In this document: positions 1 to 64,000 of the stretch, one piece after another
How positions within the stretch are numbered: position 1 is the stretch's first letter
How the letters are laid out: each line of letters starts with the position of its first letter
NCBI GenBank assembly: GCA_002720865.1
Contig: PBIO01000014.1
Coordinates: forward strand, 434,001 to 498,000
Reading direction: 5' to 3'
Origin: Halobacteriovorax sp.
GTDB taxonomy: Bacteria > Bdellovibrionota > Bacteriovoracia > Bacteriovoracales > Bacteriovoracaceae
Length of the DNA stretch: 64,000 nucleotides
Notes under the pieces: generated by a model
The model's input: the letters and a program-made list of their open reading frames with translations, nothing else
Told to the model about the DNA's origin: nothing
The model's database searches: none
Position numbers and translations under genes: made by a program

Positions 1-70
1 TTTCCATGCCTCTATATAGACTGATTGTGTCAAATGGGCCAATTTATTTCACCCATGATAGCTCTTAGAC

Positions 71-532
71 ATGATTTTACCTGTTTCTATAGTTATGTTC
101 GTAAAAGATATTGGGCCTGATGGCCTAAGTCTTTGGATGCAGGAAAGGATTGAAGAGGATAAGTCTTCAGAACTTCATGGGATGATGGAATTTCCAGGTG
201 GAAAAATAGAAAACGGTGAATCCAGCGAAGAGGCCGCAAGGCGAGAAGTCGAAGAAGAAGTAGGGATAACTGTTAAAGATTATTTGCCTATTTTTAAAAG
301 ACATTCTTATACAAGAAAAGATAAAACCATATTACTTCATGTTCATTTTTCAAATGTTGAAGACTTACCCTTAGATAAGGGAGAGTGGTTTTCACTAAAA
401 TATGAAACTAAATCCGAGCATTTGAAGGGAAAGATTCCTGCGGTAAATCATGAGTTCATAGATTTATTTTTGGGGTATATAAAAAAGCAAAGGGAAGCAG
501 AGTTTTTGGAGAGGTTATGGCAGAGATCTTAA
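71..532 (+). CDS. NUDIX hydrolase (MutT-like)
   Basis: NUDIX pyrophosphohydrolase that probably cleaves a nucleoside diphosphate derivative, possibly an oxidised dNTP. The box is complete at residues 44-66: G44, E50, then R58-E59-V60 and E62-E63-V64-G65-I66, fitting GX5EX7REUXEEXGU, with the usual MEFPGG lead-in. At 153 residues it is a single-domain enzyme; the C-terminal 20 residues are extra and basic. The start at 71 is the first ATG after an in-frame gap; its ribosome-binding site is weak. It overlaps the next gene by 16 bases, so the two are probably co-transcribed. The exact substrate cannot be read from sequence. Confidence 0.85.
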   Translation: MILPVSIVMFVKDIGPDGLSLWMQERIEEDKSSELHGMMEFPGGKIENGESSEEAARREVEEEVGITVKDYLPIFKRHSYTRKDKTILLHVHFSNVEDLPLDKGEWFSLKYETKSEHLKGKIPAVNHEFIDLFLGYIKKQREAEFLERLWQRS

Positions 533-1284
533 TGGTCACAGAGATTTTTCTTTTGTCGCTGGCATTTGGAGTAAGTCTTTTTACTCCCATTGCAAATTCA
601 AAGTTAACCGGAAATGGCTTTGTTAAACTAATTATAACTGTTGCCTTAGTTCCACTCTTCTTATCAACACTTTTAAATCTAAGATATGCTAGTCTGACTT
701 CATTCCCTTCTATTCTTCATTATATCCCGATGGTCTGCATGGTCCTCGTAAGATTTTTCCACGAAGATGAAAAATCAATTCTTATGTGGATTCTTTATGC
801 CGTTCAAAATATTTGTTTGTTGGTTTTATTCTTTATTACTTTTAATCACCACTGGCCGACCTTTTTATACTTTATGTCGAGCATGGGGCTCCTTGGGATA
901 ATTACTTATGCCATGGTCTTAGGCCATTATTATTTGGTGGTACCAAAACTTACAGTTAGACCTCTTCAAATTGCCAATATTATTCTTTGGGTAATTATCA
1001 GCATTAAGATTGCTCAAGCAGGAATCTTTGTTTTTGATAATCTTGACTTCTATGAAGCGGGAACAATGAAGGGGGCTGGCTATAGCTTTAATTGGCTTAT
1101 GCTTCTTATGAGAGCTGGCTGGGGTTATCTTGTTATTGGGGTCATGTCGATTTTTAATTGGAAGCTCTTGAAATTACGTTCAACACAAAGTGCTACAGGA
1201 ATGCTTTACGCAATGACATTTTTTGTTATTATAGGCGAGCTCTGCGCGCAATATATGTACTTTGGCTATGGGATGTTCCTATGA
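517..1284 (+). CDS. Multipass membrane protein of unknown function
   Basis: Highly hydrophobic 255-residue protein with about seven or eight predicted membrane-spanning stretches and short loops; no signal peptide cleavage site or enzymatic motif is apparent. It starts inside the 3' end of the NUDIX gene, with GGAGAGG just upstream, and its stop overlaps the ATG of the following zinc-ribbon membrane protein. The three genes therefore look translationally coupled. An alternative in-frame ATG lies at 532. I do not recognise the family; function unknown. Confidence 0.7.
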   Translation: MAEILMVTEIFLLSLAFGVSLFTPIANSKLTGNGFVKLIITVALVPLFLSTLLNLRYASLTSFPSILHYIPMVCMVLVRFFHEDEKSILMWILYAVQNICLLVLFFITFNHHWPTFLYFMSSMGLLGIITYAMVLGHYYLVVPKLTVRPLQIANIILWVIISIKIAQAGIFVFDNLDFYEAGTMKGAGYSFNWLMLLMRAGWGYLVIGVMSIFNWKLLKLRSTQSATGMLYAMTFFVIIGELCAQYMYFGYGMFL

Positions 1285-1736
1285 TGACTGTTGAAATTAC
1301 TTGCCCTGAATGTGGCTCCGGAATAAATATTTATCCATCTCTTGATGCAAAAGTTGCTGATTGCGATGTTTGCCAAACAAAAGTACCTACAAAATTCACA
1401 GCTGATCATATGGAATCAAATCTTTGTGATTGCCCTGTTTGTGAGAGAAAAGATTTTTATCAGCAAAAAGATTTTAGTCGTAAGATCGGCGTGGCGCTTT
1501 TTGTGATCGCGGCCTGTTTTGTGCCTTGGACGTATGGAATATCCTTAATTATTTTATGGTTAGTAGACCTCTTTCTTTTTAGGAAGATACCAAACGTTGC
1601 CATATGCTATAAATGCCATACAAATTTCAGAGGCTTGGCCAATTTAGCTGCCATTCCTCCCTATAATCATGAGATGAACGATCGAATCGTTTACTCGGAT
1701 CATGACTTTAAAGGTAAGCCTCTAGAGCACCACTAA
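1281..1736 (+). CDS. Zinc-ribbon membrane protein
   Basis: Protein of 151 residues with three Cys pairs typical of zinc ribbons (CPECG and CDVC near the N terminus, then CPVC, and CYKCH near the C terminus) around one long hydrophobic stretch that could form two membrane helices. The reading frame is open further upstream, but the ATG at 1281 overlaps the TGA of the upstream membrane gene (ATGATGA), the usual coupled arrangement, so I prefer it. In some bacteria related Cys-rich proteins are PqiA-like; similarity here is only in layout. Function unknown. Confidence 0.65.
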   Translation: MMTVEITCPECGSGINIYPSLDAKVADCDVCQTKVPTKFTADHMESNLCDCPVCERKDFYQQKDFSRKIGVALFVIAACFVPWTYGISLIILWLVDLFLFRKIPNVAICYKCHTNFRGLANLAAIPPYNHEMNDRIVYSDHDFKGKPLEHH

Positions 1737-1948
1737 ACATTTGTAATTACTGCTATTTGGACTTTACTTTCGAATCGGAGTAAAATATAAGATGCATCCG
1801 CTTTAGTTTTAAACAAAAAGAACTTAGTGGTGATGTTAACTATACAAGGTAGGACCGAAATAAAAGTTCCGCTATTCAAGGGCCTCTTTCAAGAGATTGT
1901 TATGCCCGCCAATAATCCCCAAAAATTCTTGGTTGCTATGAGGTTCAA

Positions 1949-3298
1949 TTGGATCCAGTAACTAGCTATTATGAAATTGGAGCACTAGTGTTTTGCCTCT
2001 TTGCTTCTGGCTTTTTTTCCGGCTCTGAAGCGGTTCTAATGTCTATTGGTGTTGATAGAGCGAAACAATTAATTGAAGAAGATGGCTCTAGAGGAAAAGC
2101 CTTTAAATTCATGGTTGAAAAACCTAATGAGCTTCTCGCCACAATCCTAGTGGGAAATAACGTCGTCAATATTTTAGCAGCTTCACTTAATACGGCCATG
2201 GCCTCTCGCTACTTTGAAGACGATGCCATATCAATTTCAGTTGGTGTTACTACCATTGCAATTCTAATATTTGGTGAAATTATTCCTAAAACTTTCGCAA
2301 GAACTCACGCGGAAACACTTTCGTATCCTATCATTAAGATCCTTCAGTTTTGTTATATCCTGACTTACCCAATTATTCATACGATGGTTTGGATCATTGA
2401 GACAGTACTCGGGAAGAATGCTCAAATCTCAGGTCGAATGATCACTCAAAATGATTTTGAGTATATGCTTGATAAAGCAGAGAAAGAAAATACCATGGAT
2501 GCTAAGCAAATTGATATGCTTAACAATATCCTCGAATTTCCTACCATTAAAGTTAAAGATATTATGATTCCTCGCCTTGAGATTAAATTTATTAGGGCAG
2601 ATTGGAATTTCCATAAAGTAATCGATGCCGTAGAGCAGGCTGCCCACAGTAGATATCCAGTTTGTGAAGGAGAGTTAGACAATACAATCGGCTTTCTTCA
2701 TATTAAAGATTTGGCTTTTGTGCGTGGGGAAATGAAAGGTAAGTTTGATCTAAAGAAAATCTTAAAAGATCCTTTCTTTGTTTATGAGCATATGAAAATT
2801 TCAGCCGTATTTGACCATATGAACAGAAAGAAAGTTCACCTGGCCATGGTTAAAGATGAGACTGGCATGATAGTCGGGATTATTACCTTGGAAGATATTA
2901 TTGAAGAAATTCTTGGGGAAATTCAAGATGAGCATGATGAAGAAATTGCAGAAGTTCTAGAAGAGTATCAAGAAGCAGACCTTGAAGAAGGTATCTTTGT
3001 TGATGGTACGATCTCACTTAGAGAACTTTATAATGATTACGATATTAAAATTCCTTTGAATGATAACTACTCAACTCTGGCCGGTTTTATCCTTGATATG
3101 CTTGGAAATAACTTTCCTGAAGGTGGACAAATTATTGTTTGGGAAGGATTTAGTTTTGAGCTTTCAAAAGTTGAAGACTATGAAATCAGGCAGATTCGAA
3201 TTCGAGATGTGGACGGGGAAAAACATTTATTCTCTAAGAAGGAAGCTAACGAAGCTGACGAAGAAACCATTGACGTAGAGTCACCAGTTGAAAGTTAA
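1949..3298 (+). CDS. CorC/HlyC-family CNNM + CBS-pair membrane protein
   Basis: Inner-membrane protein of the CNNM/CorC/TlyC family, implicated in divalent cation (Mg/Co) transport or resistance. Order: DUF21/CNNM transmembrane domain about residues 8-185, including the FGEIIPKT motif at 108-115; a CBS pair about 205-330, with the conserved DIMIPR at 204-209; and a C-terminal CorC_HlyC domain about 350-425 ahead of an acidic tail. Length is normal. The start is TTG, preceded by GAGG; there is no ATG in this frame after the upstream stop at 1913-1915. The 212-base gap before it contains no gene that I can see. Confidence 0.88.
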   Translation: MDPVTSYYEIGALVFCLFASGFFSGSEAVLMSIGVDRAKQLIEEDGSRGKAFKFMVEKPNELLATILVGNNVVNILAASLNTAMASRYFEDDAISISVGVTTIAILIFGEIIPKTFARTHAETLSYPIIKILQFCYILTYPIIHTMVWIIETVLGKNAQISGRMITQNDFEYMLDKAEKENTMDAKQIDMLNNILEFPTIKVKDIMIPRLEIKFIRADWNFHKVIDAVEQAAHSRYPVCEGELDNTIGFLHIKDLAFVRGEMKGKFDLKKILKDPFFVYEHMKISAVFDHMNRKKVHLAMVKDETGMIVGIITLEDIIEEILGEIQDEHDEEIAEVLEEYQEADLEEGIFVDGTISLRELYNDYDIKIPLNDNYSTLAGFILDMLGNNFPEGGQIIVWEGFSFELSKVEDYEIRQIRIRDVDGEKHLFSKKEANEADEETIDVESPVES

Positions 3299-3299
3299 A

Positions 3300-3641
3300 T
3301 TATTTTATTGGTCTAAAAGAAACGTTCCCGTCATTGATTAATCTAGTTCTACAGGAAAGCCTAATCTCTTTTCCGGTAATAAATTCCTCGCCATAACGTT
3401 CGATCATCTCTTCTTTAAGAGCATCAATGGTATTTTGCTCTATTAAGCTAGGCGGTTTTAAAAGCTCAGAGCCTTCAATGACCTCTATTCTGCAGGAACC
3501 ACAAGATCCGGCTAGACAGCCATGGGGAAGTTTTATTCCTTTTTGCTCGCATTCATCAAAAATGGTCTGGTTTAGCTCAACTTCAAGCTCTTGAATTTCT
3601 TCAGGCTTGTCTGGATTTAAGCTTATTGACACGCTGGGCAT
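3300..3641 (-). CDS. 2Fe-2S ferredoxin
   Basis: Plant-type [2Fe-2S] ferredoxin of 113 residues, an electron carrier in the cytoplasm. The cluster ligands are visible as C42, C47, C50 and C97 (CX4CX2C then a distant Cys). The stretch between C50 and C97 is longer than in minimal ferredoxins and resembles the adrenodoxin/VanB-type fold only loosely. It is convergent with the CorC-like gene, whose stop lies one base away, and divergent from leucine dehydrogenase. Its redox partner is not evident from the neighbourhood. Confidence 0.85.
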   Translation of the reverse strand: MPSVSISLNPDKPEEIQELEVELNQTIFDECEQKGIKLPHGCLAGSCGSCRIEVIEGSELLKPPSLIEQNTIDALKEEMIERYGEEFITGKEIRLSCRTRLINDGNVSFRPIK

Positions 3642-3768
3642 ACGGTTTTTGTCCTACAGGTTTTAATATTCGTCCAATTCTAGCCTAGGACCCAAATAAA
3701 GTCTTTTATTTTCGGGACTTAGGATTATTTTTGGGCACTATCAAAAAATTCCCTATTAAGGAGAACGC

Positions 3769-4887
3769 ATGCTTAGTTTTGAAACACTTTATTCTGAAGG
3801 TCATGAAGAAGTAGTCTTTTTCTCAGACCCAACTTGTAATCTTAAGGCCATCGTGGCGATTCACGATACAACTTTAGGACCAGCTCTTGGCGGTACTAGA
3901 CTATGGTCTTATAAGTCTGAAGAGGAAGCTTTAACCGACGTGTTAAGACTTTCTAAAGGCATGACTTATAAAGCAGCTGTTTCAGGATTAAATCTAGGTG
4001 GAGGAAAGGCCGTTATTATTGGTGATCCAAATAAAGATAAGTCAGAAGCACTTTTTAGAAGCTACGGTCGTTTTTTAGAATCTCTTAACGGAAGATATAT
4101 TACGGCTGAAGATGTAAATATCAGTGTTGAAGATATTGAGCATATCTTTACTGAAACAAGTAATGTCTGCGGTGTTGCTAAAATTCATGGTGGTTCAGGT
4201 AATCCATCTCCTTGGACAGCGAGAGGAGTTTTTAGAGGAATCGAAGCTTCTTGTTTAAAAGTTTACGGTGATCGTTCAGTTAGAGGAAAAACGGTAGCTC
4301 TTCAAGGTGCCGGATCTGTTGGACGCCATTTAGGTGAACTCCTTTATCAAGGTGGGGCAAAGGTAATCTTCACAGATATTAATGAAAGAAATATTGAACT
4401 TTTTAAAGAAGCTGTTCCAGATGCAAAATTTGTTGGAGTTGAAGAAATTTACGATGTTGATTGTGATATTTATTCTCCATGTGCTTTAGGGGCTACTGTT
4501 AATGACGACACCATCGATAGATTAAAATGTAAGATCGTTGCAGGAGCTGCTAACAACCAACTAGCTGAAAGTAGACACGGGCAAATTTTAAAAGATAAAG
4601 GTATTCTATATGCTCCAGATTATTTAATTAATGCTGGTGGATTGATGAATGTTTCAATTGAATTTGAAGGCTGGTCAGACTCAAAAGCCACAAGAATGGT
4701 TGATACTATTTTTGATACCACTCTTAAAATCTTTGAAATTTCTGAAGAGCAAAATATACCTGTAAATCAGGCCACGGATGTACTGGCTGAAAGTAGAATT
4801 GAGGCTATTAAAAAGATCCAGGGTAAATTTCTTGGTCAGAACAATAGTCACCGTTTTCCTGGTAGAAAAGGTGCCCATTTAAGATAA
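3769..4887 (+). CDS. Leucine dehydrogenase (Glu/Leu/Phe/Val dehydrogenase family)
   Basis: NAD-dependent oxidative deamination of leucine and other branched-chain amino acids to 2-oxoacids. The substrate-binding and catalytic lysines sit at K68 and K80, the latter in the Gly-rich GLNLGGGK motif, the same numbering as in Bacillus leucine dehydrogenase. The Rossmann fingerprint is G180-A-G182-S-V-G185. Length (372) fits the family. A good AAGGAGA ribosome-binding site precedes the ATG. A factor-independent terminator follows. The branched-chain 2-oxoacid dehydrogenase E1 about 2.7 kb downstream would take its products. Valine dehydrogenase activity is an alternative. Confidence 0.9.
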   Translation: MLSFETLYSEGHEEVVFFSDPTCNLKAIVAIHDTTLGPALGGTRLWSYKSEEEALTDVLRLSKGMTYKAAVSGLNLGGGKAVIIGDPNKDKSEALFRSYGRFLESLNGRYITAEDVNISVEDIEHIFTETSNVCGVAKIHGGSGNPSPWTARGVFRGIEASCLKVYGDRSVRGKTVALQGAGSVGRHLGELLYQGGAKVIFTDINERNIELFKEAVPDAKFVGVEEIYDVDCDIYSPCALGATVNDDTIDRLKCKIVAGAANNQLAESRHGQILKDKGILYAPDYLINAGGLMNVSIEFEGWSDSKATRMVDTIFDTTLKIFEISEEQNIPVNQATDVLAESRIEAIKKIQGKFLGQNNSHRFPGRKGAHLR

Positions 4888-4915
4888 AAACAGACTAAAT
4901 AGCTGTGATTACATA

Positions 4916-4945
4916 AGCCCGACCTTTATGGTTGGGCTTTTTTTT
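4916..4945 (+). terminator. Rho-independent terminator after leucine dehydrogenase
   Basis: Stem of AGCCCgACC (4916-4924) with GGTtGGGCT (4930-4938), a five-base loop, then a run of eight T residues. It lies 28 bases after the leucine dehydrogenase stop. Confidence 0.85.
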
Positions 4946-4975
4946 GGAAAACTCTGCAACCTATTATCTCGCGAT

Positions 4976-6109
4976 GTGAAAAACTATAATAAGAGGGTGA
5001 AACTTATAAGGTTTTTACATGTACTAGGACCCCTTTTTCTGATCATACTTTCAGGAAATTCTATGGCCATTACTTTCAGTGATGCGGTTTTTCCTGAGCT
5101 AGCTACTTCCGGAAGAGCCTTGGCCATGGGTAATGCTTTTATTGCTAGGGTCGATGATAGCTCTGCCGTTTTTTATAATCCGGCCGGACTTGGTACAGTT
5201 AGATATGGGCATTTTCACTTTTCCAATTTTCATTTAGAAACTAATAGAGGCTGGATGAATATAGGAACCGGAGGAGGTCTTACTGACGCCAGTTCAAACT
5301 TCACCAAAAGTATTTCATTAGATGGACAAAGAGAGCTTTTAAATAAACCTGGAAGTTATGGGAAGCTTGCTTACACACGTTTTCATTTACTTCCAAATTT
5401 TACCACCAGATATTTTAGTGCAGGCTATCTTTTATCCAAGCAAACATTAGCAACCATTCAAAGTGAGACAAGTGAGTTTGAATATGCTCAAAGGCTTGAT
5501 CATGGTCCTTACGCAGCTTTTAATATAAGCGCCCTTGGGGGAATCTTTAAAGTTGGATTTTCCGCAGCTTTTATTAATAGAAATGAAGCTATTGGTTCTG
5601 CAGATAAAGATACAACTTTAGAACTTGGTGACAATGATAAAAATAAAGGCTCGGCCATCATTATAACGGGTGGAACAAGACTTACATTACCTGTTACGTT
5701 TCTTCCTACTTTTGCAGCGACACTTCATAATGCTGGTTCTCAAAGATTCTCCCAGTCTGGTGGCGGTGGAAGACCAACTAAAATTAGACAGACGGTAGAT
5801 CTAGGTTTTTCTATTACTCCTCAAATAGGAAAATCACTTAGGCTTCATTTAGAAACAAACTATAAAGATTTCTTTGATAAATATGGCGCTTCCACGGCCA
5901 GAAGGATTACCTTTGGTTCAGAGTTTGACTTTAGTAGAACCTTCTTTTTAAGATTTGGCTGGGGAGATGGGTTCGGCTCATTTGGACTTGGGCTTAGGAC
6001 GAGAAAACTTGAATTTGATCTCACCACATACGCTGTTGATACTTCAGGTTCATCCTTTAGAGGAATAGAGGATAGAAGGTTCTCATTGACGCTCTCAAGC
6101 GGCTTTTAG
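4976..6109 (+). CDS. FadL/OMPP1-like outer membrane beta-barrel protein
   Basis: Predicted outer-membrane barrel of the FadL/OMPP1 or UPF0164 type, possibly for hydrophobic compound uptake. A signal peptide ends at a GNSMA cleavage site. It is followed by the hallmark N-terminal pattern of small residues with GRALAMGNAF and DDSSAVFYNPAGLG, and many alternating amphipathic strands to a C-terminal SGF (terminal Phe, typical of barrel insertion). The frame is open from 4928, but that ATG is inside the preceding terminator stem. The GTG at 4976 or GTG at 4997 gives a normal signal peptide, so I chose 4976. Transport substrate unknown. Confidence 0.75.
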   Translation: MKNYNKRVKLIRFLHVLGPLFLIILSGNSMAITFSDAVFPELATSGRALAMGNAFIARVDDSSAVFYNPAGLGTVRYGHFHFSNFHLETNRGWMNIGTGGGLTDASSNFTKSISLDGQRELLNKPGSYGKLAYTRFHLLPNFTTRYFSAGYLLSKQTLATIQSETSEFEYAQRLDHGPYAAFNISALGGIFKVGFSAAFINRNEAIGSADKDTTLELGDNDKNKGSAIIITGGTRLTLPVTFLPTFAATLHNAGSQRFSQSGGGGRPTKIRQTVDLGFSITPQIGKSLRLHLETNYKDFFDKYGASTARRITFGSEFDFSRTFFLRFGWGDGFGSFGLGLRTRKLEFDLTTYAVDTSGSSFRGIEDRRFSLTLSSGF

Positions 6110-6217
6110 TATAACGCGACGGGCAATCTGTAATAATTTCAATTCAGTTAACGAACGTATGACGAACTTGCTAGAGATTTCACATCTTTAAATAATAAAA
6201 GGCGTGGGGTCTAAAAG

Positions 6218-7480
6218 ATGCAATCATCACTGGCTAAAATTTTAATCATTTTCTTATTTCCAATTATCTCTTTTGCTTCGGTTTGGGAGACAACGAACTA
6301 TTGGGACCAGGAATGGGAAAGCAAATTCTCTGACTGGATGAAGCTAGAGGTTTCAAGAGATATTTTTAAGAACCCTCAGAGTAAATGGAATAATACTAAA
6401 ACGGATTGTGCTGACGCGGCCTATGCCATGAGAATAATTTTTTCTTATGAAAATGGACTACCGTTTCAAATGAAAAATCCATCAGGAGCAAGACCTGTCG
6501 ATGGTGAAGTTGCTAAGTTTCTAACCAATGAAACAAATGCCTTTGACAATTATGAGCAAGGTCCAAAAAGAGTAATCCGTTTTATTGAATACATTGGAGA
6601 TTCTGTTGGAACTGAGCATTTAGCCTATCACGATACTTATTCTACAACTGTTCAAAATATCAACGCCGGTCATATTTATATTTACCAATATGGTGGTGGA
6701 ACAAGGCATACCTATATCGTTAAAGATCGACTTTTAGATGGAAATTTAATTCTCTATTGGTCAACAGTCCCAAAGGCACCAAGGAGACTAGCTAAGAAGA
6801 AAGGGATGCCAGCAGGTTTTACTGGTAGGCCATGGGGCTTTAAAAGATTTAAGCAACCAGAATTTTATAATACGGAATACGTTTATTCTGAAGATACTGC
6901 TGCCTCTAAGGAGCAATATAAGATCTTAGAAAAAGTTGGGAAAAGAAAAGTAAACGACACTATTAAAAAAATGCTTCAGCTTGAAGAAGAGAACTTACTT
7001 ACAGGAATTCAAAAATACATTGATAATGCTTGTGAAGCTTTAAAGGATCGTGTTGAAGTTGTTCAGATCACTCAAGACTTTCTTAAAGAGAAAAGCGGAC
7101 GATGTATGAGCGAATCTGAATACAATGATTACTCAACGCCTGGTCGCGATAGCGGAATAGCTCAAACAATTTCGACTTTATTAGACTCTTGGGAGACTGT
7201 TGTTGAAACAGGTAGAACCAATGAGCTTCCTTCAAATTTAACGAAGGCTCTTAATTTCTTAAGCGGAGAAAGTAAGCATGGTGAAGAAGAGCTAACAAAG
7301 CTTTGTCAGATTAGTTTCGAGCATAAGAATAAAACCTATAAGCTTAATCTTAATGACTTCTATGAGAGATATAATAGTAAATCGCTATTTGGGCGAAGAA
7401 AGCTTTCTCCTTATCCGAATGATCCTGTGACACTTAGATGGGGACTAAAGGGCAAGAAATCCAAGTGCAAGAAGTATTAG
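6218..7480 (+). CDS. Secreted protein with possible Cys-His hydrolase fold
   Basis: Exported 420-residue protein; a signal peptide ends near residue 20 (ISFA). The first half contains KTDCADAAYAMR with C64, then an aromatic/glycine segment with H152, and GGGTRHTYIVKD with H164 and D170. This spacing recalls papain-fold NlpC/P60 or transglutaminase-like enzymes, in which a Cys heads a helix and a His lies on a strand. That is an inference, and no family is assigned. The second half is helical and charged with scattered Cys. It has its own GGCGTGGGG leader and stands alone between a porin-like gene and the BCKDH gene. Confidence 0.6.
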   Translation: MQSSLAKILIIFLFPIISFASVWETTNYWDQEWESKFSDWMKLEVSRDIFKNPQSKWNNTKTDCADAAYAMRIIFSYENGLPFQMKNPSGARPVDGEVAKFLTNETNAFDNYEQGPKRVIRFIEYIGDSVGTEHLAYHDTYSTTVQNINAGHIYIYQYGGGTRHTYIVKDRLLDGNLILYWSTVPKAPRRLAKKKGMPAGFTGRPWGFKRFKQPEFYNTEYVYSEDTAASKEQYKILEKVGKRKVNDTIKKMLQLEEENLLTGIQKYIDNACEALKDRVEVVQITQDFLKEKSGRCMSESEYNDYSTPGRDSGIAQTISTLLDSWETVVETGRTNELPSNLTKALNFLSGESKHGEEELTKLCQISFEHKNKTYKLNLNDFYERYNSKSLFGRRKLSPYPNDPVTLRWGLKGKKSKCKKY

Positions 7481-7509
7481 GGTAAAAAACCAGCTAATTT
7501 TAGTCACTT

Positions 7510-7551
7510 AGAGCCTTGTAAATATTCTGTTTCTTAGACAAACAGGGCTCT
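7510..7551 (+). other. Possible hairpin between genes
   Basis: AGAGCC (7510-7515) can pair with GGCTCT (7546-7551), with partial extension (TTGT/ACAA) inside. No T-run follows, so it is not a standard terminator. It may be a weak transcript 3' end or part of the leader of the next gene. Confidence 0.25.
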
Positions 7552-7609
7552 ATTCGATAAAGTCTCATCGAAAATTCTAATTAATTAACGCTAGGCAAGA
7601 GAGTCTTAG

Positions 7610-9775
7610 ATGCTGGAAAAAACCAAGCCCAAGGTTACACCTAAAATGAAAACTGTAGAAGATAAGCTTAAGTTAGCTAAGAAACATGGTCTTAAGAAAG
7701 ATGATCTTGTTTGGATGCTAAGAAATATCTATTTATCTAGAAAGCTAGACGATGCTGAAATCTCAATGAAGAAGCAATCTAAGGCCTATTTTCAAATCTC
7801 GGGTGCGGGACATGAAGGTATCTTAACGGCCGTAGCAAAGGCCATGAAACCAAAGTATGACTGGTTTATTCCTTATTACCGTGACCGTGCCCTATGTACT
7901 GGTCTTGGTGTTACAGGTTATGAAATGTTATGCCAGGCAAATGGTAATACTGGTGACACAGCTTCTCATGGTAGACAGATGCCTGCTCACTGGGGAAATG
8001 TAGATTTAAATATTGTTACTAAGTCTTCATGTACGGGTACACAGTTTCTTCAAGCCTGTGGTGTCGCTGAAGCGGGATTATTTTTAGACTCTTTAAAAAA
8101 ATCAGAAACAAATAATATTCCATTTGAAAAAGACGAAGTTGTTTATACTTCTTGCGGAGATGGAACAACTTCTCAAGGTGAATTTTGGGAAGGTGTTACA
8201 ACTGCTTGCGTGAATAAACTTCCTGTAATCTTCTGCGTAGAAGATAATGGCTATGCTATTTCTGTACCTACTTTTGTACAAACTCCAGGGGCATCAATAT
8301 CAAAAGCTTTAGAAAATTTTCCTAACTTAAAAGTTATCGTGACCAACGGTAGTTGCCCGATTGAATCATATGCGGCCATGTTAGAGGCCGTTGAGCATAC
8401 TAGAAAAAGAAAAGGACCAGTTCTTGTTCACGCTTCAGTGACAAGACCATATTCACATTCTCTTTCTGATGATCAAAGTATGTATCGAACAAAAGAAGAA
8501 CTAGAAGAGGAAAAGATAATTGATGTTTTTAACTCTTATCCAAAGACGCTAATTGAAGCTGGGGTTATAACTGAAAAAGAAAATGATGAAATCCTTGCAG
8601 ACGTAAGTGCTGAGGTTAAAGAAGCAATGGCAAAGGCCATCGATACTCCTTGGCCATCTCCAGAGTCTAGTATGGATCATCTTTACAGTATGGATGTTGA
8701 TATCACTTCAAGTGATTTTGAAACAGAACCAAACTTTACTGGTAAAGACGATATCCCAATGGCCGGAGCTATTAATAAAGTTCTTCGTTCTGAATTTAAA
8801 AGAAATCCTCTCCTTAGAATGTTTGGGGAAGACGTGGCTGACTTTAGCCAGCTTGAAAAACTTGATAACCCAGACTTAAAAGGTAAGGGTGGGGTTTTTA
8901 AAATTACTTCAGGTGTTCAAAGAGATAGTAAAGATGGACAGGTATTTAACTCGCCTCTAGCTGAAGCTAATATTGTTGGGCGTGCCATTGGCATGGCCAT
9001 GCGTGGGCTTAAGCCAGTTGTTGAGATTCAATTCTTTGATTATATCTGGACAGCTTATATGCAGCTCAAAAATGAGATGGCCACTACGAGATATAGATCT
9101 GGTGGTGATTTTAAATGTCCAATGGTTGTAAGAGTGCCAATCGGTGGATACTTAAGAGGTGGTTCTATTTATCATAGCCAATGCGGGGAATCTCTTTTCA
9201 CTCATATTCCAGGAATAAGAGTGGCTTTTCCTTCAAACGCAACTGATGCCGCTGGACTCTTAAGAACTGCAATCAGATCAGATGACCCCTGTATGTTCCT
9301 TGAGCATAAGCACCTTTATTATCAAGGTTATAATAGATCAGCTGAGGCCGATGATAATTTTATGATTCCTTTTGGTAAGGCCAGAATCGCATTAGAGGGC
9401 ACCGATGCAACAATTGTTGCTTGGGGCGCACTTGTTCAAAAATCTATTGATGCAGCTAAAAAACTTTCTAATGAAGGCTTTTCTGTTGAAGTGATTGACC
9501 TTAGAACTCTTGCACCGTTTGATATGGAGGCAATTAAAGATTCTCTTAAGAAAACGAATAGAATCTTAATTTGTCATGAGGAAACTAAGACAAGTGGTTT
9601 TGCTGGAGAGATAGCCGCCAGAATTAATGAAGAGTGTTTTGAATCACTAGATGCTCCGATACTAAGAGTGGCAGCTAAAGATGTTCATGTTGCCTACTGT
9701 CCTCAACAAGAAGAGTATATTCTTCCGCAAACAGATGACGTTGAAGCAGAACTTAGAAAATTACTAGAATACTAA
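7610..9775 (+). CDS. Branched-chain 2-oxoacid dehydrogenase E1, fused alpha-beta
   Basis: Thiamine-diphosphate-dependent E1 that decarboxylates branched-chain 2-oxoacids (or a related 2-oxoacid) and passes the acyl group to lipoyl-E2. The alpha half (about 1-350) has the ThDP motif GDG at 183-185 ending at N213. The beta half (about 385-721) carries the transketolase-like pyrimidine and C-terminal domains. E1 alpha and beta are usually separate; here one 721-residue chain holds both, as in some Bacteroidetes and Bdellovibrionota. E2 and E3 are not in the window. Leucine dehydrogenase upstream fits the same degradative path. The 3' end overlaps the convergent ComEC-like gene by four bases. Confidence 0.85.
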   Translation: MLEKTKPKVTPKMKTVEDKLKLAKKHGLKKDDLVWMLRNIYLSRKLDDAEISMKKQSKAYFQISGAGHEGILTAVAKAMKPKYDWFIPYYRDRALCTGLGVTGYEMLCQANGNTGDTASHGRQMPAHWGNVDLNIVTKSSCTGTQFLQACGVAEAGLFLDSLKKSETNNIPFEKDEVVYTSCGDGTTSQGEFWEGVTTACVNKLPVIFCVEDNGYAISVPTFVQTPGASISKALENFPNLKVIVTNGSCPIESYAAMLEAVEHTRKRKGPVLVHASVTRPYSHSLSDDQSMYRTKEELEEEKIIDVFNSYPKTLIEAGVITEKENDEILADVSAEVKEAMAKAIDTPWPSPESSMDHLYSMDVDITSSDFETEPNFTGKDDIPMAGAINKVLRSEFKRNPLLRMFGEDVADFSQLEKLDNPDLKGKGGVFKITSGVQRDSKDGQVFNSPLAEANIVGRAIGMAMRGLKPVVEIQFFDYIWTAYMQLKNEMATTRYRSGGDFKCPMVVRVPIGGYLRGGSIYHSQCGESLFTHIPGIRVAFPSNATDAAGLLRTAIRSDDPCMFLEHKHLYYQGYNRSAEADDNFMIPFGKARIALEGTDATIVAWGALVQKSIDAAKKLSNEGFSVEVIDLRTLAPFDMEAIKDSLKKTNRILICHEETKTSGFAGEIAARINEECFESLDAPILRVAAKDVHVAYCPQQEEYILPQTDDVEAELRKLLEY

Positions 9776-10848
9776 TCGTAATTACATCTTATAAGCATTC
9801 CAGTTAGATTGTGCCGGTGTAGGCACTTTCTATCTGAATGCCAGCTCGTATACCCCTTTTTCGTTTTTTCTATAAACTGATATTGAGTTCTTTTTTCAGA
9901 CTTTTTGTTTAAGTAATTTATCTCCATGTTAAATAATGGGTTTGAGCTAAAGATTAAAAGTAGGCCGATGATCAGGGCTTTTCTTCCGCCTATGCTTAAA
10001 TAAAGACTTAAAAGTATTAAATTTAATGTTGGCATAAAAGTCCCTAAAGAAATTGAAAGTTCACTAAAGAACTCTACGAGAAAATAGAAAATGCGTAGAA
10101 GGGATTCACCAAATGGAATCGTCGGGAACCAGTAAATTACAAAGAAGAAAGGGTAGAGAACTCCAAAGATTGAAGTAAGAAGAAAGTTCCAAATAAAACC
10201 AGTTGTGGTCAAAGGGTAAGGAGAAAAATACTGAGCGATTATTTGCCCACCAAATAAGGCCAGTGGTAGATAAATTTTTCCCCGACCGATAAATGAGAGG
10301 ATTATACCTAAAAATAAAAAGCTATATGAAAAACTACGAGGACTTAAGTTATAGGTTCCTAGAAGGAAATCCCAAGTAAAGCTGATGAGGAAAATATAAA
10401 AAATATTTAAATCTCCTAGCCAAGCCTTCGTTGTTTTCATGAGAAGGATTCTTTTAATAGATTGAAAAGGAGTAAAAAAATAACTTATTCCAAGAAGTGG
10501 TATAAGGATAAATAGCTTGCTTCGAACTCTATTTATTAAAGGTCTTATAAGAAAGTAGAGGCTCGCAAGATGTACCCCTGATGGAGTAAAGAGATGTCCA
10601 AGTGATATAGCTTGAAACTTCTTTTTAATAGTCGGGAAGACTTTTCTTTTATCACCGCTTATAAATGCTGCCAGTAAGCCCGCCATTGATCTTTCTTTGA
10701 AGCTAGCAGCTATATATTGATACCTTTTCAGAGTGAACGAGCGCTCTTGATGATCACGAAAACGGGGGGTAGGAGCCTTCATAAAAGAGCAATACAGGAG
10801 AAGAAAACCCACTAAATAGACCAAAAAGAGACGCCCATTCACGTGCAA
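9772..10848 (-). CDS. ComEC/Rec2-type competence-domain membrane protein
   Basis: Membrane protein with the ComEC/Rec2 'Competence' domain, whose known role is DNA passage across the inner membrane in natural transformation. The domain fingerprint, a helix with LAAFISGDK followed by LGHLFTPSGVHLA, corresponds to the family's GLSHLLAISGLH motif; many hydrophobic helices follow. At 358 residues it is about half the usual ComEC length: the N-terminal OB (DUF4131) domain and the C-terminal metallo-beta-lactamase domain are missing. The start is TTG at 10848 or GTG at 10842. Whether it serves transformation is uncertain. Confidence 0.65.
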   Translation of the reverse strand: MHVNGRLFLVYLVGFLLLYCSFMKAPTPRFRDHQERSFTLKRYQYIAASFKERSMAGLLAAFISGDKRKVFPTIKKKFQAISLGHLFTPSGVHLASLYFLIRPLINRVRSKLFILIPLLGISYFFTPFQSIKRILLMKTTKAWLGDLNIFYIFLISFTWDFLLGTYNLSPRSFSYSFLFLGIILSFIGRGKIYLPLALFGGQIIAQYFSPYPLTTTGFIWNFLLTSIFGVLYPFFFVIYWFPTIPFGESLLRIFYFLVEFFSELSISLGTFMPTLNLILLSLYLSIGGRKALIIGLLLIFSSNPLFNMEINYLNKKSEKRTQYQFIEKTKKGYTSWHSDRKCLHRHNLTGMLIRCNYD

Positions 10849-10941
10849 ACCATTGAAAACTAGTAGTTTAAGGATACTTACTTAACACTTTGAAATTAAA
10901 GCGATATGTAAGGGGGTAATTCATAAATTGAAGAGCTCGTA

Positions 10942-11775
10942 GTGAAAAATGCTTTATTAAAAACAATTCAAAATTTTTTCGAGGAAGATGATCTTTCAAG
11001 AAATTTATTTTATCAAAAATCGCTTCCGACTGATGAAGTCCTTTGTTCATTAAAGATTAAAAGTCCTTTAATTCTTTCTGGGCTTCCTTGGTTTGAAGCT
11101 TCCTTTCAGTACTTAGACGAGAGTTTTAAGCTTCCTGATGGGATCTTAAATGATGAAGGAAAACGAAAAGAGGTTGGAGATATTTTACAGTTTAAGCTCC
11201 CTTTTAATATCGCTTTAAATGGTGAGCGAATTGCCCTTAATTTACTTTCTCATGGAAGTGCCATTGCTACTTATACAAACGAGTTTGTCAAAAAAGCGGA
11301 GAGTAAAAATATTAAGATTCTTGATACAAGAAAGACGACACCTGGGCTTAGGTCCCTTGAGAAATACTCAGTAAGACTTGGTGGTGGAGTTAATCATCGT
11401 TTAGGGCAAACGGATCTTTGGATGGTTAAAGATAACCATAAAACCTTTTTTGGAGGCTTAGAGGAAGCGGTAGGCTTTTTCGATTCAGTGGGATCATTTT
11501 ATAACGAAACGGAAGTAGAGATTCATGATTTAGATGAGCTAAAAAAAGCTCTCAATCTAGGTGTCCGTCATCTTATGCTTGATAATTTTCACCCCGATCA
11601 GATTAAAGAAGCAGTAAAAATAAAAAAAGAAGGAGTCACTTACGAAGTAAGCGGCGGAATAAACCTTGAAACGATAGAGAATTACTTAATCGAAGGTGTA
11701 GACGCTATAAGTATTGGTAGAATTACTTATGGTGCCCCGCCTGTGGATATCTCCTTAAAATATGAGCGCGTATAA
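10942..11775 (+). CDS. nadC: Nicotinate-nucleotide pyrophosphorylase (quinolinate phosphoribosyltransferase)
   Basis: Converts quinolinate and PRPP to nicotinate mononucleotide, CO2 and PPi in de novo NAD synthesis. Family signatures are present: DTRKTTPGLR, the GGGxNHRxGL-like segment (GGGVNHRLGQ), LMLDNF, the SGGI phosphate-binding turn, and a C-terminal GVDxISIG. Length 277 is typical. The start is GTG with AAGAG upstream. The gene overlaps nadB by 14 bases, so both steps around quinolinate are in one operon; nadA is not in the window. Confidence 0.95.
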   Translation: MKNALLKTIQNFFEEDDLSRNLFYQKSLPTDEVLCSLKIKSPLILSGLPWFEASFQYLDESFKLPDGILNDEGKRKEVGDILQFKLPFNIALNGERIALNLLSHGSAIATYTNEFVKKAESKNIKILDTRKTTPGLRSLEKYSVRLGGGVNHRLGQTDLWMVKDNHKTFFGGLEEAVGFFDSVGSFYNETEVEIHDLDELKKALNLGVRHLMLDNFHPDQIKEAVKIKKEGVTYEVSGGINLETIENYLIEGVDAISIGRITYGAPPVDISLKYERV

Positions 11776-13327
11776 TTTTGATGTACTAATTATTGGTTGT
11801 GGTGTCGCTGGTTTAACAACGGCCCTAAGGCTTGGTGAAAGCGGGGCCAGAGTAGGCATCATAACTCGAGAGAAAGACCCTCGAATCTCAAACACTTTTT
11901 GGGCCCAAGGCGGAATAATCTATCCAGAACAAAATGATGGGCTCAAAAAAGATATTAATAAAGCTTCTAGTAATACCTCTTATCCAGATGCTGTTTCAGT
12001 TATGGCAAATAGAACTCAGGAAATCTTAAAAGAAGTTTTGATTGATAAGGCCAAGACTGAATTTGAAAAAGATGAGCAGGGGGAACTTCTTTTTACTAAA
12101 GAGGCGGCCCATACTGTTTCTAGAATTTTATATAAGGGTGATTTTACAGGAAAAGAAATTCAAGTATCTCTTCTCAATTACTTAAAAGATAAGAATAGGT
12201 TTCCAAACGTTACTTTACTTACAGGTCATACGGCCATCGATCTTCTTACTCCAATACACCATGGGGTGAAGATCACTCAAAGATATGAGAAGAACAAGGT
12301 TCTAGGAGCCTATGTACTAAATCAAGAAACAGGTCAGGTTGATAAGGCTCTTTCTAAAGTTACCGTTTTAGCTACAGGAGGAGTTGGTTCATTGTATTTG
12401 CACCACTCTAATTCCGAAGGAGCTAGGGGTGATGGACAAGCTATGGCAAAAAGAGCTGGGGCCACCATCACTGATATGGAGTTCATTCAATTTCATCCGA
12501 CCACCTTTTTTGATAAGTCTTCGCATAGAAGATTTTTAGTAAGTGAGGCCATAAGAGGTGAAGGAGGAGTTCTCCTTAACAGTGAAGGTGAAGCGTTCAT
12601 GGAAAGATACCACCCTGACCGCGAGCTTGCTCCCCGTGATGTTGTCGCTAGATCGATAGATCAGGAAATGATCAGAACTAAGCACGAATGTGTTTATTTA
12701 GATATTAGTAAAAAAGATAGTGAGTGGATTAAAGAAAGATTCCCTACTATTTATGAGCATTGTTTAAAAAATCATGTGGATATTACTCAAAGACCTATTC
12801 CTGTCGTACCTGCCGCCCATTATACCTGCGGAGGAATTAAAACAGATACTGTGGGAAGGACTAATTTAGAAAATCTTTACGCTGTAGGGGAAGTGGCCTG
12901 TACTGGTCTTCATGGAGCGAATCGTTTAGCTTCGACCTCTTTAGCTGAAGGTCTTACTTGGGGCTATATTGCAGCGGAAAAAATTGAAAAAGAACTCGAA
13001 GAAATAAAACTATACTCGGAAGATAAGATTCAAGAGTGGAGAGTTGGTGATGTTCCTGCGGACCCGGCCCTTATTCATCAAGACTGGTTAACTTTAAAGC
13101 AAACCATGTGGAACTATGTTGGATTAACAAGAACACCAAATAGATTAAAAAGAGCTCAGGCCATGTTCTCTGAGCTCTATGATGAAATTCAAAAGTTTTA
13201 TAAAGATGCCATCTTAAATGATGAATTGATTGGACTTAGAAATGCAGTTGAAGTTGGTTATATGGTTCTTAATGCCTCTGCTAGAAATAAAGAATCTGTT
13301 GGTTGCTTCTATAGGACCAACTCCTAG
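11762..13327 (+). CDS. nadB: L-aspartate oxidase
   Basis: FAD enzyme oxidising aspartate to iminoaspartate, the first step of de novo NAD synthesis. It has the FAD-binding dinucleotide motif G12-C-G14-V-A-G17, the NTFWAQGG segment, HPTTF, the EAIRGEGG active-site stretch, and the C-terminal helical domain of the succinate dehydrogenase/fumarate reductase flavoprotein family. At 521 residues the length is normal. It is coupled to nadC by overlap; its stop overlaps a small leftward ORF by four bases. Confidence 0.95.
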   Translation: MSAYNFDVLIIGCGVAGLTTALRLGESGARVGIITREKDPRISNTFWAQGGIIYPEQNDGLKKDINKASSNTSYPDAVSVMANRTQEILKEVLIDKAKTEFEKDEQGELLFTKEAAHTVSRILYKGDFTGKEIQVSLLNYLKDKNRFPNVTLLTGHTAIDLLTPIHHGVKITQRYEKNKVLGAYVLNQETGQVDKALSKVTVLATGGVGSLYLHHSNSEGARGDGQAMAKRAGATITDMEFIQFHPTTFFDKSSHRRFLVSEAIRGEGGVLLNSEGEAFMERYHPDRELAPRDVVARSIDQEMIRTKHECVYLDISKKDSEWIKERFPTIYEHCLKNHVDITQRPIPVVPAAHYTCGGIKTDTVGRTNLENLYAVGEVACTGLHGANRLASTSLAEGLTWGYIAAEKIEKELEEIKLYSEDKIQEWRVGDVPADPALIHQDWLTLKQTMWNYVGLTRTPNRLKRAQAMFSELYDEIQKFYKDAILNDELIGLRNAVEVGYMVLNASARNKESVGCFYRTNS

Positions 13328-13413
13328 CTAGTGGCTCCACTAAGCATTAAAATAAAGAGAAGAGTGATAAAAAGATTTAGTAGGTACTGAAGTAGTTGTG
13401 CTTTTAATTCCAT
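13324..13413 (-). CDS. Small hydrophobic membrane peptide (29 aa)
   Basis: A 29-codon ORF reading MELKAQ at the start and SGATS at the end, with one uninterrupted hydrophobic segment of roughly 18 residues between, enough for a single membrane helix. It has a strong GGAGAGAG ribosome-binding site six bases or so before the ATG. Its stop overlaps the end of nadB by four bases. Upstream, on the same strand, lie two strong inverted repeats. Small hydrophobic peptides behind structured leaders resemble type I toxins, but no antisense RNA can be shown here. Unknown family. Confidence 0.5.
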   Translation of the reverse strand: MELKAQLLQYLLNLFITLLFILMLSGATS

Positions 13414-13453
13414 GTTCTCTCTCCTTTCTTACCTCGTCACCAGGGAAATGCCA

Positions 13454-13597
13454 GCCGGGTCCAATAAAGAACCCGGCGTGGAAAAGGTAGGGTTTTGATA
13501 AGTTCGGGGGCAATTCCTTTTGCCAAGCTCCGAATAAGATATTTAAGACCGCTTCGCATTTTGATAAGTGCCTGGCAGATAAATCCTTGAAGCGGTC
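13454..13597 (-). other. Candidate structured RNA / leader of small ORF
   Basis: Two inverted repeats in an otherwise gene-free stretch: GACCGCTTC (13547-13555) pairs perfectly with GAAGCGGTC (13589-13597), and GCCGGGT (13454-13460) with ACCCGGC (13471-13477). An 11-base direct repeat, TTTTGATAAGT on the + strand, occurs at 13493-13503 and 13559-13569. Neither stem has a T-run after it on either strand, so they do not look like simple terminators. It may be the 5' leader of the 29-codon ORF or an independent small RNA; the class is not recognised. Confidence 0.4.
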
Positions 13598-13628
13598 AGC
13601 GTTCATCTCTAGCCAGAATTTCGTTTTT

Positions 13629-14180
13629 TTAGGCGGCCTTCTTTCCAAAGTGGCTAAGAAGGACATTCATTGTTTTTGTGGGATCTTGCTTTCCATCCTC
13701 ATTAAGAGGGGCTTCTACCCACTCGACTTCCTCTGTCATAAAGCAGCTCTCTATAACGTTATCCTCCTTGGCAACAAAGTAGAGAGTCTTGGTATCCATT
13801 CCGCAGTGGTTGAACTCGCTCTTCTTGAGCGGAGAACATTCCCACTTACAGTTTTCAAAATTGGTTGCGATGAAGTTGCTGAATGCAATATTTGTAAATT
13901 GAAAGTCGCAATCTACAAAGTTGCATCCAACAAATCTGCAATTTTCGATTTTTGATCCGAAAAAAACACAAGACTTGAAGGTTACATTCTTAAAGGTAGT
14001 GAGAGAAAATAGAGAGCCAGAAATGCTTAACCCCTCGATATCACTATTCATCAGTACTTCGTTTTCGATAACTTCGTACTGAGTGCTATCTAGGACTTTA
14101 TTAACCTCTCCCTGGGTAAGAGCTTCAGGGTCTGAGTGAAGAGCTAGGGATTGATCAATAAATTTGGTTAAAGAATTCAT
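13629..14180 (-). CDS. Pentapeptide-repeat-like protein
   Basis: 183-residue cytoplasmic protein. The central part (about residues 50-120) is built of five-residue units with Phe at the central position (TFKNVTF-KSCVFF pattern, CRFVGCNF, CDFQFTN), the mark of a right-handed quadrilateral beta-helix. Several such folds mimic DNA (QnrB, MfpA) or act as scaffolds, but no function can be assigned. The frame is open upstream, but the ATG at 14180 has a strong TTGGAGG ribosome-binding site, so I use it. It is transcribed divergently from an XRE regulator across a repeat-rich 200-base gap. Confidence 0.65.
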   Translation of the reverse strand: MNSLTKFIDQSLALHSDPEALTQGEVNKVLDSTQYEVIENEVLMNSDIEGLSISGSLFSLTTFKNVTFKSCVFFGSKIENCRFVGCNFVDCDFQFTNIAFSNFIATNFENCKWECSPLKKSEFNHCGMDTKTLYFVAKEDNVIESCFMTEEVEWVEAPLNEDGKQDPTKTMNVLLSHFGKKAA

Positions 14181-14203
14181 GTTGCCTCCAAGCCTTGTGT
14201 CGT

Positions 14204-14335
14204 TTGAGTGACAGTGTGTGTCGCTCAATTTCATATTACAATAGTTGACTCATTGCGTCAAGAAATAAAATTGCGTTAAGAAATTAATTTGCAATCCGAT
14301 AAGGATATTGAGGGTTTATCATGCAATTAATTGCA
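14204..14335. promoter_or_regulatory. Divergent promoter region with candidate operators
   Basis: Between the pentapeptide gene and the XRE gene: an inverted repeat TTGAGTGAC (14204-14212) / GTCGCTCAA (14220-14228) with one mismatch; a TTGACT hexamer at 14245-14250; two direct copies of TTGCGTYAAGAAAT at 14253-14266 and 14271-14284, 18 bases apart; and a perfect 14-base palindrome TGCAATTAATTGCA at 14322-14335. Such arrays are typical binding sites for a divergently encoded XRE-type regulator. The regulator-site link is inferred. Confidence 0.5.
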
Positions 14336-14381
14336 GTTGCATGGATATAAACCATTGAAATCCCGAAAAGGGAGGTGAAAT

Positions 14382-15014
14382 ATGGCGCAATTTGATGAAT
14401 CTAAAACAGGTGAGTTCCTCGGAGTTGTACGAAAGTACATGCAAGTTAGAGGAAGTCTGTCCCAAAAAGATCTTTCTGAAATGGCCGGAGTAGGTGTTTC
14501 TACCATGAGCCGCTTTCTTAATCAGAAAACATCAGAGTTAAACCCTCAACTAATAGCGAAAATCGTCGCTAAACTCAATATACCCCTTCACGAAATGATC
14601 GATTTTGTCGAAGAGGGTTTTAGCGATCACTTTATAAGACTGGTTAAGTTCTATAAAGACGAAGAAGGGGTCATGGGTGGACCAGATCCAATTATGGATG
14701 CGCCTGAGCCGGGAGATGATGGCGAAGAAGATGATGATTTTGTGGACGCATTGGCCACGGGCGGTGGAACTGCCAAGAAATCTGCTTCTACAAAAATAAA
14801 AGTTGGAGGAAAGACTCATACAGTTGCCTTCCAGCCAGAAGGTGGAGGAAAGAACACCGACAGTGATATTAGAGATAAGCTAAGATCGCTATCAGCTAGG
14901 CAAAGAGGATTCTTAACAGACTTTCTAAGCTTAGATACTGATGGAAAAGATTTAGTTGTGGATATTGGAAAAAATATTATTACTTACCTAAGACAAAAGG
15001 GAATAGATTTTTGA
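14382..15014 (+). CDS. XRE-family transcriptional regulator
   Basis: DNA-binding regulator with an N-terminal Cro/CI-type helix-turn-helix about residues 25-68 (SLSQKDLSEMAGVG-STMSRFLN). It is followed by an acidic low-complexity linker (PEPGDDGEEDDDF) and a C-terminal region ending in a helical segment with ARQRGFLTDFL. The ribosome-binding site GGGAGGTGA is excellent. It stands next to an array of repeats and divergent to a pentapeptide-repeat gene, suggesting autoregulation and local control. The next gene starts within its stop codon. The linker length and acidity are unusual for this family. Confidence 0.75.
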   Translation: MAQFDESKTGEFLGVVRKYMQVRGSLSQKDLSEMAGVGVSTMSRFLNQKTSELNPQLIAKIVAKLNIPLHEMIDFVEEGFSDHFIRLVKFYKDEEGVMGGPDPIMDAPEPGDDGEEDDDFVDALATGGGTAKKSASTKIKVGGKTHTVAFQPEGGGKNTDSDIRDKLRSLSARQRGFLTDFLSLDTDGKDLVVDIGKNIITYLRQKGIDF

Positions 15015-15922
15015 AAGCCTTCTATCTTTTAGCAATCTTTAATTTACTACTACCTGTAGTAGGCTTTAGTGCGCCAGATAGATTAGAAGTTATTTTCTTG
15101 AGCCCAAATCGAACAGCAGGAATCCTTCAATTTCTAGATAAAAACTCAAAAGGAATTTATCTCTCAAGGCTTATTGCTCAAGAGGGTGATTCTGTTATCG
15201 ATTACTCTCAGCGATTAGCTTACGAAGAAGAATACGTCATCGATTTTAACGACCCTGAAGGATGGGAAAAAGGGACACCTCTTAATGATAAGAACTGTAT
15301 TCCTATGGGAGATGGCTGTTTTAATCCTCAGCAGGGCTACACAGATGAAGTTCCTGCTTCAGTTAAGATTAATGAAAGTGCAAAAAAAGAAAAAAGAAAA
15401 GAGCCAAGCCCTTTTGAATTAAAAACATTTAGTAATGATGATATTGAGTTAGTGGAGTGCCAAGAAGGTAGATATTTCGATATTTTTTGCGGCAAAGAAT
15501 CAAAAAGAAAAAAAGTCACAGCTGATTTAGAAGTATGGATTGATACTAGCTCTTCACTTAGAAACATAGATTATTCTAAAGAAGATAATTATTGTGAAAG
15601 ACGCTTCTTCGCCTCAAAACTAAAGAAGGACTGCCGAGATGCGGTCGATTTTTCGATTTTTGATACGGCCAGAAGAAGTCTTGGGTCCTACGACACTCTT
15701 TGTGATTATATGGGATCAAATGATGGAAGAAGAACGGTGAGTTGGATTGAAGCTAATTCTGCTGAGCATTTGGTTATCATCACAGATATTGATGAATATA
15801 ATGGGGTCTTCAGAGAGTACCTTGAGCGAACCAATGCCATTATTCATGGAGTAGGTACTAAACAGATCACAGCTAAGGACCTTATCAACTTCATCCCTAA
15901 CTTCGTGAAATCTTGCCGCTAG
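15011..15922 (+). CDS. Secreted von Willebrand factor A-like protein
   Basis: Exported protein (signal peptide ending near FSA, residue about 21). The C-terminal half resembles a vWFA domain: a beta-strand then D178-T-S180-S-S182, which fits the DxSxS metal-adhesion (MIDAS) motif, and later HLVIITDID, the equivalent of the family's ITDG strand. The first half has a lysine-rich linker and paired Cys. The start is TTG, overlapping the TGA of the XRE gene, so the two are coupled. vWA domains mediate protein or matrix binding; the partner is unknown. The MIDAS assignment is by motif only. Confidence 0.55.
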   Translation: MKAFYLLAIFNLLLPVVGFSAPDRLEVIFLSPNRTAGILQFLDKNSKGIYLSRLIAQEGDSVIDYSQRLAYEEEYVIDFNDPEGWEKGTPLNDKNCIPMGDGCFNPQQGYTDEVPASVKINESAKKEKRKEPSPFELKTFSNDDIELVECQEGRYFDIFCGKESKRKKVTADLEVWIDTSSSLRNIDYSKEDNYCERRFFASKLKKDCRDAVDFSIFDTARRSLGSYDTLCDYMGSNDGRRTVSWIEANSAEHLVIITDIDEYNGVFREYLERTNAIIHGVGTKQITAKDLINFIPNFVKSCR

Positions 15923-16003
15923 GTCCTCTAGAAAACCTTGTAATTAGTATTAATTCCTGAAGTTCTACTGGCCATATTCCACCACTTTTCTTAATTTTCA
16001 GCT

Positions 16004-17038
16004 ATGGATTTGGGGAAATTATTAAAATGGTCAAAAGCTGAGCATAACCATTTGCCTTGGCGAAAAAAAAGAAGTGTTTATAGAACACTTGTCTCCGAAA
16101 TCATGCTTCAACAAACAACTGTTTCAACAGTCTTAAACCATTTTGAAAGATTTATTAAAACTTATCCAAACGTTGAAGCACTGGCCAATACGACTGAAGA
16201 AGAAATTTGTATGGCCTGGAAAGGCTTAGGTTATTATAGACGTGCAAGAAACTTACGATTGGCCGCAATTGATATTGCAAAGAACAACTCTAAAGTTCCA
16301 ACAAAGTTTGAAGATTTAAAAGAGATTCATGGAATAGGGGATTATACGGCTAATGCTCTCATTAGTATTGGTAGAAATAAACCGGCCTTGGCTCTAGATG
16401 CCAACCTCGAGCGTGTTATCAGTAGGCTTTATGCTGTTAAAGAAGAAAAGGGACCTAAGCTTCAAAAGAAAATTCAAAAGCTTTTTGAAGATGGCTTTAT
16501 CTTTCCTCACTTAGAGAAAGCGGGACCTAGGGCCGTGAATGAAGCTTTGATGGATCTAGGAAGAGTATATTGCCAAGCCAAAAAGACTGAGTGTTTACTT
16601 TGTCCACTAAGCGATAGCTGCAAGGCTTATCAATACGATGAAGTTGATAAGTATCCTGTCGTTAAGACAGTTGCTAAGGAAAGCTTTGATTTAGATGTGG
16701 TGAGGTTCGTGGTCAAAAAGGGCAGGAAAGTACTTGCTTATCAAAAGAAAAATGATGAATGGCTATCAGGACAGCTGGAAGTACCTACCTATGTTCTTAA
16801 TACTAATGACAAAAAACTCAAACAGTATCCTAAGCTAAGCAAAAAGCTCAAAACGGATAAACTAAAGAAATTTAAAACGGCAATTACAAAATATAAGATT
16901 ACCAATTACATCTGTGAGCTATCAGTAGATGAATTCGAAAAACTTGTTGGGAAGAAGAAAAAATATTCTTTTGTTACTAATAATCTTGAAAAAGAAAACT
17001 TCTCTACGGCCACAATTAAGACCTTCTCTAAGATTTAA
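16004..17038 (+). CDS. mutY: A/G-specific adenine glycosylase
   Basis: Removes adenine mispaired with 8-oxoguanine. It has the HhH-GPD fold with catalytic E32 (in SEIMLQQT) and D133 (in LDANLERV), separated by 101 residues as in E. coli MutY (E37, D138), the helix-hairpin-helix LKEIHGIGDYTA, and the 4Fe-4S loop C191-X6-C198-X2-C201-X5-C207. The C-terminal 120 residues correspond to the NUDIX-like recognition domain. Length 344 is normal. No strong ribosome-binding site precedes the ATG. Confidence 0.95.
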   Translation: MDLGKLLKWSKAEHNHLPWRKKRSVYRTLVSEIMLQQTTVSTVLNHFERFIKTYPNVEALANTTEEEICMAWKGLGYYRRARNLRLAAIDIAKNNSKVPTKFEDLKEIHGIGDYTANALISIGRNKPALALDANLERVISRLYAVKEEKGPKLQKKIQKLFEDGFIFPHLEKAGPRAVNEALMDLGRVYCQAKKTECLLCPLSDSCKAYQYDEVDKYPVVKTVAKESFDLDVVRFVVKKGRKVLAYQKKNDEWLSGQLEVPTYVLNTNDKKLKQYPKLSKKLKTDKLKKFKTAITKYKITNYICELSVDEFEKLVGKKKKYSFVTNNLEKENFSTATIKTFSKI

Positions 17039-17077
17039 CCTAAAATTGACATAACTGTGGCCTTCACTTGAACAAAT

Positions 17078-17095
17078 TGACAGGCATCTCTGTCA
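17078..17095. promoter_or_regulatory. Inverted repeat upstream of secretin-like gene
   Basis: Perfect inverted repeat TGACAG-N6-CTGTCA, 38 bases before the ATG of the secretin-like gene. A TTGACA hexamer lies further upstream at 17046-17051, without a good -10 partner at 17 bases. It may be an operator; there is no direct evidence. Confidence 0.3.
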
Positions 17096-17132
17096 CATTG
17101 GAACAAACGTAAGAACCTAAGGAGTTTGTTCT

Positions 17133-17792
17133 ATGAAAAAAATCTTTTTTATCAGCGCAATAGTCATCCCCAGCTTCTTTGTCATTACGGCAAAGGCAGG
17201 TGACTTAAAAACCAAATGTAGCGATCTCTCTCAATGTGCTGAAACCGTGAGTTTGCTAACAAATAAACAGTATCTTTTTCCAGGGAAGCTAAAGGGAAAG
17301 ATCAACGGTACAGAAGGCGTAGATTTTACTGCTGAGAACGCGGACTCTCTGTACTCACATATCCTACATGAAAATGGATATACTCGCGTTCTGTTAGAAG
17401 ATAAAAAAACATACAGAATAATCAATGCTAGGGATGTTAGATATACTCCTGTGCCACAGGTGAAAAGCGATTTTGATTCGGCACCTGAGCTTCCAGCAAA
17501 CGCTGACTATCATATGATGACTTATCAAATGAAATTCCCACTAGCATCAACGGTAATTACAAGGTCTCTGCGACCATTTATGTCTCGCTATGGAAGAATA
17601 ATTGATAATAAGATTAATGGAACACTAGTAGTCCAAGATACGGCTCTAAATTTAAAAAGACTTTATGGATTAATGAAGCAGATGGATAAAGAGCCAAGTA
17701 GAGAGATGAGACTAAAGTGGAAAAAAGATAAGGAACGTTGGCATCAAATTGAATTAGAGAAAGCTAAGAATTGTACGGATCATAAAAGTTAA
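17133..17792 (+). CDS. Secretin-like N-domain protein without pore
   Basis: Exported 219-residue protein (signal peptide to about residue 22, AKAG). The first part (about 25-100) resembles the short STN/N0 domain. The second, about 125-190, follows the secretin N1 (NolW-like) pattern: a strand, a helix with LRPFMSRYGRI, then a strand NGTLVVQDTALNLKRL and a helix ending MKQMDKEP. The secretin beta-barrel that normally follows is absent, leaving only a charged tail. It might interact with a secretin complex or peptidoglycan. RBS AAGGAG. The assignment is by pattern, not search. Confidence 0.5.
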   Translation: MKKIFFISAIVIPSFFVITAKAGDLKTKCSDLSQCAETVSLLTNKQYLFPGKLKGKINGTEGVDFTAENADSLYSHILHENGYTRVLLEDKKTYRIINARDVRYTPVPQVKSDFDSAPELPANADYHMMTYQMKFPLASTVITRSLRPFMSRYGRIIDNKINGTLVVQDTALNLKRLYGLMKQMDKEPSREMRLKWKKDKERWHQIELEKAKNCTDHKS

Positions 17793-17823
17793 AAAGGAGG
17801 ACTCCCTCTTGCGAGGGAGCCCA
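17792..17823 (-). terminator. Terminator of RNase P RNA
   Basis: On the minus strand, CTCCCTC and GAGGGAG form a stem (17803-17809 with 17814-17820) around a four-base loop, followed after CTCC by five T residues ending at the stop codon of the convergent secretin-like gene. Confidence 0.7.
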
Positions 17824-17828
17824 AATTT

Positions 17829-18146
17829 AAGAGATGAAGATATAAGCCGGGTCCTGTCGAGAGTTGTCATTCATCTAGGTCACTGGTTACCCAGTGACTC
17901 GAGCACTCTACCCGCCTACTCGGACTGGCCGTCCTCAAACATAGGCCTATTTGAGCTTGCACCGACTAGAGTTTACCTGGTTTCACTACTGCGCAGCCGA
18001 AGCTGCCGTACATACTTTCTGTTGCACTTGTCCTCACCTCACGGTGGATGGGCGTTACCCACTAGACTGCCATACGGTGCCCGGACTTTCCTCCCGCTTA
18101 AGTTCCCGAAAGAACGAAAGCCGGCGACAACTTTCTTCACTCTTGG
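17829..18146 (-). ncRNA. rnpB: RNase P RNA, bacterial class A
   Basis: Catalytic RNA of ribonuclease P, which matures tRNA 5' ends. On the minus strand it contains the conserved GAGGAAAGTCCGGGC core (CR-I), the ACAGAAA region, GTGAGGTGAGGACA, and the 3' universal segment GACAGGACCCGGCTTAT. The ends can pair as helix P1: AAGAGTGAAGA at the 5' end with TCTTCATCTCTT at the 3' end, so boundaries are fairly secure. Size about 318 nt, slightly short for class A. It has its own promoter and terminator. Protein-coding frames on the opposite strand are spurious. Confidence 0.95.
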
Positions 18147-18152
18147 ACATGA

Positions 18153-18181
18153 GTTATGCACCATGACAAATGAATAGTCAA
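18153..18181 (-). promoter_or_regulatory. Promoter of rnpB
   Basis: Minus-strand TTGACT (-35, 18181-18176), a 17-base spacer, then CATAAC (-10, 18158-18153). The predicted start, about seven bases on, coincides with the 5' strand of helix P1. Confidence 0.6.
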
Positions 18182-18230
18182 TCGAAGTTCAACATGATAA
18201 AAAACCGCAATCATTTCAAAGGCTAACTAA

Positions 18231-19634
18231 GTGAAACTATTACTAATTCTTTTCTTATTCTCTATTAGTTCTGTCGCAGATGCAGCTCTAAAGAATCTTG
18301 TAGAGGAATACTTAAAATCAAACTCAACTGTTTTAAAATCTAAAGCTCAAATTAGTACCAGTTTTTTAAATATTTCTTCGGTTGAGGCCCAAAAAATTTG
18401 GTCATTATCTTATGCGGGAAAAAAAGAAGACGATAATCTAGAGCAAGTAAGTTCCTTTGCTACAAGAAATACTGAAACAACCACCCATTTATTATCCTTA
18501 GGAAAAGGTTTTAACTGGGGAGGTGAGTTTGCACTAAACAACACTTTAATAAAGTATAAAGCACCAACCTCGGCTCAAGCCTCTAATGGGTTTGTTCAAG
18601 GTATTAAATACACTCAAGACCTCGGGGCAAACTTTTTAGGTCGAAGTTTTTATAGTGAGTTAAAAGCTGCAGAGCAAACTCATGACTCAACTGAAGCACA
18701 AGTTAAGCATAGCTTACAAAGTTCTCTCTACGGTTTTGCCACGACATATTCACAAGCAAAATTAAATCTTTCTCTTTTAAAGCTTCAAGAAGCTGCATTA
18801 GAAAGAGCTAAGAGAAGAAAAGAACTAATACGAAAAAGAGTTAGGGACGGTTTAAAAGAGAAAGTTGATCTTATTCAAGCAAGTATCGAACTTCTTGCGG
18901 CTGAAGAGCAGGTTAAAACGGCTCAGATGAGAAGAAAAACAAGCCTTGAGGCCTTATCAAATGCACTTCACCGAGATGTAACTCGTAAAGAAGTAGAGCC
19001 GTTTGATGCAAGAATTCTTGATATGAGAACGATTCCTGTAGGTAACTCTTCAGGGAACCTTGAAATTTCAACTTTGGAAAAGAAAGCTCAGGCCCTAAAG
19101 ACTTCTAAGGATAAGGTTGATTATAGCTTTTGGCCCACCGTTAATGCAGGTCTTGAATACAACGTAAATGATTATGATAATCAAAAATCCACGGCCATTG
19201 ATGAGGGGATGCTGACGGGAAGTCGAAATGCTACTGAAACAATCCTTAGCTTAAATGCTGTTTGGACCTTTGGTAATGAAAGCCAAAAGATAGCAAGAGC
19301 TAAAAATAATATTGAGCTTAAAACTACAGAGATGGAAAAAGAAAAGCTCAAAATTAATTTTTCAAAATCTGAAGAGTCTTTATTAGCTCAACTAGACCTT
19401 TTGGAAAAAAACCTCAAATCGGTCAAAGAAAGAAAAGACCTTGCCTCTAGAGCATTGAAAGAAATGACCAAACTCTATAATCGAGGCAGAGCAGATCTTG
19501 ATCAGGTAATTAGAGCTGAAGAATCCTTAATAAATACAGAAAGAAACTTTATTCAATACTTAGCCGAGAGAGAAGGGATGATCTTTCGACTAGCTAGCCT
19601 TTATGGAAATCTTGAGGAGTATCTACTCAAGTGA
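18231..19634 (+). CDS. TolC-family outer membrane efflux protein
   Basis: Outer-membrane channel subunit of a tripartite pump. A signal peptide ends near residue 19 (VADAA). It then shows two long helical hairpin repeats with coiled-coil heptads (about 145-245 and 355-455) and beta segments between, as in TolC/OEP proteins. Length 467 is typical. The start is GTG. Its stop overlaps the GTG of the RND transporter by four bases, so the two are co-expressed. No membrane-fusion protein gene is next to them. Confidence 0.85.
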   Translation: MKLLLILFLFSISSVADAALKNLVEEYLKSNSTVLKSKAQISTSFLNISSVEAQKIWSLSYAGKKEDDNLEQVSSFATRNTETTTHLLSLGKGFNWGGEFALNNTLIKYKAPTSAQASNGFVQGIKYTQDLGANFLGRSFYSELKAAEQTHDSTEAQVKHSLQSSLYGFATTYSQAKLNLSLLKLQEAALERAKRRKELIRKRVRDGLKEKVDLIQASIELLAAEEQVKTAQMRRKTSLEALSNALHRDVTRKEVEPFDARILDMRTIPVGNSSGNLEISTLEKKAQALKTSKDKVDYSFWPTVNAGLEYNVNDYDNQKSTAIDEGMLTGSRNATETILSLNAVWTFGNESQKIARAKNNIELKTTEMEKEKLKINFSKSEESLLAQLDLLEKNLKSVKERKDLASRALKEMTKLYNRGRADLDQVIRAEESLINTERNFIQYLAEREGMIFRLASLYGNLEEYLLK

Positions 19635-22600
19635 GATCCGTAATACGATACTTTATTCAAAACTCGCTATTAGTAAACCTACTAACTGTAATGATCGTAA
19701 TCGTAGGCGGAGTTACCGTCTACAATCTACAAAAGGAAACCTTTCCTCAGGTCGATTTTGATGTGGTTGTTGTAAGAGTGAATTATCCGGGTTCCTCTTC
19801 TGAAGACGTAGAAAAACTCGTTACTATCCCTGTCGAAAGAAAGATCAAGGAAGTTGAAGGAATAAAAACCTTGAACGGTCTATCTGCCGAGGGTGCTTCC
19901 ATTATGTTTATGGAAATCGATCCGGACTATGATTTAAAACAAGTTGTAGAAGATATTAAAAGCGCTGTTGATAGTGTTGAGGATCTACCAGAAGACGCCA
20001 ATGTACCCATCGTAGTTTCTGCTAATAATAAAACTCGCGGAATTATTAAAGTCGTATTGACCTCAGACTCCTATGATGACTTAAGAGAAGTTTCAAAAGA
20101 TTTAAGAGATAAACTTGAAAGGGAGATTAAAGAGATCTCTTTTATAAATCTTAAAGGATACCGTCCCGATGAGATACGAGTATCAGTTGATCCTGCTAAA
20201 TTAAATAATTATGAAGTGACATTAGGGGAAGTGAGCCGTTCGATTAGGCAAAGAAACTTAAACTTATCCGCAGGGAAAATAGAATCCGATAGCGGTGATA
20301 TCTTTATTCGTACTGTGGGAGAGTTTGAAAAAGCATCTGATATAGAAGACGTCGTTATTAGGTCAAATAGCTCAGGACAAAATGTTACTGTGGGAGATAT
20401 TTCTAGCGTCGTTCAAGCACCTGAATCAAACTCCATTTTATTTAGGTCTAATAGTGAAAGAGCTATATTTTTAGATATAAAGGTTAAAGGTTCAGCCGAT
20501 GCAATCACATCAACGACAAAAGTGAAGGACAAGGTTGAGCAGTTTTTTAAAAACGGAAAGTATCAAAATATAAAATATCGATATGCAGATGATTATTCCT
20601 ACTTCGTAAAAAGGCGATTAAATATCCTTACAGATAGTGGTCTTATGGGAATGATTCTTGTTTTTTTCTGTCTACTCCTCTTTTTAAATTTTTCTACATC
20701 GGTTGTGACATCACTTGGGGCACCAATTGCTTTTATGGTGGCTTTTATCGTGATGGGCCTTATGGGTGTCACGATAAATCTTATTTCCATGTTTGCCCTT
20801 ATTTTGGTTCTTGGAATGTTGGTCGATGATTCAATTATTGTGGCAGAGCAGTTCTATCAAAGAATTGAAGATGGTGAAGACCCAGAAGAGGCCGCAGAAG
20901 AAGCGGCGATGGAAACAATTCGTCCTGTTACAGCTACAATTTTAACGACAATGGTTGCTTTTGGGGCCCTCTTTTTTATGGGGGGAATCATGGGGAAGTT
21001 CCTCTGGCCTGTCCCCGCAGTGGTTTTGATCTGTTTAGTCGCCTCTTGGTTTGAATGTTTTTTCATTCTTCCAAGCCACTTGGCTGACTTTTGTAAGGTA
21101 AGTGCAAAACATAAGGCGAGACGTTGGTATGATAATCTTACTGATTTATATGCTAAATCACTGATGTTCTTTCTTAAAGGATGGAAGGGACGAATGCCTA
21201 TCGTGACCATTATCTTTTTTGGCTTTCTTCTTATATTCACAGTGGGTGTCGCAAAGAATATGAGGTTTGAGCTTTTTCCAGGAGATGATGTTCGAACTGT
21301 TTTTTTACAAATTAAGGGAAAAGTTGGTGACCCCTTAGATAAAACAGATAAGGCCATCATGAAGCTTGAGGCTCTAGTTGATAGTGAACTTAAAGATGAA
21401 GAGATGCTTCAATATAGTGCTGAAGTAGGAAGATTACTTGGTGAACATCAAAACTCTAAAACAGGTAGTCATTATGCTTCAATTGTTATTTACCTGACAC
21501 CACCAGATGAAAGAGAAAGGTCAACAGACGAGATCTTAAGCACTTTAACTAAAAAATCTAAGAACTTAATCTCTTCAGACTACACAGTTATCACTCAAAA
21601 GCAGCAAGGGGGCCCTCCTAGAGGAAAACCAATTGAAGTTGAGTTAACTGGAGACTCTTTAAAAGAGCTCATGGTTATTTCAGAGAAAGTTAGGGCCGTT
21701 TTAAAAGAACAAAAAGGTGTAACGACGACAGAAATTGATTTTGAAGTTGGTAACGACCAAGTCATTGTTAAAGTTAATGAAGAAGAAGCAAAGCGTTTAG
21801 GTCTTAGCACCCAACAAATTGCCATAGAGCTTAGACAAGGTTTTGCCGCTGATACCATTACGGAAATTAGAAAATCTGACGAAGATGTTGATATTAAAGT
21901 TGTCCTTAATGATAGTGCTAGATCAAAGAAAGAAACACTAGGCCTTCTTCATATCGTAAATAATCAAGGGAGAAGAATTCCGTTAAGCCGAGTGGTTAGT
22001 TTTGATTCAAACCCGGGGGCTTTTGTCATAAGACGCCAAGAAAGAAAAAGAATCTTTTCTGTTTCAGGGCAGATCGATAAAGAAGTCACTTCGCCTAGAG
22101 AGATGGTAGCGGCGATGAAAAAGGCCCTTCCTCCCATTATGAAAGAGCATCCAAATATTAGTGTTGCCTATGGAGGGGAGAATAAGAATACCCAGGAATC
22201 CATGGCAGGATTGATGAAATCATTTGGAATTGCCATGTTCGCCATCTTTTTTATTTTGGTAGTTATGTTTGGAAGCTTAGGTCAGCCTTTCGTTGTTATG
22301 ATGGCAATACCACTTGGCATGATTGGAGTTATCTATACTTTTCTTATATTTGGGCAATCATTAGGCTTTATGGCCATGATGGGCGTCGTCGCACTTATTG
22401 GGGTTGTTGTTAATGATTCTATTGTTCTCGTCTCATTTATTAATCAAAAAGTCAGAGAGCATAAAAAAGATATTCTAACTTCTGTTTATGAAGCATCTAT
22501 TTCAAGGTTTAGACCGGTAATTCTAACGACGGTTACAACTGTTGCTGGATTATTACCTATTGCTCATATGCCAGGTGGAGATCCATTTTTAAAACCCATG

Positions 22601-22777
22601 GCCTTAGCCTTTGCCTGGGGACTACTTTTTGCCTCTGTCATTACTTTAGTTTTTATTCCAAGTAACTTTCTTGTATATCAAAGAGTTGTTAATTGGTTTA
22701 GTAAGAAACTCTCAAAAGGTAAGTTAAAGAGTCTTGGCACTGAGGGGAGTGATGAGTCTTCCGCAACCCGGGCATGA
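19631..22777 (+). CDS. RND-family efflux transporter permease (AcrB/HAE-like)
   Basis: Inner-membrane proton-driven exporter with 12 helices and two large periplasmic loops; 1048 residues, normal for the family. The TM4 proton-relay acidic pair is D399-D400 in LVDDSIIV. In TM10 the position of E. coli AcrB K940 reads N928-D929 (VVVNDSIVL), a variant relay. The start is GTG, overlapping the tolC-like stop. The last 54 bases overlap the 3' end of the convergent zinc-ribbon gene. The periplasmic adaptor must be encoded elsewhere or be dispensable. Substrate unknown. Confidence 0.88.
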   Translation: MRSVIRYFIQNSLLVNLLTVMIVIVGGVTVYNLQKETFPQVDFDVVVVRVNYPGSSSEDVEKLVTIPVERKIKEVEGIKTLNGLSAEGASIMFMEIDPDYDLKQVVEDIKSAVDSVEDLPEDANVPIVVSANNKTRGIIKVVLTSDSYDDLREVSKDLRDKLEREIKEISFINLKGYRPDEIRVSVDPAKLNNYEVTLGEVSRSIRQRNLNLSAGKIESDSGDIFIRTVGEFEKASDIEDVVIRSNSSGQNVTVGDISSVVQAPESNSILFRSNSERAIFLDIKVKGSADAITSTTKVKDKVEQFFKNGKYQNIKYRYADDYSYFVKRRLNILTDSGLMGMILVFFCLLLFLNFSTSVVTSLGAPIAFMVAFIVMGLMGVTINLISMFALILVLGMLVDDSIIVAEQFYQRIEDGEDPEEAAEEAAMETIRPVTATILTTMVAFGALFFMGGIMGKFLWPVPAVVLICLVASWFECFFILPSHLADFCKVSAKHKARRWYDNLTDLYAKSLMFFLKGWKGRMPIVTIIFFGFLLIFTVGVAKNMRFELFPGDDVRTVFLQIKGKVGDPLDKTDKAIMKLEALVDSELKDEEMLQYSAEVGRLLGEHQNSKTGSHYASIVIYLTPPDERERSTDEILSTLTKKSKNLISSDYTVITQKQQGGPPRGKPIEVELTGDSLKELMVISEKVRAVLKEQKGVTTTEIDFEVGNDQVIVKVNEEEAKRLGLSTQQIAIELRQGFAADTITEIRKSDEDVDIKVVLNDSARSKKETLGLLHIVNNQGRRIPLSRVVSFDSNPGAFVIRRQERKRIFSVSGQIDKEVTSPREMVAAMKKALPPIMKEHPNISVAYGGENKNTQESMAGLMKSFGIAMFAIFFILVVMFGSLGQPFVVMMAIPLGMIGVIYTFLIFGQSLGFMAMMGVVALIGVVVNDSIVLVSFINQKVREHKKDILTSVYEASISRFRPVILTTVTTVAGLLPIAHMPGGDPFLKPMALAFAWGLLFASVITLVFIPSNFLVYQRVVNWFSKKLSKGKLKSLGTEGSDESSATRA

Positions 22778-23446
22778 CTCAGTAACTTCACCTTTTTCTA
22801 TTTCCGTAGCTTGCATCTGGTTAAGAGTGTAACGACAAATATGACAGGCGCTATTACTTACAAAGCAAAGTGGGTTGTTAAACTTATGTTTTTCATTTGA
22901 AAGTAAATAAGCTGTCCTATAATTTTCTCCGGCCTGAGAAAGTAAGGAGCTAACTCTTTCTTCTAGTACTTTAATTTTTTCTTCTTCATTATGAATCTCT
23001 ATTTCTGAATCCTTTTTAATCTTTTCAAGAGATAATAAACTTCCTTTAAGAAATTCATCTTTTTCTGAAATTTGATTGCACAACTCTTCAGTGATTTCCA
23101 TTAACTCTAAAATTTCTTCTTGGAGTTTTTCAATTTTGGGATTTAATACGTCCAATTCCTTTTGAAGTGCATTTGTTTCTTGTTCGTTACGAGCCAGGGG
23201 AATATGTTCGTTCGTTTTTTCAGCTTTAGCTTCTGAATCAAAAAGATCTTTTTCCTTTTTTGATAGTTCCGTGCTTTTTTCACTTAGCTGAGATTCTAAA
23301 TCAATCTTTGCGCTGGAATTTATTTCCCGCTGCTTTTCAATATGCATGACCCTCGAAACTTGCTCTTCGGTGGCATCGAGATGTTCTTTCATCTTTTTTT
23401 CAAGGGATTGAGCTTCAATCAAATGTTTAAAGTCTTCGATGGCCAT
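22724..23446 (-). CDS. Coiled-coil protein with C4 zinc ribbon
   Basis: 240-residue soluble protein: about 170 residues of continuous coiled coil (Leu/Lys/Glu-rich heptads), then a C-terminal treble-clef ribbon with CHIC and CPGCGR (CxxC...CxxC). This matches the widespread zf-RING_7/CT398-like family, found in Chlamydia, Mycobacterium and many other bacteria. Proposed roles include binding of flagellar or RNA-processing partners; none is certain. Its 3' end, which encodes the second CxxC, lies antisense to the end of the RND gene. Confidence 0.75.
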   Translation of the reverse strand: MAIEDFKHLIEAQSLEKKMKEHLDATEEQVSRVMHIEKQREINSSAKIDLESQLSEKSTELSKKEKDLFDSEAKAEKTNEHIPLARNEQETNALQKELDVLNPKIEKLQEEILELMEITEELCNQISEKDEFLKGSLLSLEKIKKDSEIEIHNEEEKIKVLEERVSSLLSQAGENYRTAYLLSNEKHKFNNPLCFVSNSACHICRYTLNQMQATEIEKGEVTESCPGCGRLITPLSAKTL

Positions 23447-23506
23447 ACGCGCTAATTCCGATTAAATACCTAGACTACAAAAAGTATTCTGAGGGTGAAA
23501 AAGTTG

Positions 23507-23512
23507 TATAAT
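23507..23512 (+). promoter_or_regulatory. -10 element of aro operon
   Basis: A perfect TATAAT lies 38 bases before the aroC ATG; the -35 region 17 bases upstream (GTATTC) is poor. It would give a leader of about 32 nt. Confidence 0.45.
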
Positions 23513-23550
23513 AGATTAGTTGATAAAACAAAGTAATCAAGTGGTGTCTC

Positions 23551-24543
23551 ATGCGCGGAAATTCTTTCGGAAAAATGCTTTCTATTACCTCTTTCGGAGA
23601 ATCCCATGGTGAAGCTATTGGAGTGGTCTTAGATGGCGTTCCTCCAGGGATGGACTACTCACTCGAAGATCTTCAGGCGGAGCTCGACCGAAGAGCTCCA
23701 GGTAGACTAAAAGGTGCTACAGCAAGAAAAGAGCCAGACACAGCTGAGATCTTAAGTGGAGTTTTTGAAGGTAAAACTCTAGGAACCCCCATAGCCGTTA
23801 TTGTAAGAAATACTAATCAGCGAAGCGGTGACTACGATAAGCTAAAAGATAATTATCGCCCAGGGCATGCAGATAAAACGACAGAAGCTAAGTACGGAAT
23901 TAGAGATCATAGAGGCGGTGGAAGATCGAGTGGCCGAGAAACTGTAGCAAGAGTTATTGGTGGTTATTTTTCTGGTCTTCTTTTAAAGAACGTCACAGTA
24001 AGGGCCTGGATTAGTAAAGTTGGTCCTTTTGTGTATAGTGAAATCCCAGATTTAGCCGCAGATTTTGGAGCTTATTCATTTCCAGATACGAGTAAGACTG
24101 ATGAAATTGAAAAGTATTTAGTTGGCTTAAAAAAAGATGGTGAGTCTCGAGGTGGACAGGTAAGAATTGCTATAGACAACTGTCCGGTAGGTCTAGGTGA
24201 ACCCTCATTTGATAAATTGAAAGCCGACTTTGCAAAAGCACTTGTTTCTATTGGTGCCTGTTTTTCTTTTAGCTTTGGGTTAGGTGAAGAAATGGCTGAC
24301 CATGATGGATCTTTTGTTTCTTCAAATACTGATAATTTTGGAGGGATTGAAGGTGGTATCTCAAATGGAAATAGAATCATAATGAAAATTACTTTTAAAC
24401 CCACATCTACAATTGGTGATAAAGCAAAAGAGGGAAGGCATGACCCTTGTATTATTCCTAGGGCCATCCCGGTTGTTGAAGGAATGGTTAAATTAGTTCT
24501 TGCTGATCACTTCTTAAGACAAAATGCTTATAAAAATCTATGA
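23551..24543 (+). CDS. aroC: Chorismate synthase
   Basis: FMN-dependent last step of the shikimate pathway, EPSP to chorismate. The signatures are clear: SFGESHG at 14-20 (H19), RAPG(R), a GGGRSSGRET stretch, and the C-terminal RHDPCIIPRA segment. Length 330 is slightly short but complete. It is the first gene of an aroC-aroB-aroA operon with overlapping reading frames, so three of the seven shikimate steps are co-transcribed. A TATAAT lies just upstream. Confidence 0.95.
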   Translation: MRGNSFGKMLSITSFGESHGEAIGVVLDGVPPGMDYSLEDLQAELDRRAPGRLKGATARKEPDTAEILSGVFEGKTLGTPIAVIVRNTNQRSGDYDKLKDNYRPGHADKTTEAKYGIRDHRGGGRSSGRETVARVIGGYFSGLLLKNVTVRAWISKVGPFVYSEIPDLAADFGAYSFPDTSKTDEIEKYLVGLKKDGESRGGQVRIAIDNCPVGLGEPSFDKLKADFAKALVSIGACFSFSFGLGEEMADHDGSFVSSNTDNFGGIEGGISNGNRIIMKITFKPTSTIGDKAKEGRHDPCIIPRAIPVVEGMVKLVLADHFLRQNAYKNL

Positions 24544-25568
24544 CAACAAAAATACATAAATCAACATTGACGGAAATCTTAGCTCAAATAAAAGCGATAG
24601 ATACAGATACACTTATAATAATTGCTGATCAAAGGCTTTGGGAATTATATAGAAATGAGCTCCCACTTGATAAGATTGAAGGTAAAAAGATTATACTTAG
24701 AACTACTCCTTCAGGAGAGGCGGTTAAAAACTTTGAAGAGTTTGCTTCTTGCTCAGAATACTTATTAGATAAGGGCGTTCATAGAAAGGCCCACTTGATT
24801 GCGTTTGGAGGAGGAAGCTTATCAGATTTTGCTGGTTTTGTTGCTTCTACGCTATTAAGAGGAATTTCTTGGTCTATAATTCCCACCACACTTCTATCTA
24901 TGGTTGACGCCTCAATTGGTGGAAAAACGGCGATTAATTCTAAGGTCGGTAAAAACTTGATTGGCGCTTTTCATAAACCTGAAAATGTTTGGCTAAATGT
25001 AGACTTCTTAAACACACTTCCTGAAGAAGAGCTGGTCAATGGTTACGGAGAAGTGATCAAATATGCATTTTTAAACGAAGAGATATCTAATCACTTAAAA
25101 ATTAAGAAATTTGATCTTAATGAGCTTATTTTTAAATGTGCTGAGTATAAGTTGGATCTAACGGAGAAAGATTTTAAAGAATCTGGGCTCAGAAAATGCC
25201 TAAATTTAGGTCATACTCTTGGTCATGCCATTGAAAAAATTTATTCGTTGCCACATGGGGAAGCTGTTTTTTGGGGAATTGCATTAGTCCTTGAAGTTTT
25301 TCAGAATGGAGACTTCAAGTCAGAATTAAAGGAATACGCCAAACAATTAGGGGTTCATGAGAGGCCAGTGCCTTGGTATAAAAAAACATTTCCAATTGAA
25401 AAGATAATGACTTTTATTAGCAAAGATAAAAAAATGCTATCCAAAACAAATCTAGAATTTGTTCTCGTCGAAAAAATTGGAAAAATTAAATACCAAGCAG
25501 TCGAGCTCACTGAGCTAGAATCAAAGCTTGAGGCCATGAAGGATACTTTAAGTGACTACTCCTTATAG
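24540..25568 (+). CDS. aroB: 3-dehydroquinate synthase
   Basis: NAD- and metal-dependent cyclisation of DAHP to 3-dehydroquinate. It has FGGGSLSDFAGF (GGG 90-92) for NAD binding, the SIGGKTAINSKVGKNLIGAFHKP active-site stretch, GYGEVIKYA, and two histidine metal ligands in LNLGHTLGHAIE and LPHGEAV. Length 342 is normal. It overlaps aroC by four bases and aroA by 17, indicating translational coupling. Confidence 0.95.
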   Translation: MTTKIHKSTLTEILAQIKAIDTDTLIIIADQRLWELYRNELPLDKIEGKKIILRTTPSGEAVKNFEEFASCSEYLLDKGVHRKAHLIAFGGGSLSDFAGFVASTLLRGISWSIIPTTLLSMVDASIGGKTAINSKVGKNLIGAFHKPENVWLNVDFLNTLPEEELVNGYGEVIKYAFLNEEISNHLKIKKFDLNELIFKCAEYKLDLTEKDFKESGLRKCLNLGHTLGHAIEKIYSLPHGEAVFWGIALVLEVFQNGDFKSELKEYAKQLGVHERPVPWYKKTFPIEKIMTFISKDKKMLSKTNLEFVLVEKIGKIKYQAVELTELESKLEAMKDTLSDYSL

Positions 25569-26769
25569 TGTAACTCCAGGAAAACTAGAAAAAACCATAG
25601 AAGTACCTACTTCTAAATCATACGCTAATAGAGTTCTTATTTTGGCCGCGATTACACCTGGTAGCGCTACTATTAGTAATATTCCTGAATCCACTGATGT
25701 CACAAAGATGATTGGGTTATTACAGCAGATTGGCTTAGAAATAGAGCAAAGCGGGTCCACGGTTACTGTTAAGAATAGTTTTCCAGAATGTGAGAAATCA
25801 GAAGGGCAAACTCTTTTAACGGGAGATGGAGGAACGACAAATCGATTTATCCTTCCGCTCTTGGCCCGAGGAAAGCAAGAATATATTTTAGAACCGGAAG
25901 GGCATATGAGAAATCGCCCTATGGAACCTCTAACTAAGGCCCTTAAAGAAATTGGTGTCAAAATTGAAGTTGAGTCCGATAAGGGTTGGCTTTCAGTAAA
26001 GGGACCTTTTCCTTCTGAAGCAAGAAGAGTGGAAGTTGACTGTAAAGACTCGACCCAATTTATCACAGGATTAAGTCTCGCTAGCGCTGATTGTGAGTTA
26101 GAGTTTGTTCCCATTGGTTTAGACGCAAGTCTTGCATACTTTCTAATGACCAAGCACTTGATTGAAGAGTTTAAAGCTCAGCAGAGGGAGTGGGAAATCC
26201 CCGTTGATTTTTCTAGCCTTGGTTATCCATTGGCTCTTGCGGCCGTTAGTGGAAAGGTCAGTGTAACGAACTGTACTCGATTCGATGACTTTCAAGCAGA
26301 TGCAGTTTTTTTAAAAGTACTCGAGGAGATGGGGGCAGAACCAGTTTTTGATAAATCTGGTTTAAGTTTAGTTAAACCAGAATATTTAATGCCTTTTGAG
26401 ATTGATGGATCGAGCTGTCCGGATCTTGTTCCTACATTGGCCTTTGTAGCAGCTTATGCCGCAGGATCCAGTTATATTAGAAATATCGAGATCCTCCGTC
26501 ATAAAGAGTCCGATCGGGTCGAAGAAGTGCTTTCCCTTCTTAAAGCCTTCGGCATCGAGTTCGAGTTCGATAGCAAAACCCACAATCTTATCATTTACGG
26601 GAACCCCGCCAATGCGGGAACTTCTCCCGCGGTCGACTACAACCCTCCAGCCGACCATCGAATCGTCATGGTGGCTTATCTTTTTATGCGAATGAATGCC
26701 GGTGGCACTCTTACTAACTTTCATCATGTTAAAAAATCCTTTCCAAGCTTTTTTGAAGTACTCGGATAA
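25552..26769 (+). CDS. aroA: 3-phosphoshikimate 1-carboxyvinyltransferase (EPSP synthase)
   Basis: Transfers enolpyruvyl from PEP to shikimate-3-phosphate. K22, S23 and R27 (in SKSYANR) have the same numbers as in the E. coli enzyme. GGTTNR, RNRPM and the RHKESDR motif follow. The start is GTG inside the aroB 3' end. Length 405 is a little shorter than the usual 425. From about 26490 to 26670 the base composition jumps: I count 33 G/C in the 60 bases 26581-26640, against a clearly AT-richer gene body. The patch encodes the KESDR region, yet the frame stays intact. Confidence 0.93.
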   Translation: MTTPYSVTPGKLEKTIEVPTSKSYANRVLILAAITPGSATISNIPESTDVTKMIGLLQQIGLEIEQSGSTVTVKNSFPECEKSEGQTLLTGDGGTTNRFILPLLARGKQEYILEPEGHMRNRPMEPLTKALKEIGVKIEVESDKGWLSVKGPFPSEARRVEVDCKDSTQFITGLSLASADCELEFVPIGLDASLAYFLMTKHLIEEFKAQQREWEIPVDFSSLGYPLALAAVSGKVSVTNCTRFDDFQADAVFLKVLEEMGAEPVFDKSGLSLVKPEYLMPFEIDGSSCPDLVPTLAFVAAYAAGSSYIRNIEILRHKESDRVEEVLSLLKAFGIEFEFDSKTHNLIIYGNPANAGTSPAVDYNPPADHRIVMVAYLFMRMNAGGTLTNFHHVKKSFPSFFEVLG

Positions 26770-26773
26770 AGAA

Positions 26774-26807
26774 CTCTTGGAGGAAAACCTCCAAGAGCCT
26801 TGTTTTT
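26774..26807 (+). terminator. Rho-independent terminator after aroA
   Basis: Perfect ten-pair stem CTCTTGGAGG / CCTCCAAGAG around AAAA, then CCTTGTTTTT. It ends just beyond the convergent DUF1854 stop and could act in both directions. Confidence 0.85.
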
Positions 26808-26809
26808 CA

Positions 26810-27289
26810 TCAATGAACGTATGGTGACAAGTTTTTCTGAGAAACAGGATCGAGAAGATTTACATTCTCGATTTTAAATATATCACCAGCTAAGTCTTCA
26901 ATTAGGATAGAACCGTCGGGGAGGAATTCAGGCCAGTCTTCCAACTTAGTGTGAAAGATCCTCTTACCCTGTTCGGTTAAAACCGTGTACTCACGGAGCT
27001 CTACATCTTCTTCAATATGCAGAACTTTTTCTACCTTCATGACAAACTCGGCGGCTTTTAGATATTCCTCAACGGTTAATCTTGTTAATACGTCCAAGTC
27101 TTTTAAATTTTCAATTAGGAAAACTTCATTTTCCTTTTCATCTCTTAGGGAGAGAAACTCCATGGGTTCAGACCAAGGAAAACATTGCTTAATGGTCACC
27201 TCCGTCTTTTTACCCGCTTGCTCGAAAGTAAGCTGGTGTGATTCTCCCATATAAATTTTGTAGTCATCGACTAACTGTAATGCAGACAT
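26810..27289 (-). CDS. DUF1854 family protein
   Basis: Cytoplasmic protein of 159 residues that fits the DUF1854 family; members are encoded beside a specific ABC exporter, and in some proteobacteria the pair is found with cyanophycin genes. No cyanophycin synthetase is in this window. The frame is open to a GTG at 27298, but that codon lies inside an exceptionally long Shine-Dalgarno sequence; the ATG at 27289 right after it is the evident start. It is the last gene of the operon behind the ABC transporter, with a hairpin between them. Confidence 0.7.
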   Translation of the reverse strand: MSALQLVDDYKIYMGESHQLTFEQAGKKTEVTIKQCFPWSEPMEFLSLRDEKENEVFLIENLKDLDVLTRLTVEEYLKAAEFVMKVEKVLHIEEDVELREYTVLTEQGKRIFHTKLEDWPEFLPDGSILIEDLAGDIFKIENVNLLDPVSQKNLSPYVH

Positions 27290-27291
27290 TT

Positions 27292-27306
27292 GGATCACCT
27301 CCTTTT
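27292..27306 (-). promoter_or_regulatory. Extended Shine-Dalgarno of DUF1854 gene
   Basis: Minus strand AAAAGGAGGTGATCC lies two bases before the ATG at 27289. Its last 14 bases are an exact complement of the common bacterial 16S rRNA 3' tail, far longer than usual. It decides the start. Confidence 0.75.
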
Positions 27307-27316
27307 CCCTATAGGA

Positions 27317-27342
27317 AGGGGGACGCTTAATTGCGACCCCCT
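27317..27342 (-). other. Intercistronic stem-loop
   Basis: AGGGGG-x-CGC and GCG-x-CCCCCT form a nine-pair stem with one mismatch around a six-base loop, between the ABC transporter stop and the DUF1854 ribosome-binding site. No T-run follows on the minus strand, so it may protect or separate the messages rather than terminate them. Confidence 0.55.
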
Positions 27343-27363
27343 AGATTAAAACTCGCGTTTTAA

Positions 27364-29664
27364 TTAAAGAGCAAAATATTCACTCATTTCTTGTTGCATC
27401 TTATGAAGCTTGCGGTACTCGCCCTCTTCTTTTGATAACAACTCTTCGTGGGTCCCACGCTCTACAATCTCACCGTTATCTATCACGAAAATTCGGTTCG
27501 CTTTACGTAGAGTTGATAACCTGTGAGCAACAGCAAACACCGTGCGGCCTTCAATCAACCGATCAAGAGCTTCTTGGATGTTACGCTCAGTTTCCGTATC
27601 TACGGCACTGGTCGCCTCATCAAGAATCAAAACTCTTGGGTTGGCCAAAATCGCCCGAGCAATACTTACTCGCTGTCTTTCACCACCAGATAGAGTATGT
27701 CCTCTCTCTCCCACAACGGTGTCGTAACCGTGAGGAAGCTTACCGATGAAATTATGAGCATTGGCAATTTTAGCCGCTTCAATAATTTCTTTTCTTGAAA
27801 CATTTGGAACACCGTAACCGATATTGTCCAAAATCGTTCCATGAAAGAGGTAAGGGTCCTGAAGAACCATACCAACCTGTCTTCTATACAGACCAAGGTC
27901 TAGATCTTTAATGTTGTGACCGTCGATCGTGATGTCTCCACCATCGATGTCATAAAAACGAGCGATAAGTTTAGTAATCGTAGATTTCCCACCACCGCTG
28001 GTTCCAACAAGTCCGATCATCTCTCCAGGTTTCACATCAAAGTTAATCCCTTTTAAGATTTTCCTTACTCCGTCGTAACTAAAACTCACATTGTTAAATT
28101 GAACATGTCCTTTGACCTCTTCAATCACAATAGGGTTTTCAATATTTTGGATCGTCGGATTCGTATCTAGAATCTCAAAGATCCGGTAGGCACTTGAAAG
28201 TGCCCGGTTTAACATCCTCGCCACCTGACCAATCACTTCAATCGGCTGAGAGAACATTGTGAGATAAAGTAAAAAGCTCACAAAAGTACCAGCTGAAAGA
28301 TAAGCAGCATCAGTTGGGTCAGCAATCAATCTTGGGGTGGCAAAGGCCCAAACCCCAATCACGATGGCGTGAATTCCCATCATCAGCACTGGCCAAAATC
28401 CGGTCCATGCCTGGTGGATATTATTAAACTCCTCCATGATGATCCCGTTTCGGTCATTAAACCTTTTTTTCTCGCGCTCTTCTTGGTTGAAGGCCTTAAC
28501 AACTTGTACTCCTGGAATAGTATCCGAAAGTACATTTGTAAGGTCTGACCACTTTCTCCAAGCTTTAAGAAACAGTCTTTTCATTCCTTCTCCGTGGCGA
28601 TAAATCGCAAACAGAAGAAGTGGAACTGGGATGGTCATAATAAGACCTAATTTCCAGTCCATTGAAATCAAGACAGCACTTAATCCCGAAAGAGTGATGA
28701 GGGCGATTCCTACCTCAACCACACCAAAAGCGACGAAGTCCCAAATTCGATCAGTGTCTGAACTTACTCGGCTAATAATAGAACCCGTTTGTTTCTTAGA
28801 GTAGAAGTCCATGCTCAAAGTTTGCAGGTGAGCATAAAGTTCATCTCTTAGGTCCCTAGCCACTTTTTCCCCCAAGATCGACATTTTATTTAGCCGTAGC
28901 CAAACAAAAAACTCTCTTAAAACGTAAGTTGCCGTCAGTGCACCAACCAAAATCCAGGCCATAGTAGAAGCTTCATTCACGGATAGAACTCCATCCTGAA
29001 AAGGCTTCACAACCTGGTCAATTAAGTAACCAGAAACATACGCAGGCACCAAAGAGACGGCCGTTGTTAATACAGCACCGGCCGTCCCAATAGCGAGCTC
29101 ACGCTTGTACGGAAGGAGGTAGGCGAGCAATCGCCAGAGGGCCTGCTTCTTGTCTGTACTCACGGAGTTCTGTGCCTCAAGAACCGGCTTCAATACAGAA
29201 TTTACATATTCCTCGTCTGCATTTACTCCCGGATCTACTTGGTACTCCTGATCCTTAATTTTTTCCTCAATCAAATACTTGAGGTGACCCATAATAATCT
29301 TCTGTCTCTGTGTAAACCGCCAGGTTGCCACAGGTGGAAGATCATTCGAGGTCAAACAGATAAAAGTGCTACAACTTAAAGAAGAGTTTTCCTTAATATC
29401 GCTAATCCTTTCAATCGGGACCCGCACTTCAATCTTCAATCTTTCCTCTTCACCATGTCTTTTCACTATGAAGAGGTTCTTTTTTGTTAGAATGACCCAG
29501 GCTTCTTGAAACTTAAGCCTCTCATCTAAATCGGATAGGCCGTAAAGCTGAATCCGCGGGTCTTCCTCCATTCTTTCCAAAAGCTTCTTAACTTCCTTTG
29601 GAAGCCCACCCTCTTGCCGAAGGTGGGTCTTAATAAATTGTTGTTTTCTATTTAACGTTTCCAT
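27364..29664 (-). CDS. ABC exporter (fused TMD-NBD) with N-terminal PH-like extension
   Basis: Half-transporter of the MsbA/ABCB type, 766 residues. The ATPase domain has Walker A GTSGGGKST at 554-562, the LSGGE signature at 658-662 and Walker B VLILDE at 678-683; six membrane helices lie at about 190-480. About 170 residues precede the first helix; residues 37-135 look like a small beta-rich domain (strands with VILTKKNLFIVKR and VPIERISDI) of PH type. This extension and the DUF1854 partner define a subfamily seen near cyanophycin genes in some bacteria. Substrate unknown. GC content is higher than in its neighbours in parts. Confidence 0.8.
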   Translation of the reverse strand: METLNRKQQFIKTHLRQEGGLPKEVKKLLERMEEDPRIQLYGLSDLDERLKFQEAWVILTKKNLFIVKRHGEEERLKIEVRVPIERISDIKENSSLSCSTFICLTSNDLPPVATWRFTQRQKIIMGHLKYLIEEKIKDQEYQVDPGVNADEEYVNSVLKPVLEAQNSVSTDKKQALWRLLAYLLPYKRELAIGTAGAVLTTAVSLVPAYVSGYLIDQVVKPFQDGVLSVNEASTMAWILVGALTATYVLREFFVWLRLNKMSILGEKVARDLRDELYAHLQTLSMDFYSKKQTGSIISRVSSDTDRIWDFVAFGVVEVGIALITLSGLSAVLISMDWKLGLIMTIPVPLLLFAIYRHGEGMKRLFLKAWRKWSDLTNVLSDTIPGVQVVKAFNQEEREKKRFNDRNGIIMEEFNNIHQAWTGFWPVLMMGIHAIVIGVWAFATPRLIADPTDAAYLSAGTFVSFLLYLTMFSQPIEVIGQVARMLNRALSSAYRIFEILDTNPTIQNIENPIVIEEVKGHVQFNNVSFSYDGVRKILKGINFDVKPGEMIGLVGTSGGGKSTITKLIARFYDIDGGDITIDGHNIKDLDLGLYRRQVGMVLQDPYLFHGTILDNIGYGVPNVSRKEIIEAAKIANAHNFIGKLPHGYDTVVGERGHTLSGGERQRVSIARAILANPRVLILDEATSAVDTETERNIQEALDRLIEGRTVFAVAHRLSTLRKANRIFVIDNGEIVERGTHEELLSKEEGEYRKLHKMQQEMSEYFAL

Positions 29665-29700
29665 TTCTTTCTCGTTCTTTTTGCCTGAATCAAATCGGGC

Positions 29701-29976
29701 TTAGTTTAAATTGGGAGGATGAGTGTAGTGTGCATAATGACCCGAAGGTGCGTTATCCATTACATTCTCATACTTTCCGGGACTTACTGATCTTCTTAAG
29801 GTTCTCCCTGTAAGAAGGGTTTCTGCTAAAAGCTTAAAACCAGTCAGTATTTTCCGAGTCGTATGGTTTAAGAGTCTCCAGCTTCTTCGCCAAAGCAACT
29901 CCCATGCTCTCATCCAACTTATTAGCTCACTGCTAACATTCAAAAACTCTAGTAATTTCATCCGATTGCTGTACAT
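29701..29976 (-). CDS. Small basic protein upstream of ABC exporter
   Basis: Protein of 91 residues, Arg- and Leu-rich, helical in the first half, with a His/Tyr-rich tail ending in PPNLN. The ATG at 29976 has TTGGAGAAA upstream; an in-frame TTG at 29988 is less likely. It lies 36 bases before the ABC transporter on the same strand and is probably part of that operon. No family is recognised. Confidence 0.45.
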   Translation of the reverse strand: MYSNRMKLLEFLNVSSELISWMRAWELLWRRSWRLLNHTTRKILTGFKLLAETLLTGRTLRRSVSPGKYENVMDNAPSGHYAHYTHPPNLN

Positions 29977-29988
29977 ATATTTCTCCAA

Positions 29989-30155
29989 TATTTAGTTTTG
30001 TTTATGTCTTTCGTTTTGGAGAGCGACGATCTTGGCCTTAGAGATCGTAGAACTTTAAACGATTGACGGTTTTTGAACTAAAAAGGCGAATCCTTGCGCC
30101 GGGAAACTCCGTTCCAGCTCAGTTCTTTATAAATTTTAGTTTTTTGGTCTAAGTG
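29989..30155 (-). other. Leader region with inverted repeat
   Basis: Gene-free leader upstream of the 91-residue protein. It contains a seven-pair inverted repeat, ACGATCT (30026-30032) / AGATCGT (30042-30048). On the minus strand there is also GGCG-N8-CGCC followed by TTTTTA near 30095-30117, which could be a weak terminator after the 44-codon ORF. No recognised riboswitch is visible. Confidence 0.35.
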
Positions 30156-30290
30156 TTATTTTCTAATTCTGTAGAAATCACTTAGTGCGAAGCCTAACGG
30201 CTTGAGATCAGAGGCCATCACAACGCAGACGGAATTTCCGCCATTTACCATTCCCATGAATTTTAAAATCGAGATGATAATGTTATCCAT
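30156..30290 (-). CDS. Small protein (44 aa) with strong ribosome-binding site
   Basis: Complete 44-codon ORF (start MDNIIIS, end YRIRK). The ATG is preceded by AGAGGAGG, one of the best ribosome-binding sites in the window, and a minus-strand TTGACA lies about 80 bases upstream. The first half is moderately hydrophobic with Gly/Asn, and the tail is basic. It sits in a gap otherwise empty of genes. No family recognised; short lineage-specific proteins like this are often missed. Confidence 0.5.
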   Translation of the reverse strand: MDNIIISILKFMGMVNGGNSVCVVMASDLKPLGFALSDFYRIRK

Positions 30291-30371
30291 AATGGACCTC
30301 CTCTTAATTGAGTATTCGAAAAAGACGTAAATGTCTTTGACTTGTTTCTAAAGTAACGCATTAAAAATTAT

Positions 30372-30377
30372 TGTCAA
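30372..30377 (-). promoter_or_regulatory. Candidate -35 box for the 44-codon ORF
   Basis: Minus-strand TTGACA with a weak TACTTT at a 16-base spacing. The surrounding 30291-30565 is very AT-rich, with long T tracts and one GGCCC/GGGCC inverted repeat (30483-30517); I see no further gene there. Confidence 0.35.
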
Positions 30378-30565
30378 ACTTTTTTTACGTTTTTTTTTAA
30401 ATAAAATTGACTTTTATTTTTTCAATAATTTTTCTCCCTCTATAGTAAGTTTTAAAAGCACCATGAATAACTATTCTGATAAGGCCCGAAAGACCCATTT
30501 TCCCTAGGTAAAGGGCCGTTGAGTATTAATGAGATTATTGAAAATAGAGACAGAAAAAATATTTT

Positions 30566-30994
30566 CTAATCTTCGTAAAAAATTCCTGAATAAAGCGAGG
30601 CTTCGCCGGCAATTATTAGTTCTACCTTAACCTCATGACCTTTTTCTGGTTTCGAGATTAATAGTTCCTTAAGAATAAATTTCTTCGGATGCACTTGTTT
30701 CATCCCAAGTGTCTCGAAATTTACAATTTCATTTCCTTCAATAGAGATAATTACTCGGCTAATGGTAGTGATATCAATATCAAAATTAAAAAGATCTAAT
30801 TCTAGCGTTGGGTTTTTCTCTTTTGAATATTGCTTAAGCTCTACTTCACCAATGAACTCATTGGAACCTTCTTTAACTAGTTTCGCCTCATACTCCCAAA
30901 TCTTTCTCTTACCAAAAAAGATTCCCATCATAAAAAAAAGAATAAGAAAGTGCCACCAGACAAAGTTTTCAAAGAGAGCTTTAAGCTGTTCCAT
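30566..30994 (-). CDS. Membrane-anchored protein of unknown function
   Basis: 142-residue protein with one N-terminal membrane helix (about residues 12-29, WWHFLILFFMMGIFFG) and a soluble, beta-rich rest with alternating charged and hydrophobic residues. It starts five bases after the next upstream gene's stop on the same strand, so they may be co-transcribed. Family not recognised. Confidence 0.6.
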   Translation of the reverse strand: MEQLKALFENFVWWHFLILFFMMGIFFGKRKIWEYEAKLVKEGSNEFIGEVELKQYSKEKNPTLELDLFNFDIDITTISRVIISIEGNEIVNFETLGMKQVHPKKFILKELLISKPEKGHEVKVELIIAGEASLYSGIFYED

Positions 30995-30999
30995 ATTTT

Positions 31000-31560
31000 T
31001 TACTTACTAAAAGTTATTGGATGAACCTTTGTAGGTCTCTTTGCAGGATCAGTTATATTCCAAGCATAAGGAATCCCACCAAACTGCAAGACAGAATTTT
31101 TGTACTTAATAATATCATACAGTGTTTCACCAACAGTCGGCATTTGATTGGGGTGACAATAAAGACCGCTCACATTTCGTGGCCTATTAATTTTCCAATC
31201 CTTAATTCCACAGCTGTTATTATGGTTCAAGTCGTTATAGTAATCGACTACATCTTCATGGAGTAAAACCATAAAAACATGTGTCGGTGTGTGATCAAAT
31301 TCTACAAGCTCACCAACCTGAGAACCGAGTGTATAATCCGAACCATAAATAACTGTAAGCGATGGCTTTTGACACTTCTTATCCATAAAAAGTTGAAAGG
31401 CCGAATAAAAATCACCCTTATCCATATAGGCCGTCATCTTAAAAGAGTGCCGATCATTTTGCCCAATTGGATGACAATCAGAATAATGATTTCCCCGCGG
31501 AGTTGCCGCTAAGAGAACACTTGAAAAGCCCACTAGGGCGATCGTTAGAAGTTTTTTCAT
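31000..31560 (-). CDS. Secreted protein of unknown function
   Basis: 186 residues, signal peptide ending near residue 19 (LLAA). The mature part has four Cys (two likely disulfides), is rich in His, Tyr and Asn, and shows a segment GDFYSAFQLFMDKKCQKPS followed by beta-like strands. It looks like a small periplasmic or extracellular beta-fold protein. No known domain is recognised. Neighbours on both sides are also small exported proteins. Confidence 0.65.
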   Translation of the reverse strand: MKKLLTIALVGFSSVLLAATPRGNHYSDCHPIGQNDRHSFKMTAYMDKGDFYSAFQLFMDKKCQKPSLTVIYGSDYTLGSQVGELVEFDHTPTHVFMVLLHEDVVDYYNDLNHNNSCGIKDWKINRPRNVSGLYCHPNQMPTVGETLYDIIKYKNSVLQFGGIPYAWNITDPAKRPTKVHPITFSK

Positions 31561-31611
31561 AACCTAATTAGGCTCCACTTTTTTCCCCTTGTAAAGGTAC
31601 GCGTACTTTAA

Positions 31612-32097
31612 TTAAGGGTTATTAATTTCAAATAATTGGCTAGAAACATTTGAACCGGAACCCCACTCAACTAGGCTAGAGGTATACCTTGAACCTCGCT
31701 GTAATGATCCGATATTTACGCGAATGAAATTTTTTCGATCTAAAAAAGAAACGGATAAGTTTTCAGAACTGAGACTACTATTTTTTGATACTCTCAATAC
31801 ACAAGATGGACCTACTCTTTGGTCGTTAACTTCTTTAGTACACCAATCGTAAACGCTGCCTAATTTTCCACTTTCTTGCATCAATTCTTTATATAAGATT
31901 TTATTGCCTGGAATTAGGTTGGCGTAAAGAACTCTTAAAACATCATTTCTTTTCTTACAAAATTTTTTAAATTCAGGACCTGAAAGAGATTTTCCGTTTT
32001 CACAAATAAAACTAGACTGAATTTTTATATCTAAGTTTGGTCTTTCAGTGGCAAAGCAGAGTCCCGAGAGGGAAAAAAGAATAACTATAAACTTCAT
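31612..32097 (-). CDS. Secreted protein of unknown function
   Basis: 161 residues from the ATG at 32097, chosen because AAGGA precedes it and it gives a clean signal peptide (MKFIVILFSLSGLCFA); an upstream in-frame start would add 11 basic residues. Four Cys are in the mature part. No known domain is recognised. Between it and the rightward toxin-like gene lie about 300 bases without a gene. Confidence 0.6.
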   Translation of the reverse strand: MKFIVILFSLSGLCFATERPNLDIKIQSSFICENGKSLSGPEFKKFCKKRNDVLRVLYANLIPGNKILYKELMQESGKLGSVYDWCTKEVNDQRVGPSCVLRVSKNSSLSSENLSVSFLDRKNFIRVNIGSLQRGSRYTSSLVEWGSGSNVSSQLFEINNP

Positions 32098-32377
32098 GAT
32101 TCTAGTCCTTTTTGATGATTTATTATTCAAAATTATGTGGCATTAGAGACGCTTAGTAAAAGTAACGATGTACAAAAAAAGATGGTGGGTCATTGAGTTC
32201 ACTTAGTAAACTCATGAAATTGTCCCACATGGTTGATATTGTTAGAAGATTAACTTAAGCAATTTAACTTGGCATTAAACTAAGTGAAAAGATGAAGTGC
32301 GGGCTTAGATAACCCGTAGAAATCATTTAAATAAATATCTATTTATCATCAAATCCTAAGTATTTGACTAAATTACA

Positions 32378-32393
32378 CCGATAATAATATCGG
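32378..32393 (+). other. Inverted repeat abutting a start codon
   Basis: CCGATA-ATAA-TATCGG is a perfect six-pair repeat ending at the base before the ATG at 32394. There is no Shine-Dalgarno sequence in the usual place, so the stem may control translation, or it may be an operator. A TTGACT lies at 32364-32369. Confidence 0.45.
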
Positions 32394-35300
32394 ATGTTTA
32401 AATCAATTTTTAATAAATTTATAGCTCTTCTTTTTGGAGCATTTTTAATCTGTGTTGGATATTCAGCTAACACGAATCCATATATTGCTTACTTTCTTCC
32501 AGAGCTTGAAATAAGAAACATTGAAACAAGTAAGATCACAAATTCCCCATCTAGAGATCAACTTCAAACACTGGCTAAAGATAAGAAGGTAAAAGAAGCT
32601 ATTGAGAAGGCCAGTGGAATTAAACTTGAAAAAATTATTGGTCTAGCTGGAGATAGTGGAACTATAACTTATGATAGTCTTGAGACTTTTAAAAGGCTCC
32701 AGGAACTTGAAGGCCTTAATTCTAAGCTTTCTTCATCCCTTACTGAGATCGAGTGTGACGGTTCAGGAGCAGGAAAGTCAAACGGATTTGATAAAATTGA
32801 AATTTGCCATGGAGAGCATCCCGTTAAATGTGCAAATCGTAACCGAGATATTTTAGATGAAGCTGTTAAGAATATAGCTCAAATTGACTCTAGTCTTTCC
32901 AAAAAGAAATCTGAAGTTTCACGATTAAATGACAGTAATATTCACGATGAGTTTGAAAGTCTTGAGGAATTAGAAGAAAAGCTTCCTAAGCTGGATAGAA
33001 AAATTAGTTTTCTAGAAGGTTCCCTTCAAAAAGGTGAGAAGACGCTTAAAGCTCTAAAAGAAGACTATGAGAAGATTAAGGGATTAAGTGAAAAGAGAGA
33101 AAGCGTTAACAGACTCTTTAATAAAAAAATCGAATCCTTAAAATGTAGTCTGGTTAATCAACTAAGTCAGAACGAAGTTACTCTTTCAAAAATAATTGAA
33201 AAAAGAAGACAAGAAGCTGTCAATGCGGAAAGTATTGAAGACAGGCTAGCTATAAACTCTGAAATTGACCTGCTTAGAAAGCTAAAGACCTTTGAATCAG
33301 ATGGTAGAACTCTTGAAGAGATTAGAAATAAAGTTCAAGCCGTTGCCAATGGAGAACAAAGGGAAGGAGTTTCGAGAAGCTCTGCAAGGCTTTTAAATAG
33401 CATCCTTACAAGTAATATAGATTGTAATCAAAAAGATAACGAACAAACTGATCAAGACCAGATAAATGACTTTCTCAATGAAGTTGAAAAATTAGAACTT
33501 ACTTCAAAAAGAAGAATTAAAGAGCTTGAGCTTGATAACCAAATAGATAAGGAGCGCCTAGACGAACTTGTATTTGATAAGAATAAAGCAGAAGAACTCT
33601 TTAAAAAAAGAAAGGAAGATATAGCAAATCTAAAAAGAGAGATCGATTCTTTAAACTCAAATAGAAGAAAAAATATCTCAGATAGAGACCATGCTCATCA
33701 TATGTTGGCAGAGGGGTGCAGAAAACAGTACGTCTGTATAGAAGAGGATAAATCAACCTCAGTAGATAAAGGAGGTGAGAGTGGATATCTCTACGGTGAT
33801 GTTATTAATGCTCTTAGAGATAGACATGGGATCTATCTTGAAGAATCAGAAGATACCTTAAAAACCATTAATTTGTACCGTTATTTAAATAAAGTGAATG
33901 AGATCAGACTTTCTGAGATTGAAGATCTTTCAAATGAAGAAATTGATTGGAATGAAAAAAATCCAGGTAAGTATGCTGAATCTTTACTAAGGACTAAATA
34001 CAACACTGAAGAAGCTCTTAGGCTTATCCGCCTTATGAAAGGTTATACAGATAAAGAGTTTAAGGAAGCCAAAAGGGCCCTTGAAGGTGTGCCAGCAATC
34101 TTGGAGCTTTATAAAGAAGACTTGTATGGAAAAAAAGAAGGTGAAGAAGGCCTTTTTGCTAAACTAGATAAAATTGAAAAGAAGCTTCTTGAAAAGGATA
34201 AGGCATTGAAAAGCAAGTATGACGAGTATGTTAAATGGCAGGTGGATTTAAATCTTGCTCAGACAGATGCCTACCGAGCAGTGATCAGAAGTGATAATCA
34301 GTTTGAAAATAGCCTCAATCGTTTTGAAAGTGTTGCAAGTGGTTTTGGGGATGATGTTCTTCTGTCTTTAAGTAAGGGAGATATGGAGTCAGCTAGGCGG
34401 GCTCTTACAAACTTTAGAAATGTCCAAGGTCGACAAAGACAAATGATGCTTTCTCAGATTACCTCTACTGATAGAGCGGCAAGTCTAAAAGAAAGAGAAA
34501 TTTATCTAGAAGCTGAGTATCAAAAATTAGAAAAAAGATTTAAACAGCATTTAGAAGCTACTGGAAATAATGACAAGCCCCTTTCATCTGATCGTTTTGA
34601 CTATATTACAGATGGAGGAGGAAATTTTCATTTTCCAGGATCTTCTCATCAAGGTTCTAGCGTTAATGTGTGGGTTAATGATGGAGTAGATAATCATAGA
34701 GCTCCTGCTGGAATGAGAATCCCTCAAGATATTCAAAGGCAGCAAGTAACAATTACAAATACAGATGCCAACGGAAATACTACATCATACGAGCTAACTG
34801 TTGTAAGCACCGATGAAGGACAATCTCAGATTGTAGTGGCCAGAAATCTTTCACCTGATTGTAAGCAGAACTGTACAACGCTTCGGGATCTTAATGGAAA
34901 TGAGCTTGGGCCCGCAGGTACTCCTATTGAGTTTACACTTCCTTATGACGAGTTTAGAGGGGAGGCCAGTGATTATCTTGGAGACTTGGTTCAAGATTCT
35001 TTTAATACACCAAATTCAGGACTAGGAACAAATTATCAAGATGACCTTAGAGCACTTAATCAAAGAGCAAATGAGAGAAATATCCCTTCTGTTGCTGAGA
35101 CGAGTGGAATAATCCTGAGACAAACGGAATCAAGAGAAGCTCAGGTAAGAGAGCAAACATCAAATGCAAGGACTCAAAGCTCTGCAACTAGGGTGAGGTC
35201 AGCGGAAGTATTAAGTAGCATTGACTCTTCACTACCACCTTCTAACTTGCCGGACAATCCAAATCGCGAAGAAATGGGAAGTACATTAGCTATCGCAATG

Positions 35301-36044
35301 ACTGATATGGGTCTGAGCACACTTCCAATTATTGGGAACGGATATAATCTTGTTGATTTTTTAGCACAAGTTTTTACAAATCATTCCCTTCTTGGATTGC
35401 CTTCCGATGATATTGATAAGCTTATTACTGGACTGGCTATTATTCTTCCTAATCTCAAATGGGGTAAGCAATTTAAGCATGGTAAGAAGATGGTACAAAG
35501 TCTTATTGACCTTCTTAAAAAGCATGGAAAAGAAGGTTTTGATTTCTTTAAATCGGCCCTTTTGAAAGGTGGAGGCAAGGCTATAGGTATTTTAAGGGCC
35601 GTTGGTGAATATCCTAAAGTTGCACTTGGGTTAAGCATAAAAGAGATAAAAGTTTTTGATAAAATAGTCGGTTCGGCAAAAACATTTTTTGGAAACACTT
35701 CTTCTGTATCAATCAAGGATTTTTCATTAACTGCTAGGAGTATTCTAGGTAATAACGTTGGCGCTGCTGGTAAAATTGAGAATATGTTGAAGTCAACAAC
35801 TGAGTTAGCAAAAAGTTTAAAATTTACAAGTACTACTGCAAGACATATGGAGAATACTAGTCGTCATGTTCCTATTAATACACTTTCGACTGCTATAATG
35901 TATGGAAAAAGAACGATCGATCCTCAAGGTGCAGCAAACACATTTAAATATACTATTGAAATGTTTAAGAATGGGAAAAAGTATAATTTGGAAGTCGTGT
36001 TAAGAGAAACAGATAACACGATCTTACATTTCCTCTATAGATAA
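32394..36044 (+). CDS. Large secreted coiled-coil protein with C-terminal toxin-like domain
   Basis: 1216 residues. A signal peptide comes first (to about residue 25), then some 650 residues of charged coiled coil, then a Ser/Gln/Asn-rich linker. About residues 960-1080 form a hydrophobic, Gly-rich stretch that resembles pre-toxin (PT-TG) domains (LPIIGNGYNLVDFL, LGLPSDDIDKLITGLA). The last 70 residues have ARH(1151), SRH(1158), then strands ending ILHFLYR with H1212, reminiscent of DUF4258/BECR-fold RNases. A small gene follows after eight bases, as immunity genes do. Toxin and immunity roles are inferred from layout. No ribosome-binding site precedes the ATG. Confidence 0.55.
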   Translation: MFKSIFNKFIALLFGAFLICVGYSANTNPYIAYFLPELEIRNIETSKITNSPSRDQLQTLAKDKKVKEAIEKASGIKLEKIIGLAGDSGTITYDSLETFKRLQELEGLNSKLSSSLTEIECDGSGAGKSNGFDKIEICHGEHPVKCANRNRDILDEAVKNIAQIDSSLSKKKSEVSRLNDSNIHDEFESLEELEEKLPKLDRKISFLEGSLQKGEKTLKALKEDYEKIKGLSEKRESVNRLFNKKIESLKCSLVNQLSQNEVTLSKIIEKRRQEAVNAESIEDRLAINSEIDLLRKLKTFESDGRTLEEIRNKVQAVANGEQREGVSRSSARLLNSILTSNIDCNQKDNEQTDQDQINDFLNEVEKLELTSKRRIKELELDNQIDKERLDELVFDKNKAEELFKKRKEDIANLKREIDSLNSNRRKNISDRDHAHHMLAEGCRKQYVCIEEDKSTSVDKGGESGYLYGDVINALRDRHGIYLEESEDTLKTINLYRYLNKVNEIRLSEIEDLSNEEIDWNEKNPGKYAESLLRTKYNTEEALRLIRLMKGYTDKEFKEAKRALEGVPAILELYKEDLYGKKEGEEGLFAKLDKIEKKLLEKDKALKSKYDEYVKWQVDLNLAQTDAYRAVIRSDNQFENSLNRFESVASGFGDDVLLSLSKGDMESARRALTNFRNVQGRQRQMMLSQITSTDRAASLKEREIYLEAEYQKLEKRFKQHLEATGNNDKPLSSDRFDYITDGGGNFHFPGSSHQGSSVNVWVNDGVDNHRAPAGMRIPQDIQRQQVTITNTDANGNTTSYELTVVSTDEGQSQIVVARNLSPDCKQNCTTLRDLNGNELGPAGTPIEFTLPYDEFRGEASDYLGDLVQDSFNTPNSGLGTNYQDDLRALNQRANERNIPSVAETSGIILRQTESREAQVREQTSNARTQSSATRVRSAEVLSSIDSSLPPSNLPDNPNREEMGSTLAIAMTDMGLSTLPIIGNGYNLVDFLAQVFTNHSLLGLPSDDIDKLITGLAIILPNLKWGKQFKHGKKMVQSLIDLLKKHGKEGFDFFKSALLKGGGKAIGILRAVGEYPKVALGLSIKEIKVFDKIVGSAKTFFGNTSSVSIKDFSLTARSILGNNVGAAGKIENMLKSTTELAKSLKFTSTTARHMENTSRHVPINTLSTAIMYGKRTIDPQGAANTFKYTIEMFKNGKKYNLEVVLRETDNTILHFLYR

Positions 36045-36052
36045 AGGACTTT

Positions 36053-36574
36053 ATGAAATCAAAGATAAAAATTGAAGCTAAAAATGATTTAGAAAATAAT
36101 GATGAGTCATACTATTCTACCAGTGATCAATCTTTATCGGTTAGTATCGTTTACCCAAAAGAGATACCTGGAAGCCTTTCGTGTAAGATTGAAGAAAAGT
36201 TTGAATTGAAGAAACCCTATTTTCTTTTAAATATAGACAACTTGACAATTACTTTTGAAGGAGAGGATCTTTACCTTGTTTCTATTGATGCATATACAAA
36301 TTTGATAAATTGGGAGTCTGGAACAATAAGTGTTCCTGAAGAAAAGACCTTTGGGTATGCAACACTTCAAAAGAGTGTAGATGATGATCGAGAGTCAATA
36401 ACTTTGAACCCCCGATTTCTATACGATCAAAGGCATTCTGTTTTGAAGATTGAATTATCATCTACTAGAACTGATAAAGAAGAGTTCTTTAAGATTTCCA
36501 GTAACATTTCTATAGGTCTATCTAATAAAACAATTACTTCAGTTTTTATTGAAAAACTTAAGATAAAACCTTGA
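36053..36574 (+). CDS. Candidate immunity protein
   Basis: 173-residue acidic, beta-rich cytoplasmic protein without a signal peptide. It starts eight bases after the stop of the large coiled-coil/toxin-like gene, with AAGGA just before the ATG. The position, small size and lack of an export signal fit an immunity protein for the upstream C-terminal domain. No family is recognised by sequence. It could instead be an unrelated partner or chaperone. Confidence 0.45.
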   Translation: MKSKIKIEAKNDLENNDESYYSTSDQSLSVSIVYPKEIPGSLSCKIEEKFELKKPYFLLNIDNLTITFEGEDLYLVSIDAYTNLINWESGTISVPEEKTFGYATLQKSVDDDRESITLNPRFLYDQRHSVLKIELSSTRTDKEEFFKISSNISIGLSNKTITSVFIEKLKIKP

Positions 36575-36614
36575 TAAAAGTAACTAATCAAATTGTAATG
36601 AAAAAGTTTACAAA

Positions 36615-36691
36615 TGGTGGGACATCGGTGACTTGAACACCGGACCACCCGGTTATGAGCCGGGGGCTCTAACCAACTGAGCTAATGTCCC
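36615..36691 (-). tRNA. tRNA with CAT anticodon (probably Met)
   Basis: 77-nt cloverleaf with encoded CCA at its 3' end. Acceptor stem GGGACAT/ATGTCCC, D-arm GCTC...GAGC, anticodon stem CCCGG/CCGGG with loop CTCATAA (anticodon CAT at 36657-36655), T-arm CGGTG-TTCAAGT-CACCG. It is not the initiator, as the first pair is normal and the anticodon stem lacks three G-C pairs in initiator form. Elongator Met is most likely; Ile2 with lysidine-modified CAT cannot be excluded. Confidence 0.95.
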
Positions 36692-36771
36692 ACAGATGGT
36701 TGAATTGCACATATTTATACACTTGCGACTTGAGTCTTGTAAATTGATTGCACGGTGCGTAGTATGGATTT

Positions 36772-37593
36772 ATGCTTAAGTTTTGGAAATATAGCGCCAC
36801 AGGAAACGATTTTGTCGTCTTTGATGACAGGAAAGGAGATGTTCCTGTTTTGGATTGGCAGGCCATTTGTGACCGGGAAAAGGGTATTGGAGCTGATGGG
36901 ATCCTTCTTCTTAGAAGTTCAGATAAGGGTGATTTTAAAATGACCTATTTGAATGCAGATGGGGGAGAAGTTGAAATGTGCGGAAATGGCGGAAGAGCTA
37001 TTTCTCATTTTGCTAAAACTGAATTGGGGATAAACCCGAAAAATACTTCAAGTAAATTATTTGAGTTTGAAACTCTTGAGGGAGTTTATAATTCCACTGT
37101 TGATGGGGAATTTGTCAGACTAAATATGACTGAATTTGCTGAGTGGAAAAAATTTGATATCTCGCCTTATTATCCAGCGAAAAATTCTATTTATATGAAA
37201 ACTGGTGTGCCCCATTGTGTTTACCTGGTTCATTCTGTCGATGAAGTTGATCTTATGTCCCACGCACCTCCGATTCGTTATAATGAGATCTTTGAGCGCG
37301 GAACTAATGTGAATTTCATTGAGAAATTAGGGGATCATCATATAAAAATGCGAACTTATGAGAGGGGAGTTGAAGGTGAAACCCTCGCTTGTGGAACAGG
37401 CGCAACGGCAGTGGCCCTTGCTTGTAATGAGTTCTTTGGTTTTAAGGATGAAGTTAAAATTGAGGCCCCTGGTGGAGAGCTTATTATTCAATTTGAAGGT
37501 GAGCAGGGAAATTTTTCTAATATTTATCTTTGTGGAAAAGCAGAAAAAATATCTAGTGGATCAATCGATCCGAAAGAATACGGTCAATCCTAG
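36772..37593 (+). CDS. dapF: Diaminopimelate epimerase
   Basis: Interconverts LL- and meso-diaminopimelate for peptidoglycan and lysine. The two catalytic cysteines are C70 (in EMCGNGGR) and C207 (in ACGTGATA), with the N-terminal KYSATGNDF motif. Length 273 is normal. The start is the ATG at 36772; the ribosome-binding site is weak. The 3' 41 bases overlap the convergent VanZ-like gene. Confidence 0.95.
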   Translation: MLKFWKYSATGNDFVVFDDRKGDVPVLDWQAICDREKGIGADGILLLRSSDKGDFKMTYLNADGGEVEMCGNGGRAISHFAKTELGINPKNTSSKLFEFETLEGVYNSTVDGEFVRLNMTEFAEWKKFDISPYYPAKNSIYMKTGVPHCVYLVHSVDEVDLMSHAPPIRYNEIFERGTNVNFIEKLGDHHIKMRTYERGVEGETLACGTGATAVALACNEFFGFKDEVKIEAPGGELIIQFEGEQGNFSNIYLCGKAEKISSGSIDPKEYGQS

Positions 37594-37945
37594 AAAGAAA
37601 GTCTTTTAAAATTTTGATACTTAATAAGGAGCCACATAAAGCTCCTAGGCCATTGGCAATAAGGTCAAGGAGACTCATTTGGCGAGTGGGAAAAAAGTCC
37701 TGAGCAATTTCAATAGCGCCACTATAGGAAAAAAGTAGGATGAATATAAGAATAGGCTTCTGATTTTTAGTAAGCTGTTGAAAGTAAAAAGTTGAGATAA
37801 AGTAACCAGTAAAATGGACCGCTTTATCCACGTGAGGAATCCATTCAGGTCCAGGTTCGCTAGGCATTAAGGAGCCCCCTGTGATGATGGCCATCCCTAG
37901 GAATCCAAAAAACCACCATAATTTGTTCAATCGATAAGCATTCAT
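37553..37945 (-). CDS. VanZ-like membrane protein
   Basis: 130 residues, four membrane helices, with the VanZ-family pattern: a first helix, then PHVDKAVHFTGYF on the loop, a third helix with YSGAIEIAQDFFPTRQMSLLDLIANGLGA. In VanZ this family confers low-level teicoplanin resistance; other members have unknown roles in the envelope. It shares 41 bases with the end of dapF on the other strand. Confidence 0.75.
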   Translation of the reverse strand: MNAYRLNKLWWFFGFLGMAIITGGSLMPSEPGPEWIPHVDKAVHFTGYFISTFYFQQLTKNQKPILIFILLFSYSGAIEIAQDFFPTRQMSLLDLIANGLGALCGSLLSIKILKDFLSRIDRILSDRLIH

Positions 37946-37979
37946 AGACGTCTTCTAGTATACGGAATAAAATATAAGC

Positions 37980-38396
37980 ATGTCTCGTATTCTTGTCATA
38001 GTTTTACTTTTTTCTTTACCAATTTCAGCACAGGCTGGATTGATGGTAAATATTAGTATGATCTACAAGAATGGAATTGATAAGAACTTGGTTCTTGAAT
38101 CTGAATTACATTCAATTGAAGAGGTATGGGGAAAAAGAAAAATTCAACTAACTATGAAAAATGGAGCTCGATTAAATTTAAGAGCAGGTTTTTGGGAAAG
38201 ACCGGTGGCCCAGCTAGAGCAGGTTGGACCAAGTTCAAAAATCTTTTTAGAGGGGGAGCTTTTTAAACCTAATGGAGAGCTCGCTAAGCAAATTGAAAGA
38301 AGACAAACCCAGGTTGAAATTGGTGAGCCTTTTATTATCGGATATAAAGGGCAGAGTCAGCTCCTTGAAGTTACAATCAAACCGTATTTAGAATAA
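37980..38396 (+). CDS. Exported protein of unknown function
   Basis: 138 residues with a signal peptide to about residue 19 (SAQA). The rest is beta-rich, without Cys, and looks like a small all-beta periplasmic protein. Its stop and the tlyA ATG share a base (TAATG), so the two are likely translated together. No family recognised. Confidence 0.6.
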   Translation: MSRILVIVLLFSLPISAQAGLMVNISMIYKNGIDKNLVLESELHSIEEVWGKRKIQLTMKNGARLNLRAGFWERPVAQLEQVGPSSKIFLEGELFKPNGELAKQIERRQTQVEIGEPFIIGYKGQSQLLEVTIKPYLE

Positions 38397-39160
38397 TGGA
38401 AAAATGTCGCGCGGATAAAATGCTTGTTCAGTTAGGACTGGCTGGGACCCGTTCAAAAGCAGCTCAAATGATAGAGCGCGGAGAAGTTACATATAAGGGT
38501 GAAGTCTTAAAAAAAGCCTCACAAATTGTTGAGGGCGAAGGGTTAGAGATCACTTCGGAACATACTTATGTGGGAAGAGGCGCTTATAAACTTATAAAGG
38601 CCATTGAAGAATTTAAACTAAAGCTTGATGGTAAAACTGTGGCAGATATTGGAGCTTCTACAGGGGGATTTACGGAAGTTTCTCTATTAAAGGGAGCCAA
38701 GAAAGTTTTTGCTATTGATGTTGGTCATGAGCAGCTCGATCCAATATTGGTAAAGGATGAAAGAGTAATAAATTTAGAGGGAACTAATATCAGAGAGCTT
38801 GAGACTCTGGGTGAGCTTGTTGATTTGGTGGTTGTAGACCTAAGTTTTATTTCTTTAGATATTGTGTTTAAGGATATTATTAAACATTTAAAGGACGATG
38901 GCGAAGGAGTTTTTCTCGTTAAGCCGCAATTCGAGCTTTCTAAAAGTTCTCTTGGTAAAAAGGGAATAGTTAGAGATCCAGAAAAGCTTTTAGAGGCCCT
39001 TGAAAAAAACTTTGAATTACTAAAACCGCAAGGGGTTTGTGTAAGTCCGATTAGAGGTAAAGAGGGAAATAAAGAGTTTCTCTTTTATTATGTGAAAGCT
39101 AAAACTAAAGCTGGTGTAAAAATTGAAGATTTAAAGAATCTAATCTTGGAGAATAAATGA
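38396..39160 (+). CDS. tlyA: TlyA-type rRNA 2'-O-methyltransferase
   Basis: SAM-dependent RNA methyltransferase of the TlyA/hemolysin A family; in mycobacteria it methylates 16S and 23S rRNA and sets capreomycin sensitivity. An N-terminal S4 RNA-binding domain (about 3-62) precedes the FtsJ-like Rossmann domain with ADIGASTGGFTEV (motif I) and VVDLSF. Length 254 is typical. The gene is coupled on both sides, overlapping the LOG gene by four bases. Confidence 0.88.
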   Translation: MEKCRADKMLVQLGLAGTRSKAAQMIERGEVTYKGEVLKKASQIVEGEGLEITSEHTYVGRGAYKLIKAIEEFKLKLDGKTVADIGASTGGFTEVSLLKGAKKVFAIDVGHEQLDPILVKDERVINLEGTNIRELETLGELVDLVVVDLSFISLDIVFKDIIKHLKDDGEGVFLVKPQFELSKSSLGKKGIVRDPEKLLEALEKNFELLKPQGVCVSPIRGKEGNKEFLFYYVKAKTKAGVKIEDLKNLILENK

Positions 39161-39699
39161 GTAACTTATGTGTTTTTTGTGGATCAAAAAACGGAAATGA
39201 TAAAAAATATATAGAACTTGGAAAAACCCTTGGAAGCCTAATGGCCGAAAAAAATATTGGTCTGGTTTATGGCGGGGGCCGAGTTGGAATCATGGGAGAA
39301 CTTGCGGATGCCTGCCTTGAAAAAAAGGGTGAGGTTTACGGGGTGATTCCAAAGTCTTTAATGGAATGGGAAGTTGGGCATGAAGGCATCACAAAACTTG
39401 AAATTGTTGAAACGATGCACGATAGAAAGGCCAAGATGTATGAACTTTCTGATGGCTTCGTTGCATTGCCCGGAGGGATGGGCACTCTTGACGAGCTGTG
39501 TGAAATTATCACCTGGGCCCAGCTTGAATACCATAAGAAGCCTATTTACGTTCTGAACGACTATGGATTCTTTGATCATTTGCTAAAGCACTTTGATTTG
39601 GCCGTTAAAGAAGGTTTTCTCAGTCAGGAGCATAGAGATTGGATTGTGGTGGTAGAGGGGCCAGAGAAGCTTTTGGAAGCATTTCTGAAGGAAATCTAG
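39157..39699 (+). CDS. LOG family nucleotide phosphoribohydrolase
   Basis: Rossmann-like protein of the LOG/TIGR00730 family that cleaves cytokinin-like or other nucleoside 5'-monophosphates to base and ribose 5-phosphate. Diagnostic motif PGGMGTLDE at 105-113, plus VYGGGRVGIMG near residue 38 for nucleotide binding. Length 180 is usual for bacterial members. The true substrate in this organism is unknown; AMP is common. Confidence 0.88.
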   Translation: MSNLCVFCGSKNGNDKKYIELGKTLGSLMAEKNIGLVYGGGRVGIMGELADACLEKKGEVYGVIPKSLMEWEVGHEGITKLEIVETMHDRKAKMYELSDGFVALPGGMGTLDELCEIITWAQLEYHKKPIYVLNDYGFFDHLLKHFDLAVKEGFLSQEHRDWIVVVEGPEKLLEAFLKEI

Positions 39700-39771
39700 C
39701 TTCTCATTTTGTAAACAGTCGCCTATAATTTCAAACTATTAACGCATTAGTTCAATTTAAGTGAGAATTCG

Positions 39772-40254
39772 ATGAATCGATTGGTTGTTTTTATTATCTT
39801 GATGGCTTCTTTGGTAACCATCTTAACTTTAAAAAACTATAAGTCTCTTCCAATTTCAAATCAAAAATTTGATATGAAAAAAGCTGAGGAAGCACATAAG
39901 GCTCATAAGAAAGAGCTTATTGAACTTGCTAAAAGACAAGAACCAAAAAAGAAAGTTGTAGAAGAAGTTAAAGAGGAAGGACCTCTTGTTGTTCTTGATA
40001 CTCCACAACTTCAAAGAGGGGATGCCCTTTATAAAAAATGTATTGTTTGTCATGGAAAGAGAGCGGAAGGAAAGAAATCTCAAAATGCTCCACGTCTTGG
40101 TGGACAATTTGATTGGTATTTAGAAAAGCAAATTACGGCCATGCGTGATGGTGTGCGAATCAATCAGAAAATGCTTCCGTATGTGAAGAAGCTGAGCGAC
40201 CAGGATGTAAAAGATCTTGCAGCTTATCTTTCTAAAGTTCCTTGGGGAAAATAA
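39772..40254 (+). CDS. Class I cytochrome c, membrane-anchored
   Basis: Electron-transfer protein. An uncleaved or lipid-free N-terminal helix (about 1-20) and a long Lys/Glu-rich linker precede a small c553-type domain with C90-I-V-C93-H94 for covalent haem and M134 as the likely axial ligand. Length 160. It probably shuttles electrons in the periplasm between membrane complexes. The promoter region contains a TATAAT near 39724. The next gene follows after three bases. Confidence 0.85.
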   Translation: MNRLVVFIILMASLVTILTLKNYKSLPISNQKFDMKKAEEAHKAHKKELIELAKRQEPKKKVVEEVKEEGPLVVLDTPQLQRGDALYKKCIVCHGKRAEGKKSQNAPRLGGQFDWYLEKQITAMRDGVRINQKMLPYVKKLSDQDVKDLAAYLSKVPWGK

Positions 40255-40257
40255 TTC

Positions 40258-40788
40258 ATGCCTCTTTATAGTTTTAAAGAACATAAGCCAGAAATTGGTG
40301 AGGGCTGTTTTATAGCTCCTTCAGCTGATGTCATTGGCCAGGTTAAACTAGGAGCAAACTCTAGTCTTTGGTATGGCGTAGTGGCTAGGGGTGATATCAA
40401 TCAAATCACTGTTGGAGAGAATACAAATATTCAAGACCTTACTATGCTTCATGTAATAGAAGATATTCCTCTTATTATTGGTTCAGGAGTGAGTGTGGGT
40501 CATAATGCCATTCTTCATGCCTGTACCGTGGAAGATAATTGCTTGATTGGAATGGGGGCCATTGTTTTAGATGGCGCTGTCATAGGAAAAAATTCTGTCG
40601 TTGCAGCAGGTTCCGTTGTTTCTCCTGGAAAAAAGTTTCCCGGAGGAAGCATGATTATGGGAAGCCCGGCAAAGGTTGTAAGAGAGCTCCGCCCTGAAGA
40701 GCTAAAGGGCTATGGTCAGCATTTTAATTCATACCTAGAAAGCAAGAATGAGTTTAATAATGAGGAGTTTGTAAAAAGGCTAGATTAA
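40258..40788 (+). CDS. Gamma-class carbonic anhydrase-like hexapeptide protein
   Basis: Left-handed beta-helix trimer of the YrdA/PaaY type, built of hexapeptide repeats. The three zinc-ligand histidines are at H65, H82 and H87, the same relative spacing as in Cam. Length 176 matches YrdA-like proteins. Carbonic anhydrase activity is shown for some relatives only. It follows cytochrome c by three bases; the stop overlaps the convergent DUF1499 gene by four. Confidence 0.88.
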   Translation: MPLYSFKEHKPEIGEGCFIAPSADVIGQVKLGANSSLWYGVVARGDINQITVGENTNIQDLTMLHVIEDIPLIIGSGVSVGHNAILHACTVEDNCLIGMGAIVLDGAVIGKNSVVAAGSVVSPGKKFPGGSMIMGSPAKVVRELRPEELKGYGQHFNSYLESKNEFNNEEFVKRLD

Positions 40789-41222
40789 AAGTCGTTCTGC
40801 TGAAATTTAAATCTGATATCCTCAATCCTCTTTTTATTCGCCCCTAAGTCTGAATGACCTTTTCTTGAGGCAGATCTAAAGTGAACTTTTTTATCAATTC
40901 CAAAATAAAACTCCACATCGTCAATAAATCTAAAAATAGCACTTGTGAATTCAGCATGGATATAATCTGGACTAGTGGTTATGATTTTAGCACTAGAGTT
41001 TTTTGTTAAAATACCAGTTATTTTTTGATGGGCCCTTTCTTTATTGGAAACGATCTCAATGGGCTCGAGGAAATGCTCCTCATCATGTTTAAAGCTTGTC
41101 ACGCAATTTGGCTTATCGGGACATTTACTTAGTTGGTTATCAATAACACCTAAGCCTTTAGGCATTGGGGCTGAACAAGAAACAGTAAGTATTGCTATAA
41201 TTAAAACTTTAAATAGGTCCAC
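40785..41222 (-). CDS. DUF1499 lipoprotein
   Basis: 145 residues. The N-terminal hydrophobic stretch ends in a lipobox-like LTVSC, so it is probably lipid-anchored. The mature part fits DUF1499: CPDKPNCVTS, then a two-strand alpha/beta core with YIHAEFTSAIFRFIDDVEFYF and a C-terminal NKKRIEDIRFKF. Function of the family is unknown. It overlaps the DUF2288 gene by 14 bases, suggesting one transcript. Confidence 0.8.
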   Translation of the reverse strand: MDLFKVLIIAILTVSCSAPMPKGLGVIDNQLSKCPDKPNCVTSFKHDEEHFLEPIEIVSNKERAHQKITGILTKNSSAKIITTSPDYIHAEFTSAIFRFIDDVEFYFGIDKKVHFRSASRKGHSDLGANKKRIEDIRFKFQQNDF

Positions 41223-41544
41223 GTTTTTTACGTCCTTTTTCGTCTACTTGAGCTAAGCAATAGGGTGGTATTTCTAGGAAATGAAAGATTCGTTCATCGG
41301 GAATTGATTTCCATTCCATAATACTTTCATTGCGAGGGGGGTTAATGGCCCCTACCTCTGCTAGTTTTTTAATTTTTTCATCTTTATCTAAAACAAGCAT
41401 AGCACCAATTTCAACCATATTAGTGTCGGGGGCACAGATAAGTAATTTTCCATTTTGGAAGTACTTAACAAGTTCATTCCAAGACCCATCAATGACTAAG
41501 GCCTCGAGTTCTTCAATTGTTTCTTGCTTTAAATCTTCAGACAT
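41209..41544 (-). CDS. DUF2288 family protein
   Basis: 111-residue cytoplasmic protein with the DUF2288 pattern: a helix ending in SWNELVKYFQNGKLLICAP, the strand NMVEIGAMLVLD, then a long helix and a C-terminal YCLAQ strand. No function is known for the family. It lies upstream of, and overlaps, the DUF1499 lipoprotein, and downstream of the histone-like gene on the same strand. Confidence 0.7.
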   Translation of the reverse strand: MSEDLKQETIEELEALVIDGSWNELVKYFQNGKLLICAPDTNMVEIGAMLVLDKDEKIKKLAEVGAINPPRNESIMEWKSIPDERIFHFLEIPPYCLAQVDEKGRKKRGPI

Positions 41545-41606
41545 TTTTTTCCAAATAAAAGGCCAAGGATAACCTTGGCCAATTTATAGATACTTTTAAT
41601 TAGTTT

Positions 41607-41792
41607 CTAGAAGTCACTTGGACGAACAGTCTTACGTCCGTTAGCTGAACAACGATCTTGAGCGTCTTTAACCATTGCGTGAACTCTTTCGTTTAGTTTT
41701 TCAAGAGCGTCCGAAGAAACGTTTAATCCACCACTTTTAAGGGCGTCTTTTGTTTTTGATCCAACTAATAGCATGTCTTTTTCTTTACTCAT
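41607..41792 (-). CDS. Bacterial histone (histone-fold DNA-binding protein)
   Basis: 61-residue single histone fold: short helix (about 7-19), long central helix (about 26-50), then the signature R53-K54-T55-V56 and a last short helix ending D60-F61. R53, T55 and D60 correspond to the conserved RxT...D set of archaeal and eukaryotic histones (HMfB R52, T54, D59). Bdellovibrio Bd0055 is the same length and type; published work shows it is an abundant chromatin protein that binds DNA as a dimer. AGGAGAAA precedes the ATG. The N-terminal tail is short, without the lysine tail of eukaryotes. DNA-binding mode here is inferred. Confidence 0.85.
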   Translation of the reverse strand: MSKEKDMLLVGSKTKDALKSGGLNVSSDALEKLNERVHAMVKDAQDRCSANGRKTVRPSDF

Positions 41793-42061
41793 TATTTTCT
41801 CCTGTTTGGTTTTGAATTATTAATTCAATTTATTCTTATTAAGAAAGTCCATGAAATCAACCGAATTCTGCCGTTAAATGGCGTTTTCTTGCATTCTGCG
41901 TAGTGCTAGCGCAAGGGGCTATTTTTTTGCGTATAAGTTTTCAGCGAGTTTACGAATATTTGACGCAGCTTTTAGATGTCTATGGCATTTTTAAGTCAGG
42001 TATTTGCAATTTAGAAGGACTAAAACTAGGCTAATGTGACCTAAAAATAACGGAGGATAAA

Positions 42062-42667
42062 ATGAAAATCGCAAAATATTTAATCACGGCAATCTCACTT
42101 GTCTCACTATCAGTTTTTGCTAATGGAACTAAAGATAAGCTTCCATCAAAAAAGAGTTACAGTGTTGATACAAAAAAGAGTTCTATTGTTTGGACAGGTA
42201 AAAAAGTTACAGGTCAACACACTGGTACTTTAAAGATAAAGAGTGGAACACTTAAGTATGATGGATCAAATCTAACAGGTGGAGAATTTGTTATTGATAT
42301 GACTTCTATCAATACAACAGATCTTTCTGGAGAGTGGAAAGCTAAATTAGATGGGCATTTAAAAAACGATGACTTCTTTGCAACAGACAAGCATAAGACG
42401 GCTAAATTAGTTATTAAGGATGCTCAATTTGGTAAAGGTGGGCATTGGGATGTAAATGGTGACTTAACTATTAAAGGAATTACAAAACCTATAATGTTCA
42501 AAGCTAACGTAAATAAGAAGGGAACAATGGTAATGGCAAGTGCTGATATTAAGTTTAACCGTCTTGATTACGGCGTTAAGTACAAGTCAGGGAAGTTCTT
42601 CAAGGACCTTGGAGATAAAATGATTTATGATGACGTAGAATTAAAAGTTAACTTAACTGCAAAATAA
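42062..42667 (+). CDS. YceI family protein
   Basis: Periplasmic lipocalin-like beta-barrel that binds isoprenoid or other lipid chains. A signal peptide to about residue 20 (FANG), then the family pattern: VDTKKSSIVWTGKKVTGQHTGT, MTSINTTDLSG, LDGHLKNDDFF, LTIKGITKPI and LDYGVKY. Length 201 is normal. CGGAGGA precedes the ATG. The 270-base gap upstream, shared with the divergent histone gene, holds promoters for both but no clear further gene. Confidence 0.9.
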   Translation: MKIAKYLITAISLVSLSVFANGTKDKLPSKKSYSVDTKKSSIVWTGKKVTGQHTGTLKIKSGTLKYDGSNLTGGEFVIDMTSINTTDLSGEWKAKLDGHLKNDDFFATDKHKTAKLVIKDAQFGKGGHWDVNGDLTIKGITKPIMFKANVNKKGTMVMASADIKFNRLDYGVKYKSGKFFKDLGDKMIYDDVELKVNLTAK

Positions 42668-42670
42668 TAA

Positions 42671-42826
42671 TTAGAGGTCCTTCTTATCAGCTTGATCTTG
42701 AAGGGCCTCAAATTCTAAAGCCTCATTCTTTTCACTTTCAATTTCTTTAGCGCGATACTTCTTAGAGAGTATAAAAAGCGCGATCAAAATTATAACCATT
42801 AATATTACAATAAACTTTGCGGGCAT
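42671..42826 (-). CDS. Small single-pass membrane protein
   Basis: 51 residues from the ATG at 42826, which has AAGGAAA upstream; longer starts in the frame run into the previous gene. One N-terminal membrane helix (about residues 4-21, Ile/Leu/Val-rich) is followed by a charged Lys/Glu tail. It begins one base beyond the methyltransferase stop and is likely expressed with it. Function unknown. Confidence 0.55.
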   Translation of the reverse strand: MPAKFIVILMVIILIALFILSKKYRAKEIESEKNEALEFEALQDQADKKDL

Positions 42827-42827
42827 T

Positions 42828-43619
42828 TTATTTCCTTGGTCTATATATATGGGCATCAATCCTATGAGTAACGGTAAAGTTCTCAGGAACTAAATTCTTT
42901 AACAACTCTAAATGTTCATCATCAAACTTTTTAACATCCTCTGGAGATAGTGCTGCGCCAACTCCACGGCAGGCCCTGATCCTTCCGCACCAGCTCTCCC
43001 AAGTAAATGCAACTTCCTCGTCGTAAATAAAATGACCTGCAAGTTCGAATTCGTTTTGGGCCCAGGTGGGAAATTTTGGGATTTCGCCACTATAGCTATG
43101 GGCGGTCCAGTTTGGATTATGCTTTAAGATAAGTTCTTCTGTTTTTTTGGCAGTGTTATCTATTAAAGGCAACCAACAAAAATGTGAGGTAGAAAAAAGA
43201 CCGCCGTTCTTGAGCAGTCGCTTTATTTCAGGAATAACCTTTTCTTTATCAAAATATAAAAAGCATTGATTGGCAGTTATGGCTTCAAAGGAGTTGTCCT
43301 CAAAAGGAAGCTTGTTAGCATCCGAGGCGACAAAGTTAATTTCTAGCTTTTCGTCTTTCGCTAGAGAGCTTGCCATTGCAACTTGCTCGCTTGAAATATC
43401 AAGTCCAGTGACATTAGCGCCATTTTTTGCAAACTCTCTGGCCAGGACACCGGTACCAGTACCTAGGTCTAAAATGCTTTGATCTCGTAGACCGATTCCG
43501 CACTCTTGCATCTTTATATAAAAGGATGGCGGTGGTCCCGGTCTGTACTTAGCATAGTCCCGGGAAGTCTTTCCCCAATCGATGGTCATGCCTGGATCAA
43601 TATCATTTAAATTATGCAT
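42828..43619 (-). CDS. Class I SAM-dependent methyltransferase
   Basis: 263 residues, Methyltransf_11 type: motif I ILDLGTGTGVLAREFA at about 49-64, then VTGLDISSEQV, NKLPFEDNSFEAI and the motif III region with GGLFSTSHF. The substrate is a small molecule that cannot be told from sequence. A small membrane protein follows immediately. No ribosome-binding site of note is visible before the ATG. Confidence 0.88.
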   Translation of the reverse strand: MHNLNDIDPGMTIDWGKTSRDYAKYRPGPPPSFYIKMQECGIGLRDQSILDLGTGTGVLAREFAKNGANVTGLDISSEQVAMASSLAKDEKLEINFVASDANKLPFEDNSFEAITANQCFLYFDKEKVIPEIKRLLKNGGLFSTSHFCWLPLIDNTAKKTEELILKHNPNWTAHSYSGEIPKFPTWAQNEFELAGHFIYDEEVAFTWESWCGRIRACRGVGAALSPEDVKKFDDEHLELLKNLVPENFTVTHRIDAHIYRPRK

Positions 43620-43759
43620 GTTTATTGTTTAGCCACTGACTATCCTTTTGTCACTTTAAACATGGTAAACACCTGATATTTAATGCCCTAACTGGCAAAG
43701 GTTTTGCTCTATATAAAGGTAGACTAGCGTCCTGCTAGAAACAGTTTCCAGGAGGGAAT

Positions 43760-43981
43760 ATGTTAATCGAAGTCGGTCCAAGAACTATCGGAAAATGTAA
43801 TCTAAAATTCGAAGGTTGTACGGGTAGGAAGTTTTCTATCGTTAAGAAAGTCCTACTAGCTAAAGATGGGCAAACAGCTTGGGTTTGTCAGAGCTGTTTG
43901 ATTAGAAAAGTAAGGGATGATCGTAGGGAAGTTATGCAAGAGCCTAATCCTATGAAGAAAAAGCAAGAGCAAGAAGCTTAA
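43760..43981 (+). CDS. Small Cys-rich protein, possible zinc binding
   Basis: 73 residues. Two Cys groups, C-N-L-K-F-E-G-C and CQSC, could bind one zinc. The C-terminal half is Lys/Glu/Arg-rich. CCAGGAGGGA precedes the ATG. The stop overlaps the convergent GNAT gene by four bases. No family is recognised. Confidence 0.55.
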   Translation: MLIEVGPRTIGKCNLKFEGCTGRKFSIVKKVLLAKDGQTAWVCQSCLIRKVRDDRREVMQEPNPMKKKQEQEA

Positions 43982-44490
43982 AGCTCAACCCAATACCTCT
44001 GGGTCGGAACATCTCGGTCCTCATTATTTATCTCATCTTGTAAAACTCCACCGACTGAGAGGATGACTTTTTGTGATCCAATATTGGTGGAGTCGCAGGT
44101 GATAAGAGCTTTTTCAATATTTAGCTTTTTTGCAAGAGGGAGTACGGCCTTTAGCATCTGTTTCCCATGTCCTTGGCCACGGTATTTTTTACGTATTTCA
44201 TAACCAATATGTCCGCCAAACTTTTTAAGGGCATCTGTTAGTCTATGACGTATATCGATTCTCCCGATAAATTCTTCCCCTTCTACCCACCAGTACTCTG
44301 TTGCTGCTACCCAGCCCAAAGGAAGACCTAAGCCTTTTCTGGTTTTTTCAAATTCCTCAATATAATCTTCAAATCTATTCTCTAAAAATTCTCTATCAAG
44401 ATCGGGCCACAAATCTTCGATTTGAAACTCAACAAGGGCCTTCATATAGCTTTCCTTGTATTTTATATTTGGAAGAACTAATCGAGGCAT
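43978..44490 (-). CDS. GNAT acetyltransferase
   Basis: 170-residue GNAT fold. The acetyl-CoA pyrophosphate-binding motif is RGQGHGKQML (Q/RxxGxG/A), preceded by the strand HIGYEIRKKYRG and followed by IEKALITCDSTNIGSQKVI. Close to the family that acetylates small molecules or protein N termini; the substrate is unknown. Its start overlaps the end of the upstream NUDIX gene by 13 bases. Confidence 0.85.
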   Translation of the reverse strand: MPRLVLPNIKYKESYMKALVEFQIEDLWPDLDREFLENRFEDYIEEFEKTRKGLGLPLGWVAATEYWWVEGEEFIGRIDIRHRLTDALKKFGGHIGYEIRKKYRGQGHGKQMLKAVLPLAKKLNIEKALITCDSTNIGSQKVILSVGGVLQDEINNEDRDVPTQRYWVEL

Positions 44491-44996
44491 AGTAGCCCTC
44501 TTTCTAGTTTCTCCTTTAGTAAGAAGAAGCCCAAGTTATCAAAAAACATTGGAATCTCTCCGGAAAGATTCATGCTGATAAGTTCGTCCATCGTAAATGC
44601 CTTTAACTCCATAACGACATCTCCGTCGGGATTGGGGATGGGGTCGTGAATTAGACCTTTTGCTAGCACAAAGTAGCGAGAAGTGTTTAAGGTCCCGTTA
44701 TGGTGAGCTTCACCAATAAGCTCGAAACTTTCGGCCCTATAACCTGCTTCTTCCTGGAGCTCTTTTGAAGCGTTTTCCTGCCAGCTCTCATTATCCTCAA
44801 GAAAGCCTGTGACAGGCTTCCACCTATAAGGAGTCTCCTCATGGGGCCTTCTCTCCTTCATAATTAGAATCTTGCCTTCTGGGGTAATGGGAAAGGTAAC
44901 AACGGCCTTTCTGGTATAAGTCTTTTCATATACCTTGCCGTCTATTTCCTGTTCAGTGACCCTAAGTACGTAATTTCCCTTATAAACCTCTTTCAT
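44478..44996 (-). CDS. NUDIX hydrolase, ADP-ribose pyrophosphatase-like
   Basis: 172 residues, likely splitting ADP-ribose or a similar nucleotide sugar. NUDIX box at 64-86: G64, E70, then K78 in place of the usual Arg, E79-L80, E82-E83, G85-Y86. The Arg-to-Lys change could weaken or alter activity. The metal-binding glutamates are present. Overlap of 13 bases with the GNAT gene shows a two-gene operon. Confidence 0.8.
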   Translation of the reverse strand: MKEVYKGNYVLRVTEQEIDGKVYEKTYTRKAVVTFPITPEGKILIMKERRPHEETPYRWKPVTGFLEDNESWQENASKELQEEAGYRAESFELIGEAHHNGTLNTSRYFVLAKGLIHDPIPNPDGDVVMELKAFTMDELISMNLSGEIPMFFDNLGFFLLKEKLERGLLCLD

Positions 44997-45151
44997 ATGC
45001 TCTTCCTTGATTGGCTAGATTTTAGACAGTCTGTAATGAATCATCCATTTTTTACAGGGACCCAACCTATTTTTAGGCACTTATAGGAGATATTTTTGGC
45101 ATATCTCGTGCAATTAACAAAATATATAGATTTTAAATCAGAGAGGAAACT

Positions 45152-45958
45152 ATGAGAGCGTTTAACCTTTTAGCACTTACTTTAGCAACTACCCTTAGTG
45201 TTTCTGCGTTTGCAGGAGATAAGGATAGAAACATTTGTGATGATCTAATCGAGCAAGGAGCCTCTAAGGGTGATATCGCCCAGTGTTTTGATGCTTTTGG
45301 AAAATCAAAATATAGAAAGAAGCTGGAAAAAGAAGCTAAAGAAAGAGGTGAGCAAATTGCCGCCACTGAAGCTGAGCAAGCTAGACTTGATGCTGAAAAA
45401 GAAGCTGAAAGAAAGAAATACATTATTAAACATTTTGAAGGTGAAGACCTAATGTATCTAAAGTTCGCTCATTTTGTAGCGGTTAAGTATACAGACGAAA
45501 GCATGGGATCAGATGAGACTGTTGATAATAAAATGACAAGCCCAAAAGAGCTTTGTGAGTACTTAGGATTTGAAGATGCAATTTCTTCTAAAGAAAATGT
45601 TGGATACAAGCTAAGTGAGAGAATTTCAGATTACGAAAACCAAGATTACAAAGGTATTTATGTAAACTGGCAAGGTAAGATGAAGGAAGTTAAGTGGAAA
45701 GATAGTGACCCAGCAAGTGTAAAGCACTACACGAAGATTGCTTGTAAGAGACTTAGAAAGTCAGACGAGCAAGTACAGTCTGAAGCATTACAGAACGCAA
45801 TCAGACTTGTTATCTCAGCTCAAGAAAAGCCAGAAGCACAAGAGCAAGGTGAAGAGCAAGTAGACTCAGGAAGACAAGAAACAGAATCTGAACTAAGAGT
45901 AAGAAGACTTCTAGAAGGAAAAACAAGAAGAAACTCAGATCGTTTCACACATAAATAA
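45152..45958 (+). CDS. Secreted protein with helical charged N-terminal half
   Basis: 268 residues; signal peptide to about residue 21 (SAFA). The mature part starts with a helical Ala/Glu/Lys-rich coiled region (about 35-90), then a more folded middle with Trp and Tyr, and a polar Glu/Gln/Arg tail. GAGAGGAAA precedes the ATG. A terminator follows. Family not recognised; neighbours are likewise secreted proteins. Confidence 0.6.
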   Translation: MRAFNLLALTLATTLSVSAFAGDKDRNICDDLIEQGASKGDIAQCFDAFGKSKYRKKLEKEAKERGEQIAATEAEQARLDAEKEAERKKYIIKHFEGEDLMYLKFAHFVAVKYTDESMGSDETVDNKMTSPKELCEYLGFEDAISSKENVGYKLSERISDYENQDYKGIYVNWQGKMKEVKWKDSDPASVKHYTKIACKRLRKSDEQVQSEALQNAIRLVISAQEKPEAQEQGEEQVDSGRQETESELRVRRLLEGKTRRNSDRFTHK

Positions 45959-45991
45959 GAAGAGAAAATAGAAATATAGTGAGAAAAATTA

Positions 45992-46015
45992 AGGCCGCGA
46001 CTGCGGCCTTTTTTT
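45992..46015 (+). terminator. Rho-independent terminator
   Basis: AGGCCGC / GCGGCCT stem around GACT, then seven T residues; 33 bases after the preceding stop. Confidence 0.9.
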
Positions 46016-46031
46016 ATGGTCAGGATGGAGT

Positions 46032-46769
46032 TTAAAGTTCCCAGCCGTCGTAATAATCCATTTCATAAATATGATTATAGTCCCGCTCATCGATGCTTTG
46101 GTTGTAATAATCGATGATAACTTTTGTAAAACTAGAGCGCCTTTCATCGCCGTTTATCAAAGTTCTTTGAGTTACTGGATATGGAACCCACAAGAAACTA
46201 TCAGCTAGATGAGTAGCGTCGTTAACTACATTGTAAGTCGTACCACGGATATTTAACGATAGGGTTGTTTTAAAAACGCCGGCTTTTTGAGTTCTAAAGC
46301 TTGTCTCACCAACGTAGTTTTGAGTACAAAAATTAACGATATTGCGATCATCAAAAACATCTCTTAGATAATTACATTTTTTTGTAACGGCTTTTAAATA
46401 AAGTTCTTGAAGTTTTACAGCAGGAACTCGGTAAATAGTTTCGTCAATTTTTGAGTTTCCACATTGGGAAACAGGTCCTTTGCTTAAATTCCAAACATCC
46501 TTTGAGTAGACCTTAACTAATTTGGCGTTACTATTAATGACAACTCTTTCTCCGTAAGCATAGTTGTAGGAGCACAGATCATTTATTGTAATCTGCATAT
46601 CTTGAAAGATATTTACTGTTTCACCTTTCTTGGCGACTCCATACTTGCTAATTTGATCTTGATAGCCTCGAGTAAACTCGTCTACGGTTTTACCTTGGCT
46701 TCCTGTGATAACTTCATCTTTTCCACAGCCCACTAAAAGTAGGAGTGAGATAATTAATCCTATTTTCAT
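46032..46769 (-). CDS. Lipoprotein of unknown function
   Basis: 245 residues from the ATG at 46769, which has GGAGG eight bases before. The N terminus, ISLLLLVGC, is a lipobox, so the mature chain is lipid-anchored from Cys. The rest has several Cys, Tyr and Asn, without a known domain, and ends in an aspartate/tyrosine-rich tail. Convergent with the gene ending at 45958. Confidence 0.6.
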   Translation of the reverse strand: MKIGLIISLLLLVGCGKDEVITGSQGKTVDEFTRGYQDQISKYGVAKKGETVNIFQDMQITINDLCSYNYAYGERVVINSNAKLVKVYSKDVWNLSKGPVSQCGNSKIDETIYRVPAVKLQELYLKAVTKKCNYLRDVFDDRNIVNFCTQNYVGETSFRTQKAGVFKTTLSLNIRGTTYNVVNDATHLADSFLWVPYPVTQRTLINGDERRSSFTKVIIDYYNQSIDERDYNHIYEMDYYDGWEL

Positions 46770-46852
46770 ACTTGCCTCCTGCAAAATGATGAAAAATTAA
46801 ATCAAGAGGTGTTTAAAAAGGCAAATAGGGGAATAAGTACTGGATTTTACGC

Positions 46853-46879
46853 AAAAAAGCCCCGCATTTGCGAGGCTTT
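46853..46879 (-). terminator. Rho-independent terminator after Cys-repeat protein
   Basis: Minus strand AAAGCCTCGC / GCGGGGCTTT with one mismatch and a four-base loop, then six T residues. It lies 25 bases after the stop at 46904. Confidence 0.85.
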
Positions 46880-46903
46880 ATCTACTCTCTTCTCTCTATT
46901 TAA

Positions 46904-47668
46904 TTAGTTACAGTTAGAAACCTCAACTCCCCAAGAACATCTGTATGCTTTTTGAGTCTCTTTAAGAGCATTGTATTCAGCTTCTACAGTTGAACGACCT
47001 GAAGCACCTTTTGAGTATCTCATGTCAACTTGACCATTAGACTTTGTACAAGCAGCTACACAGTAGTTAGCAGCTTCAAAACTTTGGGCCTGGCAAGAAA
47101 CTTTCTTAACACCCCATGAACAACGGTAATCACTTTGAGTTTTACTGATGGCCTGAGACTCTGCTTCTAGTTCAAACATAGCTTCAGCTCCACCTAGGTA
47201 ACGTAAATCAGTTTTACCATTTGATGTAGTACATGCAGCTGAACAAAAATAACCATTGTTATTTGGGAATGGAGGGTTTTGTCCTTCACACTCTTCTAAA
47301 CGAATTCTTAAATCATCATTTGATTGTCTTAGGAATCTATTATCTTCTTGCGCAAGTCTAAGATCTTGGCGAGCTTGTTGTAACTCTCTTCTTAATCTTG
47401 CAGTCTCTCCAAAGTCTGGAGTAGGTGTAATCTGACGACAAAGTCTAAGCTCTTCTCTAGTTTGACGAAGCTCTCTTCTTAGTCTTCTTGTTTCTTGTCC
47501 ATTTCCAGGAACATTATTAAGACGACATTGACTTAACTCAGCTTCAGTTGACTGAAGTGTCGTTTGAATGTTTCTTAAATTTTTCACACATCTTGCTAGA
47601 CGGTCATTTGCTTGTGCTGTGCTGGCAACAAAGGCCAAGGCCGTAAGACCTATAAGTAGGTTTTTCAT
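46904..47668 (-). CDS. Secreted coiled-coil protein with two Cys-rich repeats
   Basis: 254 residues. Signal peptide to about residue 20. Residues 25-130 form a coiled coil with LRRELRQ-type repeats. The C-terminal half has two copies of about 50 residues: YFCSAACTTSNGKTDLRYL...YRCSWGVKKVSC and NYCVAACTKSNGQVDMRYS...YRCSWGVEVSNC, four Cys each. The repeats look like a small disulfide-bonded module, and the coiled coil would oligomerise it. Family not known to me. A terminator follows. Function unknown. Confidence 0.65.
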   Translation of the reverse strand: MKNLLIGLTALAFVASTAQANDRLARCVKNLRNIQTTLQSTEAELSQCRLNNVPGNGQETRRLRRELRQTREELRLCRQITPTPDFGETARLRRELQQARQDLRLAQEDNRFLRQSNDDLRIRLEECEGQNPPFPNNNGYFCSAACTTSNGKTDLRYLGGAEAMFELEAESQAISKTQSDYRCSWGVKKVSCQAQSFEAANYCVAACTKSNGQVDMRYSKGASGRSTVEAEYNALKETQKAYRCSWGVEVSNCN

Positions 47669-47768
47669 ATTCTCTCTCCCAGTAGAATTATGCTTTCTCC
47701 AAAGCAGTGGGAAAGTACCATGTTTTTAATTTTTCAAAAGATAGCTTGTAATATTGACACGAGTTGTC

Positions 47769-48170
47769 TTAATCCACTTTTTCGAAGCAAACCCATTGTA
47801 ATTGTTGAGGTTTTGTTAAGAAAATCAGCTCATCATCCTCTAAAGAAATCAACTCTTCATGCCTGATTTCTCGAATATTATCGCAGGCAAATTCAGGGGA
47901 CCATCTCACCTCTACCTCTTCAGAAGAGAAGTTGTAGAGAACCAAGGCCATATTCTTTTTATCTGGAGCAATCTTAAAAAAAGAGATGACTCGCTCATCG
48001 ATAAGAAAATCCATTTTCTCCGATCCTTCCTTGAAGGCCGGATGAGAGCTAAAGTCTGGACTTTGAGCTATTAGACTCGGCTTTTGTTCAAAACGCTCAA
48101 GACGAATGAGATATTCTTCAGTGAAGTCGTTACCAAAAGTTTCTTTAAGTCTTATCTCAAGTTCTTCCAT
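47769..48170 (-). CDS. Possible remnant of a glycoside hydrolase C-terminal domain
   Basis: About 133 residues from an ATG at 48170 (a TTG at 48236 is also possible). A segment with SHPAFKEG, then VISFFK, MALVLYNFSSEEVEV and a C-terminal TKPQQLQWVCFE resembles the C-terminal part of GH13 sucrose-phosphorylase-like enzymes, where SHPAF precedes the terminal beta-sandwich. The catalytic barrel is absent. It may be a decayed gene or a stand-alone domain. The assignment rests on this pattern only. It is divergent to the SDR gene. Confidence 0.35.
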   Translation of the reverse strand: MEELEIRLKETFGNDFTEEYLIRLERFEQKPSLIAQSPDFSSHPAFKEGSEKMDFLIDERVISFFKIAPDKKNMALVLYNFSSEEVEVRWSPEFACDNIREIRHEELISLEDDELIFLTKPQQLQWVCFEKVD

Positions 48171-48265
48171 AGTCGGTCCAAAATAAGTGTAATCAAGATA
48201 AGCTTTATGGTGACATAAAGGCCACAAGTTGACCAATGGGCTAAAGACTTATTAATCTCTAAGGA

Positions 48266-49246
48266 ATGGAAAAGAAAACAGCACTTATTACCGGAGGGGC
48301 CGGCTTTATTGGAAGCCACCTCGCAGACTACTGCCTAGAGCAAGGGCTAGAGGTCACTGTAATAGATGATTTAAGCCATTCGACAATCAAGAATTTAGAT
48401 GGATTCAAAGTAAATTTTGTAAAGGCTGATATTAGAGATCTATCTTCGGTTGAAGCAGAGTTTGAAAAAGCAGACTATATTTTTCATCTGGCTGGCTTGG
48501 CGGATATTGTACCCTCCATTGAAAATGCGCCGCTTTATCATGATGTTAATGTAAACGGTACGGTAAATATTTTAGAACTTGTTAAAAAATATGGCTGTGA
48601 AAAATTTGTCTATGCGGCCTCTTCTTCTTGTTATGGAATTCCTAATAATTACCCCACAGATGAAAGTGAAATTATTAATCCTATGTACCCCTATGCTCTA
48701 ACAAAAAAATTAGGAGAAGATTATGTTCTTCATTATTCAAAGGTCTATGGATTTGAAGCCATCTCTTTAAGGCTTTTCAACGCCTATGGAACGAGATCAA
48801 GAACGAATGGAACTTACGGTGCTGTCTTTGGAACATTTTTGGCCCAAAAACTAGCAGGGAAACCATTTACGGTCGTAGGGGATGGAACTCAAAAGAGAGA
48901 TTTTATTTATGCTACTGATGTGGCCAGAGCCTTTTATTTAGCGAGCCAGTCAAAGTTAAATGGAGAAGTTATAAATATCGGAGCAGGGAAACCGCAATCT
49001 GTGAATAAACTGGTTGAACTTTTAGGAGGAGAAAAAGTTTATATTCCTAAAAGACCAGGAGAGCCTGAACAAACTTTTGCCAATATTAAAAAAGCAAAAG
49101 AATTACTTAACTGGTCTCCGGAGATAAGTTTTGAAGAGGGAGTCTCAATTATTTTAGATAATATTGATTACTGGAAAGACGCCCCTGTGTGGACAAAAGA
49201 GACAATTGAAAAGGCAACATCAAGCTGGTTTAAGCATCTCTCTTAG
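48266..49246 (+). CDS. NAD-dependent sugar epimerase/dehydratase (extended SDR)
   Basis: 326 residues acting on a nucleotide-sugar, probably UDP-glucose/galactose type. GGAGFIGSHLAD at the N terminus binds NAD. The catalytic Ser-Tyr-Lys set is present, with Ser in AASSSCYG and YALTK. It is at the edge of the surface-glycan locus. Its 3' end overlaps the convergent radical SAM gene by 17 bases. Exact sugar unknown. Confidence 0.85.
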   Translation: MEKKTALITGGAGFIGSHLADYCLEQGLEVTVIDDLSHSTIKNLDGFKVNFVKADIRDLSSVEAEFEKADYIFHLAGLADIVPSIENAPLYHDVNVNGTVNILELVKKYGCEKFVYAASSSCYGIPNNYPTDESEIINPMYPYALTKKLGEDYVLHYSKVYGFEAISLRLFNAYGTRSRTNGTYGAVFGTFLAQKLAGKPFTVVGDGTQKRDFIYATDVARAFYLASQSKLNGEVINIGAGKPQSVNKLVELLGGEKVYIPKRPGEPEQTFANIKKAKELLNWSPEISFEEGVSIILDNIDYWKDAPVWTKETIEKATSSWFKHLS

Positions 49247-50213
49247 CTAGAATCTCTGTTATGTTTCTATGAATCGTCTTCAAGGCGAAAGCTTTTTCTT
49301 CATGAATATGAGGAGCGATTTCATCTTTAATTGATTCAAGGGCCTTTGCCGAAAGATGTTTGATTGATAGATCACTTGGTTGCTCAAGTAATATAAAAGA
49401 TGGATCTAGGTTTTTCTTAAGGCAAAATTTATAAAAAGGTAAAACCTCATTCAGATTTTGGGATTGAACCACAAAATCTAATCTTAGAAAAAGTGAAGGA
49501 CGCTCTTTTTCTCTATATTCAATTAAATCATCGATGGCCTTAAGGATTTGCTTAAAGTCTCCCTTTCTTCTTATTCTAAAGTAGGTGTCTGGTAAAATAG
49601 CATCAATGCTTATAGTGATTACACCTAACTTAATTTTATCAAGATAGTCTTTTATCTTTCCGCCAAAGTTCCAATTAGCATTAGTGGTAAAATTCCATTT
49701 GCAATCTTTGTTAACTCTAGAGACCTCATCTATTAGCTTGAACGTATCTCCTTGGATAAAGGGCTCTCCTCCCAGCATGTCTATTTCTTCAAGAAAGGGA
49801 AAAACTTCCTTTGGGCCATCATTCCAAAAAGTTGTTTCGTCATATTTGCCGTTATCACCCATCCAGACATGGCACATGATGCATTCTAAATTGCATTTAC
49901 CATTTAAGCGTAGATCTAATTTCTTAATTGATCCTGATTGAATTTTTTTCTTTTCAACCTTATCGTTAAAGTTTTTATAGAATTCATGACAAGATTTAGT
50001 AGCAATATTTTTTTGGCAGGTTCTTATTTTACCCGATAAAAACTCTTCTCTTAGAGATTGTAATTTTTCGCAATTCCAAAACTCTTCCAGAGACATGTCA
50101 TTTATATCTCCAAGTTCAAAGTCCTCTAGGAGACAACACGGATGAACTTTACCCTCATAACTGAGCATAAGTTCTCTAAAAGGTCTGGAGCAAAATGGTG
50201 TATCTTTTGTCAT
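49230..50213 (-). CDS. Radical SAM protein with N-terminal Cys-rich (twitch/SPASM-like) region
   Basis: 327 residues. The radical SAM 4Fe-4S motif C107-X3-C111-X2-C114 begins the core. Before it, residues 8-75 carry a SPASM/twitch-like set (C8, C26-C27, C66, C75) that could hold an auxiliary cluster; in most relatives this lies after the core. Close in sequence to the protein at 61472-62587. It would probably modify a sugar or a peptide; substrate unknown. Confidence 0.7.
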   Translation of the reverse strand: MTKDTPFCSRPFRELMLSYEGKVHPCCLLEDFELGDINDMSLEEFWNCEKLQSLREEFLSGKIRTCQKNIATKSCHEFYKNFNDKVEKKKIQSGSIKKLDLRLNGKCNLECIMCHVWMGDNGKYDETTFWNDGPKEVFPFLEEIDMLGGEPFIQGDTFKLIDEVSRVNKDCKWNFTTNANWNFGGKIKDYLDKIKLGVITISIDAILPDTYFRIRRKGDFKQILKAIDDLIEYREKERPSLFLRLDFVVQSQNLNEVLPFYKFCLKKNLDPSFILLEQPSDLSIKHLSAKALESIKDEIAPHIHEEKAFALKTIHRNITEILAKRDA

Positions 50214-50260
50214 ACTATGGTTATACTTTTAATGATCCGCACCATTAATAGTCGCAAGAT

Positions 50261-51499
50261 ATGAAAAGATTATCAAACAAAGAAAAAAAAGAATTACTTA
50301 GTGAGTCAAAGAGCTTCTGTATCTTGCCCTGGCTGCATATAGAAGTTCAGCAAGATGGTAGAGTTCTGCCCTGTTGTAGGACTCAGCACTATACTCCTCT
50401 TGGGAATGTTAAGGATCAGCCCGTAAATGAAATCTGGAACTCCGAGGCTCAAAAAGACCTAAGGTTAAGGTTATTGAAGAGCCAAAAATCAAAATACTGT
50501 TCATATTGCTATGATATTGAAGATCATGGCGGAAAATCTCCTAGGCAAAACTTTAATCAATTCTATTCAAAAGAAATTGATCGGATTGATGAAACCAAAG
50601 ACGACGGAACTTACGAAAAGATGTCTCTAAAATACTTAGGCATACGCTTTTCAAATTTGTGTAATTTAGAGTGTGTTTATTGTAGCCCTACCTATTCAAG
50701 TAGGTGGGCCCAAAGAGAAGGGCTTCCAAAAGAAGAGCAGGTGGTTTATCCCTTTGGAGAAAAAGGAAAAATCTTAGAGCTGGTTAAAGAAAATATAGAT
50801 TCCTTAGAGTCTCTCTATATCGCTGGAGGGGAGCCGCTTCTGGAGCAGGAGCACTTAGATCTTCTTTTATATCTGATTGAAAAAGGACGAACAGATATTT
50901 CTCTATACTACAATACCAACTTAACAAAATTAAAATTTGGTAAGACTTCTATAATTGAACTTTGGAAGAGTTTTAAAACAGTGATTTTAGATGCAAGTAT
51001 TGACTCTCAAGAAGAAAGAAATGATTTTATTCGGCTAGGGGCAAAGTGGTCGGTTATCGAAAAAAATATTGAAGAGGTAAAAGCAAAAGCTCCTAATGTT
51101 CTTTTTAGACTATATATTACGAATACACTGTTGAATGTTTTAACCCTCCCTCGTTTTATGAAGGATTCAATAGAGAGAGGTTGGCTTGGTCCATCAGATA
51201 TTAATTTTAATAACCTAACAAAGCCTGAGTATTTTGCCGTTCAAAATTTAAATCAAGATTTGAAAGAAAAAGCCAAAGAGAACTTAATGGAGTTTATCCA
51301 AGAGTTTTTAATGGAGAAATATTCAACAGCTCAAAGTATTTCACTCATAATTCAAATTAAAGAATTGATAAATTTAATGTCTAAGCCTCAAGACCAGACT
51401 CAGATTCCAAATTTAACTCATGAAATTGGTAAAATCCAAAACTCCTCAGGGCTTAAGTTTGATGAGATTTTTCCAGAATTGAATAGCCTGATTAAGTAA
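50261..51499 (+). CDS. Radical SAM protein with N-terminal twitch-like region
   Basis: 412 residues. N-terminal C20, C38-C39 and C80-X2-C83 form a possible auxiliary cluster module, with GNVKDQPVNEIWNS typical of SPASM-type regions. The radical SAM core motif is C134-X3-C138-X2-C141. Divergent to the rSAM gene at 49230-50213, with a 47-base gap between. The 3' end overlaps the convergent methyltransferase by eight bases. Substrate unknown. Confidence 0.75.
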   Translation: MKRLSNKEKKELLSESKSFCILPWLHIEVQQDGRVLPCCRTQHYTPLGNVKDQPVNEIWNSEAQKDLRLRLLKSQKSKYCSYCYDIEDHGGKSPRQNFNQFYSKEIDRIDETKDDGTYEKMSLKYLGIRFSNLCNLECVYCSPTYSSRWAQREGLPKEEQVVYPFGEKGKILELVKENIDSLESLYIAGGEPLLEQEHLDLLLYLIEKGRTDISLYYNTNLTKLKFGKTSIIELWKSFKTVILDASIDSQEERNDFIRLGAKWSVIEKNIEEVKAKAPNVLFRLYITNTLLNVLTLPRFMKDSIERGWLGPSDINFNNLTKPEYFAVQNLNQDLKEKAKENLMEFIQEFLMEKYSTAQSISLIIQIKELINLMSKPQDQTQIPNLTHEIGKIQNSSGLKFDEIFPELNSLIK

Positions 51500-52157
51500 A
51501 AAATAGGAACTCAAAATCACCTGAGTATTCAGTTTTCTCAAAAAGAAACTCCCATTCTCTTGGGGAGAGGAAGGAATTGCAGGTTAGGGCCCAGCATTGT
51601 AGGTTAGTTAATTCACTCCAGTTTCTATAGGATTCGACAGCGACAAAGGATCTTTTTGAGATTCTTTCAATTTCCTTTAGGGAAGACTCCAGTTCAGGCA
51701 GTTCTAAGTTATGGAGAGTCATGATTGAAAGAGTGAGATCAAAAAAATTGTCTTGAAAGTGAGATAAACAATCTCTTTGGTTTAGATCAAGAATTTCTAA
51801 GTCTGCGGTTAGTTCGCCAGGAGTATCTTTTAGAGCATGCTTACTAATATCTCTTCCTACTAATGAGATTCCTGGTAGCTTCTTTTGAAGTTCGAATAGG
51901 ATAAAGGCTTTTCCGCAACCTAGGTCCAGGACTTTTGATTCATTTGTGAGCTCATATTCTTTTATCAATCTATCAGCTAGGGGAGCCCATCTTCCGTCAT
52001 ATCGATAGCCGCCATAGCCATACTTCCTATCCCCATCCCAATATTCTTTTTCAAATTGAGCTGCAATTTTCATGCATTCTTTTTTATCTGGGTTCATCCT
52101 TTCGAAATAATTTCTAGATGTACTCTTATGGTGAGAAGAAATAAAGTCTTTAAGCAT
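51492..52157 (-). CDS. SAM-dependent methyltransferase
   Basis: 221-residue class I enzyme with motif I KVLDLGCGKAFILFEL, then GRDISKHAL and DLTLSIMTLHNLE. It is the last gene of the leftward operon and overlaps the transketolase subunit by eight bases; a methyl group on a sugar of the surface glycan is a plausible target, by position only. Confidence 0.8.
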   Translation of the reverse strand: MLKDFISSHHKSTSRNYFERMNPDKKECMKIAAQFEKEYWDGDRKYGYGGYRYDGRWAPLADRLIKEYELTNESKVLDLGCGKAFILFELQKKLPGISLVGRDISKHALKDTPGELTADLEILDLNQRDCLSHFQDNFFDLTLSIMTLHNLELPELESSLKEIERISKRSFVAVESYRNWSELTNLQCWALTCNSFLSPREWEFLFEKTEYSGDFEFLFFT

Positions 52158-53076
52158 GGAGTTCTCTAATTTTTGAAGCTATTGATTCGGGATCTAGTCC
52201 AAGAGTAAGAAACATCTCTTCTTGTCTGGCATATTCCTCGGGGAATTTGTCGGGAAGAGTAAATCGATAGAACTTCTTTGGGGATATATTATTTTCTAAT
52301 AGCATACAGGCAATTTGCTGACCAAGTCCTCCGTTAGGTACATTTTCTTCTAAGGTGATTATTGTTTCATACTTAGGGGCTTGGGCCAGTATTTCGCTTT
52401 TATCTAGGGGTTTAATTGTGTGATGGTGATGTATATCTATGTAAATAGAGTCTTTTTCTAAAAGCTCTCTAACTTTAACTGCTCTTTGTCTCATGACCCC
52501 AGTTGTACAAATCAAGATTTTACATTTTGAATCTGGATGCATATCCAAAACCGCTTTTCCAATTTTTGCTAGACCAGGGGATGAGAGTATTTCCTCTCCT
52601 CCTTTTCCTAACCTAATATATATGGGTCCAGGATAGTCTTTAGATTCTTTTATCAAGTCGGTCATCTCAACCGAATCTGATGGAGCAAGAATCGTCATAT
52701 TTGGCAAAGCTGATAAAAGCGAGAGGTCTTCAAGTGCCGTATGAGTTGCTCCTAAGGGCCCATAAACTAGTCCTCCGCCATTTCCATAAAGCCTAACTTT
52801 TGCATTGTCTAAGCACAGATTGACCACAATCTGATCTAGGGCTCTTCTCGTTAAAAAAGTTGCGATCGTATTTATATAAACAGTTGCCCCTGCATGGGCC
52901 ATTCCTGCGGCCATGCCAACCATATGACCTTCCGAGACTCCTTCCATAAAAAATTGACTAGGAAGAAGCGACTTAAACTCTTTAAGGGTATCCACTCCCA
53001 AATCAGATCCAATGAAGACGACATCTTCATTATTTTTGGCAAGTTCAAATATTGCATTTAATCCCGCCTTCCTCAA
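52150..53076 (-). CDS. Transketolase, C-terminal subunit
   Basis: 308 residues covering the pyrimidine-binding and C-terminal domains of transketolase/DXPS-type enzymes: SDLGVDTLKEF, then GMAAGMAHAGATVYINT (ThDP region), and a final Rossmann-like domain. The partner subunit is the next gene upstream, overlapping by four bases. The start is TTG with AAGGAGAG before it. Split transketolases in glycan loci are used to build or transfer two- or one-carbon units on unusual sugars; the substrate here is unknown. Confidence 0.8.
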   Translation of the reverse strand: MRKAGLNAIFELAKNNEDVVFIGSDLGVDTLKEFKSLLPSQFFMEGVSEGHMVGMAAGMAHAGATVYINTIATFLTRRALDQIVVNLCLDNAKVRLYGNGGGLVYGPLGATHTALEDLSLLSALPNMTILAPSDSVEMTDLIKESKDYPGPIYIRLGKGGEEILSSPGLAKIGKAVLDMHPDSKCKILICTTGVMRQRAVKVRELLEKDSIYIDIHHHHTIKPLDKSEILAQAPKYETIITLEENVPNGGLGQQIACMLLENNISPKKFYRFTLPDKFPEEYARQEEMFLTLGLDPESIASKIRELHA

Positions 53077-53891
53077 AACTCTCTCCTTTTTAGGGAAGCT
53101 CTAACTTTTTCAACTTCTTCATCACTTAAATAGCTTTTATGATGCCAGTGTAGATTTCCTTCTAATAAGTCAGAGCCTTGACCTTTTATGCTATGACAAA
53201 TGATGGCCTTAGGAGTTGAGGACTTTTCTTGAAGGCATAACAAAAGGTTTTCTGGTTCATTAATCATGTCGACTTCAAAGGTATTCAGTTTAAAAGCTTC
53301 TAGTTTTTCTTTGAGAGGGTTTAGATCACAAACTTCTTCTGTGGAGGAATAGGACTGAAACTTATTATAATCTATAATTATCGTAAAATTATCTAAATTT
53401 TTATTTCCTACACTTAGTAAGGCTTCCCAAACACTTCCTTCATTAATTTCACCATCACCAACAATGACATAAACATGCGATGATCTTTTTTTCCTTTTTA
53501 GCTCAGTTGCCATGCCTACTGCTACAGATGGACCAAGTCCTAGGGAGCCGGTCGAGGCTTCTATGCCTATGATCTTTCCTTTTGTTGGATGACCTCCAAG
53601 TACAGAGCCTGGACGGCAATAAGATTTTAATTCATCTTCTTTTATAAGACCGTGGTCATGTAAAATGGAATAAAGAGAAAGGCAGCCATGGCCTTTGCTA
53701 AGTATGATTCGGTCTCTATCTTCAGTATTTTTTTTAATCTTCTCAATATCTACATGCTGATAGTAGAGAGTGGTTAATACTTCGATGACAGAAAAAGCGG
53801 AGGGAATATGACCTCGATTTCCATATGAAAAAATGTCTAGAACTTTGTTTCGTAACTCAAAGCTCTTTTGATTTAGAAACTCTTTTGCCAT
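53073..53891 (-). CDS. Transketolase, N-terminal (ThDP-binding) subunit
   Basis: 272 residues carrying the ThDP pyrophosphate motif GDGEINEGSVWEALL ... DYNKFQ, with GHGCLSLYSIL and GSLGLG for the active site. The ATG at 53891 is preferred over an upstream TTG. It overlaps the HAD-kinase fusion gene by 35 bases and the second subunit by four, so the four genes run as one unit. A full transketolase is split in two, as in DXS-like and archaeal enzymes. Confidence 0.8.
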   Translation of the reverse strand: MAKEFLNQKSFELRNKVLDIFSYGNRGHIPSAFSVIEVLTTLYYQHVDIEKIKKNTEDRDRIILSKGHGCLSLYSILHDHGLIKEDELKSYCRPGSVLGGHPTKGKIIGIEASTGSLGLGPSVAVGMATELKRKKRSSHVYVIVGDGEINEGSVWEALLSVGNKNLDNFTIIIDYNKFQSYSSTEEVCDLNPLKEKLEAFKLNTFEVDMINEPENLLLCLQEKSSTPKAIICHSIKGQGSDLLEGNLHWHHKSYLSDEEVEKVRASLKRREF

Positions 53892-55254
53892 GGTCAATTA
53901 TCGACTCCGGTAAGGAAAAACAAATACTACCATTACTAAGCCTGTTTTGATAAGTCTCGGCTCTCCCTTGGGACTTCAGGGGGTCCTTCTCAAGAAGCAG
54001 CCAGTCAAAAGCAACAAGGTCTAGAACTAATTCAAATGAGTTAGAAAATATTCCCGGGAATTGTTGTTCAAAAAAACTAAAGAGTTCAAGAATTTCGTTT
54101 TGGCTCAACTGATTTCTAGAATGGAAAATAGCATTTCCTAGACTTCTCAGGGGATCATCCATTCCCGAGGATTCTAGGTCTATAATTTCAATTCTATCTT
54201 TATATTCAATTAAGTTATCAAGGCTTAAATCCGGGGCACAGAATACATTATAGGATGGAGAATAGTTTGCATTTTTTGAGCGGATAAGTAGATTTTCGTG
54301 AAGTTTAATAAAGCTAGAATAATGAGGCTTCTGAGCGATTAGTCGATTTTCAATATGTTTTAAATACTCTTCTATCGTAATTCTCTTATGGGTTGCTTCT
54401 AATGGCGAATTTAGTTGAAAGAGGTATTCTAGCTTTGAAAAGACCTCTTGGCTGAACTTAGAAGGACTAATTCCATCTATAAAGTTTGTTACTAAGATAA
54501 GATTTTCGTCATCATGAAAAATAATTTTAACTTCTTGATCGATAAGGCTCAAATTAGTTTTTTCTCTTAAATAACGTTCGTCTTTACTAAAACATTTTAT
54601 AACAAAAGTGTTCTCACCAGACTTAAATTTGCCTACAGAGTTATTTCCCGTGCTAAGAGAATCTTGAAAGGTTAGAGACATCTTTTTAGTAAGCCGAATA
54701 AGAGCAACTATTTGGGACCAAGAGAATGAGGATGTTGAGTTTTTCGAAGAGGTTCTAGAAAATAAAATTTTAAAAGGGATCTCCTCTAATTTCGGATTAT
54801 TTAAAACTTTTTCTAGATCGTCGATGACTATATCGGGATTAATCTTGATGATTTGCTCTAGCTTTTCTTCGAGCGACTCCAATAAAAAAATATTTCTATC
54901 CTTAATAATGGAAGTCAGGCCGAGCACTTCTAGTCTATCCAATACTAGATTCTGCAGTCCAGTATAGTTCCCACAATAGGATGTTTTGGTCTTATGGCTT
55001 ACTAGATAAACTTCATGGCCTTCACCAATAAGTGCTTGAATGCTCTCTTTGACTCTTTGAAAAAGGTTTACATCCGTTACTCTTTTTCCGTAGCAAAGAC
55101 CTTGAACTTTTAACCACTGATCATGAGATTTCTTTTGAAGGTATTCTTTTAGCTCAGGTAAAAATTTAATTCCTTTTGGAATAGGTTTACTCTCTTCGAA
55201 AAAAAGCGGTTCATAATTAAGAAGAGTATTGTCGATATCAATGCATATTCTCAT
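53857..55254 (-). CDS. Fusion: HAD phosphatase-like and APH-like kinase domain
   Basis: 465 residues. N-terminal HAD domain (about 1-165), catalytic D6 and D8 in DIDNTLL. The rest resembles an aminoglycoside/choline kinase fold: APDLSLDN with D342 and N347 in the places of the catalytic loop, then IIDLES with D359. The His usually found two before the loop Asp (HxD) is Ala340, so activity may be lost or changed. The neighbours suggest sugar or phosphocholine-type decoration. Coupled by overlap to the SDR gene upstream and transketolase downstream. Confidence 0.6.
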   Translation of the reverse strand: MRICIDIDNTLLNYEPLFFEESKPIPKGIKFLPELKEYLQKKSHDQWLKVQGLCYGKRVTDVNLFQRVKESIQALIGEGHEVYLVSHKTKTSYCGNYTGLQNLVLDRLEVLGLTSIIKDRNIFLLESLEEKLEQIIKINPDIVIDDLEKVLNNPKLEEIPFKILFSRTSSKNSTSSFSWSQIVALIRLTKKMSLTFQDSLSTGNNSVGKFKSGENTFVIKCFSKDERYLREKTNLSLIDQEVKIIFHDDENLILVTNFIDGISPSKFSQEVFSKLEYLFQLNSPLEATHKRITIEEYLKHIENRLIAQKPHYSSFIKLHENLLIRSKNANYSPSYNVFCAPDLSLDNLIEYKDRIEIIDLESSGMDDPLRSLGNAIFHSRNQLSQNEILELFSFFEQQFPGIFSNSFELVLDLVAFDWLLLEKDPLKSQGRAETYQNRLSNGSICFSLPESIIDHGKRVSKSKEL

Positions 55255-56225
55255 TACAGAAGGTTTACCTCTTTCATTTTTTGAACATTGAAATAATTAC
55301 TAGAGTTTGAGTCTTGAAAGACCCCTTTTTCGAAAGCGGTTTTCAAATCTTCTATGGCCTCTTCGATTGAGTGTTTGGTCTTAAAACCAAGCTCTCTATG
55401 AATTAGCTCTGAGCTTATATGGTAAGACCTATCATCGTCAGAAGGAATGGTCTCCACTTGAGCACTTGGATAATGTTTTTTCACCAGTTGGGCCAGATCC
55501 TTAACCGGAAAGTTTTCATCACCAACGTTGAAAACCTTACCTGCAATTTTTTTAGAGGGAGCATTTAATAGCAACATATAGGCTTGGCACATATCCTTTA
55601 TATGGATATTTGGTCTTTTTTGTTCGCCGCCAAATACGAGGATTTTATTTTTGTTATGAGCATTATTGACTAAAATATTTACGATTACATCTAACCTTTG
55701 CCTTCTAGAGACTCCGCAAACCGTCGCAGGTCTAATACTAACGGTTGTAAAGTTTTCAGATTGAAAACTTTCAAGTATCCTTTCGCATTCTGCTTTAAAT
55801 ATTGAATAGTCTGTTAGCGGCTCTAGGTTCAACCCTTCATGTACAGAGCTTTCATCTTTAACACCGTAAACACTAGATGAAGATGCGTTTATAAATCTTT
55901 TAACTCCAGCGTTAATTGATGCTTCAACTAAGGGTCTGAATGAATCAAGATTAATAGATTTCCCAAGTTTGGGATCTAAGTCAAAACTTGGGTCATTTGA
56001 AATGCAGGCTAGATGGATAACTGACTCGCAACCTTTTAGCGCTTCTTTAACGACTGATGAATTTCTTAGATCTCCCTTAATCAATTTTAAATTTTTATGG
56101 GGACTTAAGGTCTCGCCATATAAAAAGAGATCCAATACGACGACTGAATAATTATTCTCTAATAAAAGTGGGACTAGCTCTGATCCGACATAACCAGCTC
56201 CACCTGTGATAAGCACTTGACTCAT
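55254..56225 (-). CDS. NAD-dependent sugar epimerase/dehydratase (extended SDR)
   Basis: 323 residues. Starts MSQVLITGGAGYVGSELVP for NAD binding, has SSSSVYG and YSIFKAE for the catalytic Ser/Tyr/Lys, and a C-terminal substrate domain. First gene of a five-gene leftward operon; its stop and the fusion gene ATG overlap (TAATG). It shares family but not close identity with the SDR at 48266. Its sugar is unknown. Confidence 0.85.
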   Translation of the reverse strand: MSQVLITGGAGYVGSELVPLLLENNYSVVVLDLFLYGETLSPHKNLKLIKGDLRNSSVVKEALKGCESVIHLACISNDPSFDLDPKLGKSINLDSFRPLVEASINAGVKRFINASSSSVYGVKDESSVHEGLNLEPLTDYSIFKAECERILESFQSENFTTVSIRPATVCGVSRRQRLDVIVNILVNNAHNKNKILVFGGEQKRPNIHIKDMCQAYMLLLNAPSKKIAGKVFNVGDENFPVKDLAQLVKKHYPSAQVETIPSDDDRSYHISSELIHRELGFKTKHSIEEAIEDLKTAFEKGVFQDSNSSNYFNVQKMKEVNLL

Positions 56226-56273
56226 ACCAGCAACCTTGGGCTTATAGGGCTAAACTATGATAGACTGGGCCAT
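56226..56273. promoter_or_regulatory. Divergent promoter region of the glycan operons
   Basis: Only 48 bases separate the starts of the leftward and rightward glycan operons. The sequence holds TATAGG and CTATGATAGACT stretches but no clean pair of -35/-10 boxes. Both operons must be started here or from within the ends of the first genes. Confidence 0.3.
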
Positions 56274-57956
56274 ATGGATAATTCAAACCCCAAGGTCTAT
56301 CTTGGTCTTGGAAAAGTTCTATTTAACTCTTCTGTCTGCAGTATTGAGCCTAATGCGGCTGGTCCTGACGTTGAAATCTTCTTAACGGAGAGGATAACTC
56401 GGGTAAAGGCTGACGGCTCTTGGCCGGAGCAAGCCTTGCTCAGATCTGGTCTAATTGATGCGGATAAAGAATTAGTCATCAGTGATAATAGAGATGTTAA
56501 AACTCCCCACGAAAGAGAAGAGGAGCTAGATAAAGTCATTCCTTTTTTTAATTATCTTAAAAAGAAGAATTTAGATCAGTTCTCAAGTGTTTTAAATCCA
56601 AAAATTAAATTTGTTTCTCATCATCTTGCCCACGCAAATGTAGCCAAATTTATGTGTCCCTTTGATAATGCCGCAATCCTTGTGATTGATGGAGCAGGTA
56701 GCGAGGGACATGTGGTTGAAGAGAACAAAGGGAACGAAAAAGAGCACGAGGAGAGCAGTGTCTATTTCTTAGATAAGGGAGAGCTCAATTTAGTGGAAAA
56801 GACTTGGCAAAGTTTTTCTATGGCCAAAAATACAAACGATCGTTGGTATAGTGAGGGAATTGGAACCTGCTATGAACTAATCGCTGAGTTTATCTTTAAC
56901 TCAAAGAGAGCTGCTGGAAAAGTTATGGGGCTAGCTGCCTTTGGAAAGGCGAGTGAGTTTGAATCACCATTGGAGCTTCTTAATAGCTTAAACTGGGAGA
57001 AGGCTTTTAAGGGGAATTCTAAGTCCGATTGGGAATCCTCTCCAAACATGAAGATATATGAAGACCTAGCGGCTAGTGTTCAGCTTTTATTTGAAAGGTA
57101 CCTTGAGGATAAAGCAAAACGCATTAAGGAACTTCTTCCGAAAATTGAAAATTTAATAATTATTGGAGGCTGTGCCTTAAATTGTGTAAGCAATGAAAAG
57201 CTTCTTCAAAAACAAATTTTCAAAAATATCTATGTTCCCCCAAATCCTGGTGACGAGGGAATTGGTCTAGGCTGTGCTCTGGCAAGCTATTACGAAGAAA
57301 ACACTTGGACGGCCTTTGAGTATAAGAATCAGCATGGATATTTTGGACCCATGACTTCAGTGCCAACAAATATAAAAGTTGAAAAAGAATTTAAAAATTA
57401 TAAGTTAAAGAAATCAGAGAACATCATCAAAGATACTGCTGACTTATTAGAAGCAGGCGAAACAATTGCATGGTTTCAAGGAAGAAGTGAATCTGGCCCT
57501 AGAGCCTTAGGCAATAGAAGCATATTGTCTAGAGTTGATAGGCCCGGTCTAAAAAAGTACTTAAATAGTGAAGTAAAATTTAGAGAAAGTTTTAGACCCT
57601 ATGGTTGTTCTGTTGTGGAAGAAAAGGCAAAAGAGTACTTTGAAATAATTCCTAATTATCCAAATCCGTTTATGTCATTTGCTGTTCCTGTGAAAAATGA
57701 ATTTAAAGAAAAATTTCTTGAGGTTTGCCATGTAGACGGTACTTCTAGAATTCAAACAGTCACAGTAGGACAAAATCAGCTTTTTTATAATTTAATAGAT
57801 GAAGTTGGAAGAAGGACTGGATTATTTGCTGTCTTAAACACAAGTTTAAATATCATGGGGGAGCCCATCTTAGAATCCGTTGAAGACGCCAAGAATTTCT
57901 TTGATAAGTCCAATTTAAAGTACCTCGTTATTGGTGCATACGTGGTAGAAAAATGA
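56274..57956 (+). CDS. Carbamoyltransferase (NodU/CmcH family)
   Basis: 560 residues from the ATG at 56274 (an upstream in-frame start overlaps the divergent gene and is unlikely). It transfers carbamoyl from carbamoyl phosphate to a sugar hydroxyl, as in NodU or TobZ. The N-terminal Kae1-like half has HHLAH at 116-120 and DGAGS at 139-143, metal and nucleotide sites, then GLAAFGK and GGCALNC. The C-terminal domain has GRSESGPRALGNRSIL. First gene of the rightward operon. It suggests that the exported glycan is carbamoylated. Confidence 0.85.
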   Translation: MDNSNPKVYLGLGKVLFNSSVCSIEPNAAGPDVEIFLTERITRVKADGSWPEQALLRSGLIDADKELVISDNRDVKTPHEREEELDKVIPFFNYLKKKNLDQFSSVLNPKIKFVSHHLAHANVAKFMCPFDNAAILVIDGAGSEGHVVEENKGNEKEHEESSVYFLDKGELNLVEKTWQSFSMAKNTNDRWYSEGIGTCYELIAEFIFNSKRAAGKVMGLAAFGKASEFESPLELLNSLNWEKAFKGNSKSDWESSPNMKIYEDLAASVQLLFERYLEDKAKRIKELLPKIENLIIIGGCALNCVSNEKLLQKQIFKNIYVPPNPGDEGIGLGCALASYYEENTWTAFEYKNQHGYFGPMTSVPTNIKVEKEFKNYKLKKSENIIKDTADLLEAGETIAWFQGRSESGPRALGNRSILSRVDRPGLKKYLNSEVKFRESFRPYGCSVVEEKAKEYFEIIPNYPNPFMSFAVPVKNEFKEKFLEVCHVDGTSRIQTVTVGQNQLFYNLIDEVGRRTGLFAVLNTSLNIMGEPILESVEDAKNFFDKSNLKYLVIGAYVVEK

Positions 57957-60697
57957 ATATCTTAGTATTAGCCACAGAGCAAAACTTTGTTTGGACTAGT
58001 ATGCAGGAGATTATTCCTAGCATCGTTCACAATTGGCAAAGTTTAAGTACTGAAGGGCATTCCGTTAATACTATTAATGTTGATAAATTAGACCTGAAAA
58101 AAGACGGGGCTAAATTCTTAAAAGCTGAAGTCCTCGTCGTAACGGCTTTCAATTTAGATATTCATAAAGCCTTGAAGGTTGCAAACGAAGTTTTTCACTT
58201 CTCCGGTAAAACTTACTTTTATTTACATAATTTTTCTACAATAGCTTGTTGGCCATTAAAGAAATGGGATGTTCTCAAGTATTTAAAATCCAGCGATGTT
58301 TTTGTTTCATCTTGCTCAAGAGATCAAAAACTATGTGAGAAATTATTTCCTAAGAATACGGTATTAAATATTCCTTTTTTATTAGAACAAGAGATCGAAA
58401 AGAAAAGATCTCAAAAAGAAGGTCCTTTCGTCTTTATTGGTAGAATTTCTGAGCAGAAGAATCTTCATAATTTATTAGTCGCTTATTCGTTATACTTAAA
58501 AGACTCTTCCCTTAAGAGAAAGTTAATTTTTTATGGTAAAGAAGACTTTCTCGGTAGTCCAAATATGGGTAAAGAGAGCAGTGATTATCTAGACTTGTTA
58601 TTAAGAATTTCCCAAAAATTAAAGCTAGAAGAATTTGTTGAGTTTCGTGGCTTTGTAAAACGAGCTGAGATTTACTCTGAGTTATGTGAGCTCAATTATA
58701 TTTTTATTAGCCCAAGTATTCACTCTGATGAAAACTTTGGAATGGCCGCATTTAAGAGCCTTTGCGATGGAAAAAGAGTGATGTTAAGTGACTGGGGTGG
58801 ACATTCAGATTACAAAACCTATTTTAATAATCAATTAGAACTGATACCTGTGGAATCGTCAAAACGTGGTCCTGTAATCACTATTGAAAATATCTACCAA
58901 GGATTGTCGCGGGTAGAAGAAAAAGAAACTGTCGAACCGAATATTCCAGAGCATTTTCAAGAAAAACAAATATTAAACTGCCTAGTTGACTCCTTAAAGG
59001 AAGATTATAAACCTAGCCCTATTGAAACTTCTGACTTGGTTGAAGACGTTTTTAGGAATCGAGAACTTTTTGTTGAGGAAGGGAAAGAAAGCACTTCCAC
59101 AAAAATCTTTGCAAACTATAGAGATCCTTTATGCGAGCCATTTTTTAAGGCCTATGGAATGAGAGACTTAAGGCAGAATACGGTCTATAAAAAATCACAT
59201 TATAGATTTAGCCCTTGGTGTAAAATAGAGGGAAGCCAAATCATTATTGCTGACCCCCATCTTGGCGAATCTAGACATAAGTTTGAAGCTGGGCCTGCGG
59301 TGGCAAGTATAGAAGGGACTGACAAGAATATCAGTTATGAACTAGTCAAAGAGCTTCTAGAGAATAACGGGATTTATATGGACGGAACAACTGCATTAAG
59401 AGGAAAGCTCTTTCCTGATAAATGCCAAACAAGTATCGACCTTTTGAAGGTAAAGGTTCTAGACTATTTTTCTCGAAATAATCTATCGACACCTCAATTC
59501 GCTGATGACTTTCTTAATTTTAATGAAGAGAACAATGCTGAAGTGGTAAATATAGTTTTATTTGGCGGTTATCTAAATAGAATTTTAGAGTCAGGAAATT
59601 GGCCATTTCGGAAGATGAAGTTATGGGTTATCTCACACAGTGTTAGACATGCTTTATGTGAGCTATTTAAGTTTGAAAGGGATGAGATTGGGGTAATCCC
59701 TCGCTATGAAATCTTTAGTCAGGTGAATTCTGCGAATTGGCCAGAGCTAGATAAGGCGGAGTTTGTCTATGCGGGAAGAATATCCAGAGTTAAAAACATC
59801 GCACTTCTTATTAAAACCTTTCATCGCCTTCAGAATAAGTTTAATGGAGTTAAACTAAAATTAATTGGTGATTTCGACTCAGAAACTCATGAGTATCAAG
59901 GTGTCTTTACTGTAGAGGATTATCAAAAAGAGATTTTAGCTTTGGTTGAAAGTTTATCTTGGCATTCTAAACCTGAGTTCATTGGAAAGCTTGCCTACGA
60001 TGAGTGGCCAAAAAAGCTTAATGCAAATACTACTTATATAAGCCTCTCTACTTATTTGTCTGAAGATTACGCTGTCAGTATCGCCCAGGCTCAGGAAAAT
60101 GGAACCCCTGTAGTTTGTTCGAATTGGGGAGGTCATCAAGAAGTCAGTGGAAAAGTCTTAAAAATACCAACCGAGCTTTTGTTTCCGGCCGGTGAAGAAG
60201 AGCTTCTTTCGTTGCAAATTGCTGAATACCTAGAGACGCATTGGGGTGAAGAAGTTAAGGCTGAAAAATCAAATTCGATAAAACTGCCAACAGAAGTTAG
60301 CATTTCTAAGCTAGATGAAATGAGAAGAGAATTTTGTCAAAAATACGGTAGCCAAGTACTTGGATTAACTAAAGGAATGGGACCCCATTTTGCCGAAAGC
60401 GATGAGGGGAAGCTATTGTATAATAAATGGGTGAAATCATTAGGAAAAAGAGGCGATTTTAAGACCTGGGTTGTCTTAAAAAGTGGCTTTTCTGACCAGA
60501 ATGAAGAGATTCTCAAAGGGCTTAAAAACTTTGGAATTCTTTATGCTACTGAACTTTCACATGGTGATAATTTAAAGAGATTATGTCTTGCTGAAAAAGT
60601 AATTTTGCTTCTGGACGAAAAAGAATCCAAGAAGATTGGGGATTTGTTAAGAGGCATGATCGGAGAAGAGCGCGTGAGCACTCCATTGGTTAAATAG
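57953..60697 (+). CDS. Tandem glycosyltransferase (two GT4-type domains)
   Basis: 914 residues with two group-1 (GT4) modules. The first has FIGRISEQKN at 161-170 and the acceptor-loop EX7E region around SDENFGMAAFKSL; the second has YAGRISRVKN at 606-615 and the matching region STYLSEDYAVSIAQAQENGTPVVCSNWGG. About 200 residues of other sequence lie between. Two sugar transfers by one protein are likely. It overlaps the carbamoyltransferase stop by four bases. Confidence 0.75.
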   Translation: MNILVLATEQNFVWTSMQEIIPSIVHNWQSLSTEGHSVNTINVDKLDLKKDGAKFLKAEVLVVTAFNLDIHKALKVANEVFHFSGKTYFYLHNFSTIACWPLKKWDVLKYLKSSDVFVSSCSRDQKLCEKLFPKNTVLNIPFLLEQEIEKKRSQKEGPFVFIGRISEQKNLHNLLVAYSLYLKDSSLKRKLIFYGKEDFLGSPNMGKESSDYLDLLLRISQKLKLEEFVEFRGFVKRAEIYSELCELNYIFISPSIHSDENFGMAAFKSLCDGKRVMLSDWGGHSDYKTYFNNQLELIPVESSKRGPVITIENIYQGLSRVEEKETVEPNIPEHFQEKQILNCLVDSLKEDYKPSPIETSDLVEDVFRNRELFVEEGKESTSTKIFANYRDPLCEPFFKAYGMRDLRQNTVYKKSHYRFSPWCKIEGSQIIIADPHLGESRHKFEAGPAVASIEGTDKNISYELVKELLENNGIYMDGTTALRGKLFPDKCQTSIDLLKVKVLDYFSRNNLSTPQFADDFLNFNEENNAEVVNIVLFGGYLNRILESGNWPFRKMKLWVISHSVRHALCELFKFERDEIGVIPRYEIFSQVNSANWPELDKAEFVYAGRISRVKNIALLIKTFHRLQNKFNGVKLKLIGDFDSETHEYQGVFTVEDYQKEILALVESLSWHSKPEFIGKLAYDEWPKKLNANTTYISLSTYLSEDYAVSIAQAQENGTPVVCSNWGGHQEVSGKVLKIPTELLFPAGEEELLSLQIAEYLETHWGEEVKAEKSNSIKLPTEVSISKLDEMRREFCQKYGSQVLGLTKGMGPHFAESDEGKLLYNKWVKSLGKRGDFKTWVVLKSGFSDQNEEILKGLKNFGILYATELSHGDNLKRLCLAEKVILLLDEKESKKIGDLLRGMIGEERVSTPLVK

Positions 60698-60699
60698 TT

Positions 60700-61470
60700 A
60701 TGGCAGAGTCGCAAGTAAATTTAACAAGTCTTGAGCTAGGTCTATTTTCTGAGATTGAATTTGAGATTAGCCATAAATGCAATATGGCCTGCTCTTACTG
60801 TCCCAATAGTCAGTACGAACGTATAGAGCAAGGAGAAATGTCACTGGAGCTTTTTGAAAAGGTTATGAAAGAGCTTAAAGAGGCTGGCTTCTCAGGCAGA
60901 GTTTCGTATCATTTTTATAACGAACCCATGCTTTCAAAGAACCTTGATAAATTTATCGAGCTAACGACAAGGTATCTACCGAACTCTAGCCCATATTTAT
61001 TCTCAAATGGAACTCTTTTAACTAAAAAAAGGTTTGATGAGCTTAAATCTCTAGGTGTCAAAAAATTTCATATTACAAAACACGAAGACGTAAAAACCAA
61101 TTATGTATTTGATAAAACTTACGAAGAAATTAGCCCTGAGGATAAAGCAGAATTAGTTTATTTTGAGGATTACACCCAAGTTGAGCTTAGTAATAGGCAA
61201 GGGCTCCTCTCGCATATTGCGCCAGTTGAAAAATCCTGGCTTCCGTGTTTTATCCCACTTCGGTTAGTGGTGATTACTTTAGAAGGTAATGTGTTGCCTT
61301 GCTATGATGATTATCTACAAAAACTGGAAATGGGTAATGTTAACGAGAATAGTATTATTGAAATCTGGAATTCCGATAAGTACAAAACCTTTAGAGAAGA
61401 TCTAAGACAAAAAAAAGGAAGAGAAAAGTATAAGACCTGCAAGGGTTGCAGTAACTTTAAGATAAATTAA
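60700..61470 (+). CDS. Radical SAM/SPASM protein
   Basis: 256 residues. Core motif C27-X3-C31-X2-C34 in HKCNMACSYCPNS, with YHFYNEPML and the later LPCYDDY ... GNVNENSIIEIWNS and CKGC as a short C-terminal SPASM-like part. It starts two bases after the glycosyltransferase and runs straight into the next radical SAM gene. Substrate unknown; a sugar is likely in this context. Confidence 0.8.
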   Translation: MAESQVNLTSLELGLFSEIEFEISHKCNMACSYCPNSQYERIEQGEMSLELFEKVMKELKEAGFSGRVSYHFYNEPMLSKNLDKFIELTTRYLPNSSPYLFSNGTLLTKKRFDELKSLGVKKFHITKHEDVKTNYVFDKTYEEISPEDKAELVYFEDYTQVELSNRQGLLSHIAPVEKSWLPCFIPLRLVVITLEGNVLPCYDDYLQKLEMGNVNENSIIEIWNSDKYKTFREDLRQKKGREKYKTCKGCSNFKIN

Positions 61471-61471
61471 T

Positions 61472-62587
61472 ATGGATAAAAAGAATCAGTATAAAATTGA
61501 CCAAGAGCTTGAAGCAACTCTTATTAAAGAGAAGCTCAAGAAGATGGGACTCCCTGAGAACTTTTGTCCAGTTCCGTTCTCAACCGTAATAGCTGAACCT
61601 GATGGAAGGATTGGTAGCTGTAGGTTAAAGGGTGCAGAGTTTGAGATTGGGAATATTACAGAAAAACCACTAGATGAAATCTGGAATGATGAATTTATCC
61701 GAAGATGGAGAAGGGAATTTCTTACTGGCAATGTGAAAATATGTGAAAGAGAGGTTAGGCATCGAGGTTGTAATCTTTGTAGTGAGAATAATAAACTTTT
61801 AGATTATATTCAAGTAGAGGAAGTACAAACGGAACCCATTGTAAAGTTCACGGCTAATTTTAATGGTTTTTGTAATCTTGAATGCAAGATGTGCCATATA
61901 TGGCAAAAACCAAATGGTCTTTATGATGAAATTGGTTTTTGGGAAAAAGGTGAAAAAGAAATATTTCCTTTTATAAAGGAAATAGATTTCTTGTCTGGAG
62001 AGCCTTTCCTTCAAAATGATACTTTTAGGTTAATCAATATGATTTCCAAGATTAATCCTGAATGCGAATGGCTTTTTACTACAAACGCAGCCTATAGCTT
62101 TAACAAAAAACTGAAAGAGCATCTCGATAAGATAAAAATTAAACATTTAATGATAAGCATTGATAGCCTTAGAAAAGACATTTTTGCAAAGATTCGTCTA
62201 AAAGGGGATTTGTCACAGGTTCTTAATACTAGTGACGAGATTAATAATTACAGAAATAAAAGAGAATCCCGTGGGCTCAATAGTTTTCCTATTTTACTTG
62301 GTTTTTTGGTGCAAAAAGATAACTGGATGGAAGTGGGAGATATTTTAGACTATTGTCAAAAAATGAACTTTAGACCTCATATTCAGTTTTGTTACGAACC
62401 CCTCGAACACTCCGTTTTAGATTTCCCGGAAGAGAAAATTTTAAAGATGCTTGATTGGTATTTAGAAAATATGACCTGGGAGCAAATGGAAATGGGCATT
62501 CGTTCAATAACACCGTTACTCGATAAGGTGCAGCCAATTGATCGGGCCAACTTCTTCTTGGCGGCCAAGGAAAAGAAGAATGGATAG
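61472..62587 (+). CDS. Radical SAM protein with N-terminal Cys-rich region
   Basis: 371 residues. The core is C134-X3-C138-X2-C141. The N-terminal part has C32, C50, C91, C100 and C103 with GNITEKPLDEIWND. The middle closely follows the protein at 49230-50213: CNLECxMCH, FPF(I/L)xEID, SGEPF(I/L)Q or GGEPFIQ, and FTTNA. The two are paralogues on opposite sides of the locus. It overlaps the next gene by eight bases. Confidence 0.75.
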   Translation: MDKKNQYKIDQELEATLIKEKLKKMGLPENFCPVPFSTVIAEPDGRIGSCRLKGAEFEIGNITEKPLDEIWNDEFIRRWRREFLTGNVKICEREVRHRGCNLCSENNKLLDYIQVEEVQTEPIVKFTANFNGFCNLECKMCHIWQKPNGLYDEIGFWEKGEKEIFPFIKEIDFLSGEPFLQNDTFRLINMISKINPECEWLFTTNAAYSFNKKLKEHLDKIKIKHLMISIDSLRKDIFAKIRLKGDLSQVLNTSDEINNYRNKRESRGLNSFPILLGFLVQKDNWMEVGDILDYCQKMNFRPHIQFCYEPLEHSVLDFPEEKILKMLDWYLENMTWEQMEMGIRSITPLLDKVQPIDRANFFLAAKEKKNG

Positions 62588-62939
62588 AGGGGAGTTTTAT
62601 AACCTTAAAAAGACCATTCAAAATGAAGGCATGGCGCCTATACGTATAGTGAGTGACTCAATGGAACCGCTTTTAGATGTAAACAGGAACTATCAGGTCG
62701 CTAGTATGAATAGAGAACCAAAAAGATTTGATATCATTGTTTTCTATCGAGAACAAAAGCTGTTCGCCCATTACGTTTGGAGAGCAAATACTTTGGGAGG
62801 AAAATCTTTTACGACAAGATCACTTAAGGACCCAAAAAACGATGAAGTCCCAGTTCCCGAGGAAGATATTTTGGGAATTCTTGTTGGAAAAAGGTTAAAC
62901 TTTATAAAAAAACTCATTCTAAGCTTGAAATATGCATAG
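62580..62939 (+). CDS. S24/S26-like peptidase domain protein
   Basis: 119 residues from the ATG at 62580. Resembles signal-peptidase/LexA-fold enzymes: VSDSMEPLL with S27 as nucleophile, RFDIIVFYREQKLFAHYVWR with H64 where ER-type signal peptidases have His, and a late NDEVPVPEEDILGILVG segment. No N-terminal membrane helix is present, unlike normal signal peptidases. It sits between radical SAM and ABC exporter genes, so it might mature a protein or peptide exported by them; this is inference. Confidence 0.55.
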   Translation: MDRGEFYNLKKTIQNEGMAPIRIVSDSMEPLLDVNRNYQVASMNREPKRFDIIVFYREQKLFAHYVWRANTLGGKSFTTRSLKDPKNDEVPVPEEDILGILVGKRLNFIKKLILSLKYA

Positions 62940-63705
62940 TGTTGAAATTAAACATACGACTAGACAAATTATTGCTCTAACAAAGAGTAATATGATGTCA
63001 CGTTATAGAAAAACTATAGCAGGTTTTTTATGGGTAGTTTTAAATCCAATCATTATGTACGCCGTTCAATCTTTTGTTTTTAGAAAACTATTAAAAATAG
63101 AAGTTCCAAATTATTCGTTATTTTTACTTTGCGGCCTCCTTCCATGGATCTTTATTACTATGACAATGGATATGGTGACTCCGATACTCGATCTTTCAAG
63201 TGATTTACTAAAGAGCTTTAAAATGAATCCCGTGGTTCTGGTGCTTTCTCAAATCTTAGATAATTTCTTTAATTTCCTTTTTGCTTTCCTCATCGTATTG
63301 ATCCCCACATGGGCCTTTATGGGGGGAGAATGGAAGGGCATTTTCTTTTTGCCTTTTATATTACTGTCACTTGTGGGCACAACGGCTGCCGTTTGCTGGC
63401 TACTTGCAACACTTCAAGTCTTCTATAAAGATGTTAAATTTGTGGTGTCATTTATCCTTAGCATACTATTTTTCCTAACACCTATTTTTTATCCGGTAGA
63501 CTATGTTCCGGAAAACTATCGTTTTCTAGTTAGCTTAAATCCTATTTATGCTTTGATTGAACCATTTAGGTTTAGCATCTATAACTTTGATCTAAGTCTT
63601 CTATTAAAAGGTCTAGCTAAGAGCTACTTTGTTATGATCGTGACAACGATAATTTCTTATTATTATTGGAGGAAGAAGAAAAATGAATTCTACCTCAGCC
63701 TCTAA
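62932..63705 (+). CDS. ABC-2 type permease of polysaccharide exporter (Wzm/KpsM-like)
   Basis: 257 residues, six membrane helices, with the ABC-2/teichoic acid and O-antigen exporter pattern: N-terminal RYRKTIAGFLWVVLNPI, FLLCGLLPWIF and a conserved loop ending FYPVDYVPENYR. It pairs with the ATP-binding subunit that follows in the same operon. It would export the finished glycan or lipid-linked oligosaccharide across the inner membrane. Confidence 0.85.
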   Translation: MHSVEIKHTTRQIIALTKSNMMSRYRKTIAGFLWVVLNPIIMYAVQSFVFRKLLKIEVPNYSLFLLCGLLPWIFITMTMDMVTPILDLSSDLLKSFKMNPVVLVLSQILDNFFNFLFAFLIVLIPTWAFMGGEWKGIFFLPFILLSLVGTTAAVCWLLATLQVFYKDVKFVVSFILSILFFLTPIFYPVDYVPENYRFLVSLNPIYALIEPFRFSIYNFDLSLLLKGLAKSYFVMIVTTIISYYYWRKKKNEFYLSL

Positions 63706-64000
63706 TAATATTTTGGAGATCTCCAACTTGGATCTCGTCTTCAACTCTCATGTGTACAAAGAGAAGTCTTTGAGACAATCATTTGTGGATCAATTTAAAA
63801 ACCCCTTGGGACTCTTAGAGAGCAACAAAAACTCACTTCATGTTTTAAAAGACGTAAGTCTTTCTTTAAAAGAGGGTGATCGCTTAGGAATTTTAGGTTG
63901 CAATGGTTCGGGGAAGACAACTCTTTGTCGAGTCATCTCTGGAATGCTTGGACCGACTAAGGGACAGGTAAACCTGAATGGTCATTGTAGGGCCATCTTT
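63683..64000 (+). CDS. ABC exporter ATP-binding subunit (Wzt/KpsT-like), partial
   Basis: Runs off the right edge of the window after 106 codons. The ATG at 63683 has GGAGGAAGAAG before it and lies inside the end of the permease gene. Walker A reads GCNGSGKTT, in the context EGDRLGILGCNGSGKTTLC. Only the N-terminal part is visible. A leading loop with SLRQSFVDQF is like that of Wzt/TagH subunits. Confidence 0.85.
   Translation, partial: MNSTSASNNILEISNLDLVFNSHVYKEKSLRQSFVDQFKNPLGLLESNKNSLHVLKDVSLSLKEGDRLGILGCNGSGKTTLCRVISGMLGPTKGQVNLNGHCRAIF

Follow-up and report, generated by a model that had tools for sequence, protein, structure and literature searches.

A probable FtF-type alpha3 histone gene in Halobacteriovorax, allied with Leptospira HLp rather than Bdellovibrio Bd0055

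Among bacterial histones, only HBb, a dimer that bends DNA, and HLp, a tetramer that wraps it, have been worked out in both structure and function (PMC12701072). A small gene in the window analyzed here, a stretch of 64,000 nucleotides from a genome of the predatory bacterium Halobacteriovorax, raises the question of which of these two kinds of histone is encoded by a relative of Bdellovibrio. An earlier note had read the gene as a single histone fold of 61 codons with R53, K54, T55, and D60, positions known from archaeal histones and from Bd0055 of Bdellovibrio.

A conserved histone gene and its distribution

The gene lies at 41607..41792 on the minus strand, a strand that the earlier note left unstated, and was identified from its ORF, a PDB match, an AlphaFold2 model, Foldseek, and dN/dS. 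It has an ATG start and 61 codons followed by TAG, and its product, MSKEKDMLLVGSKTKDALKSGGLNVSSDALEKLNERVHAMVKDAQDRCSANGRKTVRPSDF, carries all four residues at the positions that the earlier note gave. The Pfam model CBFD_NFYB_HMF (PF00808) matched the ORF with E=0.0022 and 18.7 bits, below the curated cut-off of 21.4, which is no argument against the fold because this model under-detects bacterial histones. Compared with the syntenic locus from the same genus (L039), the gene differs at 9 codons, each time synonymously (dN=0, dS=0.27), and is under purifying selection. A chance ORF is ruled out by the Pfam match, the PDB match to HLp, and the all-synonymous codon changes. We also rejected a phage origin, as there were zero matches in 50,697 phage records and PHROGs gave weak matches to families of unknown function, and a contaminant contig, as the contig (C14) is 1.41 Mb long and bears a ribosomal protein operon, and the nearest loci are syntenic with the same GC (0.376 in the window). 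This is a real, conserved histone gene with orthologues in the family; those with a name come from Halobacteriovorax and Bacteriovoracaceae genomes of the class Bacteriovoracia (Bdellovibrionota).

Histones occur in 1.86% of bacterial genomes (PMC10627809), and their description as rare is right for bacteria overall but not for this lineage, where they are common. A relative of the histone was found at E<=0.01 in 91 of 116 related genomes; 57 of the 129 genomes of the family match at E<=1e-8, and 21 of the 129 have a high-scoring window-type gene, counted at 81 bits or more, a cut that we drew between two groups of scores. Two window-type histones nested in the window clade, 81% and 77% identical to the window protein (L048:5455-5625 and L059:2353-2523, both on the plus strand), come from high-GC contigs (GC 0.69 and 0.66, respectively) of MAGs labelled Gemmatimonadota. 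Stray Bacteriovoracia DNA is disfavoured because of this difference in GC from the window, and a transfer between phyla is likely.

Affinity with HLp and with Bd0055

The likeness to a Bd0055-type histone was not sustained, as sequence, fold, tree, and face-to-face (FtF) residues all side with Leptospira HLp. A phmmer search of the PDB gave E=9.8e-13 for HLp and E=0.0025 for HBb/Bd0055, and the family profile gave 1.6e-20 and 8.6e-14, respectively. The AlphaFold2 monomer, predicted from 34 aligned sequences with a mean pLDDT of 90, has the three-helix histone fold, with helices at 11-19 and 27-50 and then only residues 58-60 helical, which is the truncated alpha3 of 3-4 C-terminal residues typical of FtF histones. 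It matches solved histones, bearing out the presence of one histone fold in this member of the Bdellovibrionota. Foldseek placed HLp first (9qt1/9qt0, E=7.3e-5, rmsd 1.0-1.1), followed by HTkC, also an FtF histone (E=4.6e-3), and HBb (E=5.3e-3, rmsd 0.9-1.0).

A tree built from 119 sequences puts the window clade (22 rows, support 98/89) inside a 92-row clade (99/99) to which HLp belongs but neither Bd0055 nor the ZZ histones do; the alignment has 66 columns, HLp and HTkC sit on long branches, and the bootstrap had not settled. The archaeal HTkC, on a very long branch, fell outside the HLp side, FtF histones as a whole do not form one clade in this tree, and we are unsure of the exact place of HLp.

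Residues that distinguish the two kinds of histone agree with this grouping. R48 and N52 are present in FtF histones and missing in bacterial dimers (PMC11390915), and the window protein has both, as R47 and N51. The FtF profile residues R48, N52, R54, T56, and D61 (PMC11390915) correspond to R47, N51, R53, T55, and D60, present in 22/22 orthologues, all of which have position 61 as their last residue; of the 14 members of the Bd0055/ZZ clade, none has N51 and two have R47. The helix-1 lysine of FtF histones, K16 of the FtF profile (the K17 or K15 region of HLp), is matched at the level of the region by K13, K15, and K19, present in 22/22 orthologues. The RKTxxxxD motif of bacterial dimers is present as R53-K54-T55...D60, but it is common to other histones and so is not diagnostic, and the protein does not cluster by sequence with HBb in the PDB search, the profile, or the tree.

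HLp of Leptospira perolatii, an FtF tetramer wrapping ~60 bp (PDB 9QT0-9QT2, PMC12701072), is the nearest solved protein by sequence and fold (about 48-49% identical). Contacts in its tetramer run from R49, S52, and N53 on one side to R55, T61, and F63 on the facing monomer (PMC12701072). We compared the dimer interface with HLp residue by residue, the AlphaFold2 models being single chains. The equivalents in the window protein, with numbers two lower, are R47, A50, N51, R53, S59, and F61, so that two interface residues are changed (S52 to A50 and T61 to S59). The two proteins share their length, the truncated alpha3, the R-x3-N-x-R tetramer residues, the RD clamp (R53-D60), a C-terminus that stops with Phe right after the clamp Asp, and the S/K/K/K helix-1 DNA contacts; the HLp contacts S14, K15, K17, K21, and T57 are retained as S12, K13, K15, K19, and T55. 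HLp T27 and G29 are not retained (V25 and S27), HLp A13 is G11, and where HLp reads NKRTT the window protein reads NGRKT, with a DNA-contact lysine, K54, that HLp lacks. The net charge of the window protein is only +3. Adjoining the tetramer residues is C48 (codon 48, 41649-41651), found in 21/22 window-type and 47/50 paralogue-type sequences, in contrast to T50 of HLp; a redox-sensitive contact is one conceivable role for it.

The other known histones are more distant. HTkC of Thermococcus kodakarensis (PDB 9F2C, PMC11390915) shares the FtF fold, the lack of a tail, and the R and RKT positions, but is archaeal and about 35% identical and, in the part of its solved sequence that aligns, has E in place of N51. 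HBb/Bd0055 of Bdellovibrio bacteriovorus (PDB 8CMP, 8FVX, 9EZZ, 9F0E) shares the alpha3 fold, RKT...D, the helix-1 lysines, and the phylum, but is about 30% identical, bends DNA as a dimer, lacks equivalents of R47 and N51, continues past the clamp at its C-terminus, and belongs to a separate clade. ZZ histones such as Bd3044 have a histone fold and are found in relatives (L134, L135, and L138), but they have a zinc domain at the N-terminus and belong to the clade of Bd0055; a sequence search of this genome gave none at E<=0.01. The three proteins of these relatives combine a Cys-rich N-terminal domain with a Bd0055-like histone fold, resembling the Bd3044 type, and Pfam returned no match for L134, the one of them tested. 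Six further loci in relatives (L126, L127, L128, L129, L130, and L170) encode single proteins of ~126-149 aa with two tandem Bd0055-like histone folds; doublet histones are known in bacteria (PMC10627809), but these look like fused bacterial-dimer types. In L152 (genome G040), a histone bears a 36-residue Thr/Lys/Arg-rich N-terminal tail (MATKRKATTTKRRTPAKTTTRKTTTSARKATSTRRSK...), reminiscent of eukaryotic histone tails.

Expression signals and a second histone

A ribosome-binding site, AGGAG, is read just 5′ of the ATG (41800..41804, minus strand), and GGAG/AGGAG-type sites precede the ATG in nearly all orthologues. Alignment of the window with L039 and L040 points to a probable promoter at 41832..41860 on the minus strand, with TTGATT (41860-41855), a 17-nt spacer, and AAGAAT (41837-41832). 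The pattern TTGAWW-N16..18-WAGAAT, picked after inspection of some of the same sequences, occurs upstream of 16/23 orthologues, which are related sequences, against 0.06 expected; a generic promoter scan did not list the 41832..41860 site. A 17-bp palindrome at 41812-41828 is kept in L039 and not in L040. Directly 3′ of the gene is an intrinsic terminator (41561..41580, minus strand) with an 8-bp stem, a 4-nt loop, and then TTTTATTT; its folding z-score is -3.29, it is retained in L039 and L040, and a similar hairpin is visible 3′ of most orthologues.

The neighbours named earlier, a divergent YceI gene and a DUF2288 gene, were both recovered by Pfam: the YceI-family gene is at 42062..42667 on the plus strand (PF04264, E=7.8e-33), and the DUF2288 gene is the next downstream on the minus strand (41209..41544, PF10052, E=4.6e-12), followed by a DUF1499 gene on the same strand (40785..41222, PF07386, E=1.2e-34). 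The order histone, DUF2288, DUF1499 is seen in at least nine orthologous loci, and DUF1499 stands beside the histone in many, whereas YceI is close to it in L039, L041, L042, L043, and L047 only. An operon with DUF2288 and DUF1499 was considered and set aside; although the order is kept, separate transcription is likelier because the window's histone gene and most of its orthologues are followed by a terminator. The genomic neighbours of HLp are SMC/MAP, unlike those found here.

We assessed codon usage on 144 kb of sequence, the window among them, taking 23 genes from the ribosomal protein region as the reference set. The 129 background genes have a mean CAI of 0.556; the histone reaches 0.726, which is above 98% of them and like that of ribosomal proteins (p=0.003 against an amino-acid-matched null), and this indirect sign suggests high expression. 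A literature query for a proteome of a close relative found none, the query being overly broad.

The genome also encodes a second histone, on contig C19, and three HU/IHF-type genes, one of which has a CAI of 0.737; all four are located outside the window and were therefore missed earlier. HLp, in contrast, is the sole histone of its genome, which is without HU. The paralogue is a 66-aa protein, 66% identical to the window protein, with the same predicted fold (pLDDT 88.7), a recognizable terminator hairpin of its own, and a CAI of 0.772 (p=0.0004). Its clade, sister to the window clade (50 rows, support 94/91), keeps N51 and R53 and has I for V56, I or V for F61, K for R47 in 23/50, and 2-5 extra C-terminal residues in 48/50. 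Because HLp R49 bonds the terminal Phe, the longer C-terminus could, by analogy, alter the tetramer contact. N-terminal tails of at least 12 residues, lysine/alanine-rich and about half K/R, are present in 27/50 members, and the paralogue of this genome has a short one (MAKKKAK). Among the 21 window-type genomes, 13 also have the paralogue type, 1 has a third type, and 7 have no second strong match; for genomes added by the 129-genome search, the assignments rest on score only. Halobacteriovorax marinus has the paralogue type (L072).

Proposed function and its alternatives

We consider it probable that the window protein is an abundant, nucleoid-associated FtF alpha3 histone that forms tetramers wrapping DNA non-specifically. 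Residue correspondence with HLp makes the tetramer likely and is the ground for the wrapping as well; we also infer the dimer, the abundance, and the cellular role. Two chains would pair via their long central helices into a histone dimer, and two dimers would join at both ends, R47, N51, and R53 of one with the C-terminal S59 and F61 of the other, closing the tetramer. DNA would run around the outside, contacted by S12, K13, K15, and K19 of helix 1 and by K54-T55 of loop 2, and ~60 bp may be wrapped irrespective of sequence, as happens with HLp. Its own promoter would supply the histone in large amounts, and it would help to compact the chromosome jointly with the second histone and the HU proteins. 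The two changed interface residues, the low net charge, and the uncertain place of HLp in the tree speak against this reading, and with three HU/IHF-type genes present the main chromatin protein could be another.

Separate dimers that bend DNA, as in Bd0055/HBb, have in their favour the shared phylum, the common alpha3 fold, the RKT...D motif, a K54 as in HBb, and the nearly equal superposition of the HBb structures. We nevertheless regard such dimers as very unlikely, as HLp is ahead by many orders of magnitude in both the sequence and the profile search, the protein retains the R47 and N51 that HBb-type histones are without (PMC11390915), and the tree puts it away from HBb with strong support. 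Residues, scores, and tree thus rule out a Bd0055-type dimer as first choice, and DNA bending by a dimer is not the best model, because the protein groups with HLp and carries FtF residues missing in the Bd0055 clade. A local or regulatory protein with a histone fold, comparable to NF-Y-type transcription factors and distinct from a general chromatin protein, seems to us highly improbable; Pfam does match it weakly to the family of NF-Y and archaeal histones, and HU/IHF-type genes are present, but the protein has no additional domain, its basic contact residues are the ones used for backbone binding in HLp, the codon usage is that of a highly expressed gene, and close homologues are abundant nucleoid proteins (PMC10627809).

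Mixed complexes are a different matter, in which the window histone and its paralogue would form hetero-dimers or hetero-tetramers and the C-terminus or tail of the paralogue would change or limit assembly. The two types coexist in this genome and in 13 of the 21 window-type genomes, both histones have ribosomal-protein-like codon usage, and the paralogue clade combines the retained N51 and R53 with its extra C-terminal residues and its frequent K for R47. We think this possible but unlikely, since a third of the window-type genomes (7/21) have no strong second match and many genomes have the paralogue only; each type can exist alone, because genomes with just one type occur.

Returning to the FtF tetramer, class Bacteriovoracia is a published home of FtF histones (PMC11390915), and our literature search for histones of this class found that survey only. 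The histone described here is a further example of an already described kind, because FtF histones of Bacteriovoracia have been published (PMC11390915), and the gene confirms and refines the published distribution without adding a new class. Positively charged tails in bacterial FtF histones have also been published (PMC11390915), and we found no discussion of tailless and C-terminally extended histones occurring together in the literature searched, supplementary files being outside the search. We offer as speculation, and with considerable doubt, a two-histone chromatin in Bacteriovoracia, with a tailless FtF core and a C-extended, often tailed variant in mixed tetramers, the ratio of the two histones setting the degree of DNA wrapping; if true, it would give bacteria a counterpart of histone variants and tails. 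With two histones of the other type and HU/IHF-type proteins besides, this neighbour of Bdellovibrio would allow both modes of action to be compared within one phylum. One could then also ask how two co-occurring histones divide the work and why tailless and tailed forms are retained side by side in one genome.
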